Shown here: positions 1 to 41,309 of the stretch, in pieces
Layout of the letters: each line of letters starts with the position of its first letter
How positions within the stretch are numbered: position 1 is the first letter of the stretch
NCBI GenBank assembly: GCA_024232855.1
Contig: JAAEPH010000196.1
Coordinates: forward strand, 1-41,309
Direction of reading: 5' to 3'
Origin: Gammaproteobacteria bacterium
GTDB taxonomy: Bacteria; Pseudomonadota; Gammaproteobacteria; GCA-001735895
DNA length: 41,309 nt
Notes under the pieces: model-generated
The model's input: the letters and a program-made list of their open reading frames with translations, nothing else
The model's database searches: none
Told to the model about the DNA's origin: nothing
Program-made: the position numbers and the translations under genes

Positions 1-139
1 AATCTCGCTTGTCTATTGATTCCACAAGAAATATATCCTCAGTCGCTCGTAATCACCGATACGAGACTTCTTCGGATATTTCCTTGTGAAATCAATATAC
101 TGCGCGATTTTTGCGTATATTTATGAATTCTCCGGGTTA
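1..139. repeat. MITE-like palindromic element, family A, copy 1 (cut by window edge)
   Basis: This stretch matches 17957-18095 almost base for base (about four substitutions seen) in the same orientation. In the complete copy the two halves are inverted repeats, so the whole element can fold into one long hairpin. Here the left terminus lies outside the window and the right terminus ends in TCCGGGTTA. No reading frame is evident. It is probably a non-autonomous transposable element. Confidence 0.85.
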
Positions 140-263
140 AGAAACCAAGTATAGATGCGGTCATCGATATTTCCACGGCATCACAGGGTCTGGCGATGCC
201 CGTCACAGTGGCAAAAATTCGTGTCTGTTGCATAATTCAGACCCTGCTATCAGCGGCGGAGTA

Positions 264-1667
264 ATGAAAGTGAGTGAATCGGCAATAGAAGCTTGCGACA
301 GGGAACCCCTGATCGAGCAGTTGCGCACCCTGCTCGGGGACCGAATCAGCACCAACCGCTCGGTCCTCGAACAGCATGGGCACGGCGAATCCTGGCATCC
401 GACGCAGGCGCCCGACGCGGTCTGTTTCGCGCAAAGCACCGAAGAAGTCGCCGCTATCGTGAAGCTCTGCGCCGCAAGCCAGACCCCGATAATCGCGTTT
501 GGCAGCGGCACCTCGCTGGAAGGCCAGGTACAGGCAATCAAGGGCGGTATCTGCATCGATCTGAGCCAGATGAACCAGGTGCTCGAGGTCAACCAGGAAG
601 ATCTCGATTGCCGCGTGCAGGCGGGTGTCACGCGGCGTCAACTGAACCGCTATCTGCGTGACAGCGGGATATTTTTTCCGATCGATCCCGGCGCCGACGC
701 CAGCATCGGTGGTATGACCGCGACGCGCGCTTCCGGCACCAACGCGGTGCGCTACGGCACCATGCGTGAAAATGTGCTCGCCCTGACCGTGGTCAGCGCG
801 AGCGGCGAGATCATCCGTACCGGTACGCGGGCGCGTAAATCGTCCGCCGGCTATGACCTCACGCACCTGTTTGTCGGCTCCGAGGGAACGCTTGGCGTCA
901 TTACCGAAATCAGCCTGCGGCTTTACGGGCTGACCGAGGCAATCTCGGCGGCCATCGTCAACTTCCCCGACGTGCGATCCGCCGCGGAAGCAACCATTCA
1001 AACCATCCAGATGGGCATTCCCGTGGCGCGCATCGAAATCGTCGACAGCGCCTTCATAAAGGCCATCAACGCCTACAGCAAAACCGATTACGCGGAACTC
1101 GACACCCTGTTTCTCGAGTTTCACGGCACCCGCGCCGGGGTCGTCGAGCAGGTGCAGATGTTCGATGAAATTTCACTTGAGTTCGGCGCCAGCGGGTTTC
1201 AGTGGGCCGAGCACGAAGAAGATCGACAACGGCTCTGGCGAGCGCGCCACGATGCCTACTACGCCGGCCTGGCGCTTCGCCCGGGGTATCGCGGTTACGT
1301 CACCGATGTCTGTGTACCAATATCGCGACTCGCCGACTGCATCGCCGAAACCCGGGCGGATATCGCGACTTCCGGCCTGTTTGCGCCCATTATCGGTCAC
1401 GTTGGCGACGGTAATTTCCACACCACCATCTTTATCGATCCCGACGACGATGCGATGTTCGCAAAGGCGTTGGAACTCGATAAACGCATGGTGCAACGGG
1501 CACAGGGGATGGGCGGCACCTGTACCGGCGAGCACGGCATCGGTCTCGGCAAACTCAAGCACATGCGCCGCGAACACGGCGATGGCGCAATCGAAGTCAT
1601 GCAAACGATCAAGGCGGCCCTCGATCCGCAGAACATCATGAACCCGGGTAAGATTGTCGACTGTTAA
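264..1667 (+). CDS. FAD-linked oxidase, D-lactate/glycolate dehydrogenase (GlcD/Dld) type
   Basis: Predicted flavoprotein of 467 residues that oxidises a 2-hydroxy acid, most likely D-lactate, passing electrons to the respiratory chain. The N-terminal half is a PCMH-type FAD-binding domain with FGSGTSLEG near residue 90 and a GADASIGGMTATRASGTNA stretch near 150. The C-terminal FAD-oxidase domain ends with the family motif GEHGIGLGK. Length fits single-subunit D-lactate dehydrogenases. The start at 264 is chosen because GGAG lies just upstream, although tight; an in-frame ATG at 228 and a GTG at 270 are alternatives. No glcE/glcF partners follow, which favours a stand-alone D-lactate dehydrogenase over glycolate oxidase. 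Substrate is inferred from family only. A hairpin follows the stop. Confidence 0.85.
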   Translation: MKVSESAIEACDREPLIEQLRTLLGDRISTNRSVLEQHGHGESWHPTQAPDAVCFAQSTEEVAAIVKLCAASQTPIIAFGSGTSLEGQVQAIKGGICIDLSQMNQVLEVNQEDLDCRVQAGVTRRQLNRYLRDSGIFFPIDPGADASIGGMTATRASGTNAVRYGTMRENVLALTVVSASGEIIRTGTRARKSSAGYDLTHLFVGSEGTLGVITEISLRLYGLTEAISAAIVNFPDVRSAAEATIQTIQMGIPVARIEIVDSAFIKAINAYSKTDYAELDTLFLEFHGTRAGVVEQVQMFDEISLEFGASGFQWAEHEEDRQRLWRARHDAYYAGLALRPGYRGYVTDVCVPISRLADCIAETRADIATSGLFAPIIGHVGDGNFHTTIFIDPDDDAMFAKALELDKRMVQRAQGMGGTCTGEHGIGLGKLKHMRREHGDGAIEVMQTIKAALDPQNIMNPGKIVDC

Positions 1668-1682
1668 GTCCGCCAATTGCAC

Positions 1683-1705
1683 CTGCACCAGTCCGTCTGG
1701 TGCAG
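1683..1705 (+). terminator. Stem-loop after the D-lactate dehydrogenase gene
   Basis: A perfect 9-bp stem, CTGCACCAG/CTGGTGCAG, with a 5-base loop starts 15 bases after the stop codon. No T-tract follows, so it may act as a weak terminator or an mRNA 3' stabiliser rather than a classical intrinsic terminator. Confidence 0.5.
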
Positions 1706-1719
1706 AACTACTCGATAAA

Positions 1720-1855
1720 GGTTCTCGCGGAGACGCGAGAGCGCAGGGCGCGCAGTGGGGTAAAGAGGCTATCGTAGTTGAACTAGAGATGCCCAGACAC
1801 CCACCCCGCAATATACCCTCAGCGTTCCCTGCGTCTCGGCGTCTCTGCGAGAACC
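1720..1855. repeat. Palindromic repeat family C, copy 1 (GGTTCTCGC ends)
   Basis: The element begins GGTTCTCGCGGAGACGC and ends with the near inverse, CTCTGCGAGAACC, giving a long imperfect hairpin. A related copy at 4194-4322 shares both ends and an internal GAGATGCCCAG block. A diverged copy lies at 17534-17640. It fills the gap between two convergent genes and has no coding frame. Confidence 0.7.
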
Positions 1856-1863
1856 TCCCCGGG

Positions 1864-2451
1864 CTAGCGCTCGATCGCCTGCTCCGCCACATGGCGCCGC
1901 AATTGCGGATAAAACTCGAGGAAGCCGTCGCAAATGGAGTTGTGGTTGCGCTGTAGCTCCTCGATCGCATTGTCGAAGTCGTTGGCAAAGCGAACACGCC
2001 CTGCGACCCGGTCCAGCGATTCGGCGATTGCATCGACATCACGGTAAGATCCAAACCAGTCGTACTCGATCATGCGCCGGGTTACGCGGCGCATGTTTTC
2101 ACCCGGCATCATTGACTGCCCCGCCTCCATGCGCTGATAGAACCCGGTAATCACCTCATCGAGGGCGCCTTGCTCGAATTTCTGCCAGTGCTCGATCAAC
2201 AGGTGATCGAAGTAGATATCGAGCGCGATGCCGGCAAAACGGCGTCGTTTACGACTGAAACATTGTTTCATTTCCCGCACCAGCGGATGCGAGTCGGTGA
2301 AGCGGTCAACTTCGCGATGATTCAACAGACCGGCTCGAACCGGCGCAGGTAACGCTGCCGGATCCACGCCGCGCGCGAAATCACCGAGCAGGTTACCGAC
2401 GGTCGACTCGACCGTCGGCCGCGACAATACCAGGTGTGCGAAATAATTCAT
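1864..2451 (-). CDS. acpH: Acyl carrier protein phosphodiesterase (AcpH family)
   Basis: Protein of 195 residues of the AcpH/DUF479 family, which removes the 4'-phosphopantetheine arm from acyl carrier protein to give apo-ACP. It opens MNYFAHLVLS, the conserved N-terminus of the family, followed by GNLLGDFARG near residue 20 and a helical HREVDRFTDSHP block near 45. The ATG at 2451 is chosen because it gives the family N-terminus; a GTG three codons upstream is possible. It is a single gene, convergent with the D-lactate dehydrogenase gene and divergent from the aldolase-like gene. Length matches E. coli AcpH. The family call is firm; activity is inferred. Confidence 0.85.
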   Translation of the reverse strand: MNYFAHLVLSRPTVESTVGNLLGDFARGVDPAALPAPVRAGLLNHREVDRFTDSHPLVREMKQCFSRKRRRFAGIALDIYFDHLLIEHWQKFEQGALDEVITGFYQRMEAGQSMMPGENMRRVTRRMIEYDWFGSYRDVDAIAESLDRVAGRVRFANDFDNAIEELQRNHNSICDGFLEFYPQLRRHVAEQAIER

Positions 2452-2499
2452 CGCAAACACTATAAATTCAGAACGAACAGCTTGTCCAACCCATCGCTC

Positions 2500-2525
2500 T
2501 GAGGTCTAATTTACACCTGACCTCA
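2500..2525. promoter_or_regulatory. Dyad symmetry upstream of the class II aldolase-like gene
   Basis: Perfect 7-bp arms TGAGGTC and GACCTCA are separated by a 12-base AT-rich spacer. The dyad sits directly upstream of the ribosome binding site of the gene at 2541, in the short divergent gap with acpH. It could be an operator or a leader hairpin. Confidence 0.4.
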
Positions 2526-2540
2526 CGATTGGAGCGCAAC

Positions 2541-3317
2541 ATGTCTATTTCACCCATCGATACGCGCCCGGTTTCACCCGAGACTGACCCCCATTACGAT
2601 GATCGCATCAATCTCGCCGCGGTGTTGCGCATGAGCGCCCGCCTCAATATGCACGAGTCGGTAGCGAACCATTTCAGCTACGCCGTCTCGGAGGATGGCG
2701 GTCAGTTTCTGGTCAACCCCTTCGGCAGGCACTTTTCGACGCTGCGCGCGAGCGAATTGCTTTTGCTCGACGCCCATGACCACCCGACCACGGGAGAACC
2801 CGGGCGACCGGACCCGACGGCATGGGCCATTCACGGCGCGATGCATCGCAACGCACCGCAGGCGCGCTGCGTGCTGCACGTACATTCGAAGTACGCGACG
2901 GTGCTGGCCTCGATCGAGGAGGAGGGCCTCGCGCCGATCGACCAGAACACAATGCGTTTCTTCAACCGCGTATCGGTCGACAGCGGTTTCGACGGCATGG
3001 GCCTCGGCGATGAAGCCGAACGCCTGACCACGACCCTGGGCGACAACAACATCCTGTTGATGGGCAACCACGGCGTCATGGCGGTCGGCGAAACCATTGG
3101 CAAGGCTTTCGACGATCTCTACTACTTCGAACGCGCCTGCGAAACCTACATCACCGCGCTGATGACCGGCAAGCCGCTGCGCGTCGTCAGCGACGAAGTG
3201 GCCGAAAAGACTGCCTTGCAATGGCAGGATTACGTTCACCGCATCGGCCTGGGTGAAGCCTTCCTCAGCGAAATTCGCGTCATCCTCGATCGCGAAGAAC
3301 CGGATTACAAACTGTAG
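2541..3317 (+). CDS. Class II aldolase/adducin family protein
   Basis: Protein of 258 residues with the class II aldolase/adducin fold, which uses a divalent metal to cleave or isomerise sugar phosphates or other hydroxy acids. The likely metal histidines are visible: LHVHSKYA around residues 115-120 and [11 protein letters not shown] about 65 residues later. The start at 2541 is supported by GGAG six bases upstream; an in-frame TTG at 2529 overlaps that ribosome site and is less likely. The protein resembles unassigned aldolase-like proteins of proteobacterial catabolic clusters more than fuculose- or ribulose-phosphate aldolases, so no substrate is given. A dyad at 2500-2525 may regulate it. 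It is followed at once by gene fragments. Confidence 0.8.
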
Positions 3318-3325
3318 GCATAAAG

Positions 3326-3625
3326 GGCCGTTTAACCAACCTCTACTGGAAACAAAGGCTGAATGAAGGCCGTGCCACAATCATTGCCGGATTTCTGGAT
3401 GTAACCGATTACCTCGATGTTTATATGCTGGCCAGTCCCTGGAGCGGCTTTACCAACTTTGCTTTCAGCACCGGTACGACCACCATCGCGCTGCCCGGCG
3501 ACGCCACTCTCGGTGCGGCCGGCGCAACCATGCTGGGTGACCAGTTCTTTGTGATTGACGGCGTGACCGACATGAGCTCGGACCCGACCGACAACATTCA
3601 TGTGACCTTGTGGGATGCCGATGGA
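3326..3625 (+). pseudogene. Internal fragment of an OprB-like carbohydrate porin
   Basis: An open frame starting just after the aldolase stop encodes [15 protein letters not shown], then [14 protein letters not shown], then [12 protein letters not shown] and [17 protein letters not shown]. This is the beta-strand pattern of OprB-type outer-membrane porins. There is no start codon or signal peptide. The homology stops abruptly at about 3625, where it joins a copy of the csaA 3' end on the opposite strand. About 100 residues remain of a protein normally over 400, so it is clearly a remnant. Confidence 0.65.
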
Positions 3626-3626
3626 G

Positions 3627-3745
3627 GCGTGCCCCGTTGGGCACTGCGGAGTCGGGCCGCGCCAGCACGACCGCGCCATCCTCGCGATGAAAGCCGGTTA
3701 CCAGACACTCGGAGCGCACCGGACCGATCTGCTTGGGTGGGAAGG
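3627..3745 (-). pseudogene. Duplicated 3' end of csaA
   Basis: This segment aligns without gaps to 5777-5895, the 3' end of the intact csaA-like gene, at a constant offset of 2150 bases with about 13 mismatches by eye. On the minus strand it encodes [18 protein letters not shown] followed by [13 protein letters not shown], then runs into unrelated sequence. The reading frame is conserved but the first two-thirds of the gene is missing. It is a stranded duplicate wedged between a porin fragment and a phosphate transporter fragment. Confidence 0.8.
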
Positions 3746-3858
3746 TGAGACTCGATCGGCACTCCCGAATGCGGTGGAGCGTTGGCTGCCAAAGATGGTG
3801 TCTGCCCCAAATGCCAGACATCGAAATCGCAGAACGACTGGGAAGAGGAGAGTATAAG

Positions 3859-3981
3859 CATGAACTGGTGAAGCGTTCAGCCCTGCTGAAAATCGCGGCG
3901 GCGTGGATTATTACCGTACCGGTATCCGCCCTGCTCGCCGCCATGCTGTTTTTCATGATCCGCGGCATGATGCTGCCCTGA
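3859..3981 (+). pseudogene. C-terminal fragment of a PiT-type inorganic phosphate transporter
   Basis: The last 40 codons encode [20 protein letters not shown], then [16 protein letters not shown] and a stop. This is the final transmembrane helix and tail pattern of PiT-family phosphate transporters. The rest of the gene is absent. Bases 3746-3858 upstream show no recognisable coding content. With the porin and csaA pieces, it makes three unrelated gene ends packed in about 660 bases. Confidence 0.55.
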
Positions 3982-4027
3982 TTTCCCGGCAGCACTGATC
4001 TTCTGCCCTGAATCGTTGCATCGACCT

Positions 4028-4169
4028 TTTAACCTAGAAAACGCAGTAGGATCACGAAAGTCTGCACAAGCGATTGATTCATTACGCTATCTAAATCAAT
4101 CGCTCGCCTCATGGCGCCTACTTTTGGTGCACATCTTTTTCGCGCCCTACTGCGTTTTCTTGGTTTAAA
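4028..4169. repeat. MITE-like palindromic element, family B
   Basis: Terminal inverted repeats of about 23 bases, TTTAACCTAGAAAACGCAG on the left and its near complement on the right, enclose a core. The core carries a second dyad, GCGATTGATT/AATCAATCGC. Length is about 142 bp. No coding frame is present. It abuts the family C repeat at 4194. Confidence 0.75.
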
Positions 4170-4193
4170 GCCCCCCCGAGATCACCCCGGGGA

Positions 4194-4322
4194 GGTTCTC
4201 GCGGAGGCGCGGAGGCGCAGGGGAGCGCGGAGAGGTGCAGGGCTGTCGAAAACTGAATTGAGATGCCCAGGCACTCACCCTGCAAAATGCCCTCAGCGTT
4301 CTCCGCGCCTCTGCGAGAACCT
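4194..4322. repeat. Palindromic repeat family C, copy 2
   Basis: Begins GGTTCTCGCGGAGGCGCGG and ends CGCCTCTGCGAGAACCT, with the internal GAGATGCCCAGGCAC block shared with copy 1 at 1720. With the family B element it fills the 390-base gap between the phosphate transporter stump and the PA2778-like gene. Confidence 0.7.
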
Positions 4323-4378
4323 ATTGAGGAATCCTGCGATCACCTGATGAAATTGCCGATACTGGTGTTATACGCAGG

Positions 4379-5296
4379 TTAGTCAGCCTGCTTCCAGTCT
4401 TCGAGTTCAGCGCGGCTGTCCCTGAAGTTCTGGTTATCGGGGTCGAGTTCGAGAGCGCGAGCAATGGCAGCCAGGGATGATTCACGCTCGCCGAGTCGGG
4501 CGAGCGCGTAAGCGAGGTTGTTCCAGACTTCGGCCTTGTCGGGATCGATTTGCAGCGCCCTGCGATAAGCCGACGCTGCATCGGTAAACTCGCCCAGCGC
4601 GTAAGCCGTGTTACCGAGTCCGATGTGCGCCAGCTGGTTATCCGGCCAGCGTCGTAACGAGGTGGCGTAAGCCTGGTGGGCACTGCGTGGATGACCGACC
4701 TGTTCCAGGCCGATGGCGGCATCGAGATAGGCGGCGGCGCTCGCCGTTGCGGGTATCGAATCGCTGTCGACCAGTACCAGTGCCCAGTGATCAGCGCGTT
4801 GCCAGGTTTTTTCGAACAACGCGAATGGCCTCGTGATGCGCCGGTTAACACCTGAGCGCAAAATCATATAACGTTGTTCGAAGTCATAACCGATCAGAAT
4901 CTCGTAGTGCCATAGCGGGTAGGCGTCAATGGCGAGATTTTGCAGTACGAAAACCGGGTTACCGGCCGCAAGCTCGCGCAACAGCGATTCGAGCATACCG
5001 TCCAGCCGCACCGGCAGCAGACCGAACTGCCTCGAAGCGGCGACGATTTCGACCCGCAGGCTGCCTTTCAGTTCGGGGATGTAGACGAGTCTCGCGATTT
5101 CATCGGGTTGTACGGCCGTACCGCGATAATTGATGATGCCCGCGAGAGCGGCCGGGCCGCAGTGATACTCCTGCTGCGGAAAGAATGGGACTTCTGTCAG
5201 TTCTACCCGTTGTGGAATCGCGGGCGGATTATCGAGAAGCTGGCGGGTTTGGGGCGATGTCGCGCAAGCCGTCAGCAACACCAGAAGTGACAGCAA
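4379..5296 (-). CDS. PA2778-family lipoprotein: C39-like cysteine peptidase with TPR repeats
   Basis: Protein of 305 residues. A short hydrophobic N-terminus ends in the lipobox LTAC (Cys11), so it should be a lipoprotein. Residues about 35-180 form a papain-like C39-type domain with Cys46 in YHCGPAALA and His130 in LWHYEILIGYD. Residues about 185-300 are TPR repeats (WPDNQLAHIGLGNTAYALGE, then DPDKAEVWNNLAYALARLGE). The start is a TTG at 5296; no ATG lies upstream before the stop of the preceding gene 37 bases away. It follows a PA2779-like gene in the same direction, the pairing found in Pseudomonas. The family's substrate is unknown to me. Confidence 0.85.
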   Translation of the reverse strand: MLSLLVLLTACATSPQTRQLLDNPPAIPQRVELTEVPFFPQQEYHCGPAALAGIINYRGTAVQPDEIARLVYIPELKGSLRVEIVAASRQFGLLPVRLDGMLESLLRELAAGNPVFVLQNLAIDAYPLWHYEILIGYDFEQRYMILRSGVNRRITRPFALFEKTWQRADHWALVLVDSDSIPATASAAAYLDAAIGLEQVGHPRSAHQAYATSLRRWPDNQLAHIGLGNTAYALGEFTDAASAYRRALQIDPDKAEVWNNLAYALARLGERESSLAAIARALELDPDNQNFRDSRAELEDWKQAD

Positions 5297-5333
5297 GCCC
5301 CACTCGCGCAGGGCGCCGCCTACGGCAATCGGC

Positions 5334-5693
5334 CTAGTCGACGGGTCGAATGAACGGTAGAAAATCGGTATAGCCCATCAACTCGGTGAACAACACGACC
5401 AGGATGATGACCAGCAGAACGTTACCTCCGGCGGGTTCCTGTTCGATACGCTGATGCAGGCTTGCCACCTGTGCATCCGTCATCGCCGCAACGCGGCTCA
5501 CGGCATCGATTCGCGGAACACCGCCGACCACCAGCTGTTCCTCGATCCAGCTACGCTTGCCAGCGATATCTACCAGCTCGATCGATAGCGGATTAGCCTG
5601 CATTTGCGCGCTACCCACCATCGCGGCCTGGCCCGGCAATGTAACAACAAGGGCGCTAAAACCGATCAGCAGACAACGAAAAATTATACGCAT
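5334..5693 (-). CDS. PA2779-family small secreted/membrane protein
   Basis: Protein of 119 residues. A signal peptide (about residues 1-23, ending PGQAA) is followed by a conserved soluble helix-rich stretch with MTDAQVASLHQRIEQEPAGG. A C-terminal membrane segment, VLLVIILVVLFTELMGYTDF, follows, with a short tail. This is the architecture of the PA2779 family, found next to PA2778 peptidases. GGGAG lies seven bases before the ATG. It is the first gene of a two-gene unit with the lipoprotein peptidase downstream. The conserved pairing suggests one could be substrate or anchor of the other, but this is inference; I know no assigned function. Confidence 0.85.
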   Translation of the reverse strand: MRIIFRCLLIGFSALVVTLPGQAAMVGSAQMQANPLSIELVDIAGKRSWIEEQLVVGGVPRIDAVSRVAAMTDAQVASLHQRIEQEPAGGNVLLVIILVVLFTELMGYTDFLPFIRPVD

Positions 5694-5728
5694 ATGAGTC
5701 TCCCGGGTTTAATAATCTTGGCGAGTCG

Positions 5729-5770
5729 AATTATAGCCTATTTCGGTCAAATTATAGCCGATTTCAGTCA
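5729..5770. repeat. Two tandem 21-bp repeats upstream of the PA2779-like gene
   Basis: Two adjacent 21-base units both begin AATTATAGCC and end GTCA, differing at two positions. They lie 36 bases upstream of the PA2779-like start, and the last three bases of the second unit are the csaA stop codon. They could be a paired binding site for a regulator, or a slippage duplication. Confidence 0.7.
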
Positions 5771-6130
5771 GGCGAGGCGGGCCCCGTTGGGCGCCTCGGA
5801 GTCGGGACGCGCCAGCACGACCGCGCCGTCTTCGCGATGAAAGCCGGTTACCAGGCACTCGGAGCGCACGGGTCCGATCTGCCTGGGTGGAAAATTGACG
5901 ACGCCTATAATCTGTCGCCCGACCAGTTCTTCGCGCGTGTAAAGGTCGGTAATCCGGGCGCTGGATTTACGCAGGCCGATCTCCTCGCCAAAATCAATCG
6001 TCAACTTGTAGGCCGGTTTACGCGCCTCGGGAAACTCCAGCGCTTCGACGATGGTGCCCACGCGCAGCTCCACCTTTTCAAAGTCGCTCCACTCGATCGT
6101 ATTCAATGGTTCAACCTCGCGAAAATTCAT
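5768..6130 (-). CDS. csaA: CsaA-like tRNA-binding domain protein
   Basis: Protein of 120 residues made of a single tRNA-binding OB-fold domain, as in CsaA (a small dimeric RNA-binding, export-related chaperone in Bacillus) and the C-terminus of methionyl-tRNA synthetase. Visible features are the core [20 protein letters not shown] near residue 15, then [20 protein letters not shown] and the conserved end PNGARLA. The start at 6130 (MNFREVEP) is chosen because the frame upstream lies inside the CaiB-like gene. It overlaps that gene's 3' end by 20 bases, suggesting co-transcription. A decayed second copy of its 3' end lies at 3627-3745. Confidence 0.85.
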
Positions 6131-7235
6131 TGCGTATTTGCTGACTGTGCTCGCCGATTCGCGGCACCTCGCGCTTTTCTTCAATCGCATTGGAGCGCAT
6201 CGCGGCAACGCTAACCACGTCGACATCCCCACTCGGCGTTCCCACCCGCACGCGGCGCAACTGCGGATGGCCGGCAAGCCCGGCGATATCGTTCAGGCGG
6301 CCATAGGCGATACCACCGTTACGCAGGCGTTCGATGGCGTCGGCCTGATCGAGCTGACTGAAAACACCGCCAATCAGCGCATCGACATCGGCGCGATGGT
6401 TGACGCGAGCGAGGTTGGAGCTGAAGCGGGCATCGCCGGCAAGCGCGGCGTCGCCAAGTACCCGATCGCAAAAATTGAACCACTCGCGTTCGTTTTGAAT
6501 CGCGAGCACGACATCGCGCTGATCACGGCAGCGATAGGCGCCATAGGGAGAGATAGTGGCATGATTGATCCCCACGCGCGGTTGAATCTTGCCGGCGTAA
6601 TCGTAATGCAACAGTGGCACCGCGAGCCACTCCGCCATAGCGTCGAACAACGACACCTTGATAACACTTCCCCTGCCGCCGGATTCGCGCTCGATGAGGG
6701 CTTCGAGAATGGCCGCATAGGCCTGTTGCCCGCAATTGATGTCGCAGGCCGACACCCCGATTCGGCCGGGTGCGTCCGGCGTTCCGGTAATCGATGCCAT
6801 GCCGGACTCGCATTGCACCAGCAGGTCATAGGCTTTCATGCGGCTGTATTCGCCGCTGTCCCCGTAACCGGAAATATCACAACAGACCAGGCGAGGATAA
6901 CGTTCTAGCAGTTCCTGGCTGCCGAAACCGGCTCGGCTGGCCGCTCCCGGGGCGAGGTTTTGAATAAACACGTCGGCTCGCGCCAGGATACGGTGCAGCA
7001 GCTCGGCGTCACCGGCTTCCTTGATGTTCGCGACCAGCGATTCCTTGCCCTGGTTTAACCAGACGAAGTAAGCCGACTCGCCATCAACGACGTCGTCGTA
7101 AGCACGCGCAAAGTCCCCCTCGGCGCGCTCGATCTTGATCACGCGTGCACCCGCGTGGGCGAGGCGATTCGAACAAAACGGCGCCGCCACCGCCTGCTCC
7201 AGTGAAACCACGAGTAAACTATTCAGCTTGAGCAT
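6111..7235 (-). CDS. CaiB/BaiF family CoA-transferase (class III)
   Basis: Protein of 374 residues of the class III CoA-transferase family, which moves CoA between carboxylic acids through an aspartyl-CoA intermediate. The N-terminus has the CoA-binding pattern with [16 protein letters not shown] near residue 29. The likely catalytic Asp is in [15 protein letters not shown] near residue 165, in the position of the family Asp. [11 protein letters not shown] and PYGAYRCRD follow. It lies 15 bases downstream of the acyl-CoA dehydrogenase gene on the same strand, so the two probably activate and then oxidise one carboxylic acid. The substrate cannot be told. Confidence 0.85.
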
Positions 7236-7250
7236 GGAGACAGAGGTCGT

Positions 7251-8408
7251 CTAGAACGATTTCGGCAAACCCAGTACATGGGTCGCGATGTTCGACAGGA
7301 TCAGGTTGGTCGAGATCGGCGCGACCTGGTAAAGCCGGGTTTCGCGGAACTTGCGTTCGATATCGTACTCGACGGTAAAGCCGTAACCGCCGTGGGTTTG
7401 CAGGCACATATCGGCCGCCGCCCAGGAAGCATCGGCCGCCAGCAGCTTGGCCATATTAGCCTCGGAGCCGCAGGGTTCACCGGCGTCAAACAGGCGGCAG
7501 GCCTTCTCGACCATCAGCGCGGCGGCCTCGGTTTGCACATGCGCGCGCGCTATCGGGAACTGGATACCCTGGTTTTTACCGATCGGACTCCCGAAAACCT
7601 CGCGATCCCGCGCATAGTTGCTGGCGCGATCGATAAACCAGCGTGCGTCGCCAATGCATTCCGAAGCGATGAGAATGCGCTCGGCGTTCATGCCGTCGAG
7701 GATGTATGAGAAACCCTTGTCTTCCTCGCCGATCAGGTTTTCCACCGGCACGCGCAACTGGTCGATGAACAGCTCGGTGGTGGCGTGATTCAGCATGGTT
7801 TCCAGCGGCCTCACCGTTATGCCGTTGCCGACGGCTTCGCGCAGGTCGACGAGCAAAACGGACATGCCCTGGGTCGGTTTTGCGACTTCTTCACGCGGCG
7901 TTGTGCGCACCAGCAACAGCAACAGGTCGGAATGCTCGGCACGCGAAATAAACACCTTCTGGCCGCTGACGACGTAATGATCGCCGTCACGCCGGGCGCG
8001 CGTTTTAATGCGCGTGGTATCGGTGCCGCTGGAGGGCTCGGTGACGCCGAAAGCCTGCAGGCGCAGTGCGCCCGACGCGATCTCGGGCAGGTATTTCTGT
8101 TTCTGCGCCTCGTTGCCATGCCGCAGCAAGGATCCCATGATATACATCTGCGCATGACAGGCGGCGCCATTAGCGCCACTGCGCTGAATTTCCTCGAGTA
8201 CCGCGCAGGCCGCCGCCAGGTCCATGCCCGCGCCGCCGTATTCTTCGGGTATCAATACCGACAGGTAACCACCTTCAGTGAGCGCCTGCACAAACTCGCC
8301 GGCATAAGCCCTGGCGCGATCCTTGGCGCGCCAGTACTCGTCGGGAAAGTCCTTGCACAGGCGCGCGACCGCGTCGCGGACTTCCGGATGTAAACGTTCT
8401 TCAGGCAT
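7251..8408 (-). CDS. Acyl-CoA dehydrogenase family protein
   Basis: FAD-dependent dehydrogenase of 385 residues expected to introduce a C2-C3 double bond into an acyl-CoA and pass electrons to ETF. All three ACAD domains are present: the N-terminal helical LIPEEYGGAGMDLAA, the middle beta domain AFGVTEPSSGTD with QKVFISRAEHSD, and the C-terminal helical QTHGGYGFTVEYDIERKFRE. The usual catalytic Glu in the C-terminal YEGT motif is absent: the equivalent segment reads LYQVAPISTN. The base may sit elsewhere, as in isovaleryl-CoA-type enzymes. It precedes the CaiB-like gene by 15 bases. Confidence 0.85.
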   Translation of the reverse strand: MPEERLHPEVRDAVARLCKDFPDEYWRAKDRARAYAGEFVQALTEGGYLSVLIPEEYGGAGMDLAAACAVLEEIQRSGANGAACHAQMYIMGSLLRHGNEAQKQKYLPEIASGALRLQAFGVTEPSSGTDTTRIKTRARRDGDHYVVSGQKVFISRAEHSDLLLLLVRTTPREEVAKPTQGMSVLLVDLREAVGNGITVRPLETMLNHATTELFIDQLRVPVENLIGEEDKGFSYILDGMNAERILIASECIGDARWFIDRASNYARDREVFGSPIGKNQGIQFPIARAHVQTEAAALMVEKACRLFDAGEPCGSEANMAKLLAADASWAAADMCLQTHGGYGFTVEYDIERKFRETRLYQVAPISTNLILSNIATHVLGLPKSF

Positions 8409-8454
8409 TCGACCTCGCTATTGCTTCCATCGCTCCCCGGCCGGATGCATTTTC

Positions 8455-8539
8455 CGGGGACAGTATACCTATTTCCCCCGGGCAATCTTGCTCAGTTAAC
8501 CAGGCAATGAAAGCGGGGGAAATAGGTATACTGTCCCCG
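8455..8539. repeat. Perfect 25-bp inverted repeat (GGGGACAGTATACC family)
   Basis: The arms CGGGGACAGTATACCTATTT (continuing to 8479) and their exact complement at 8515-8539 are identical over 25 bases, with a 35-base loop. A third partial copy of the arm end, GTGTCCCCGAAATAG, follows at once. Such GGGGACAG-type palindromes resemble REP/RAYT-associated elements (from memory). It lies between the creatinase and acyl-CoA dehydrogenase genes and could stop or process transcripts. Confidence 0.85.
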
Positions 8540-8565
8540 AAATAGTGTCCCCGAAATAGATATCT

Positions 8566-9783
8566 CTAGGCTGCGATAATATTGTGCTCGGGTCCGTAGG
8601 GGAAGCCGGTAATGTTTTCAACCGCGTCTTCACCGATCACAAGGATATCGTGTTCACGGTATCCCCCGGCGCCGGGCAGGCCCAGCGGCAGGGTCAGCAT
8701 TGGCTCCATCGATACCACCATGCCCGGTTCCAGCACCGTGTCGATGTCCTCGCGCAGCTCCAGCCCGGCTTCGCGACCGTAGTAATGCGACAGCACGCCG
8801 AATGAATGACCGTAACCGAAAGAGCGATACTGCAACAGGTTGCGCTCCTCGAAGAGGCGATTGATTTCGTAACAGATCCCGGAACAGGTCGCACCCGGCT
8901 TGATCAGCGACAAGCCGAGTTCATGCGCATCGACATTGGCCTGCCAGATTTCGAGTGACGCGGCGTCGGGTTCGCCGACAAAGAGCGTGCGCTCGAGCGC
9001 GGTGTAGTAACCCGAGATCATGGGGAAGGTATTCAGGCTGAGGATGTCACCGGCCTCGAGACACCGCGTCGTTACCGGGTTATGCGCGCCGTCGGTATTG
9101 AGCCCCGACTGGAACCAGACCCAGCTGTCGCGCAGTTCGCTATCGGGAAAGACACGGGAAATTTCGAGCTCCATGGCATCGCGCCCGGCCATCGCCACAT
9201 CGATCTCGCGCGTGCCAACGCGAATCGCATCACGAATCGCTTCACCGCCGATATCGGCGGTACGCGCGCCGCCCTTGATCAACTCGACTTCCTCGGCTGA
9301 CTTGATCATGCGCAAACCCATGACCGCCTGGTTCAAATCACGGACTTCGACGGCGCCGAGCATATCCGTCAACAGCTGGCGTGTCGCCAGCGTCATGTGA
9401 TCGCCTTCGATTCCGACACTGCGGGCATTGGCGACTACGGTCTTCACCGCGCGCCAGTAATTGTTACGCTTCCAGTCGGTGTAAATCAGGTTTTCACCGT
9501 AACAGCGGCGCCAGGGCTGGCCGCCATCGATGTTTGCCGATACCGTGACACAGCGCTCGGCGGTGATGACGCAGGCATAGGGGCGGCCGAAGGAACAGTA
9601 AAGAAAACCCGAATAGTAGGCGATGTTGTGCATCGAGGTCAGCAACATCGCATCGACGTCACTGTCCGCCATCAGTGCGCGTAGCTTGCCGAGACGGGTT
9701 TCATATTCGGTATCGGAAAATGGCAGCTTTACCTTGCTGCCGTTTTGCAGTTCAAAGAACTCGGGACGTTGGTTTTGCGACAT
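8566..9783 (-). CDS. Creatinase (creatine amidinohydrolase)
   Basis: Protein of 405 residues with the pita-bread fold of M24 peptidases, expected to hydrolyse creatine to sarcosine and urea in the cytoplasm. It resembles Pseudomonas creatinase closely along its length, including YCSFGRPYA, SANIDGGQPWRR, IYTDWKRNNYW, FQSGLNTDGAHNPVTTR, FGYGHSFG and the C-terminal PGAGGYREHDILV. His234 in DGAHNP matches the catalytic His of the Pseudomonas enzyme (His232). The ATG at 9783 has GGAG eight bases upstream; an upstream in-frame start is less likely. A sarcosine oxidase operon lies about 2.5 kb upstream on the same strand, supporting the role. A general Xaa-Pro peptidase is the alternative, but the match favours creatinase. 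Confidence 0.88.
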   Translation of the reverse strand: MSQNQRPEFFELQNGSKVKLPFSDTEYETRLGKLRALMADSDVDAMLLTSMHNIAYYSGFLYCSFGRPYACVITAERCVTVSANIDGGQPWRRCYGENLIYTDWKRNNYWRAVKTVVANARSVGIEGDHMTLATRQLLTDMLGAVEVRDLNQAVMGLRMIKSAEEVELIKGGARTADIGGEAIRDAIRVGTREIDVAMAGRDAMELEISRVFPDSELRDSWVWFQSGLNTDGAHNPVTTRCLEAGDILSLNTFPMISGYYTALERTLFVGEPDAASLEIWQANVDAHELGLSLIKPGATCSGICYEINRLFEERNLLQYRSFGYGHSFGVLSHYYGREAGLELREDIDTVLEPGMVVSMEPMLTLPLGLPGAGGYREHDILVIGEDAVENITGFPYGPEHNIIAA

Positions 9784-9858
9784 GTTAATCACTCCGAAGT
9801 TGTCCGGGCGACAATGCCCGGCTAGCAATCCGGGCGTACAGGATCAAAATACCTGCTT

Positions 9859-10023
9859 AGCAGTCTGTCGGGCCTGGGGGAATCGCAGCGAGGCGAGCGG
9901 AAAGTCGAGTCCATTTTTTCGATCTTTTGAGGCGCATAGTCGGAACTACGCAACGAAAAAGATCGGGGAAATGGGCCGATTTACCGCCGCCGCAGTAGAT
10001 TATCCCAGGTCCGACAGGCTGCT
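9859..10023. repeat. MITE-like palindromic element, family D
   Basis: Outer inverted repeats of about 26 bases run from AGCAGTCTGTCGG on the left to CCGACAGGCTGCT on the right. An inner dyad, CCATTTTTTCGATCTTT/AAAGATCGGGGAAATGG, lies between them. The 165-bp element separates the divergent creatinase and molybdopterin oxidoreductase genes. Bases 10024-10214 beyond it show no feature I can name. Confidence 0.8.
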
Positions 10024-10214
10024 ATTGCAGCGACGCCATCGCTGCCAGCGGGGCTGCGATTTTATCTGCCGCCCAATGTCCAGGCAAGATATAATTATCA
10101 AACTCTCCGTCATCGAGCCTTCAAACTGGATCCGGGCGATCGCCCGGGCGATCAGCCGAACGGGTGCCGGTAGCCAGTGCTGATGGTGGTCAGGCCATGT
10201 ACTCTAGACTAGAT

Positions 10215-12245
10215 ATGACAAGTGAAATCAAAATCATTTCAACGACCTGCCCACGCGATTGTTACGATGGCTGTGGTATTTCCGTTATCACGAGAGATGG
10301 CAAAATCGCCACGGTCACGGGCAACAAGGAACATCCATCCAACCGGGGGCCTTTATGCGCCAAATGTTCTATTGCATACAATGGCGCCTGGCGAAACGAG
10401 AGCGCCCGCTTGCTTCACCCCATGCGCCGCGCAGGCGAAAAAGGCGCAGCGGAATTCGAAAAGATAAGCTGGCAGGAAGCCCTGGACGAAATTGCGACCA
10501 GGCTTACCGACATTCAGCGGACAACCGGGGTGGAAAAGATCGCGCATACCCATTACACGGGTACCTGTTCCATGCTGGCCATCGAATATCCCTGCCGTTT
10601 CTTCGAGCATATCGGCGCCACCGAAATCGAGCCCGACACCATCTGCAACAATGCAGGGCACGTGGCATGGAATTACGTTTTCGGAAATTCCCTGAATGGT
10701 TTCGATCCACGCACGATAAGGGACAGTAAATGCGTTCTGGTATGGGGCGCCAATCCGTCGGTTACCGCCCCGCATGTTCATCGCAATTGGCTATACGGTA
10801 ACGATGTAAAGGTTATTGTTGTCGATCCCGTAAAACATGAAACGGCGGCAAAAGCGGATATACATTTGCAGGTACGCCCCGGGTCCGACGCGGCCCTCAC
10901 CTATTCCCTTTTACACGTCATTCAACGAGACGGAATGCTGGATGAAGATTTCATTAAAAACAACGTGATCGGATATGAGGAGGTAAAAACCTGGATAGCA
11001 GAATCTTCGCCCGATTGGGGGGCGACACAAACGGGCATACCCGCCGATTTGATTGAAAAGGCCGCCCATCTTTATGCGCAGGGTCCGTCTATCATGTGGC
11101 TCGGGCAAGGATTGCAACGCCAGGCTCGCGGTGGAAACGTCTTCAGGGCATGCGCCATGTTACCGGCCTTCACCGGAAATATCGGCAAGGCCGGCACCGG
11201 GGCCTACTACTTGAACGATACTTTCGGAATCGCCAGGAACAAGGGCCTGTCGAATAGCCATGTTGAAGATGACGGCGAAGATTGCGGACATTCGATCGGA
11301 CAAATGGATTTGCCGGATGCGATCAACGATCCAGATCAGGTCAAGGCATTCATAGTCTGGAACAGTAACCCCGCGGCATCCAATCCCGCGCAGGAAAAAA
11401 TCGCCAGGGGATTATCACGCGAAGATTTGTTCACCGTGGTAGTCGACTGCTTCCTGACGGATACTGCGAGCTACGCGGATATTATCCTGCCTGCCGCAAG
11501 CTTTCTTGAATTTGACGATCTATGCGCATCCTATTTCCATTTGATGCTGGGCGCGCAGGTGAAGGCGATGGAACCGCCGGGCGAGGCCTTACCCAACCAG
11601 GAAATTTTCCGCAGACTTGCCGCCGCCATGAAGCTGGATGGCGGTGAATTATACGAACAGGATGAAGATATCCTGCGACGGGAAATGGAGAAACTCGACA
11701 TCGGCCTGAGCTGGGAAGAATTAAGAGCCGCAGGCTGGGCCTTTGCGTCAACGGAACCAATGATACTCTGGGCAGACGGCAAGTATTCAACGCCCAGCGG
11801 GAAAATTGAAATCGCCAGTGCACAGGCGCAGAAAAACGGCCTGCCATTGACCCCGACTCCCGATGTTGACGCCCCCGCGCCGGGCAATCATCTTCGCCTG
11901 TTATCGCCGGCGGACAAGTACCTGATGAATTCCAGTTATGGCAATGACCCGAAAATCCGGCAGAAGCTGGGCCCGGCAACGGTTACGATTAACCCTGAAG
12001 ATGCGAAACTCCGGGATATCGCCGAAGGGGACCCGGTAATCATGTCCAACGAAACGGGGGAACTGACCCTGACCGCAAAAGTATCAGACATTGTACCCGC
12101 GGGCACGGCCCTCTCGGCAAAAAGCAGATGGGTCATGCACGAACCAGGCAAAGTCAATGTCAACATCCTGCATACCCCCCGTAAGACAGATATGGGGGAA
12201 AGCACCTCTGTCCACGGTACCAAAATCATGCTTCAAAAGGTGTAA
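10215..12245 (+). CDS. Molybdopterin-dependent oxidoreductase (DMSO reductase superfamily)
   Basis: Protein of 676 residues with an N-terminal [4Fe-4S] site, TTCPRDCYDGCGIS then CAKC about 40 residues on. A molybdopterin-guanine dinucleotide-binding core has VWGANPSVTAPH and FIVWNSNPAASNPAQ, and a C-terminal dinucleotide-binding domain follows. Cys in DTICNNAGHVAW is a possible Mo ligand (inference by alignment with FDH/Nap-type enzymes). No Tat signal is seen, so it is probably cytoplasmic. No iron-sulfur or membrane partner gene is adjacent. Starts at 10164 (GTG) and 10197 are possible; 10215 begins just before the iron-sulfur site. It runs opposite to the flanking creatinase and sox genes, and its TAA abuts the soxG stop with no gap. 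Codon choice seems more AT-rich than its neighbours, hinting at separate origin. Substrate unknown. Confidence 0.8.
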   Translation: MTSEIKIISTTCPRDCYDGCGISVITRDGKIATVTGNKEHPSNRGPLCAKCSIAYNGAWRNESARLLHPMRRAGEKGAAEFEKISWQEALDEIATRLTDIQRTTGVEKIAHTHYTGTCSMLAIEYPCRFFEHIGATEIEPDTICNNAGHVAWNYVFGNSLNGFDPRTIRDSKCVLVWGANPSVTAPHVHRNWLYGNDVKVIVVDPVKHETAAKADIHLQVRPGSDAALTYSLLHVIQRDGMLDEDFIKNNVIGYEEVKTWIAESSPDWGATQTGIPADLIEKAAHLYAQGPSIMWLGQGLQRQARGGNVFRACAMLPAFTGNIGKAGTGAYYLNDTFGIARNKGLSNSHVEDDGEDCGHSIGQMDLPDAINDPDQVKAFIVWNSNPAASNPAQEKIARGLSREDLFTVVVDCFLTDTASYADIILPAASFLEFDDLCASYFHLMLGAQVKAMEPPGEALPNQEIFRRLAAAMKLDGGELYEQDEDILRREMEKLDIGLSWEELRAAGWAFASTEPMILWADGKYSTPSGKIEIASAQAQKNGLPLTPTPDVDAPAPGNHLRLLSPADKYLMNSSYGNDPKIRQKLGPATVTINPEDAKLRDIAEGDPVIMSNETGELTLTAKVSDIVPAGTALSAKSRWVMHEPGKVNVNILHTPRKTDMGESTSVHGTKIMLQKV

Positions 12246-12806
12246 TCAGGCGATCTCGACGCCGAACTGTTGCGCCGATTCGACAAATCCTTCCCACAGG
12301 GAAAGCGAGAAACCGCGCGGGATGAAGAGTTCGTAGCCATCTTCTGAACGCCACAGGGTGACGCCGACGTGATGGGTAGCCGACGAGGCCACCGAGCCTG
12401 CCGGGAAGGAGGCCTCGCGCAGGTCCAGAGGAAAATGGCGGGTCAGAAATGCGGCGGCATCGTCACCGCTCACGCACACCCGGGTGCGCGAATGCGAAAG
12501 ATCCAGTGTGACCGCCTGTTCGGCGTCGAATTCGGGCGCAGCGACACCCACCAGCCACCACTTCATCGGCTCGATGCGCAGCATCGCGCCCTTGCTGCCG
12601 CTCACCGAGCCGCAGGGTCCGGCAACCGATTTGGCGCCGATCAACTTCGCCAGCGATTTGCCGACCGCATCGATTGAATCCTGCCAGGCAGCGACCTGGT
12701 GCAGCACCAAATCCGGCGGTTCCCGCAGTATGACACCGGTATTACCCGGGTCGCCCTGGTGGCCTGACCCCTTGTGGCCGGCCAATGCTGATACCCGATC
12801 AACCAT
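12246..12806 (-). CDS. soxG: Sarcosine oxidase, gamma subunit
   Basis: Protein of 186 residues, the smallest GcvT-like subunit of heterotetrameric sarcosine oxidase. It shows the family blocks RIEPMKWWLVG, DLSHSRTRVCVSG, LTRHFPLDLRE and THHVGVTLWR, and an ELFIPRGFSLSLWEGF tail. The ATG at 12806 overlaps the end of soxA by 8 bases, typical of translational coupling. It is the last gene of soxBDAG. Its stop directly touches that of the opposing molybdopterin enzyme gene. Confidence 0.9.
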   Translation of the reverse strand: MVDRVSALAGHKGSGHQGDPGNTGVILREPPDLVLHQVAAWQDSIDAVGKSLAKLIGAKSVAGPCGSVSGSKGAMLRIEPMKWWLVGVAAPEFDAEQAVTLDLSHSRTRVCVSGDDAAAFLTRHFPLDLREASFPAGSVASSATHHVGVTLWRSEDGYELFIPRGFSLSLWEGFVESAQQFGVEIA

Positions 12807-15792
12807 ACATTTTTTCTCCACTCGGGTCGTACATATGCGGGGATATGATTTCGACGTTGATATTGCCCTTGCGCACCGGGTCGGCCGCCACCAGCGTCTT
12901 GCCTTCCCAGGCCTGGTGCCCGCCGGCAATGAAACCGATCCCGATCCAGTGACCCATAGCGGGTGAATGGGTGACCGCGGTAATCCAGCCTTCGCCCAGG
13001 CCTGAAACCTTGTTGGACGCGCACAGGATACTGCCGGCATTGAACGTCTGGCCGGTATCGACCGGTTTGATGCCGACCAGGCGCGGGCGATCCTCGCGCA
13101 GCAGTTCGGGACGATTGCGCATCGCCTTGCCGATAAATAGCTTGTCCGGATTGGCCATCTTGCCCAGCCCGGCATCGTCGATACTGACGCGGCCGTCGAG
13201 TTCGGCGCCGGTGACGTGGCCTTTTTCGATGCGCATGGCGCCGAGTGCCTCCAGGCCGTACAGGCACCCGTCGTGCTTTTGTGCTTCCGGCCACAGCAGA
13301 TCCATCATCGCCGGCGCGTAATCCGACGGCACATAGGCCTCGTAGGCCAGCTCGCCGGAAAAGCTGATGCGGGCAATACGGCAGGGAATTCCGCCTTTAA
13401 GCGTGGTTTCGATGACGCCCATGAAGGGGAAGTTATCGCTGCTCATGACGTCGGCATCTTCGACGCAGGCACTCAATACCTCGCGCGCTTTCGGTCCGGC
13501 GACAGCGCTGCCCGCCCACTGCTCGGAGACGCTTGTCACATGCACCCGCAGATCCTGCCAGCGCGTCTGCAGCAACTCTTCCAGCCACACCATGACCTTG
13601 GCGGCGTGCGCGGTGGTGGTGGTCATGAAGTAATCGGTTTCGGAGAGACGCCAGGTGGTGCCGTCGTCCATCACCATGCCATCGTCGCGCAGCATGATGC
13701 CGTAGCGCGCCTTGCCGATCGGCAGTTTGGCAAACGGATTGGTATAGACCCGGTTCAACAGCTCGGTGGCGTCGGGACCCTGTATCGCGATCTTGCCCAG
13801 CGAGGTCACGTCGCACAGACCCACCGTCGCACGCGTGGTTTCGGTTTCGCGCACGTAGGCTTCGTTGATGGTTTCCCCGCTGCGCGCGAAATACCAGGGG
13901 CGGTGCCACAGGCCCGCCATGGTCATGGTCGCGCCTTGCTGCAGGTTCCAGTCGTGCATCGGCGTGCGCCGCAACGGCCGGAAATGTTCGTCTACATTAC
14001 GCCCTTTCAAGGCGCCAATCGCCACCGGCGTATAAGGAGGTCGAAACGTGGTGGTGCCCACGTTGGGAATTTCTGTACCAATCGCCTCGGCCATCAAGGC
14101 CAGGCCAATAATATTACCAACCTTGCCGCCGTCGGTCGCCATGCCCAGCGTAGTGTAGCGCTTCAGATGCTCGACCGAGACGAAACCCTCGCGATGCGCG
14201 AGGCGCACATCGTCGGCGGTGACATCGTGTTGCGGGTCGACGATGGCCTTGGTCTTACGCCCGTCGACACGCACCTCGTAAACCGGTCTGATCGGGTTTG
14301 CCCAGCCACCCACTTCCGGCATAGCCCTGGCGCGCGCTTTGCCACCGAGCGCCTTGACCACCCGGGCGCCGACCGATTTCCCCGAATCGAAACAGGCGTC
14401 GGTGTTCCAGATGCCGGCCGCGGAACCGGCGACATGAATTGGTTCCTCGATGGGCGGCGCTATGAAACAGGCTTGCTCGGCATCCCATACCGGCTTCACG
14501 CCACGATGCGACATCAGGTGGACCACCGGCGACCAACCGCCGGACACCAGTAACAGGTCACAATTCAAGCGGCTTTCGAATGCCCAGCCATCTCCCGCGG
14601 CGGCGGCTACATCAATACCGTTAACAGCCGGTAATCCCCTCGCATTCAGCGGTACCGAGCCGGTGTGCAGGCTGATATTGGCCGCGCCGGCGATGTCGAG
14701 CATATTACTGCCGATGCGCGTGCGCGCATCGAGCAGGCAGACCTTCGCGCCCGCGGCGGCCAGATCGGCGGCACTGTCATAAGCCGAATCGTTATTGGTA
14801 GCGACGACCACCTGTTGACCGGCGCGCACCGCGTAGCGATTCAGATAGGTCCGGCCCGCCGCGACATTCATGATGCCGGGACGATCGTTGTTGCCAAACG
14901 CCATGCCTCGCTCCATTGCGCCGCTGGCGACAATGGTGTGGCGCGCGCGCAAGGTCCAGAAACGTTGCCGTGGCAGGTGAGCAGGCGCCGCGGCTAAATG
15001 GTCAGTCACCCGCTCGAGCAAGCCTGCAATGCCATTGTCGTAGAGTCCGAACGCCGTGGTTCGTGTCATCATGCGCACACCCGCCTGTTCCAGCTCAGCG
15101 ATCAGTTCGAGGCGCTTCTTCTCGGTCTTTTCATCGGCAAGATTCAGCAGGTCGCCACCGAGCAGACAATCCTGCTCGACCAGCCAGACTTCCATGCCGG
15201 CCTTCGCCGCGGTCAGCGCCGCCTGCAATCCCGCGGGGCCTGAGCCCACCACGAGCACGTCGCAGAAGCCGTGCGCGTGATCGTAGACATCGGGGTCGGG
15301 CTCGCGCGAGGCCGCGCCCATGCCGGCGGCCTTGCGAATGATTTTTTCATACTTCATCCACAGACCGGTGCCCTTGCTGCCCCATTCAAAGGGCGGCAGG
15401 CCCATGAACGTCTTGTAATAGAAACCGGCGGCAAAGAATCGCCCGAACAGGCTGTTGACGGCACCCACATCGTAGCGCACGTTCGGCCATGCATTTTGCC
15501 CGCTGGCATGGAGCCCCTGGTACAGTTCCTGCATCGTCGCCTTGACGTTGGGATCGCGGCGCGCGCCACGGCCGATGGTCACCATCGCGCCGGATTCTTC
15601 AACGCCAGCCGACATGATCCCGCGCGGGCGGTGGTACTTGAAGCTCCGTCCCAGCACCGTCTCGTTACTGGCGAGTAACGCGGAGGCCAGGCTGTCACCC
15701 GCATAGCCGCGGAGCGACCGGCCATCCCAGTTGAACTCGATACGTTGTTGACGGTCGATGCGACCGCCGCTTTGCAGGCGTTGCGCACTCAT
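12799..15792 (-). CDS. soxA: Sarcosine oxidase, alpha subunit
   Basis: Protein of 997 residues, the usual length of the large subunit of heterotetrameric sarcosine oxidase. This complex demethylates sarcosine to glycine and passes the C1 unit to tetrahydrofolate or releases formaldehyde. Residues about 15-110 form the 2Fe-2S-ferredoxin-like N-terminal domain (YAGDSLASALLAS, KYHRPRGIMSAG). A Rossmann fold with VVGSGPAGLQAA starts near 178. Residues about 610-990 are the GcvT-like folate-binding domain, with RTPMHDWNLQQGA, YGIMLRDDGMVMDDGT and ISFSGELAYE. The alpha subunit binds NAD and tetrahydrofolate in characterised enzymes. It overlaps soxD by 4 bases (ATGA) and soxG by 8. Confidence 0.95.
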   Translation of the reverse strand: MSAQRLQSGGRIDRQQRIEFNWDGRSLRGYAGDSLASALLASNETVLGRSFKYHRPRGIMSAGVEESGAMVTIGRGARRDPNVKATMQELYQGLHASGQNAWPNVRYDVGAVNSLFGRFFAAGFYYKTFMGLPPFEWGSKGTGLWMKYEKIIRKAAGMGAASREPDPDVYDHAHGFCDVLVVGSGPAGLQAALTAAKAGMEVWLVEQDCLLGGDLLNLADEKTEKKRLELIAELEQAGVRMMTRTTAFGLYDNGIAGLLERVTDHLAAAPAHLPRQRFWTLRARHTIVASGAMERGMAFGNNDRPGIMNVAAGRTYLNRYAVRAGQQVVVATNNDSAYDSAADLAAAGAKVCLLDARTRIGSNMLDIAGAANISLHTGSVPLNARGLPAVNGIDVAAAAGDGWAFESRLNCDLLLVSGGWSPVVHLMSHRGVKPVWDAEQACFIAPPIEEPIHVAGSAAGIWNTDACFDSGKSVGARVVKALGGKARARAMPEVGGWANPIRPVYEVRVDGRKTKAIVDPQHDVTADDVRLAHREGFVSVEHLKRYTTLGMATDGGKVGNIIGLALMAEAIGTEIPNVGTTTFRPPYTPVAIGALKGRNVDEHFRPLRRTPMHDWNLQQGATMTMAGLWHRPWYFARSGETINEAYVRETETTRATVGLCDVTSLGKIAIQGPDATELLNRVYTNPFAKLPIGKARYGIMLRDDGMVMDDGTTWRLSETDYFMTTTTAHAAKVMVWLEELLQTRWQDLRVHVTSVSEQWAGSAVAGPKAREVLSACVEDADVMSSDNFPFMGVIETTLKGGIPCRIARISFSGELAYEAYVPSDYAPAMMDLLWPEAQKHDGCLYGLEALGAMRIEKGHVTGAELDGRVSIDDAGLGKMANPDKLFIGKAMRNRPELLREDRPRLVGIKPVDTGQTFNAGSILCASNKVSGLGEGWITAVTHSPAMGHWIGIGFIAGGHQAWEGKTLVAADPVRKGNINVEIISPHMYDPSGEKMYG

Positions 15793-16088
15793 GATTCGCC
15801 TCCCTCGGCAACGTTTTCCAGCACGGCTGCATTACCGCCGTGAGCCGGGCGCACCGACTTGATTTCGTGCGTCATGGTATCGCGCTCGACGATCAGCCAC
15901 ATGCGGCAACCGTTGACGTGATGCCAGGTTTCGGCCTGCATGCCGCAAATATTCTCGCGCAGGAAAATGGCGTCGTGCCATTCGTCCATGGGTGCGTCCA
16001 ACGCCGGGTAATCGATGCTGGCGTCACCGCCGTAACCAAACTCTGAATGATCGCGCGGACCGCAAAATGGGCAGTTGATGATAATCAT
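15789..16088 (-). CDS. soxD: Sarcosine oxidase, delta subunit
   Basis: Protein of 99 residues, the zinc-binding small subunit. Cys6 and Cys9 in NCPFCGPRD, with a His at 56-57 and Cys61 in WHHVNGCRMW, match the zinc ligands of characterised delta subunits. The motif HSEFGYGGDASIDYP follows the first Cys pair, as in the family. It lies 12 bases after soxB and overlaps soxA by 4 bases. Confidence 0.95.
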   Translation of the reverse strand: MIIINCPFCGPRDHSEFGYGGDASIDYPALDAPMDEWHDAIFLRENICGMQAETWHHVNGCRMWLIVERDTMTHEIKSVRPAHGGNAAVLENVAEGGES

Positions 16089-16100
16089 GGGATTCTCCTG

Positions 16101-17366
16101 CTAACCGTGCAATTTCGGATCGGGCCCGGCGCCGCGTTCGTCGATATTGACGCCGCGGCGGAAGCGCTCGAGGTCGTGATTTTCAATCACCGGATCGGGC
16201 CGGTCATTGGCGATCAGATCGGCAAAATACCAGCCGGAAGCAGGACTTGCCTTGAACCCGCCGTAGTTCCAGCCGGCATTGAGGTAGAGGTTTTTCAACG
16301 AGGTTTTGCAGATAAAGGGGGAACCGTCCATCGACATATCCATCACCCCGGCCCAGTGGCGCAACAATCGTACGCGCCCGAGGCAGGGCATGATCGAGGT
16401 TGCGCATTCAGCAACATCCTGCACCATCGGCAGGTTGCCGCGCTGCGCGTAGGACTTGTACCAGTCGAGATCGCCGCCGAATACCATCCCGCCCTTGTCG
16501 GACTGGGAAATATAAAAGTGCGCGCCGCCGACACCGAAGACCACGACGTGATCGAGCAGCGGCTTGAGCGGCTCGGAAACAAAGGCCTGCAGCTTGTGGG
16601 ACTCGATTGGCAGGCGCCCCAGGCCCGCCATCTGCCACAGGCGCGAGCTGTTACCGGCAACCGCGAAACCGACTTTTTTCGCGGCGATGGTACCACGCGA
16701 GGTTTCCAGCGCACTGACTTCGCCGCCGTTGCGCGTTACCCCGGTGACCTCGCAGTTCTGGATGATGTCCACGCCGAGGCTGTCCGCGGCACGCGCGTAA
16801 CCCCAGGCGATCGCGTCATGACGCGCGTTGCCCGCGCGCTTCTGCACCGCCGCGCCGGTGATCGGGAAGCGCGCATTGTTGTAGTTCAGATGCGGTATTT
16901 CCGCCTTCAGGGTCGCCAGATCCCACAGCTCACCGTCGGAACCGGTGAGCCGCATGGTGTTGTAGCGACGCGCGGCGGCGTCGCGCGCAGCCGGGCTGTG
17001 AAGCAGCGTTACGTGATAGCGCTGGCTGAACATCACGTTGTAATTCAGGTCGTGGCTCAGGTTTTCCCACAGCTTGAGCGAATGCTCATAGAACTCGCGG
17101 TTACCCGGCATCATGTAGTTGGAACGCACAATGGTCGTGTTGCGCCCGGCGTTGCCGCCACCGAGCCAGCCCTTTTCGAGCACCGCGATATTGCGCAAGC
17201 CGTGATTTTTGGCGAGATAGTAAGCCGTGGCCAGGCCGTGGAGGCCAGCGCCCACGATGACAATATCATAGGCTTTCTTCGGTTCGGGATCACGCCATTG
17301 GCGGGTCCAGCCCCGGTGTCCACTCAAGCCGTTTTTGAAAACGGCCCATGCCGAATAACGATTCAT
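16101..17366 (-). CDS. soxB: Sarcosine oxidase, beta subunit
   Basis: Protein of 421 residues of the DAO/FAD-dependent family and the catalytic subunit of heterotetrameric sarcosine oxidase. An FAD-binding dinucleotide fold, YDIVIVGAGLHGLATAYYLA, starts near residue 33. His183 in NARHDAIAWGYA lies where characterised beta subunits carry covalently bound FMN (inferred by motif). The C-terminal VMDMSMDGSPFI, then LNAGWNYGGFKASPASGW, is typical. The ATG at 17366 gives the family N-terminus MNRYSAWAVF; an upstream ATG at 17423 would add 19 unconserved residues. It leads the operon soxB-soxD-soxA-soxG. No glyA or purU neighbours are present. Confidence 0.95.
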   Translation of the reverse strand: MNRYSAWAVFKNGLSGHRGWTRQWRDPEPKKAYDIVIVGAGLHGLATAYYLAKNHGLRNIAVLEKGWLGGGNAGRNTTIVRSNYMMPGNREFYEHSLKLWENLSHDLNYNVMFSQRYHVTLLHSPAARDAAARRYNTMRLTGSDGELWDLATLKAEIPHLNYNNARFPITGAAVQKRAGNARHDAIAWGYARAADSLGVDIIQNCEVTGVTRNGGEVSALETSRGTIAAKKVGFAVAGNSSRLWQMAGLGRLPIESHKLQAFVSEPLKPLLDHVVVFGVGGAHFYISQSDKGGMVFGGDLDWYKSYAQRGNLPMVQDVAECATSIMPCLGRVRLLRHWAGVMDMSMDGSPFICKTSLKNLYLNAGWNYGGFKASPASGWYFADLIANDRPDPVIENHDLERFRRGVNIDERGAGPDPKLHG

Positions 17367-17429
17367 AATTGATTTCTCATTGCCAGCCGACCGATTGCAG
17401 ACACCCTGCAAATCTGACTTCATCCACTG

Positions 17430-17435
17430 ATTATA
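17430..17435 (-). promoter_or_regulatory. Candidate -10 box for the soxBDAG operon
   Basis: On the minus strand a perfect TATAAT lies about 64 bases upstream of the soxB ATG. No convincing -35 hexamer is seen at 16-18 bases, so an activator may be needed, or the site may not be used. Confidence 0.35.
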
Positions 17436-17533
17436 TCAGCCGGGTATAATCGAAAAATTCATGTAACACGCCAATAAGACAGAAAAAAGCGACACGCCAA
17501 CATGCCCTGAACAAGTCCCCGGGGGGATTATTT

Positions 17534-17640
17534 CCCGCAGAGACGTTGAGCGCGCGGAGGACGCAGAGATACCTGGGGGCATACCTTTTCAAGAACCTCA
17601 GCGCTTACCGCGCTCTCCCGCGCCTCTGCGTGAAAACGCC
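17534..17640. repeat. Palindromic repeat family C, diverged copy 3
   Basis: CCCGCAGAGACG on the left is mirrored by CGCCTCTGCG on the right, with the internal CTCAGCG block shared with copies 1 and 2. It is more degenerate than the other two. It fills much of the gap between soxB and the small gene at 17649. Confidence 0.5.
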
Positions 17641-17648
17641 GGGGCGTC

Positions 17649-17912
17649 TTAACGCAAGGCTTTCAGGTTGGAAATCAGGAGCTCCTTCTTGCGATTGATT
17701 TCCTCCCTGAGCTGATGCGCCAGGTCTATTTCGGGTCCGCAGCAATTGACGGCGGTTTCGACGTGATTTTTGGTTGTTTTTTCGACTGTTTTCATCAGCA
17801 ACTGGCCGACGAGCGCGCTAACTTTCTCTTTTTCCTCATCCGACAGGTCATGGGTAGATAGCGCATCCATAATGGCCGCCGTGGTATCGTCGATAGAACT
17901 TTGAACTGACAT
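17649..17912 (-). CDS. Small hypothetical protein with a Cys-Cys motif
   Basis: Protein of 87 residues with no family I recognise. It is highly charged and mostly helical in pattern, with a central NCCGPEIDLAHQLREEINRK. There is no signal peptide or membrane segment. A strong ribosome binding site, GGAGG, stands four bases before the ATG, and the frame is uninterrupted, which supports a real gene. It reads in the same direction as soxB but ends about 280 bases upstream of it, with a repeat between. A palindromic MITE lies 18 bases upstream of its start and may carry or block its promoter. Confidence 0.6.
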   Translation of the reverse strand: MSVQSSIDDTTAAIMDALSTHDLSDEEKEKVSALVGQLLMKTVEKTTKNHVETAVNCCGPEIDLAHQLREEINRKKELLISNLKALR

Positions 17913-17929
17913 AATTCCTCCTTATCTTT

Positions 17930-18095
17930 TAGCCCGGAAAATTCATGAATATGCACAATCTCGCTTGTCTATTGATTCCACAAGAAATATATCCTCAGTC
18001 GCTCGTAATCACTGATACGAGACTTCTTCGGATATTTCCTTGTGAAATCAATATACTGCGCGATTTTTGCGCATATTTATGAATTTTCCGGGCTA
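17930..18095. repeat. MITE-like palindromic element, family A, complete copy
   Basis: A 166-bp element runs from TAGCCCGGAAAATTCATGAA to its near inverse, ending TTCCGGGCTA. Arms pair along nearly the whole length, with a central CTCGTA/TACGAG stem. The TA at both outer edges would fit a TA target duplication, as made by IS630/mariner-type transposases (inference). The copy at 1-139 is a direct repeat of it. It is fused to the 5' side of a truncated transporter gene. Confidence 0.85.
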
Positions 18096-18437
18096 GGTGT
18101 TGCCTACTCCTCTTCAACCATTATTTCATCCATTAGTCTGTTGGGAATCGGTATCGGGATTGGCGTCATTATCGTTAATTTAATGACCGAGCTTCAGCTG
18201 AGTTCCCCTGAACAGGATCGCGCCGGAATAATGGGAGCGGCGCAAGCAATCGGAGGAAGCAGTCTTCCAATTGGAATGGCGTTGAGTGGATTATTGTTAG
18301 ATGGTTTACACTTTCAAGGGATATCATACGAAACCGCGATGCAGGGAATATTGCTTGCATCAGCGGCTCTTTCGGTATTTGCCTCGATTACTGCTTTGTC
18401 AAAATATAATACCGCAACGAAGGAGTATCAGACCTGA
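18096..18437 (+). pseudogene. C-terminal fragment of an MFS-type transporter
   Basis: About 113 residues with three hydrophobic segments (SISLLGIGIGIGVIIVNLMT, then a GSSLPIGMALSGLLLD segment and a GILLASAALSVFASI segment). The pattern matches the last helices of major facilitator transporters. The homology begins exactly at the end of the palindromic element, and no 5' part exists upstream. An in-frame GTG inside the repeat at 18042 could start a short chimeric product. The stop overlaps the MerR-type start by one base (TGATG), showing an original transporter-regulator operon. Confidence 0.65.
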
Positions 18438-18961
18438 TGATAACGGTTAGGGAACTTGCAAGGCGCTTCGGCCTGACGCGATCTACGCTTCTTTACTACG
18501 ATCGGATCAGCCTGTTAAAACCAGCCGGGCGATCGGAATCAGGTTACCGCCTCTATGATACGGAATGCATAGATAGACTGCGGATGATCGACATATACAG
18601 AAATACCGGTTTAAGCTTAAGCGAAATCCGGGGATTGCTGGATGGTAACAGGGGATCGAAGCCGGAAATTCTTCATGCTCGCCTGGTCGAGCTGGATAGA
18701 CAAGTCGCCGAGCTTCGCACTCAGCAGCGGGTAATCATCGGCTTACTGAAAAACGTGGGCGACGCCAGGCCGACAATTGCGATTGACCGGGGAACCTGGG
18801 TAGAAATCCTGCGTGCATCGGGCATGAACGAACAGGATATGCAACGCTGGCATCATGAGTTTGAACATAATGCACCCGCGGCTCATCATTCCTTTCTGCG
18901 TTGGCTCGGCATCCCGGAGGACGAGGTTGACCAGATCAGAGAGAAATCGAAGCCATCCTGA
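18437..18961 (+). CDS. MerR family transcriptional regulator
   Basis: Protein of 174 residues. The N-terminal winged helix-turn-helix ITVRELARRFGLTRSTLLYY is followed by DRISLLKPAGRSESGYRLYD and the MerR wing. A coiled-coil dimerisation helix lies near residues 75-110. The C-terminal about 60 residues (TWVEILRASGMNEQDMQRWH) form a small effector domain of unknown ligand and lack a metal-binding Cys set, so a metal sensor is unlikely. Its start overlaps the stop of the truncated transporter by one base, so the regulator has probably lost its partner. Confidence 0.85.
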   Translation: MITVRELARRFGLTRSTLLYYDRISLLKPAGRSESGYRLYDTECIDRLRMIDIYRNTGLSLSEIRGLLDGNRGSKPEILHARLVELDRQVAELRTQQRVIIGLLKNVGDARPTIAIDRGTWVEILRASGMNEQDMQRWHHEFEHNAPAAHHSFLRWLGIPEDEVDQIREKSKPS

Positions 18962-19220
18962 AATCCCGGCAGGAGTAAGCGGCCGCCGGCATCCATTGTC
19001 CTGGCGCCGCTACCCGCGAAACCGCCAATAAAATCCGTTCCATTGACCGCTTACTAAGCCTGAGCAGCCATTCGAGGCGCCTGAAACGTTTCTGTCGAAT
19101 AGTCTCTGATCGGCACCCGGGGTCCATTGAAAGAGTGGTAAATGAATGAGAGCATGGGAGAAAATTTTGCTACATATCAGGGTATTCGCCCTGGCTAAAT
19201 AATCACCTATTCGGAGTCAC

Positions 19221-19643
19221 ATGAAAGCAACGAAATTTACACCTGAATTTTTAAACAATTTTGGTAATGATTACCTGCCGGGTCATTTGGGTATAACAGT
19301 TACTGAGGTTTCACCAGGAATGATCAAGGCCTTTTTTCAGGTGAAGAAATCGTTGTTAGCCCCCAATGAGTATCTTCATGCAGGTAGTGTCGTATCACTG
19401 GCGGATTCGTGCGCCGGATATGGTTGCCACTCGAACCTCCCGGAAGGCGCTACAGGCTTCACTACAATCGAACTAAAAACAAATCATTTCGGTACGGCCC
19501 GCGAAGGTATTATCCAATGTGTTGCTAATGTTATTCATTCAGGTAAAACAACGCAGGTTTGGGATGCTACCGTTTCCGATAGTGCGTCTGGAAAAACAAT
19601 TGCAATATTTCGCTGCACTCAAATGATACTTTATGCAAAATAG
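19221..19643 (+). CDS. PaaI-family hotdog thioesterase
   Basis: Protein of 140 residues with a single hotdog domain, expected to hydrolyse acyl- or aryl-CoA thioesters. It shows NEYLHAGSVVSLADSCAGYG, in which the residues after HAG lie on the active-site helix, then FTTIELKTNHFGTAREG typical of PaaI proteins. GGAG stands six bases before the ATG. Base composition is clearly more AT-rich than the catabolic genes around it, as for the MerR region, suggesting an acquired block. The 260 bases upstream hold no gene I can recognise. Substrate unknown. Confidence 0.8.
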   Translation: MKATKFTPEFLNNFGNDYLPGHLGITVTEVSPGMIKAFFQVKKSLLAPNEYLHAGSVVSLADSCAGYGCHSNLPEGATGFTTIELKTNHFGTAREGIIQCVANVIHSGKTTQVWDATVSDSASGKTIAIFRCTQMILYAK

Positions 19644-19756
19644 TTTTCCTCAGTTCACGGGGACACACACCCTCCTGAAGACACACCCAGGCAACGCAGC
19701 ACAACCTATGGCGCGGAGGTACAGGGTAACCGGCGATACAGGACTGAGCCGAAGCT

Positions 19757-20194
19757 TCAGTTGTAATCCTCGGCAATAACTTTTTCAGGCGTAAACACCG
19801 CTAGCGCGCCCTCCCCTCCCGAGGTCACTGACTCCATGAATGAACGCGCCTCTTCGTCAGTGTCATGATACCGCCGCACCAGCCGCCAGCAGATTTCGTC
19901 GACCCAGGGATCGCCTTCCGGTACCAGTTCAACCGTTCCGTAAAGCATTACCGCCCGGCCGTCGGGGCTATCGCCGGCAACGCATACCCCGATACGGGGG
20001 TCACGCCGCAGGTTCCGGTATTTCGCACTCTTTACAAACATCGATATGTATATTTTGCCATCCTCGTAGAGGTACCACACCGGTGTAAGTTGTGGCGGGC
20101 CGTTCATACGGTTAGTACCGACGGTGGCAAATCGTGGCGCCCGCAGGAACGCGTCAATCTGAGCCTGCGACATGTTGGAGGGTTGATGGGACAT
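19757..20194 (-). CDS. Pyridoxamine 5'-phosphate oxidase-like FMN-binding protein
   Basis: Protein of 145 residues with a split-barrel flavin-binding domain. Core motifs are FATVGTNRMNGPPQLTPVWY, then KIYISMFVKSAKYRNLRRDP and VMLYGTVELV. Proteins of this type bind FMN, F420 or haem and reduce varied substrates; none can be named here. The ATG at 20194 (MSHQPSNMSQ) is preceded by GAGGAG at suitable distance, and the longer in-frame start would skip that site. It is a single gene, convergent with the PaaI-type gene. Confidence 0.8.
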   Translation of the reverse strand: MSHQPSNMSQAQIDAFLRAPRFATVGTNRMNGPPQLTPVWYLYEDGKIYISMFVKSAKYRNLRRDPRIGVCVAGDSPDGRAVMLYGTVELVPEGDPWVDEICWRLVRRYHDTDEEARSFMESVTSGGEGALAVFTPEKVIAEDYN

Positions 20195-20334
20195 CGGCGG
20201 TTTCTCCTCTAATCCGTTGGCGGCAGCATAGCATTTATGCATTTACCGGAGTATTGGCCGGTAATCGTCAGATCGGTCTTCAACAGGCGGGATTCGCCAG
20301 ACGCTTACGCGCTAATAGCCAACTACTCGCAATG

Positions 20335-20754
20335 CTACTTCACGCCCGTCAGCCGCAAATGACTTTGGGTCTCATCGACAACGGCGATTTTGCGCACCTC
20401 ATCGAGAATAGCGTCGAGGCGCTTAAGTGAAGCGGTGCGGATCTCAAGCACTAGATCGTAGCGACCACTGAGCGAATGGATGTCGATGATAGCGGGTATC
20501 CTTTTTAGCGCTACCAGCGCGCTGCGGTTGTCGGCGGCGCTGAGTTTGATCAGAGTAAACGCGCTGATCTGGTGGTCGTCGTCGGCCGCACCCAATTCGA
20601 CGGTAAAGCGGTGAATCACGTTTTGATCCAGTAGTCGCATGATGCGGTTTTGCACCGTGCCGCGCGACACCTTTAAGCGCCTGGCCAGGTCGGTGGCGGG
20701 CATTCGAGCGTCCCTGGTCAGCAAATGCAGCAGTTCGCGGTCGAGTTCGTCCAC
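20335..20754 (-). CDS. Lrp/AsnC family transcriptional regulator
   Basis: Protein of 139 residues. The N-terminal helix-turn-helix (LDRELLHLLTRDARMPATDL, then SRGTVQNRIMRL) is followed by an AsnC-type ligand-binding domain with IIDIHSLSGRYDLVLEIRT. The start is a GTG at 20754 with GGAG upstream. It is divergent from the ALDH7-type gene across 148 bases that contain a strong dyad, the usual arrangement for a local activator or repressor sensing an amino acid. Given its neighbours, lysine or a breakdown product is the likely ligand (inference). Confidence 0.85.
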   Translation of the reverse strand: MDELDRELLHLLTRDARMPATDLARRLKVSRGTVQNRIMRLLDQNVIHRFTVELGAADDDHQISAFTLIKLSAADNRSALVALKRIPAIIDIHSLSGRYDLVLEIRTASLKRLDAILDEVRKIAVVDETQSHLRLTGVK

Positions 20755-20780
20755 AGATTCTCCTGGCTGAATTGGCTACA

Positions 20781-20817
20781 CGCCAAAGATAATTGCCATA
20801 TTGCAATTTATTTGGCG
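20781..20817. promoter_or_regulatory. Extended dyad, candidate Lrp-type operator
   Basis: The stretch reads CGCCAAAGATAATTGC, then CATATT, then GCAATTTATTTGGCG: near-perfect inverted repeats with one base of slippage and a perfect AATTGC/GCAATT core. It lies 27 bases upstream of the regulator start and about 85 bases upstream of the aldehyde dehydrogenase start. Size and AT-rich centre suit an Lrp/AsnC dimer site. Confidence 0.6.
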
Positions 20818-20902
20818 ATTCGTCAAAGTATACGCTCTTTCTATTGACGTGCTAATGCGCTGAAATAGCGTCGATAAATTCATACTGATTGAGGGTGACA
20901 TC

Positions 20903-22405
20903 ATGACGCATCGTGATATTTTAACGGCTTGCAAACTGACCGATAGCGAAATCAACGGCGGCGCATTAAGCGTCATCACACCAATTGACGGCGCAGAAAT
21001 CGCCCGATTAGCAACTCACGGTTACGCCGATGTCGAGGCGATGATCGCGCGCGGCGACAGCGCTTTCAAAGCCTGGCGACAAGTGCCCGCGCCACGCCGA
21101 GGTGAGTTGGTGCGCTTGATCGGCGAAGGCTTGCGCGCCGAAAAAGAAGCGCTCGGCAAACTGGTTACTCTGGAATGTGGCAAGCTTTACCAGGAAGGCC
21201 TGGGCGAAGTGCAGGAAATGATCGACATCTGCGACTTCGCGGTCGGTCTGTCGCGCCAGCTTTACGGGTTGACTATCGCTTCCGAGCGACCCAGCCACGC
21301 GATGCGTGAAACCTGGCATCCGATGGGGGTCTGCGGCATTATCACCGCGTTCAATTTTCCAGTAGCACCATGGTGTTGGAACGCCGCGCTGGCACTGGTT
21401 TGCGGTGATCCGATTATCTGGAAACCCTCCGAAAAAGCACCGCTGAGCGCGCTGGCAACGCAAAAAATTTGCGAACGCGCAATGAAACGCTTCGGTGACG
21501 ACGCTCCCGATGGGCTGATTCAAACCGTTATCGGCGAACTCGAAACCGGCGAAACCCTGGCCAACAGTCACAGCGTAAAAATTATTTCCGCCACGGGTTC
21601 GACCCGCATGGGGCACGCCGTGGCGAAAGCCGCCAGCGCGCGCTTTGCGCGCTGCATTCTCGAACTCGGTGGCAACAATGCGATGATCGTCGCGCCGACA
21701 GCCGACCTCGATATGGCCCTGCGCGCGATTGTATTTTCCGCTGTCGGCACCGCCGGGCAGCGCTGCACCACGCTTCGACGGCTGATTGTGCACGAAAGCG
21801 TTTACGATCAATTGCTGCCGCGACTAATCGACGTGTACGCCGGCCTGCCCATTGGTAACCCGCTTGAAGAAGGCATTTTGGTCGGCCCGTTGATCGACAT
21901 CGATGCCATGCAGCGCGCACAAACGGCACTGGAAAAGGCGGTTGCCGACGGCGGCACCGTACATGGTGGCGGGCAGGCGCTGGGTGATGAGTACCCCAAT
22001 GCGGCCTACTTTAAACCGGCGATTGTCGAAATGCCGGGGCAAACCGAGATCGTCTGCGAGGAAACCTTCGCGCCGATTTTGTACGCGATGAAATACGATA
22101 CGCTGGACAGCGCCATCGCACTGCACAATGGCGTACCACAGGGACTCAGCTCGTGCATTTTCTCCAACGACGTGCGTGAAACCGAGCAATTTCTCTCCGA
22201 TGTCGGCTCCGACTGCGGTATCGCAAACGTCAATATCGGCCCGAGTGGCGCGGAAATCGGCGGCGCCTTCGGCGGGGAAAAGGACACCGGCGGCGGCCGT
22301 GAAAGCGGTTCCGATGCCTGGAAAGGCTATATGCGCAGGCAGACCAACACCATTAATTACTCGCGCGAATTGCCACTGGCGCAAGGAATCAAGTTCGATA
22401 TTTAA
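20903..22405 (+). CDS. amaB: ALDH7-family aldehyde dehydrogenase (alpha-aminoadipic semialdehyde dehydrogenase type)
   Basis: Protein of 500 residues that should oxidise alpha-aminoadipate semialdehyde (in equilibrium with piperideine-6-carboxylate) to aminoadipate with NAD(P). Catalytic Cys288 is in GQRCTTLRR and general-base Glu254 in LELGGNN. The antiquitin-type C-terminus GSDAWKGYMRRQTNTINYSR is intact and separates this family from other ALDHs. A saccharopine dehydrogenase-like gene follows about 230 bases downstream, and a divergent Lrp-type regulator precedes it, so a lysine catabolic role is favoured. The family assignment is firm; the symbol is by analogy with Pseudomonas AmaB. Confidence 0.85.
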   Translation: MTHRDILTACKLTDSEINGGALSVITPIDGAEIARLATHGYADVEAMIARGDSAFKAWRQVPAPRRGELVRLIGEGLRAEKEALGKLVTLECGKLYQEGLGEVQEMIDICDFAVGLSRQLYGLTIASERPSHAMRETWHPMGVCGIITAFNFPVAPWCWNAALALVCGDPIIWKPSEKAPLSALATQKICERAMKRFGDDAPDGLIQTVIGELETGETLANSHSVKIISATGSTRMGHAVAKAASARFARCILELGGNNAMIVAPTADLDMALRAIVFSAVGTAGQRCTTLRRLIVHESVYDQLLPRLIDVYAGLPIGNPLEEGILVGPLIDIDAMQRAQTALEKAVADGGTVHGGGQALGDEYPNAAYFKPAIVEMPGQTEIVCEETFAPILYAMKYDTLDSAIALHNGVPQGLSSCIFSNDVRETEQFLSDVGSDCGIANVNIGPSGAEIGGAFGGEKDTGGGRESGSDAWKGYMRRQTNTINYSRELPLAQGIKFDI

Positions 22406-22419
22406 GCGCCCGCTAAAAG

Positions 22420-22453
22420 CGTTTTCCCTCACCCACAGGGGGGAGGGAAAACG
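22420..22453 (+). terminator. Stem-loop after the ALDH7 gene
   Basis: An 11-bp stem, CGTTTTCCCTC/GAGGGAAAACG, with a 12-base loop starts 15 bases after the stop. A few T-rich bases follow. It probably ends or attenuates transcription before the saccharopine dehydrogenase-like gene. Confidence 0.55.
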
Positions 22454-22473
22454 TTCAGGATTTAGTTGTTTAA

Positions 22474-22573
22474 GTCATTGCGAGCGAAGCGAAGCAATCT
22501 TTTTACTATAATCAATAAGTTAAAGATTGCCGCATCCCGCCACGGCCTTCGGCCTCGCGGTCCTCGCAATGAC
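22474..22573. repeat. Palindromic repeat family E (GTCATTGCGAG ends), copy 1
   Basis: The ends GTCATTGCGAGCGAAGC and GGTCCTCGCAATGAC are inverted repeats, with an inner GGCCTTCGGCC hairpin. A second copy lies in the opposite orientation at 24391-24491. This type of element is widespread in bacterial genomes. It separates the ALDH7 and saccharopine dehydrogenase-like genes. Confidence 0.85.
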
Positions 22574-22633
22574 GAATTAATCAGAGGTTTGCTAAATCAA
22601 TCGCGGAAATCCTGTTTTAGAGAGAAATCAACG

Positions 22634-23695
22634 ATGAAAAAAATTGCCGTTTTAGGGTTAGGAAAAGTCGGTGCATTGGCGGCCAAACTGCTGCACGAAT
22701 CGGGCTTTGAAGTGACCGGATACGACTTATCGGCGGGCGACGAGTTTCCGTTTGCCCATCGCGAAGCGGATATGGCCAATGTCGACGGCCTGAAATCGCT
22801 GTTCGCGGATGTGGACGCGGTGCTTTCCTGCCTGCCGTTTCAACTTAACGTCGGCGTCGCAACCGCGGCGCACGCGGCGGGAATTCACTATTTCGATCTG
22901 ACCGAAGACGTGCCGACCACCAAAGCCATTATTGAACTCAGCCATACGTCGAAGGCGGTGATGGCGCCGCAGTGCGGTTTGGCGCCGGGTTTTGTCGGCA
23001 TCGTCGGCGCCTCGCAAATTGCCGAGTTCGAGCACTGCCGTTCTTGCCGCATGCGCGTTGGTGCGCTGCCGCAAAACCCCACGGGACTGATGGGCTACGC
23101 GTTTAACTGGTCGCCCGACGGCGTGGTCAACGAATACCTCAACGACTGCGAGGTGATCGAAAACGGCGAGCGCAAATGGGTCTCACCGATGGAGTGGCAC
23201 GAAATCCTGTATATCGACGGCGTTAAGCTGGAAGCGTTTACCACCTCCGGCGGACTAGGCACTATGTGCGACACCTACCTCGGCCAGGTCGACAATATCG
23301 ACTACAAAACCATGCGTTATCCGGGGCACATGGCGTTGATGAATTTCTTCTTTCACGAACTGCTGATGCGCGACCGCCGAGGCGACGCTGGCGAAATCCT
23401 GGTCAACGCCAAGCCACCGGTGTCCGACGACGTGGTGTACGTGCATGTCGCCTCGGAAGGCACGATCGATGGCCATTTGCATCGCCGCGAGTTTGTGCGG
23501 GGCTATCGGCCAGTTACCGCAGCCGGCGAAATGCAAACTGCGATCGCATGGACGACCTCCACGTCAGTAGTTGCGATTATCGAAATGGTGCGCGATGGCC
23601 TGCTGCCGTCGAGCGGATTCCTCAAGCAGGAAGATGTGCCACTGGATAAATTTTTGGCAACCCGCACCGGCGCGTTTTATGCAACGAGGAATTAG
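22634..23695 (+). CDS. Saccharopine dehydrogenase family protein
   Basis: Protein of 353 residues with an N-terminal Rossmann fold (KIAVLGLGKVGALAAKLL) and the saccharopine dehydrogenase pattern CLPFQLNVGVATAAHAAGIH, then YFDLTEDV and the C-terminal domain starting APQCGLAPGFVGIVGA. Such proteins cleave saccharopine to glutamate and aminoadipate semialdehyde, the substrate of the ALDH7 enzyme upstream. The ATG at 22634 is preceded by GAGA; upstream in-frame codons lie inside the family E repeat and are not coding. No lysine-ketoglutarate reductase gene is present in the window, so the full pathway is not proven. Lysine 6-dehydrogenase-like activity is an alternative. Confidence 0.8.
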   Translation: MKKIAVLGLGKVGALAAKLLHESGFEVTGYDLSAGDEFPFAHREADMANVDGLKSLFADVDAVLSCLPFQLNVGVATAAHAAGIHYFDLTEDVPTTKAIIELSHTSKAVMAPQCGLAPGFVGIVGASQIAEFEHCRSCRMRVGALPQNPTGLMGYAFNWSPDGVVNEYLNDCEVIENGERKWVSPMEWHEILYIDGVKLEAFTTSGGLGTMCDTYLGQVDNIDYKTMRYPGHMALMNFFFHELLMRDRRGDAGEILVNAKPPVSDDVVYVHVASEGTIDGHLHRREFVRGYRPVTAAGEMQTAIAWTTSTSVVAIIEMVRDGLLPSSGFLKQEDVPLDKFLATRTGAFYATRN

Positions 23696-23788
23696 CCGGT
23701 ATGACTCGACATACGGTATTGTCGTAGCCCCCTGAAAATAAAACTAACCGACATCAGGGCAGGCACCGGAATTAAACTGTTCCCGGTC

Positions 23789-24277
23789 TCATCCTCGTTT
23801 GCCGGCCGGGGATATGACATGGCCCACCTGTGGAGGCACGGGAAGTAAAGACTGGGTTAAAAAAGTTTCTTCCAGTAACCGCAGCGGCGCTTCCAGGAAG
23901 GGTTCTACCCTGCGTTTTTCCAGGTTGACGTGAATAGACAACTGCTCCAGCGTGGCACTAAGCGCCCCGCTTTTCACATCCCGCATTTCTTGAAAGTAGT
24001 GTAAGCGTTTATCGTCGAACCCAAGCAATTGAGTGGTCACAATAACCTCGTCATCAACATTCACCTCCCGGATATAGCTTATATGTCCTTCCACGGCAAA
24101 AACTGAATTGCCGGTTCGCTCGACATAAGGTTTTCCAAGCCCGACCACCTCAAAAAACGTATCCGCGGCATGATCAAAAACCAGGGTGTAATAGGCAACA
24201 TTCATATGGCCATTGTAGTCAGCCCATTCAGGCCGCACGGTTTCCTTCCAACAGGATACGGGGGTTTCGATTGTCAT
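23789..24277 (-). CDS. Hotdog thioesterase, 4HBT type, similar to betainyl-CoA thioesterases
   Basis: Protein of 162 residues with one 4-hydroxybenzoyl-CoA thioesterase fold. VRPEWADYNGHMNVAYYTLV carries the DxNGHMN active-site segment, and VIVTTQLLGFDDKRLHYFQE is typical of the group. From memory this resembles the thioesterase part of L-carnitine dehydrogenase fusions and betainyl-CoA thioesterase, which releases glycine betaine. With sarcosine oxidase and a dimethylglycine dehydrogenase-type enzyme in the window this is attractive but unproven. The next gene upstream, a MaoC-type hydratase, is separated from it by nested repeats. Confidence 0.75.
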   Translation of the reverse strand: MTIETPVSCWKETVRPEWADYNGHMNVAYYTLVFDHAADTFFEVVGLGKPYVERTGNSVFAVEGHISYIREVNVDDEVIVTTQLLGFDDKRLHYFQEMRDVKSGALSATLEQLSIHVNLEKRRVEPFLEAPLRLLEETFLTQSLLPVPPQVGHVISPAGKRG

Positions 24278-24348
24278 ATTTATAAGTCCTGTCTACGGTC
24301 TTGTTATCCGGGTCCCAGTCTACTCGATCCAAATAGGAGACATAAACA

Positions 24349-24536
24349 GGGGACAGACCATAAGGGCACTTACTTAAGCTCCAGACGGCCGTCATTGCGA
24401 GGACCGCGAGGCCGAAGGCCGTGGCGGGACGCGGCAATCTCCAAATGCTTGATCTTAAGCAAAAAGATTGCTTCGCTTTGCTCGCAATGACGATAGTTTT
24501 TGGGCTTAAGTGGGAAAGTGGGAAAGTGTCTGTCCC
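24349..24536. repeat. Composite palindrome: GGGACAGAC-ended element with family E nested inside
   Basis: The outer ends AGGGGACAGAC and GTCTGTCCCT, with inner CTTAAGC/GCTTAAG, form an inverted pair around a complete family E repeat at 24391-24491. The simplest reading is insertion of one palindromic element into another. A half copy of the outer end recurs at 30560-30595. No coding content. Confidence 0.7.
24391..24491. repeat. Palindromic repeat family E, copy 2 (inverted)
   Basis: Same element as 22474-22573 in the opposite orientation, starting GTCATTGCGAGGACCGCG and ending TTGCTCGCAATGAC. Together with copy 1 it flanks the saccharopine dehydrogenase-like and thioesterase genes as an inverted pair. 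Confidence 0.85.
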
Positions 24537-24561
24537 TCGAGCACCTCGAATATGCCCCCGG

Positions 24562-25038
24562 TTAATCGTGCCCTGAAACTTTGATCGTCGGTACCCTTGG
24601 CGCCTCAATACTAACGGAAGCCGTTGGCGGCATAACCGTGGCGTCGCCAATCGCAATAAGCTCTTCGTTCTGATTAGTGACCCGACAATCGAGGATTATC
24701 CATTTTCGAGTGGATTGCTTTTCCTTGACCGTTAGCTTCGCCGTCACTCTATCGCCGATGTGGACTGGACATCTGAACTGTAGCTGTTGTCCCAGATAGA
24801 CACTGCCCGGTCCTGGAAGGATAGTGCCGATACAGGTCGAAATCAGGCCGGCCGACCACATACCGTGTGCTATCCGTTTTTTAAATGGCGTGCCTGCCGC
24901 ATATTCGGAATCGAAATGCACCGGATTGATGTCGCCCGACACTTCGCCATACAGAGCGATATCACGTTCAGTGAGGCTTTTGCTGTAGCTGCCGGTGGCG
25001 CCGATTTCAATGTCGTCAAAACTCGTCGAGAAAAGCAT
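24562..25038 (-). CDS. MaoC family (R)-specific enoyl-CoA hydratase-like protein
   Basis: Protein of 158 residues with a single hotdog hydratase domain. The catalytic Asp/His motif is in GEVSGDINPVHFDSEYA near residue 40, followed by KKRIAHGMWSAGLISTCIG. Such enzymes hydrate trans-2-enoyl-CoA to (R)-3-hydroxyacyl-CoA. The ATG at 25038 has AGGT upstream; an earlier in-frame start at 25068 is possible. It ends a minus-strand run of four genes (crotonase, NDP-forming ligase, crotonase, MaoC), 41 bases after the preceding gene, and probably shares its promoter at 28.9 kb. Confidence 0.8.
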   Translation of the reverse strand: MLFSTSFDDIEIGATGSYSKSLTERDIALYGEVSGDINPVHFDSEYAAGTPFKKRIAHGMWSAGLISTCIGTILPGPGSVYLGQQLQFRCPVHIGDRVTAKLTVKEKQSTRKWIILDCRVTNQNEELIAIGDATVMPPTASVSIEAPRVPTIKVSGHD

Positions 25039-25079
25039 ATTTACCTGTATTGATTTTTGTAGCGGCAACGCCGGCTAGC

Positions 25080-25895
25080 CTATTTACCTTTGTAATCGGG
25101 CTGTCGCTTTTCCAAAAAGGCATTAACAGCCTCCAGATGATCCTCGGTGTTGTGGCAGATACCCTGGTAAGTTGCGCACAGGTCGAGGAAGTCCGAAAGC
25201 TCCATGCGCTGTGCCTGTTTGAGCATTCGTTTGGTGTAGCGTAGCGCCTGGGGAGGCCTGCTCGCCATGGCATTTGCCAACGCCATTGATCGAGGCATCA
25301 AATCATCGGCGGGAACGACATCGAGCACGAGGCCGATTTCCTTTGCTTCGTCAGCATTGATAACTTTTCCGGTCAAAACCATCTCGGCGGCACGTTGATA
25401 ACCGATCAGTCGCTGAACGAACCAGGCGCCACCATCTCCCGGGATGATGCCCAGGTTGATAAAGGTCTCGCCGAATGTGGCATTTTCGGAGGCTATGCGA
25501 AAGTCGCACATACAGGCGAGATCGCAACCGGCACCGATAGCCGGCCCATTGACGGCTGCAATCACAGGTAGCTCGGCAGCATGCAACGCTAACGGAATCC
25601 GCTGGATACCGGCTCGATAGCGCGACTCCACCTCGGGAACGTCGCCGGCGAAGGCGCCGCCACGCGACGCCATATCCTTGACGTTGCCTCCGGCGGAAAA
25701 CGCCTTGCCTTCGCCGGTCAGGATCAACACCGAGATATCGGTTTGCGCGTTGGCCCAGATAATGGTGTTGCAGATATCATCAACCAGGCCGGTGCCGGTT
25801 AGTTCATTGCGCACATCGTCGCGAGACATCGTTAACAGCGCTACTCGACCGTCGACGCGCAGCGTGGCGCTGAGTAATTTGGGTAGAGTATTCAT
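25080..25895 (-). CDS. Enoyl-CoA hydratase/isomerase (crotonase) family protein, variant active site
   Basis: Protein of 271 residues with a crotonase fold. The oxyanion-hole segments are present: GKAFSAGGNVKDM near residue 65 and VNGPAIGAGCDLACMCDFRI near 115. Of the two catalytic glutamates of classical hydratases, the second is kept (RAAEMVLTG). The first is replaced: the segment reads FGETFINLG where hydratases have a PEI. It may therefore be an isomerase, hydrolase or other crotonase rather than a simple hydratase. The start overlaps the stop of the NDP-forming ligase gene by one base. Confidence 0.8.
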   Translation of the reverse strand: MNTLPKLLSATLRVDGRVALLTMSRDDVRNELTGTGLVDDICNTIIWANAQTDISVLILTGEGKAFSAGGNVKDMASRGGAFAGDVPEVESRYRAGIQRIPLALHAAELPVIAAVNGPAIGAGCDLACMCDFRIASENATFGETFINLGIIPGDGGAWFVQRLIGYQRAAEMVLTGKVINADEAKEIGLVLDVVPADDLMPRSMALANAMASRPPQALRYTKRMLKQAQRMELSDFLDLCATYQGICHNTEDHLEAVNAFLEKRQPDYKGK

Positions 25896-28057
25896 CAGGC
25901 TTCAACCGAAAGAATTACGCGGGCATCGGCTATGGTATAGCCTTCGTGCGTGGCAAGAACCGGATTGAAATCGATTTCCTCGATTTCCGGATGGCAATGC
26001 ACGAGACCGGATATCCTGAGCAACAAATCGATCAGCGCGTCTTTGTCCACCGGCCTGGCGCCGCGTACACCGTCGAGGATTTCACCGGTTTTGATGTCCT
26101 CGAGCATTTCTTGCGCATCGGCGCGGCTCAGCGGAATCGCGCGGAATGACACGTCCTTGAGTACTTCGACCAGGGTGCCGCCGAGGCCGAACATCAGAAC
26201 CGGGCCGTAGACCGGATCCCTGTAGACACCGATGATGATTTCGACTCCCGGTTTGGCCATCGGCGCCACCAACACGCCTTCGATACGCGCGTCGGCGTTG
26301 TATTCGCGCGCGCTGTCGAGAATCTCGTTGTAGGCTCTCGTCATTTCGTCCTTGCCCCGAAGTCTCAGGCGCACACCGCGGGCTTCGGACTTGTGGATGA
26401 TGTCCTGCGAAATGATTTTCATCGCGACCCGGGTATCGGCGAACTCGGCCGCGGCCGCGGCAACATCGGTTTCGCTCCTTACGACCTGGTAGCGCGGCAT
26501 CTGGATGTCGTGCGCTGCGACCAGGTCCATTGCCTCGTGCTCAAACAGCGAGGTGCGGTTCTCGGCGCGCGCCTTGTCAATGATTGCCTGACCCGTATCG
26601 GGCCTTGTTTCAACGATGTAGGGCGGGTGCGCCGCCAACCGACGCTGATGACGCGCATGACTGATCAGGGTTGTAATGCAAGCCACCGCGATTTCCATGG
26701 ATTCCTGTACTTGAATGCCGCCTTCGCGCAGCGTGACCAACGGCTCCGGCTTCAGAGGAGCGTACAGGCTCTGCACTACGATCGGTTTCTGATGGTGGTG
26801 CTGCAATGCCGCGAGGCGGATCGATGTTTCGTTTTCGACTTCGAGCATCGCAGGATCAAAGCGCATTGCATAGCCACCGTAGAGTCCACCGATCAGTACC
26901 GCATCGACACCCTCGTCCTCCAGCATCACGGATACACAATCCGCGAAAACGCCGGGATTGGAATCGGTGCCGCCGGCGACGTCGACCGGATTCGCGAGCG
27001 AGGCCGCGGGCGGCAGGATCCCGGCCAGCCTGGTCCTGGTCCTGTCCGATAACTGCGCCAGTTCCACACGGCTCATCGCCTCGTCGGCGAGCGTGTCGGC
27101 TGCGATCGTTGCATGTCCGCCGCCGTCTACCAGGATCGCCAGTCTTGTGCCTTTGGGTTGTGGTGAAATGCTGAGCGCTTCGGCCAGCGGGATTACGTGA
27201 TCCGAACGCCGGGCTACAATGACTCCGGCCTGGCGCATCAGGTCGCGCGCCATTTCATAGCTGCCGGCAAGTGCTCCGGTATGCGATTTTGCGGAAGTTT
27301 GACCCAGCGTCGTACGACCGGCCTTGTAGACGACGACCGGTTTTTTGGGGGTGACCTCCCGTGCGACGTCGAGAAACTTGCGCCCGTCCTTGAAGCCTTC
27401 AATATAGAGCACCGGTAAGGTGGTATTGGGATCCGCCGCCAGGTATTCCAGGTATTCGCCAAAGCTGATATCGACCTGATTGCCAACACCGACATAGGTA
27501 CTGAAACCGAGGTAGCCACCCGCGGCAGCTTCGGTCGTGATCGACAGTGCCATGTTGCCGGATTGCGATATCAGGCCGAGGCCGCCCGGTTGCAGATTTG
27601 AAATGCCGGCCAGGTTCATTTGTCTGTGCAAATTGAACGCACCCGAAGTGTTCGGGCCAATCAGGCGCACGCCATATTTATTCGCCGCGGCCAGCATATC
27701 GCGCTCATAGCCTGCACCTTCTTCGCTGGATTCACTGAAACCTCCGGCGAGAATGACGGCGCCTTTGATCCCTCGTTCACCACATTGCTTTATAACACCG
27801 GGTAAGGTGCGAGCCGGAGTGCACACCAGTGCAATGTCGGCCGGACCGGGAAGCGCTTCGATCGACTTGTACGCTGGAATATCGAGTATTTCATCTTCTT
27901 TGGGATTGACTGGATAAATATGCCCGCTGAACTTGTCCCTGATCAGCTGGCGCATGGCCTGGTAGCCGCGCTTGGCCGGATTTTTGGACGCGCCGATAAT
28001 GGCGATCGACGTCGGGTTGAGAAAACTTAAAGGGAGGTCGTTGTTCATGTTATTCAC
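25895..28057 (-). CDS. Acyl-CoA synthetase, NDP-forming (acetate-CoA ligase type)
   Basis: Protein of 720 residues with the fused alpha-beta arrangement of ADP-forming acyl-CoA synthetases. A CoA-binding domain comes first (TSIAIIGASKNPAKRGYQAM, then VNPKEDEILDIPAYKS). Next are the ligase-CoA domains, with the phosphorylatable His in AKSHTGALAGS near residue 255. A C-terminal ATP-grasp domain from about 500 has AMKIISQDIIHKSEARGV and GVYRDPVYGPVLMFGLGGT. It converts a carboxylic acid, CoA and ATP to acyl-CoA, ADP and phosphate. Flanking crotonase genes overlap it on both sides (8 bases upstream, 1 base downstream), so it probably activates the acid that they process. Substrate unknown. Confidence 0.88.
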   Translation of the reverse strand: MNNMNNDLPLSFLNPTSIAIIGASKNPAKRGYQAMRQLIRDKFSGHIYPVNPKEDEILDIPAYKSIEALPGPADIALVCTPARTLPGVIKQCGERGIKGAVILAGGFSESSEEGAGYERDMLAAANKYGVRLIGPNTSGAFNLHRQMNLAGISNLQPGGLGLISQSGNMALSITTEAAAGGYLGFSTYVGVGNQVDISFGEYLEYLAADPNTTLPVLYIEGFKDGRKFLDVAREVTPKKPVVVYKAGRTTLGQTSAKSHTGALAGSYEMARDLMRQAGVIVARRSDHVIPLAEALSISPQPKGTRLAILVDGGGHATIAADTLADEAMSRVELAQLSDRTRTRLAGILPPAASLANPVDVAGGTDSNPGVFADCVSVMLEDEGVDAVLIGGLYGGYAMRFDPAMLEVENETSIRLAALQHHHQKPIVVQSLYAPLKPEPLVTLREGGIQVQESMEIAVACITTLISHARHQRRLAAHPPYIVETRPDTGQAIIDKARAENRTSLFEHEAMDLVAAHDIQMPRYQVVRSETDVAAAAAEFADTRVAMKIISQDIIHKSEARGVRLRLRGKDEMTRAYNEILDSAREYNADARIEGVLVAPMAKPGVEIIIGVYRDPVYGPVLMFGLGGTLVEVLKDVSFRAIPLSRADAQEMLEDIKTGEILDGVRGARPVDKDALIDLLLRISGLVHCHPEIEEIDFNPVLATHEGYTIADARVILSVEA

Positions 28058-28835
28058 CAGTGAAATCAGGGCTTCGTTTTTCGGCGAACGCGTCGATACC
28101 TTCCTGCCAGTCCCTGGTTGTCATGCAGGCTAGAATGCCCTCGAGTTCCATGATCAGTGCGGCTTCGTAAGGCGTATTGCCGGCAGTATTCAGATGCTTC
28201 TTGGCGAGCTTCAGGGAAAGCGGCGCCTTGGCGGCAATTTCCTGCGCAAATTCGGCAACGCCGGCGTCGAACTCGTCGTCGGGGAAGTAACGTATGGCGA
28301 GGTTCATTTCGACCGCTTCCGGGCCAGCTATCCGGCGACCGGTCATAATCAGTTCGCGCGCCCGGGTAATGCCGACCAATTGAGGGAGCACACTGGAAAT
28401 ACCACCGCCTACGAAGGTGCCGATACTGATCTCGGGGAACCAGATTTTCGCGGATGCCTTCATGATGATGAAATCGGATGAAACCGCCATTTCGGCACCT
28501 GCCCCTACCGCATATCCATTGACGGCTGCGATGACCGGCTTGGTCACCTTGCGCAATCTTTCACAGACGTCATTGGCCTTGATCAGGTATTGCCGCTTCT
28601 GTAACGCGGTTCGTTCGCCCGTTGCATGCTCTTTTAGATCTGCGCCCGCGCAAAAAGCGCGCCCTTCGCCAGTGAGAACGATCACCCTCACCTTTGGGTC
28701 CAGCTCGGCTTCATCGAGCGCGGCTAACACGTCGTCATACAGCTGCTCGACGACAGCATTCATGCGATCGGGTCGGTTGAGACGAATTTCGGAAACACCG
28801 TTTTTCGTCGAATAAAGAATTGTTTCGAATGTCAT
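28050..28835 (-). CDS. Enoyl-CoA hydratase
   Basis: Protein of 261 residues of the crotonase family. Oxyanion-hole segments are GRAFCAGADLKEHA near residue 60 and VNGYAVGAGAEMAVSSDFII near 105. Both catalytic glutamates of classical hydratases appear to be present (WFPEISIG and ARELIMTG). It is therefore a better candidate for true hydration of enoyl-CoA than the crotonase at 25080. It is the first gene of the minus-strand operon: its stop overlaps the ligase start by 8 bases. The divergent gap to the RpiR-type regulator holds its promoter. Confidence 0.85.
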   Translation of the reverse strand: MTFETILYSTKNGVSEIRLNRPDRMNAVVEQLYDDVLAALDEAELDPKVRVIVLTGEGRAFCAGADLKEHATGERTALQKRQYLIKANDVCERLRKVTKPVIAAVNGYAVGAGAEMAVSSDFIIMKASAKIWFPEISIGTFVGGGISSVLPQLVGITRARELIMTGRRIAGPEAVEMNLAIRYFPDDEFDAGVAEFAQEIAAKAPLSLKLAKKHLNTAGNTPYEAALIMELEGILACMTTRDWQEGIDAFAEKRSPDFTGE

Positions 28836-28899
28836 GGGGTACGATCCAGAGAATGGGAAGAGAAATCCTGATGCGTAAAGCGTAACAGGAATTTATCAT

Positions 28900-28909
28900 T
28901 TGTATACAA
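28900..28909. promoter_or_regulatory. Perfect palindrome TTGTATACAA, candidate operator
   Basis: A 10-bp perfect dyad lies in the divergent gap. Its right edge touches the predicted -10 box of the minus-strand operon promoter, so a bound regulator would block initiation there. The adjacent RpiR/MurR-type gene is the obvious candidate, by position only. Confidence 0.45.
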
Positions 28910-28937
28910 TTTTAATTATTTATTTACATTTGTTCAA
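28909..28937 (-). promoter_or_regulatory. Sigma-70-like promoter for the crotonase/acyl-CoA ligase operon
   Basis: Minus strand: TTGAAC, a 17-base spacer, then TAAAAT, in a strongly AT-rich stretch. The -10 box lies about 75 bases upstream of the crotonase start at 28835. Confidence 0.5.
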
Positions 28938-28950
28938 TTATTGATACGAT
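28923..28950 (+). promoter_or_regulatory. Sigma-70-like promoter for the RpiR-type regulator
   Basis: Plus strand: TTTACA, a 16-base spacer, then TACGAT, about 140 bases upstream of the predicted ATG. It overlaps the opposing promoter, so the two would compete. Confidence 0.4.
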
Positions 28951-29088
28951 TTACCTAGCTTCCCTTACTCGTGGTAAAGCCGGATAGCTGCAACCTGCCC
29001 AAAGCAGGGCCTCATATGAAGCACCGTTTTAAACTGGCGGCGATTGCGGATAGACTGGCAGATCACGGAAACTTTGACCTGGTTAATC

Positions 29089-29964
29089 ATGAGCGAATAC
29101 GCCCAAGTGCATGACAAACTCAAGGCATCGATGTTGCATCTGCCGAAAACCCTTAAAAAGGCGGCCGCTTATATGCTGGAACGTCCCGGGGATATCGCCA
29201 CGCTTTCGATGCGCCAGGTTGCCGCCAACGCGGACGTGTCGCTACCTAATTTCGCCCGCCTGGCGAAGGAGCTCGGCTATGAAACCTACGGCGAAATGCG
29301 CGAGATATTTCGCAAGCAGGTCCAGCAGGGAGACATCACGGGCTACCACCTCAGGGCGCGTAATCTACAACAATCGAGCCATCACGAAGGTATCGAAAAA
29401 ACCTGGGGGAATTTTCGCGAGTCCGCACGGACCACTATCGATGGCGTTTACACCTCGATCGATGCATCCCAGATTGCCGCGGTTGCAGATGCATTAGTGC
29501 CACGCCGCAATATATACGTGGTAGGCATGAAGGCCGCCCGGTCGGCCGCGAGCTACCTGAGTTATATTGGCGGAATGGCCTCGGAGCAGTTCAAGCTGGT
29601 CGGCCGCAGCGGTGATATTCTCGCCGACGACCTCATCGATATCGACGAGCGCGATGCATTGATTGCGATCGCGGCGCACCCCTACGCGCGAGCAACCATC
29701 GAAACCGCCATGGTGGCGCGTGAAAGAGGCGCGCTGGTGGTCGGCATAACCGACGGTCCGGTGTCACCGCTGGCGATAAGTTCGGATCATGTGTTGCTAT
29801 CACCCACCGGCAGCCCGATGTTCTTTGAATCCTACATCGGCACAACGGCCATTATCGAAATGCTGATCGGATTTTTTACCGTTATCCACTCGACTTCGGC
29901 GGTCAGCCGAATCGAAAAACTCGAAGCCGACCGGCACCGGTTCGGTGAATACTGGGAATCCTAG
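29089..29964 (+). CDS. MurR/RpiR family transcriptional regulator
   Basis: Protein of 291 residues. Residues about 1-80 form the RpiR-type helix-turn-helix (PKTLKKAAAYMLERPGDIAT, then VAANADVSLPNFARLAKELG). Residues about 110-270 are a SIS sugar-isomerase fold (RRNIYVVGMKAARSAASYLS, DALIAIAAHPYARATIETA). SIS domains usually bind phosphosugars or similar anions. The ATG at 29089 is chosen because an in-frame start at 29044 would add unconserved residues; neither has a strong ribosome site. It is divergent from the acyl-CoA ligase operon, its likely target. Confidence 0.85.
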   Translation: MSEYAQVHDKLKASMLHLPKTLKKAAAYMLERPGDIATLSMRQVAANADVSLPNFARLAKELGYETYGEMREIFRKQVQQGDITGYHLRARNLQQSSHHEGIEKTWGNFRESARTTIDGVYTSIDASQIAAVADALVPRRNIYVVGMKAARSAASYLSYIGGMASEQFKLVGRSGDILADDLIDIDERDALIAIAAHPYARATIETAMVARERGALVVGITDGPVSPLAISSDHVLLSPTGSPMFFESYIGTTAIIEMLIGFFTVIHSTSAVSRIEKLEADRHRFGEYWES

Positions 29965-29984
29965 CCGCTATTATTTATGCCCAC

Positions 29985-30440
29985 TTACTGCCCGCTAGCC
30001 GGGGCAGCAGTATCACCGCCCTCTTCGGTTCCTGGCGCATTGAGCTTATCGGTCAGGCTGTCCATGGCGTCCGACAGCGTGGCCCGGGGATTCTCTCTGC
30101 ACCAGCGGGCTATTGAAAATGTCATGTAATCAAGCGCCGAACTATATATATCACGCGCCTTCGTTTGCCGGTTGGCGGCAGACATGTACCCCGCTATCCA
30201 ACCCAGCGTCTGGCCATAGCTGGCATCTGTCTTGTTGCTATCGGGATTTTTCTCATACTCCTTGAGGAAGTCTTCGCAGCTATCCTGCCCGGCCCCATAA
30301 ACGGAATAAGAATTGGCCGCGCACCCGCAACTGTGCCCCTGTTTAACCTCTCCGCTCGATGCGGCTGGAATGGCCATAAACATCGTTAACACCAGGACCA
30401 TGGCGCAGTTAACAAATTTCCTTGCAAGTGTTGTCATCAT
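29985..30440 (-). CDS. Small periplasmic protein, HdeA/Rap1a-like
   Basis: Protein of 151 residues with a clear signal peptide (about residues 1-29, FVNCAMVLVLTMFMAIPAAS). The mature part has several Cys residues (HSCGCAANSY, DSCEDFL, IARWCRENP). The pattern CxxFL, then YGQTLGWIAGYMSAAN, then WCRENP with a helical tail resembles the small disulfide-bonded HdeA and Rap1a/Tai-type folds, but this is a weak, by-eye likeness. The start overlaps the stop of an upstream small membrane ORF (ATGA). It is convergent with the RpiR-type gene, 20 bases away. Function unknown. Confidence 0.65.
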   Translation of the reverse strand: MMTTLARKFVNCAMVLVLTMFMAIPAASSGEVKQGHSCGCAANSYSVYGAGQDSCEDFLKEYEKNPDSNKTDASYGQTLGWIAGYMSAANRQTKARDIYSSALDYMTFSIARWCRENPRATLSDAMDSLTDKLNAPGTEEGGDTAAPASGQ

Positions 30441-30688
30441 AAATTTTCAGCGGTCAAGTCAATTGGATCAAGAAGATCAGTGTCTGAAATATCCCCGTGA
30501 AATACAATGATAATCCAGTGTGAATAAACGGGAGACAAATCACGATTATCTATAAATAAAGGGGAAAGAAAGGGGGGGGGAAGTGTCTGTCCCTCGTGGA
30601 CGCGAATAAAGGTAAAACCAACCCATACCACTGCACAACCTGAAACAAGATACAGTGGGATGGAGCGCAGTAAAAAATTCGGGATCAC
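30437..30688 (-). pseudogene. Small membrane protein remnant interrupted by repeat sequence
   Basis: The open frame has hydrophobic helices. The coding pattern extends upstream of the first usable start (GTG at 30688) as NLFIAVCITAVAWAAFTTL, with no ATG, GTG or TTG. After the second helix, CAVVWVGFTFIRVHE, the frame runs into the GAGGGACAGACAC repeat and low-complexity bases, then resumes. Its stop overlaps the start of the secreted protein gene at 30440 (ATGA), suggesting the two were once an operon. Probably a decayed gene rather than a working one. Confidence 0.4.
30560..30595. repeat. Half copy of the GTCTGTCCCT repeat end
   Basis: A run of G residues is followed by AAGTGTCTGTCCCTCG, matching the right end of the composite repeat at 24349-24536. 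No matching left end is seen nearby. Confidence 0.5.
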
Positions 30689-30794
30689 CAGTGTAGTGAA
30701 GGCAGCCCAGGCAACAGCTGTAATACAGACAGCGATAAATAAATTCCTCCGTCCCCTTTTCCTTTCTTATATTTCTTATTATTCTGAACGGCCT

Positions 30795-31313
30795 CTATCC
30801 ATTGTCTGCAATACGCTTGCTGTGCAGGTCGCTGGCCTGGTCTATCGCCTCCCAATCAAGCTCAAAACCCAAACCTGGCCCATTTAATACCGGCAATTTA
30901 CCATTTTGCGGGGACAAGTCCGGAGACTTGACGATGTCCCATTCAAGGAAATGGTTCATGTACTGATTGCCGTCATCAAGATTGGGTAAGGTCGCCGCCA
31001 CCTGGTTCGCGGCACAGGTGGTGATGCCGGTTTCGTAAAGTCCATGGATGCAAATGTCGATTCCGGCCGCCTCGGCAATATGCGCAACCTTGCTGAATCG
31101 CAGCAATCCGCCGGTCTCGTGCAAGCCCAGCACAATAAGGTTCGCGGCGTTTTCGCGGCAAACATTGTAGGCATCGTAGGGGGTGAACACGAGTTGATCG
31201 GCAGCAATCGCGACCTGGCTATTGGAGCGCACCTGCGCAAGCGCCGCGACACTTTCGCAATGAGTCGGTTGCTCGACGAACTCCACATCGGATTTGCCGG
31301 CGACACCGCTCAT
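30795..31313 (-). pseudogene. C-terminal half of an enolase-superfamily (mandelate racemase/muconate lactonizing) enzyme
   Basis: About 165 residues match the C-terminal barrel of enolase-superfamily enzymes: DVEFVEQPTHCESVAALAQV, IAADQLVFTPYDAY, NLIVLGLHETGGLLRFSKVA, ICIHGLYETGITTCAANQ and the end WEAIDQ. The N-terminal capping domain and the first catalytic Lys region are missing. Upstream, in frame, lies a short unrelated stretch (SYGNPYTISYTADG) that looks like part of a surface-protein Ig-like repeat, so the 5' end has been replaced. Not expected to be active. Confidence 0.7.
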
Positions 31314-31604
31314 TGCGCCATCCGCCGTATAAGAGATCGTGTATGGATTACCATAACTATTGACCTGATTAGCACGAATGTTCAGTCAGGCACTCGGATT
31401 GAGTCATTGCTTTTACCAAACCATCGCTAAGATCACGAACCGGAGAACAATCAAGGCTTTCTTACACAATTGTTGCGCGCTGCCGTGACTATTGACCTAA
31501 CCCATCTTTAACACCCCCATTTGCAATTCCTTTGTAATCAACAAGTTGCCGATGTCAATTTGCTCAAGTGGCACTACAAAGTGCACATTTTGTGGATTTC
31601 TGTT

Positions 31605-32741
31605 TCAGATGATCAGCTTGTTCACCCCTCCAGGGGAAGGATCGATGTTCAAAGATTTATAGATGGCGAGCTGTTCCGGCTCCGCACGGGTGGCCTTACG
31701 TACATGCAAAGTCCGGCTATCGGCTCGACGAAAGGTAGCCGTGATGCGGCACTGATTGTTCAGAGTTTCCCGCAAGCTACGCCAACTGTCATGAATGCCC
31801 TGTTCCCCGAGTCTGCGCCGGATTAGCTGCACTAATTGATAGGCCAGAACGGTAATGAACAGATGACCGTCGCAGCGTTCTTCCTTGTGATGGTAGACAG
31901 GGCGCAGCCCCAGCTCCGATTTCAGACTGCGGAACACCGCTTCAAGATCGGTCAGCATGATATAGGTGCGCCACATCCGTTCTTCGTCCCAGTCGGTTTC
32001 ATTACTGCGCAGTGAATAGACACCGGGATGGGGCACCAGCGTGCCTTCAATGGGTTTGCGTTGCCAGTGTATCGCCTTGGCCTGCTCCCCGCTTTCATCC
32101 GCAATCAACTCAATGTGATAATGCTGGCTGACGCCGCGACTCTTTTCCTTGAGACGCCCGATGCGCTCCCAGAGCTTATCGATGCGTTTGGTCGTGCGTG
32201 GGCGGGACAGCCCCTGTGAGATTTTTTCCAGGCCCGCTTCGAAGCGGGCCATAAATCGTTTGGCGATACCTTCTTCTTTCTTTGCGCGACGTTCCGAGTA
32301 GCAGTAGAGGCGAACTTCCTTGCCATCCTCGGAGTGCACCTTTTTCAGATGCACCTTCTCCCCGGTGGCGGTCTCGATAGTCGTACAATCCTCAGGATCG
32401 AACTCGCGCGCTCGACTCCGGTTCACCACCAGATAACGGTATCCCTGCTCCTGCATCCAGGTCAGGTTCTTTTGCGTGGCAATCCCCTGGTCGAGTACCA
32501 CCCGAGCCCCCCTGGGAGCCTGCAAGGCCTGCAGCATCCCGGATAAAGTATGGCCTTCAAAGACATTACCAGCAAAGACCTCAGATCGGCGCACAAAGCC
32601 ACTGCCATCGAGTATCAATCCCAGTGTCAGCAGCGGGCAGTCGCTGCGCTTCTCCCTGGATCGGCCGCGTTGGGCTTTCGGGTTAGCACCCGTATCGCCT
32701 TCGAAATAAGTGTTGGTCAGGTCGTAGAGAGTTACGGTATT
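31605..32741 (-). mobile_element. Truncated IS1634/IS4-type transposase
   Basis: The frame encodes the C-terminal two-thirds of an IS1634-like DDE transposase. An in-frame region, VTLYDLTNTYFEGD, continues upstream of the first start at 32618 until a stop near 32742, then LGLILDGSGFVRRSEVFAGN. An H/E-rich VLDQGIATQKNLTWM, then YIMLTDLEAVFRSLKSELGL and the tail follow. Full members are about 500 residues or more; about 150 N-terminal residues are missing. No clear terminal inverted repeats were found. The copy is probably dead and lies between an enolase-like and an EF-G-like stump. Confidence 0.75.
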
Positions 32742-32817
32742 TCACAGAGCAGCAGCATTCGGGACACACACTTTGTCGCCCCAAACCGGCATGATAAGCG
32801 GTACTACTTCACTGCGG

Positions 32818-33663
32818 TTAGTCGACCGACTCACTGGGCCTGTAAGCATCCACAAGCTCCTTCTGTTTACCGGGTGGTACCGGACTGTAATAGCTGAAGG
32901 CCAATGCGTAGCTGCCTTCGCCGAACTGGCCTGCTCCCCCGGTCCGCTTCTTATGGCGATGGTGGCCCTCGGCGGTTCTGGTTACGGTCTCCCTGCAGGC
33001 GATGCCGGGGGGCTGGGCTTCCACCTCCACATTGTACTGATCGCGCATTTTCTCCAGTACGATCCTGAGGTGCAGTTCGCCCACACCGTAGAGCACGGTT
33101 TCGTTCAGCGATATCCGGTGTTCCACCCGCAGGCTCGGATCTTCGACCTCGAGCTTGTGCAGTGCTGTCGATAATTTCTGTTCGTCCCCATGCCGGGTGG
33201 GCTGGATGGCGAGTCCGTACATCGGAGGCGGTAGCACGAACGGGCGCAAATGGTGATGATCCTCGTCGTGGGAATCGTGCAACACATCGTCAAAGGAAAT
33301 CTCATCGACCTTGGATACCGCACAGATGTCACCCGGGATCGCCGTGACCACCGCGGTATGCTGCTTCCCCTGGATTTTATAGAGATGCGCCACCTTGAAG
33401 CTTCTGGAATCGCCGATAAAGAGCTGCATGCCCGGTGTCACCGTACCCTGGTAGATGCGAAAAATACTCAAGCGCCCGACATAGGGATCGATGACTACCT
33501 TGAACACATGGGCGACCACGTGTTTACCTGGATCTGGAACAACCTCGATGGGCTTCACCGCATCACCCTCGCCTTTGAGGAATTGCGGCGGATTGCCCTC
33601 GAGCGGATTTGGCATGAGCCGCTCGAAAATGTTGCGGATATTTGCGGTGGAGTGTCTGGGCAT
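32818..33663 (-). pseudogene. Internal fragment of an elongation factor G-like GTPase
   Basis: About 280 residues from the middle of an EF-G-like protein: LERLMPNPLEG-like start (IFERLMPNPLEGNPPQFL), domain II (HVFKVVIDPYVGRLSIFRIY), domain III (SLRVEHRISLNETVLYGVGE) and the start of domain IV (HKKRTGGAGQFGEG). The entire N-terminal GTPase domain with its P-loop is absent. The C-terminus turns into unrelated residues after QFGE. The truncated transposase lies about 75 bases beyond its 3' end. It cannot act as a GTPase. Confidence 0.75.
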
Positions 33664-33766
33664 AAGATTTACTTCCTGCGGTGCAAGTTCTGACTTTAAA
33701 AGCCTAAAGCGCAAAGTATAAGAAGCATAAAAGCAATATTTCCAAATAACTAGCCCGGAAGGAACC

Positions 33767-33820
33767 AAAGGGGTCAGTATCGATTGATTCGTGACAAAAT
33801 CGATCGGTATTGCCCCTTTT
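33767..33820. repeat. Small imperfect palindrome (AAAGGGG ends)
   Basis: AAAGGGGTCAGTATCGATT on the left pairs imperfectly with AATCGATCGGTATTGCCCC on the right around a short loop. It marks the junction between the EF-G-like stump and the membrane protein stump. It resembles REP-type elements. Confidence 0.6.
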
Positions 33821-33827
33821 GATCTTT

Positions 33828-34967
33828 TGCACCTCGCCGAGTCCGGAATTGCCGCCGCGCGATAGCCTGAAATTGTTTGCCGGCGCGATCGCGGCGCTCG
33901 AATCACTGGGCGCTGAAAACATCGAGCGCCGGCTGGCGTTAATCCGCGGATGGCAAACCAGCACGCTGTTGATCAAAAACGGTGAGATAAGCGCCGCGGA
34001 CATTATCACGATCAAGGATTTCTGCAGGCAGCGGTCGTTCGACCTGGCCTATTATCCGGATATGCCGGCGAACGAGGCAAACCGCTACAACCAGTTTGAA
34101 GCATCCTATTTCCACGACGGCGCACGGGCGCTGCTCGGCGGCCAGCGCGATCGGTTCCTGCAGGATTACAAGTTCGATCTCGAGCCGGCGACCGACGACC
34201 GCCCGTTCCATTCCCACTTCGTAAAATGGAGCAGCCTGTCTGAATTGATCGGGCTGCGACACCGGGGTGGCAGTGCGTTACTGGAGACCGGTTACCTTAC
34301 CCTGGCGATCACGCTGGTGCTGGCGTTACTGTTCAGCATGCTGCTTATCCTGTTGCCGCTTACTTTTTTACGCCGGGATATTGTGCGAATGGCCGGGCAC
34401 TCGAGCAGCCTCAAGGTGCTCGCCTATTTCTTCGCGCTGGGGCTGGGTTTCCTGCTGATGGAGATTGCTTTTTTGCAGAAATTCATACTGCTGTTGCATC
34501 ATCCAATTTACGCGGCTGCGGTGGTATTGGCTTCGTTCCTGGCCGCAGCCGGCGCCGGCAGCGCCTACGCGCAGCGCTTTGCCGGTCAGATTCGTTCGAA
34601 AAAAGTCACCACCGCCGCGGTAGCGGTGATCACCGCGTTCGGCCTGGCGTACCTGGCGCTACTCGAACCATTGATGCAGTTAGCCGGAAGTTGGCAGTTT
34701 GGCGCCAGGATACTGCTCAGCATCGCGTTGATCGCGCCACTGGGTTTTTGCATGGGGATGCCATTCCCGATCGGCCTGTCCGCGCTTACCACGGGCCCGC
34801 CCTCGCTGACCGCCTGGGCCTGGGGCATCAATGGTTGCGCATCGGTGATCAGCGCGATCCTGGCAACCCTGCTCGCTATCCATTTTGGTTTTAATGCCGT
34901 GATCGTGCTGGCGCTTGGCTGTTATTTGGCGGCAGCGGTTAGTTTTCCTGAATCAGCATCTGGCTGA
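33828..34967 (+). pseudogene. C-terminal part of a spermidine-synthase-like integral membrane protein
   Basis: The frame encodes about 380 residues: the end of a methyltransferase-like soluble domain (PPRDSLKLFAGAIAALESLG, LALIRGWQTSTLLIKNGE, ATDDRPFHSHFVKWSSL) followed by several transmembrane helices (LTLAITLVLALLFSMLLILL through VISAILATLLAIHFG). Complete relatives have an N-terminal membrane and SAM-binding part of several hundred residues, missing here. The homology begins abruptly next to the palindrome at 33767. A TTG at 33810 inside the palindrome is the only start, so expression is doubtful. Confidence 0.65.
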
Positions 34968-35117
34968 GGCCTGGCAAAGCCGTCCGGACCCATGGCCACG
35001 AAATCCGATCCACCGCCGCATCGAACAGGTCGCGCTCGCTAACGATGCCGAGCATCTGTTTGCCGGAGACCACCAGCAGGCAGCGCGCCTCGCTCTTAGA
35101 GACCAACAACGGCCAGG
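34939..35117 (-). pseudogene. CBS domain fragment
   Basis: The minus strand encodes PLLVSKSEARCLLVVSGKQM, then LGIVSERDLFDAAVDRIS, and a stop: the second half of a CBS ligand-binding domain (the GIVSERDL motif is diagnostic). An in-frame stop lies just upstream and no start codon is available. Its 3' end overlaps the end of the membrane protein stump on the other strand. The rest of the 313-base gap up to 35280 shows only the ribosome site of the next gene. Confidence 0.6.
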
Positions 35118-35280
35118 GTTACTCAATTCCGGGCAGAGCGTGTATAGTTCCTATCCTCCTGTTTATATATACTTTATGATTCGTGAAAAAATCAGACAAT
35201 AATATCGATGACCCTCCAGGCGTAACATGACCGGACCTGGGTGGTAAGGACCATTTGTTTTGAATGAGGGGAGAATCTTT

Positions 35281-36021
35281 ATGCGACAGTATTCATTGGT
35301 AATGTTTTCGCTTTTCCTGTTGCAATTTACCTCGCCTGTCGCCATGGCGCGCGATGTGACCATGCTGACCCTGAACTGGGCGCCTCATTACGGGGAGGAG
35401 TTGCCCGAACAGGGGTTGACCACGGCGCTCGTCAAGGCGGCGTTCGAGGCCGGCGGGCATGATGCCGGCATCCAGTTCGTACCCTGGTCGCGTGCCTTGA
35501 AGGAAGTCGAAGAGGGTAAGGCGGATGTGGTTATGGGTGCGTATTACAACGACGAACGCACCGAGAAGTACATTTACAGCGACGTCATTTATCACCTGAA
35601 TGTCGGTCTTATCGCTCGCCCGGGCCTCAGCAAAACGCGATACGAATCCTTGCGCGAGCTGCGCGATTTCAGTATCGGCGTGTCGCGCGGCTTTGCCAAT
35701 AGCGAAGAATTCGATGCGGCCCAATATTTGAACAAGGACGTTGCCAGTACGCCGGTGCTCAATATTCGCAAGTTGTACCGGGGACGAATCGATATGGCGG
35801 TGATGAATTTTGACCTGTTTCGCTACGAGGCGAAAAAGGCAGGTCACTGTATCAGCAGCGTCACTTTCATGGATCCGCCGTTGAAAGAACACGGGCTTTA
35901 TGTCATGGCGTCTCGGAACATCCCGGACGGGGAAAAACTGATGCAGGATTTCAATACCGGCCTGGCGGCATTGCACGATAGCGGTAAGTTTGATCGTATT
36001 CTCAACCGCTTCCGCAATTAA
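35281..36021 (+). CDS. Periplasmic solute-binding protein (SBP family 3-like)
   Basis: Protein of 246 residues with a signal peptide (MRQYSLVMFSLFLLQFTSPV, cleaved after AMA). The mature part follows the family 3 binding-protein pattern: GLTTALVKAAFEAGG, IQFVPWSRALKEVEEGKADV, YYNDERTEKYIYSDVIYHL, IGVSRGFANSEEF and a C-terminal helix KFDRILNRFRN. The start at 35281 has an AGGGGAG ribosome site; an upstream ATG at 35260 precedes that site. No ABC permease or ATPase is nearby. Instead a HAMP membrane sensor follows 32 bases downstream, suggesting a ligand-sensing rather than transport role. Confidence 0.8.
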   Translation: MRQYSLVMFSLFLLQFTSPVAMARDVTMLTLNWAPHYGEELPEQGLTTALVKAAFEAGGHDAGIQFVPWSRALKEVEEGKADVVMGAYYNDERTEKYIYSDVIYHLNVGLIARPGLSKTRYESLRELRDFSIGVSRGFANSEEFDAAQYLNKDVASTPVLNIRKLYRGRIDMAVMNFDLFRYEAKKAGHCISSVTFMDPPLKEHGLYVMASRNIPDGEKLMQDFNTGLAALHDSGKFDRILNRFRN

Positions 36022-36053
36022 TCCCACGAACTTTCAGAGGGAGAGCAAAGATT

Positions 36054-36782
36054 ATGAGTAAGGACAATATCAGTTGGTACAGCACAGTTCGCATGAAGGT
36101 CGTGCTGGTTGTCATCATCTCCTGCACGCTGGTGTTGGGCGGTCTGAGTGCCTATAACACCATCAACGATCAAAACCGGCTCAATGCCGACCTGCAAAAA
36201 CTGGCGCGTGTAACCACCCAGCGATTATCCAAACACTTGATCGGTCCAATGTGGGACCTGGACAAGGAGCTGGTCGACTCGACCCTGGAAGCCGAAATGC
36301 TGGAAGACAATATCGAGGCAATCGTCGTCTGGGATGAAGACAAGTCGACCATCTTCTCCGCGCGTGAACGTGGACCGACCGGATTGCCGACGGTGTCGAC
36401 CGGCGCCGTAACCGGCGATTTGATCAAGGCGCAGGTCGGGGTTAACAATGGCGAAAAGGACATTGGGCAGGTGGCAGTCTTCGTTTCCATGAACCAGCTC
36501 AACCGGCAGCTCAGGGCATCCATGATCGCCAACCTGATTACCCTGCTGGCGATGATCACTGTCATGGCAATCGTCATATCCATCGTCATGAACCAGGTGA
36601 TCATCGGCCCGATTACGCGCCTGGCCAAGCATGCGGATGACATCAGCCATGGCGACTTGAAACAGAGCATCGTTGCCGAGTCCAACGATGAAATTGGCCA
36701 GCTCGCGGAAGCCTTTCATCGCATGCAGAACAGTTTGCGCGTAGCCTTCAAACGGCTGTATGCTAGAGCCAAGGCAAAATAA
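36054..36782 (+). CDS. Membrane sensor with periplasmic domain and HAMP domain, no output domain
   Basis: Protein of 242 residues. Transmembrane helix 1 spans about residues 14-34 (MKVVLVVIISCTLVLGG). A periplasmic domain of about 120 residues follows (WDLDKELVDSTLEAEMLEDN, AQVGVNNGEKDIGQVAVFVS), resembling the sensing region of double-membrane-spanning sensors. Helix 2 covers about 156-178 and a HAMP linker about 179-232 (GPITRLAKHADDISHGDL, NDEIGQLAEAFHRMQNSLR). The protein ends at the point where a kinase, cyclase or chemoreceptor domain would start; the frame is not broken and the stop overlaps the next gene. It probably signals by contact with a partner. Confidence 0.8.
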   Translation: MSKDNISWYSTVRMKVVLVVIISCTLVLGGLSAYNTINDQNRLNADLQKLARVTTQRLSKHLIGPMWDLDKELVDSTLEAEMLEDNIEAIVVWDEDKSTIFSARERGPTGLPTVSTGAVTGDLIKAQVGVNNGEKDIGQVAVFVSMNQLNRQLRASMIANLITLLAMITVMAIVISIVMNQVIIGPITRLAKHADDISHGDLKQSIVAESNDEIGQLAEAFHRMQNSLRVAFKRLYARAKAK

Positions 36783-37395
36783 TCGGCCACGCTCACGAGA
36801 TGAGGTCGATTCAATTGTACATAAATCAGTGAGTGACTGGATCACATACAACGATTTCGTCGACATGGTGCGAGATCATCATCACAGCGGGTTTACCGGC
36901 CTGGTAACCGGGGTGAGCGACAAACAGCACGCCTTCAAGATCGGTTTCAATCGCGGCCAGATCGTGCTGCTAACCTACCGCATCAGAAAAGGCATTCAGG
37001 CCCTGGAGCTGTTGGAGCAGATCAAACACGCCAAGATAACCGAGTACCCGACCAGCAAAGGTCAATACAATATGGAAGGTATGCCGGATACCTCCACGAT
37101 ACTGTCGCAGCTCACCTCCGGTACACTCGACGATACGACGGTAACGAAAATCAGCGACGTCCCCGAGCTGGGCTCTTCCGCCAATACCTTCACTAAGAAC
37201 ATCGATCCCGTCATGCGCAAGAATATCGAAGTTGCCGCGATGCATCATTTTGGTCCAATCGGGGCGATGGTTTGTGAAGAACTGATAAATGACTATCGGG
37301 GCGATTTGCGCACGCTCGTATTTGCGATCGCGCAGGAAGTAGGCGCCGACGAATCCGATACGCGAGCGTTTTTCGAATCGATTTCCGCAGAATGA
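36760..37395 (+). CDS. Soluble PATAN/DUF4388-like signalling protein
   Basis: Protein of 211 residues without signal or membrane segments. Residues about 30-100 (FVDMVRDHHHSGFTGLVTGV, FKIGFNRGQIVLLTYRIRKG, then ALELLEQI) resemble the PATAN/DUF4388 module, which reads as G-x-I-xF-xxG-x-I followed by a helix. The C-terminal about 70 residues (MHHFGPIGAMVCEELINDYR, then GDLRTLVFAIAQEVGADESD) resemble the small helical domain that often ends such proteins. The match is by eye and moderate. It overlaps the HAMP sensor gene by 23 bases, so the two are co-translated and may form one complex. The 280 bases downstream show no gene I can identify. Confidence 0.65.
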   Translation: MLEPRQNNRPRSRDEVDSIVHKSVSDWITYNDFVDMVRDHHHSGFTGLVTGVSDKQHAFKIGFNRGQIVLLTYRIRKGIQALELLEQIKHAKITEYPTSKGQYNMEGMPDTSTILSQLTSGTLDDTTVTKISDVPELGSSANTFTKNIDPVMRKNIEVAAMHHFGPIGAMVCEELINDYRGDLRTLVFAIAQEVGADESDTRAFFESISAE

Positions 37396-37676
37396 TACAA
37401 CGACCTCGGGTGAGCCGGCTCTGAAATCCGGGCGCCTGCACTCATACTGCACTCGATCGAATTGGATCCGCTTCATGCTGATCGTTAATGCGGCTTTCTT
37501 GGGCATACGCTCTTTCACGCCGGTCGCCGCTCGCTTCCGGGTTTCAGTGGTCTGCCGTCACATTGTGGTTATACTTGTAAGATGACCAAATGCCCCTCAA
37601 CCCGCCTGCAGTCGGACGCGGCGGAACGGCGCCGCTGATGCCGGCCTCAGGCATAAGAAACGAACGAGACGCTATC

Positions 37677-38123
37677 ATGAAAATCTCAATAGCGAAGCTA
37701 AATGATATTCCTGAACTCTGCGAGCTACTTCACTCGCTTTTCGATCAAGAAGCCGAGTTTATTCCGGATCAGCAAGCCCAGCAGAGAGGTCTGGCGGAAG
37801 TGATTGGAAGACCGGATGTGGGCGATATTTTAGTTGCACGTGATGGCGTTGAAATCATTGGCATGGTAAATCTCCTGTATACAATTTCGACAGCTCTTGG
37901 AGAAAGAGTGGCCCTGCTGGAGGATATGGTTGTTTCGCCGAGCAGGAGGGGGCAAGGCATTGGATCAACTTTACTCAATCATGCAATTAGATTTGCAACC
38001 GAGCGCGATTGCAAACGGATAACATTACTTACCGATGGTGACAACGAAGGAGCACAGAAATTTTATATGCGACATGGCTTTAGTAAATCGGCCATGACTG
38101 TGTTTCGGCTATCTTTAACCTGA
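37677..38123 (+). CDS. GNAT family N-acetyltransferase
   Basis: Protein of 148 residues with one GNAT fold. The acetyl-CoA pyrophosphate-binding motif A is RVALLEDMVVSPSRRGQGIG, followed by STLLNHAIRFA and the C-terminal GAQKFYMRHGFSKSAMTVF. The start at 37677 (MKISIAKLND) matches the usual beta-1 of the family; an upstream in-frame start would add unrelated residues. Base use is more AT-rich than the following genes. The next gene starts 15 bases later, so they may be co-transcribed, though no functional link is evident. Confidence 0.85.
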   Translation: MKISIAKLNDIPELCELLHSLFDQEAEFIPDQQAQQRGLAEVIGRPDVGDILVARDGVEIIGMVNLLYTISTALGERVALLEDMVVSPSRRGQGIGSTLLNHAIRFATERDCKRITLLTDGDNEGAQKFYMRHGFSKSAMTVFRLSLT

Positions 38124-38138
38124 ACCCGGGTCAATTGC

Positions 38139-40184
38139 ATGACCGTCGAAAATAGCGAAAAGATAAGAAAGGATCCGTTGTTTCAGCCACTCAGGATCAA
38201 GCACCTGACGTTGAAGAATCGCATCATGAGCACCAGCCACGCGAGCGGCATGGACGATGAAGGTATGCCGGCCGAACGCTACCAGCGCTACCACGAGGAG
38301 AAAGCCAAGGGCGGCCTGGCGCTCACCATGTTTGGCGGCTCGTCGAACGTGGCTCCCGATTCGCCGTCGGTATTCGACCAGTTGCGCATCGATCACGATC
38401 GCATCACCCCCTATTTGCAATCCTTCTCGGAGCGTATCCACGCACAGGGCGCCGCGCTGATGTGCCAGATCACGCACCTCGGCCGCCGAGGCGATTCCAC
38501 CAACGATAACTGGTTGCCGACGCTGGCGCCCTCTCCGGTGCGCGAAACCCTGCATCGCAGCATTCCCAGGGAGATCGACGAGGCCGATATCAAGCGTATC
38601 GTCGCGGCCTTCGGCGAAGCCGCGCGACGTTGCTACGAGGGCGGTCTCGATGGCCTCGAAACCCATGCCGGCTCCCACCTGATCGGGCAATTCTTTTCGC
38701 CCGACGTCAATCGGCGTACCGACAAGTACGGCGGCAGCATCGAGAATCGCGCGCGTTTCGCGCTAATGGTGCACGAGGCGATACGCAGTAACGTGGGGGA
38801 TGATTTCCTGGTGGGCATGCGCATGTCGATCTACGAGGACAGGGGCGGACTTTCCGCCGAGGACGCGCTCGCCATCGCGCGGATCATGGAGCGCGAGGGC
38901 GCCATCGATTTTCTCAATTGTGTCGTTGGACGCATGGATACCGAGTTATTTCTCGCCGAGAAGAACATGCCCGGCATGACCGAGCCGCTGGCGCCTTTTC
39001 TACCGCGCGTCGCGGCGGTGAAAAGAGAACTGTCGCTGCCGGTTTTTCACGCCGCCCGCATTACCGATGTGGCCACCGCGCGCTACGCGATCCGCGAAGG
39101 CATACTCGACATGGTAGCAATGACGCGCGCCCATATCGCCGACCCGCAAATCGTCAACAAGATCATGCGCGGCGAGGAACACCGCATTCGTCCCTGCTTT
39201 GGCGCCTCGCATTGCATGTACAAGAAACCCTCCTGCGTCCACAACCCCGCCTCCGGCCGTGAAACCGTGTTGCCGCAGGTCGTCGAGGCGACCCGTGGTG
39301 ATACTAAAAATGTAGTGGTCGTCGGTGGTGGACCGGCCGGAATGGAGGCGGCACGGGTCGCCGCGGAACGCGGCCACCGGGTCAGCCTGCTCGAGGCGAC
39401 GCCACAGCTCGGTGGGCAGTTGCTGCTGGCCGCGCGTGCGGGCTGGCGGCGTGACATGATTTCCATCGTCGACTGGCGTGTCTCCGAGCTCGAACACCTC
39501 GGCGTACAGGTGCATTGCAACAACTACGCCAGCGGCGCCGACGTGCTCGCCTTCGATGCGGACGTTGTCATCGTCGCCAGCGGTGGGCTGCCGAATTTCG
39601 GTGACCTGGAGGGCGAGGACCTATGTCTGAGCACATGGGATATACTGAGTGGAGACGTCAAACCCGAAAAGCGGGTGCTGGTGTACGACGGCACCGGGCG
39701 GCATGAAGCCCTGTCCTGCGCCGAGTTCCTCGCCGACAAGGGCGCGGCGGTGACGCTCGCCACCATCGATGACCGGGCAGGCGCGGAGATGGGTTATGCC
39801 GAGCGGGCCTCGCACCGCAAGCAGCTTTACCTCAAGCGCGTAAAGGTAGAGCCCGACCTGGTGCTGAAATCGGTGCAGCGCCGTGGCGCCGCCCTGGTGG
39901 CTACCCTGGTGAACGACCTCACCGACGAGCCGCGTGAAATCGAAACCGACCAGCTGGTGGTTGAACGGGGTACGGTTCCGGTCGACGAGGTTTTCCTGGA
40001 GTTAAAAGATGGCGCCGTCAACCGCGGCATCACCGATATCGACGCGCTCATCAATACCAGACCGCAACCGGTTCAGGCGGGCGACGAAGGTGGTTACCTG
40101 TTGTACCGTATTGGCGATGCCGTCAGCAGCCGTTCCGTCCACGCCGCCTTGCTCGATGCCTATCGCATCACCATTGTTTTATAA
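38139..40184 (+). CDS. NADH:flavin oxidoreductase of the trimethylamine/dimethylglycine dehydrogenase type
   Basis: Protein of 681 residues with two parts. Residues about 10-345 are an OYE-type FMN barrel (LFQPLRIKHLTLKNRIMSTS, GLDGLETHAGSHLIGQFFSP, RRTDKYGGSIENRARF). From about 385 there is an FAD/NAD-binding domain (VVVVGGGPAGMEAARVAAER). Between them the iron-sulfur ligands of trimethylamine dehydrogenase relatives would lie. Only Cys353, Cys359 and Cys366 are seen (RPCFGASHC, then PSC), not the usual CxxCxxxC set. A similar reduced pattern occurs, from memory, in dimethylglycine or stachydrine demethylases. N-demethylation of a methylated amine is therefore likely, which fits sarcosine oxidase elsewhere in the window. 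The exact substrate is not shown. Confidence 0.8.
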   Translation: MTVENSEKIRKDPLFQPLRIKHLTLKNRIMSTSHASGMDDEGMPAERYQRYHEEKAKGGLALTMFGGSSNVAPDSPSVFDQLRIDHDRITPYLQSFSERIHAQGAALMCQITHLGRRGDSTNDNWLPTLAPSPVRETLHRSIPREIDEADIKRIVAAFGEAARRCYEGGLDGLETHAGSHLIGQFFSPDVNRRTDKYGGSIENRARFALMVHEAIRSNVGDDFLVGMRMSIYEDRGGLSAEDALAIARIMEREGAIDFLNCVVGRMDTELFLAEKNMPGMTEPLAPFLPRVAAVKRELSLPVFHAARITDVATARYAIREGILDMVAMTRAHIADPQIVNKIMRGEEHRIRPCFGASHCMYKKPSCVHNPASGRETVLPQVVEATRGDTKNVVVVGGGPAGMEAARVAAERGHRVSLLEATPQLGGQLLLAARAGWRRDMISIVDWRVSELEHLGVQVHCNNYASGADVLAFDADVVIVASGGLPNFGDLEGEDLCLSTWDILSGDVKPEKRVLVYDGTGRHEALSCAEFLADKGAAVTLATIDDRAGAEMGYAERASHRKQLYLKRVKVEPDLVLKSVQRRGAALVATLVNDLTDEPREIETDQLVVERGTVPVDEVFLELKDGAVNRGITDIDALINTRPQPVQAGDEGGYLLYRIGDAVSSRSVHAALLDAYRITIVL

Positions 40185-40214
40185 TCGCATTCAATTTAAA
40201 TCGGGGAAGCTGTA

Positions 40215-40913
40215 ATGACAAGTCCAACCATTTTGATAACCGGGGCCAATCGAGGTATTGGCCTGGAGTTGACCGGGCAGTTTGCCGCGGATGGGTGGGC
40301 GGTGCTTGCCTGCTGCCGGGACCCCGTGCAAGCGCAGGCATTGCAAGCTTTGGCCGGGCAGTATTCGTCCATCGAGATACATCCGTTGGAAATGACCGAC
40401 TATGAGCAGATGGCGGCTCTCAGCGAGCAGCTCGGCGAGCGCACAATCGATGTGTTGTTAAGCAATGCAGGTATTTACGGGCCCAGGGACCTCGGCTTTG
40501 GTGATGTGGATGCGACGGAGTGGCGCCGGGTGCTCGAGGTCAATAGCATTTCGCCGATGATGCTGGTACAGGCCTTCGTCGAGCAGGTCGCCGCCAGCGA
40601 GCATAAACTGGTGGCGGTCGTCAGCAGCAAAATGGGGAGTATCGCGGACAATGGCAGCGGCGGAAGTTACATCTATCGCAGTTCCAAGACCACGGTAAAC
40701 CAGGTGGTCAAATGTCTCTCCATCGATCTTGCCCCGCGCGACATCAGCGTCCTCACTCTCCACCCCGGATGGGTTCAGACCGACATGGGTGGATCCAGTG
40801 CGGAGATCAGCGTGACCGAGAGCGCCGGCGGCCTGAAACGGATCCTGCAATCGGCGGGGCTCGCGCAAAGCGGGCAGTTCCTCGAGTATGACGGTAAACC
40901 GATCCCGTGGTGA
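40215..40913 (+). CDS. Short-chain dehydrogenase/reductase (SDR)
   Basis: Protein of 232 residues, classical SDR. The cofactor motif TGANRGIG is at about residues 9-16, NAG near residue 86, a Ser in VVSSKMGS and the catalytic pair YIYRSSK near residue 153. PGWVQTDMGG follows, as in Csg/carbonyl reductase-like SDRs. The ATG is preceded by GGGAAG. It lies 30 bases downstream of the dimethylglycine dehydrogenase-type gene and is probably co-transcribed. Substrate unknown. Confidence 0.85.
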   Translation: MTSPTILITGANRGIGLELTGQFAADGWAVLACCRDPVQAQALQALAGQYSSIEIHPLEMTDYEQMAALSEQLGERTIDVLLSNAGIYGPRDLGFGDVDATEWRRVLEVNSISPMMLVQAFVEQVAASEHKLVAVVSSKMGSIADNGSGGSYIYRSSKTTVNQVVKCLSIDLAPRDISVLTLHPGWVQTDMGGSSAEISVTESAGGLKRILQSAGLAQSGQFLEYDGKPIPW

Positions 40914-40980
40914 TGGCTGCACCTACCCGGTAGATTATCCTCGGAAACACGGCGGAGGCCTGGTAGTGAACACCGGAATA

Positions 40981-41121
40981 CGCAACAAGCTGCAGTAAGC
41001 GATAACTGGCCGCATTGATATGCGCGCACAGCTCGGTGATTTCGGCTTCGAGCGCATCCGCGCGGGCCAGTGGACTGGGTAATTCGGACACTTGGGGGAC
41101 GCTGGCGGCGGGACTATTCAT
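40981..41121 (-). pseudogene. N-terminal fragment of an HNH endonuclease (13E12/DUF222 type)
   Basis: The first 47 codons encode ADALEAEITELCAHINAASY followed by RLLQLVA, the conserved opening of DUF222-HNH endonucleases. After residue 47 the frame no longer resembles the family and the rest of the gene is missing. The 188 bases to the window edge (41122-41309) show no other feature I can support. Confidence 0.6.
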
Positions 41122-41309
41122 GATCAACTTCCGTGTAGTTAAAGATGCGTCGATTATACCAGAAAGTCGAGAATAATCAGAGAGTTATATCGAAAATCGA
41201 GCTTGATTTGGGACCGGATTTTTCACCGGGTTGTTGCAACTGCAGATGAGGCATTATTGACTGCTAGTGTCCGAAGCAGACATGGCATTGACGTAAAAGG
41301 CAAGATCAG

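Follow-up and report, generated by a model that had tools for sequence, protein, structure and literature searches.

The three adjoining genes at positions 35281-37395 of the window (the whole 41,309-nucleotide stretch of gammaproteobacterial DNA analysed here) probably encode a transmembrane receptor made of separate chains, in which the C-terminal domain of the third protein, gC, serves as a general coupler to outputs. The name gC is coined in this analysis, as is that of the class, gC-coupled split receptors. An earlier note on this DNA had proposed a signalling route from a periplasmic binding protein through a HAMP sensor to a soluble PATAN-like protein. Much of that route is retained, as the conserved trio, the HAMP ending of the sensor and a trio in reverse order agree with it, whereas the PATAN N-terminus is given up as the point of contact. 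The same note knew of no described system composed like the trio; the trio is not an isolated case but one form of a wider pattern of gC proteins and HAMP-ended sensors.

All three open reading frames lie on the + strand and can be read in the window (gene 1, 35281-36021; gene 2, 36054-36782; a third frame from the ATG at 36760 to 37395), with the 32-base gap between genes 1 and 2 that had been described. The reported 23-base overlap of genes 2 and 3, however, is probably an artefact. Gene 3 begins in relatives with GTG, ATG or TTG followed by S/N-x-W, and the window has the GTG at 36829 as its counterpart; the gene is therefore 188 codons long and follows gene 2 after 46 bases (40-49 bases in most relatives). 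The description of the trio as intact within decayed surroundings is borne out on both counts. Comparison with genome G003 reveals purifying selection on all three genes (dN/dS of 0.06, 0.12 and 0.26 for genes 1, 2 and 3), and gene fragments lie near the trio in the window. The minus-strand fragments at 30795-33906 comprise an enolase-superfamily C-terminal piece, part of a transposase and an EF-G piece without its GTPase domain. The trio is flanked by genes for a GNAT acetyltransferase, an FMN oxidoreductase and a polytopic protein that matches no Pfam family. No transporter gene adjoins it, as had been stated, and the ABC permease and ATPase genes that would mark an ABC uptake system were sought beside it and not found.

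Gene 1 encodes a periplasmic solute-binding protein of 246 residues, which matches PF00497 (SBP_bac_3, solute-binding protein family 3) at E 2.4e-11 and 44 bits against a cut-off of 26.4. Its hydrophobic N-terminus marks a signal peptide at about residues 1-23, and a lipobox is absent. Orthologues are 62-78% identical and adjoin the same sensor. The solved structures related to gene 1 in a sequence search are amino-acid-binding proteins, and its ligand is probably small and amino-acid-like. Gene 2 encodes a membrane sensor of 242 residues that runs from TM1 through a periplasmic domain of ~120 residues (YfiN/CHASE8-like), TM2 and HAMP (residues 182-229) to a 13-residue exit helix. The HAMP domain matches PF00672 at E 7e-14 (52.3 bits vs a cut-off of 25) with TM2 just ahead of it, and the model NF053592 (HK_near_YfiR_like) matches residues 14-225 below its cut-off. 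The claim that this sensor lacks an output agrees with its architecture of two membrane segments and only 13 residues after HAMP; a search of the chain for kinase, cyclase, MCP and GGDEF/EAL output domains found none. Profile searches of the contigs of the incomplete genome to which the window's contig belongs found nine HAMP proteins, of which only gene 2 ends at HAMP, and a single gC gene, gene 3, which adjoins this single HAMP-ended sensor.

Gene 3, read from its corrected start (36829-37395, + strand), encodes a soluble PATAN-gC protein of 188 residues. The AlphaFold2 model, built with 39 diverse sequences, has a pLDDT of 83 and two confident domains (residues 1-97 and 127-187) separated by a disordered linker. 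Residues 1-97 (36829-37119) are predicted, in the model by itself, to be a compact alpha/beta domain of the order E-H-EEE-H-E-H at high confidence. The gC domain occupies residues 125-188 (37201-37392), as defined by an alignment of 61 sequences (A6); it has the core (H)xGPIG and spans ~60 residues in four predicted helices. The assignment of gene 3 as PATAN/DUF4388-like draws on weak PF14332 matches from several independent members among its relatives, in the part modelled as alpha/beta, but these matches (E 0.005-0.2) stay under the Pfam cut-off, with a best score of 17.2 bits against the curated 25 bits. The window's own gene 3 gave no match to PF14332, and no DUF4388 above the cut-off was found in 57 relatives. 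A receiver domain (REC, Response_reg) was sought in gene 3 and is absent, its C-terminus being gC. No Pfam family matched gC, neither gene 3 (A7) nor gC (A6) had a significant sequence match among solved structures, and comparing the fold of both gene 3 models with PDB entries and viral structures brought up chance-level matches only. The modelled fold of gene 3 is not of a clearly unrelated kind. Positions 37201-37389 of the window match A6 at E 2.0e-16, a value obtained with the window sequence itself within A6; profile A4, built without the window sequence, retrieves gene 3 at 1.1e-10.

Conservation of the trio was counted in 57 related genomes. The gene 2 sensor occurs in 12 genomes including the window's, the other 11 copies being 68-77% identical. 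The binding protein adjoins the sensor in 12 of 12 (as a fragment in G021), and gene 3 adjoins it in 11 of 12, so that the homologues are not mostly found apart; G017, a case that counts against the reading preferred here, has genes 1 and 2 and no gene 3. A kinase gene lies near the trio in three genomes only, and a kinase or MCP output is thus not always supplied next door. The arrangement recurs in several contexts, including the order 3-2-1 in a different family (G189, locus L104), and because the flanking genes vary between genome groups, the trio has been kept together while its neighbourhood changed. Gene 3 occurs without the sensor at seven loci, at full length in four and cut to 117 residues lacking gC in three. 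At the compared sensor-less loci it is still constrained (dN/dS ~0.2), which counts against our preferred reading, and it may therefore serve another sensor there. The 117-residue copies (L037:6971-7324, L041:276-629 and L038:7038-7391) keep the PATAN-like part at a dN/dS of ~0.2, with gC lost and the sensor missing.

Other output types also carry gC. PATAN-gC profiles retrieve the C-termini of Ser/Thr kinases as well, often with two copies, and a gC profile further retrieves two more kinds of protein with gC at the C-terminus, class III cyclases and small ACT-like proteins; the domain is present in 38 of 369 sampled Gammaproteobacteria (A6). Pairing was scored as a sensor ending at HAMP within 600 bases of each fetched gC gene, with the kinase and cyclase classes set by motif, and by Pfam on representatives. 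Such a sensor lies near 34 of 40 PATAN-gC genes, 22 of 42 kinase-gC genes (six misses at contig ends) and 13 of 18 cyclase, ACT-like and unclassified gC genes (all misses at contig ends), counts that include many close relatives in an adjacency spanning ~20 families by handle. The gC gene and the sensor share a strand in 69 of 69 pairs. Away from contig ends, 14 of 36 kinase-gC genes have no HAMP-ended sensor within 600 bases, which also counts against the preferred reading; the genomes are fragmented assemblies, many of them metagenomic, and contig ends may distort the counts of absences. Similarity to gene 3 or gC, and not HAMP, led to most of the loci; L091 and L092 were fetched via HAMP and then recovered by the gC search. 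None of 13 PATAN genes without gC lies near a HAMP-ended sensor, and kinases and cyclases with gC often adjoin one; thus, gC tracks the headless sensors and PATAN does not. The genomic pairing of gC with HAMP-ended sensors is well supported.

The pairing extends to plasmids. DUF3365-HAMP sensors on alpha- and betaproteobacterial plasmids have an annotated Ser/Thr kinase with two gC domains directly after them in 6 of 6 cases. A HAMP-ended sensor also adjoins three more gC kinases from a phylum-wide sample, of which one is from outside the class. A search of plasmids for the PATAN-gC protein L169 found nothing. Several loci illustrate the range of arrangements. In G002, G008 and G020, the trio has a Ser/Thr kinase with two gC domains upstream of it in the same orientation (L032:4879-6369, L033:9803-11263 and L029:2831-4003), and one sensor may therefore feed two outputs. 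At L091:2311-3719 and L092:3038-4449, a HAMP-ended sensor is followed after two bases by a ~165-residue protein with an ACT-like N-terminus and gC. Cyclase-gC genes adjoin a HAMP-ended sensor at L158:3442-4296, L165:5922-7094 and L167:3617-4738, the class III call resting on Pfam for L158 and L165 and on similarity to L165 for L167; at L165 and L167, a kinase-gC gene also lies across the sensor from the cyclase. The plasmid pairs of DUF3365 sensor and kinase-gC at L314-L318 adjoin type VI secretion genes, with FecR-domain and PP2C phosphatase genes sometimes present. The Ser/Thr kinases at L252, L253, L254, L256, L257, L260, L276, L277, L279 and L281 carry gC once or twice and have no HAMP-ended neighbour. 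The PATAN-like proteins without gC at L142-L145, L147 and L148 mostly lie by receiver-domain-like genes and large HAMP proteins, a setting that is possibly chemotaxis-like.

HAMP-ended sensors share a characteristic exit from the HAMP domain. In gene 2, the exit motif and C-terminal tail (GQLAEAFHRMQNSLRVAFKRLYARAKAK) lie at 36696-36779 on the + strand. The pattern [AST][FIVL]x[RLKS][MLI]xx[SA][LIMV], directly past the DEI motif, is found in 54 of 54 HAMP-ended sensors, from whose inspection it was picked, and in 1 of 31 HAMP proteins with fused outputs. Because of this post hoc choice, the pattern was checked on sensors from loci outside it, and it is present in 10 of 10 of a later set, which was fetched after the choice, contains the six plasmid DUF3365-HAMP sensors and is made up in part of sensors retrieved by their similarity to one of the first set. 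A cyanobacterial sensor of the later set had no detected gC neighbour. The motif is common to sensors with unlike periplasmic domains (dCache, Tll0287 and CHASE8-like). Very short TM-HAMP proteins of 129 residues (L095:3258-3647, L096:4840-5229 and L097:3985-4374) also bear it, with no gC gene seen adjoining. L170 is the sole fused-output protein with the pattern, and its input region and that of gene 2 are homologous: in G413 (L170, from another class), the periplasmic and HAMP parts are fused to a PAS-rich hybrid histidine kinase. Since a relative of gene 1 lies ahead of this fusion, the binding-protein-sensor pair seems to be older than its output, which seems to have been exchanged.

Together, these observations suggest how a signal may cross the membrane. 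Gene 1 would capture its ligand in the periplasm and act on the periplasmic domain of gene 2, a step that we consider likely. Gene 2, presumably a dimer, would relay the change via HAMP to the exit helix, where the motif is observed and the motion is conjectural. The gC domain of gene 3 would then dock on the HAMP exit; genome context pairs the two, and their contact is the step in which we place the most confidence. Docked gC would control the PATAN-like output domain, for which binding a further protein, and not making a chemical signal, has about an even chance of being the mode of action. The pilus motor is an unlikely target: PilB homologues occur in 18 of 18 carriers searched, 12 of them above the cut-off, which permits a pilus role and does not support it. 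Elsewhere, the outputs that gC couples to HAMP-ended sensors would be Ser/Thr kinases, class III cyclases or ACT-like proteins.

The alternative that survives best, although improbable, holds that the three genes have an operon and a signal in common without contact between their products; gene 3 would answer another partner, and the sensor would act by pairing, elsewhere in the cell, with a complete HAMP receptor. The constraint on gene 3 where the local sensor has been lost fits this explanation, and adjacency by itself is no proof of contact. However, gC and not PATAN tracks HAMP-ended sensors over four output types, and in the window's genome the sole such sensor adjoins the sole gC gene. 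The exit motif is also largely missing from complete HAMP receptors, and mixed dimers are therefore not favoured by it. Less probable again is a gC-bearing Ser/Thr kinase as the main output, with the PATAN-gC protein modulating it or competing for the same docking site; the two-gC kinases upstream of the trio in three genomes suit this idea, whereas the window's genome shows no gC gene besides gene 3 and most PATAN-gC pairs have no adjoining kinase. That gene 2 is what decay has left of a conventional sensor kinase or cyclase, next to an unrelated gene 3, is hardly credible and already contradicted by conservation, for although a hybrid histidine kinase elsewhere carries the same input region and decayed genes lie nearby, the sensor ends at an identical point in all gene 2 relatives (dN/dS 0.11-0.12), and dozens of sensors with other periplasmic domains have the same ending and motif.

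The receptor of separate chains resembles known systems in its parts. YfiR-YfiN and LapD-type systems have two membrane helices that enclose a small periplasmic domain, with HAMP next in the chain, and a separate periplasmic protein regulates them. Gene 2 shares this layout, whereas these systems carry GGDEF/EAL in the same chain and their periplasmic partner is no solute-binding protein. In NspS-MbaA, LuxP-LuxQ and ChvE-VirA, a periplasmic solute-binding-type protein is read by a membrane sensor, as proposed for the trio, but a cyclase/phosphodiesterase or kinase output is fused to the sensor. The published work on the ambruticin kinase proved unrelated. Among solved structures, Af1503 of Archaeoglobus fulgidus is a sequence relative of the HAMP domain of gene 2; it is the prototype HAMP structure, a membrane protein that ends in HAMP without an output domain (PMC3585426). 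Unlike gene 2, Af1503 is archaeal and described as lacking an input domain, and the passages on it describe no partner (PMC3585426). A sCache_heme (DUF3365/Tll0287) HAMP protein of Pseudomonas azotoformans binds nitric oxide and, like gene 2, has two membrane helices, a cytoplasmic HAMP domain and no output described in the passages on it, which also make no mention of a Ser/Thr kinase partner (PMC12889525). It is the same sensor type as partners of kinase-gC proteins, with a periplasmic domain unlike that of gene 2. PATAN proteins serve as protein-binding outputs, and the cyanobacterial PATAN response regulators PixG, PixE and LsiR act on the pilus motor PilB1 (PMC7690835, PMC10519157). These resemble gene 3 as soluble PATAN-type proteins that receive a sensor's signal via protein contact, e.g., PixD-PixE (PMC7690835, PMC10519157). 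In contrast, they carry a CheY-like receiver domain where gene 3 has gC, and the sensor of gene 3 is a HAMP-ended membrane protein.

On balance, we lean slightly towards HAMP-ended sensors and gC effectors forming a distinct class of split receptors, with gC in at least three classes of Pseudomonadota and with outputs and sensors interchangeable through the exit motif. No description of gC or of its pairing with HAMP-ended sensors was found in the open-access literature, which speaks only weakly for novelty. HAMP domains have usually been studied as connectors within a single chain. If the proposed receptor is real, the output of HAMP could be read by a separate protein, and partners would be supplied for 'headless' HAMP receptors, among them the DUF3365-HAMP proteins that bind nitric oxide. 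Many Ser/Thr kinases of bacteria that lack a known signal would gain an input, and the docking domain would offer a ready-made module for connecting sensors with outputs.
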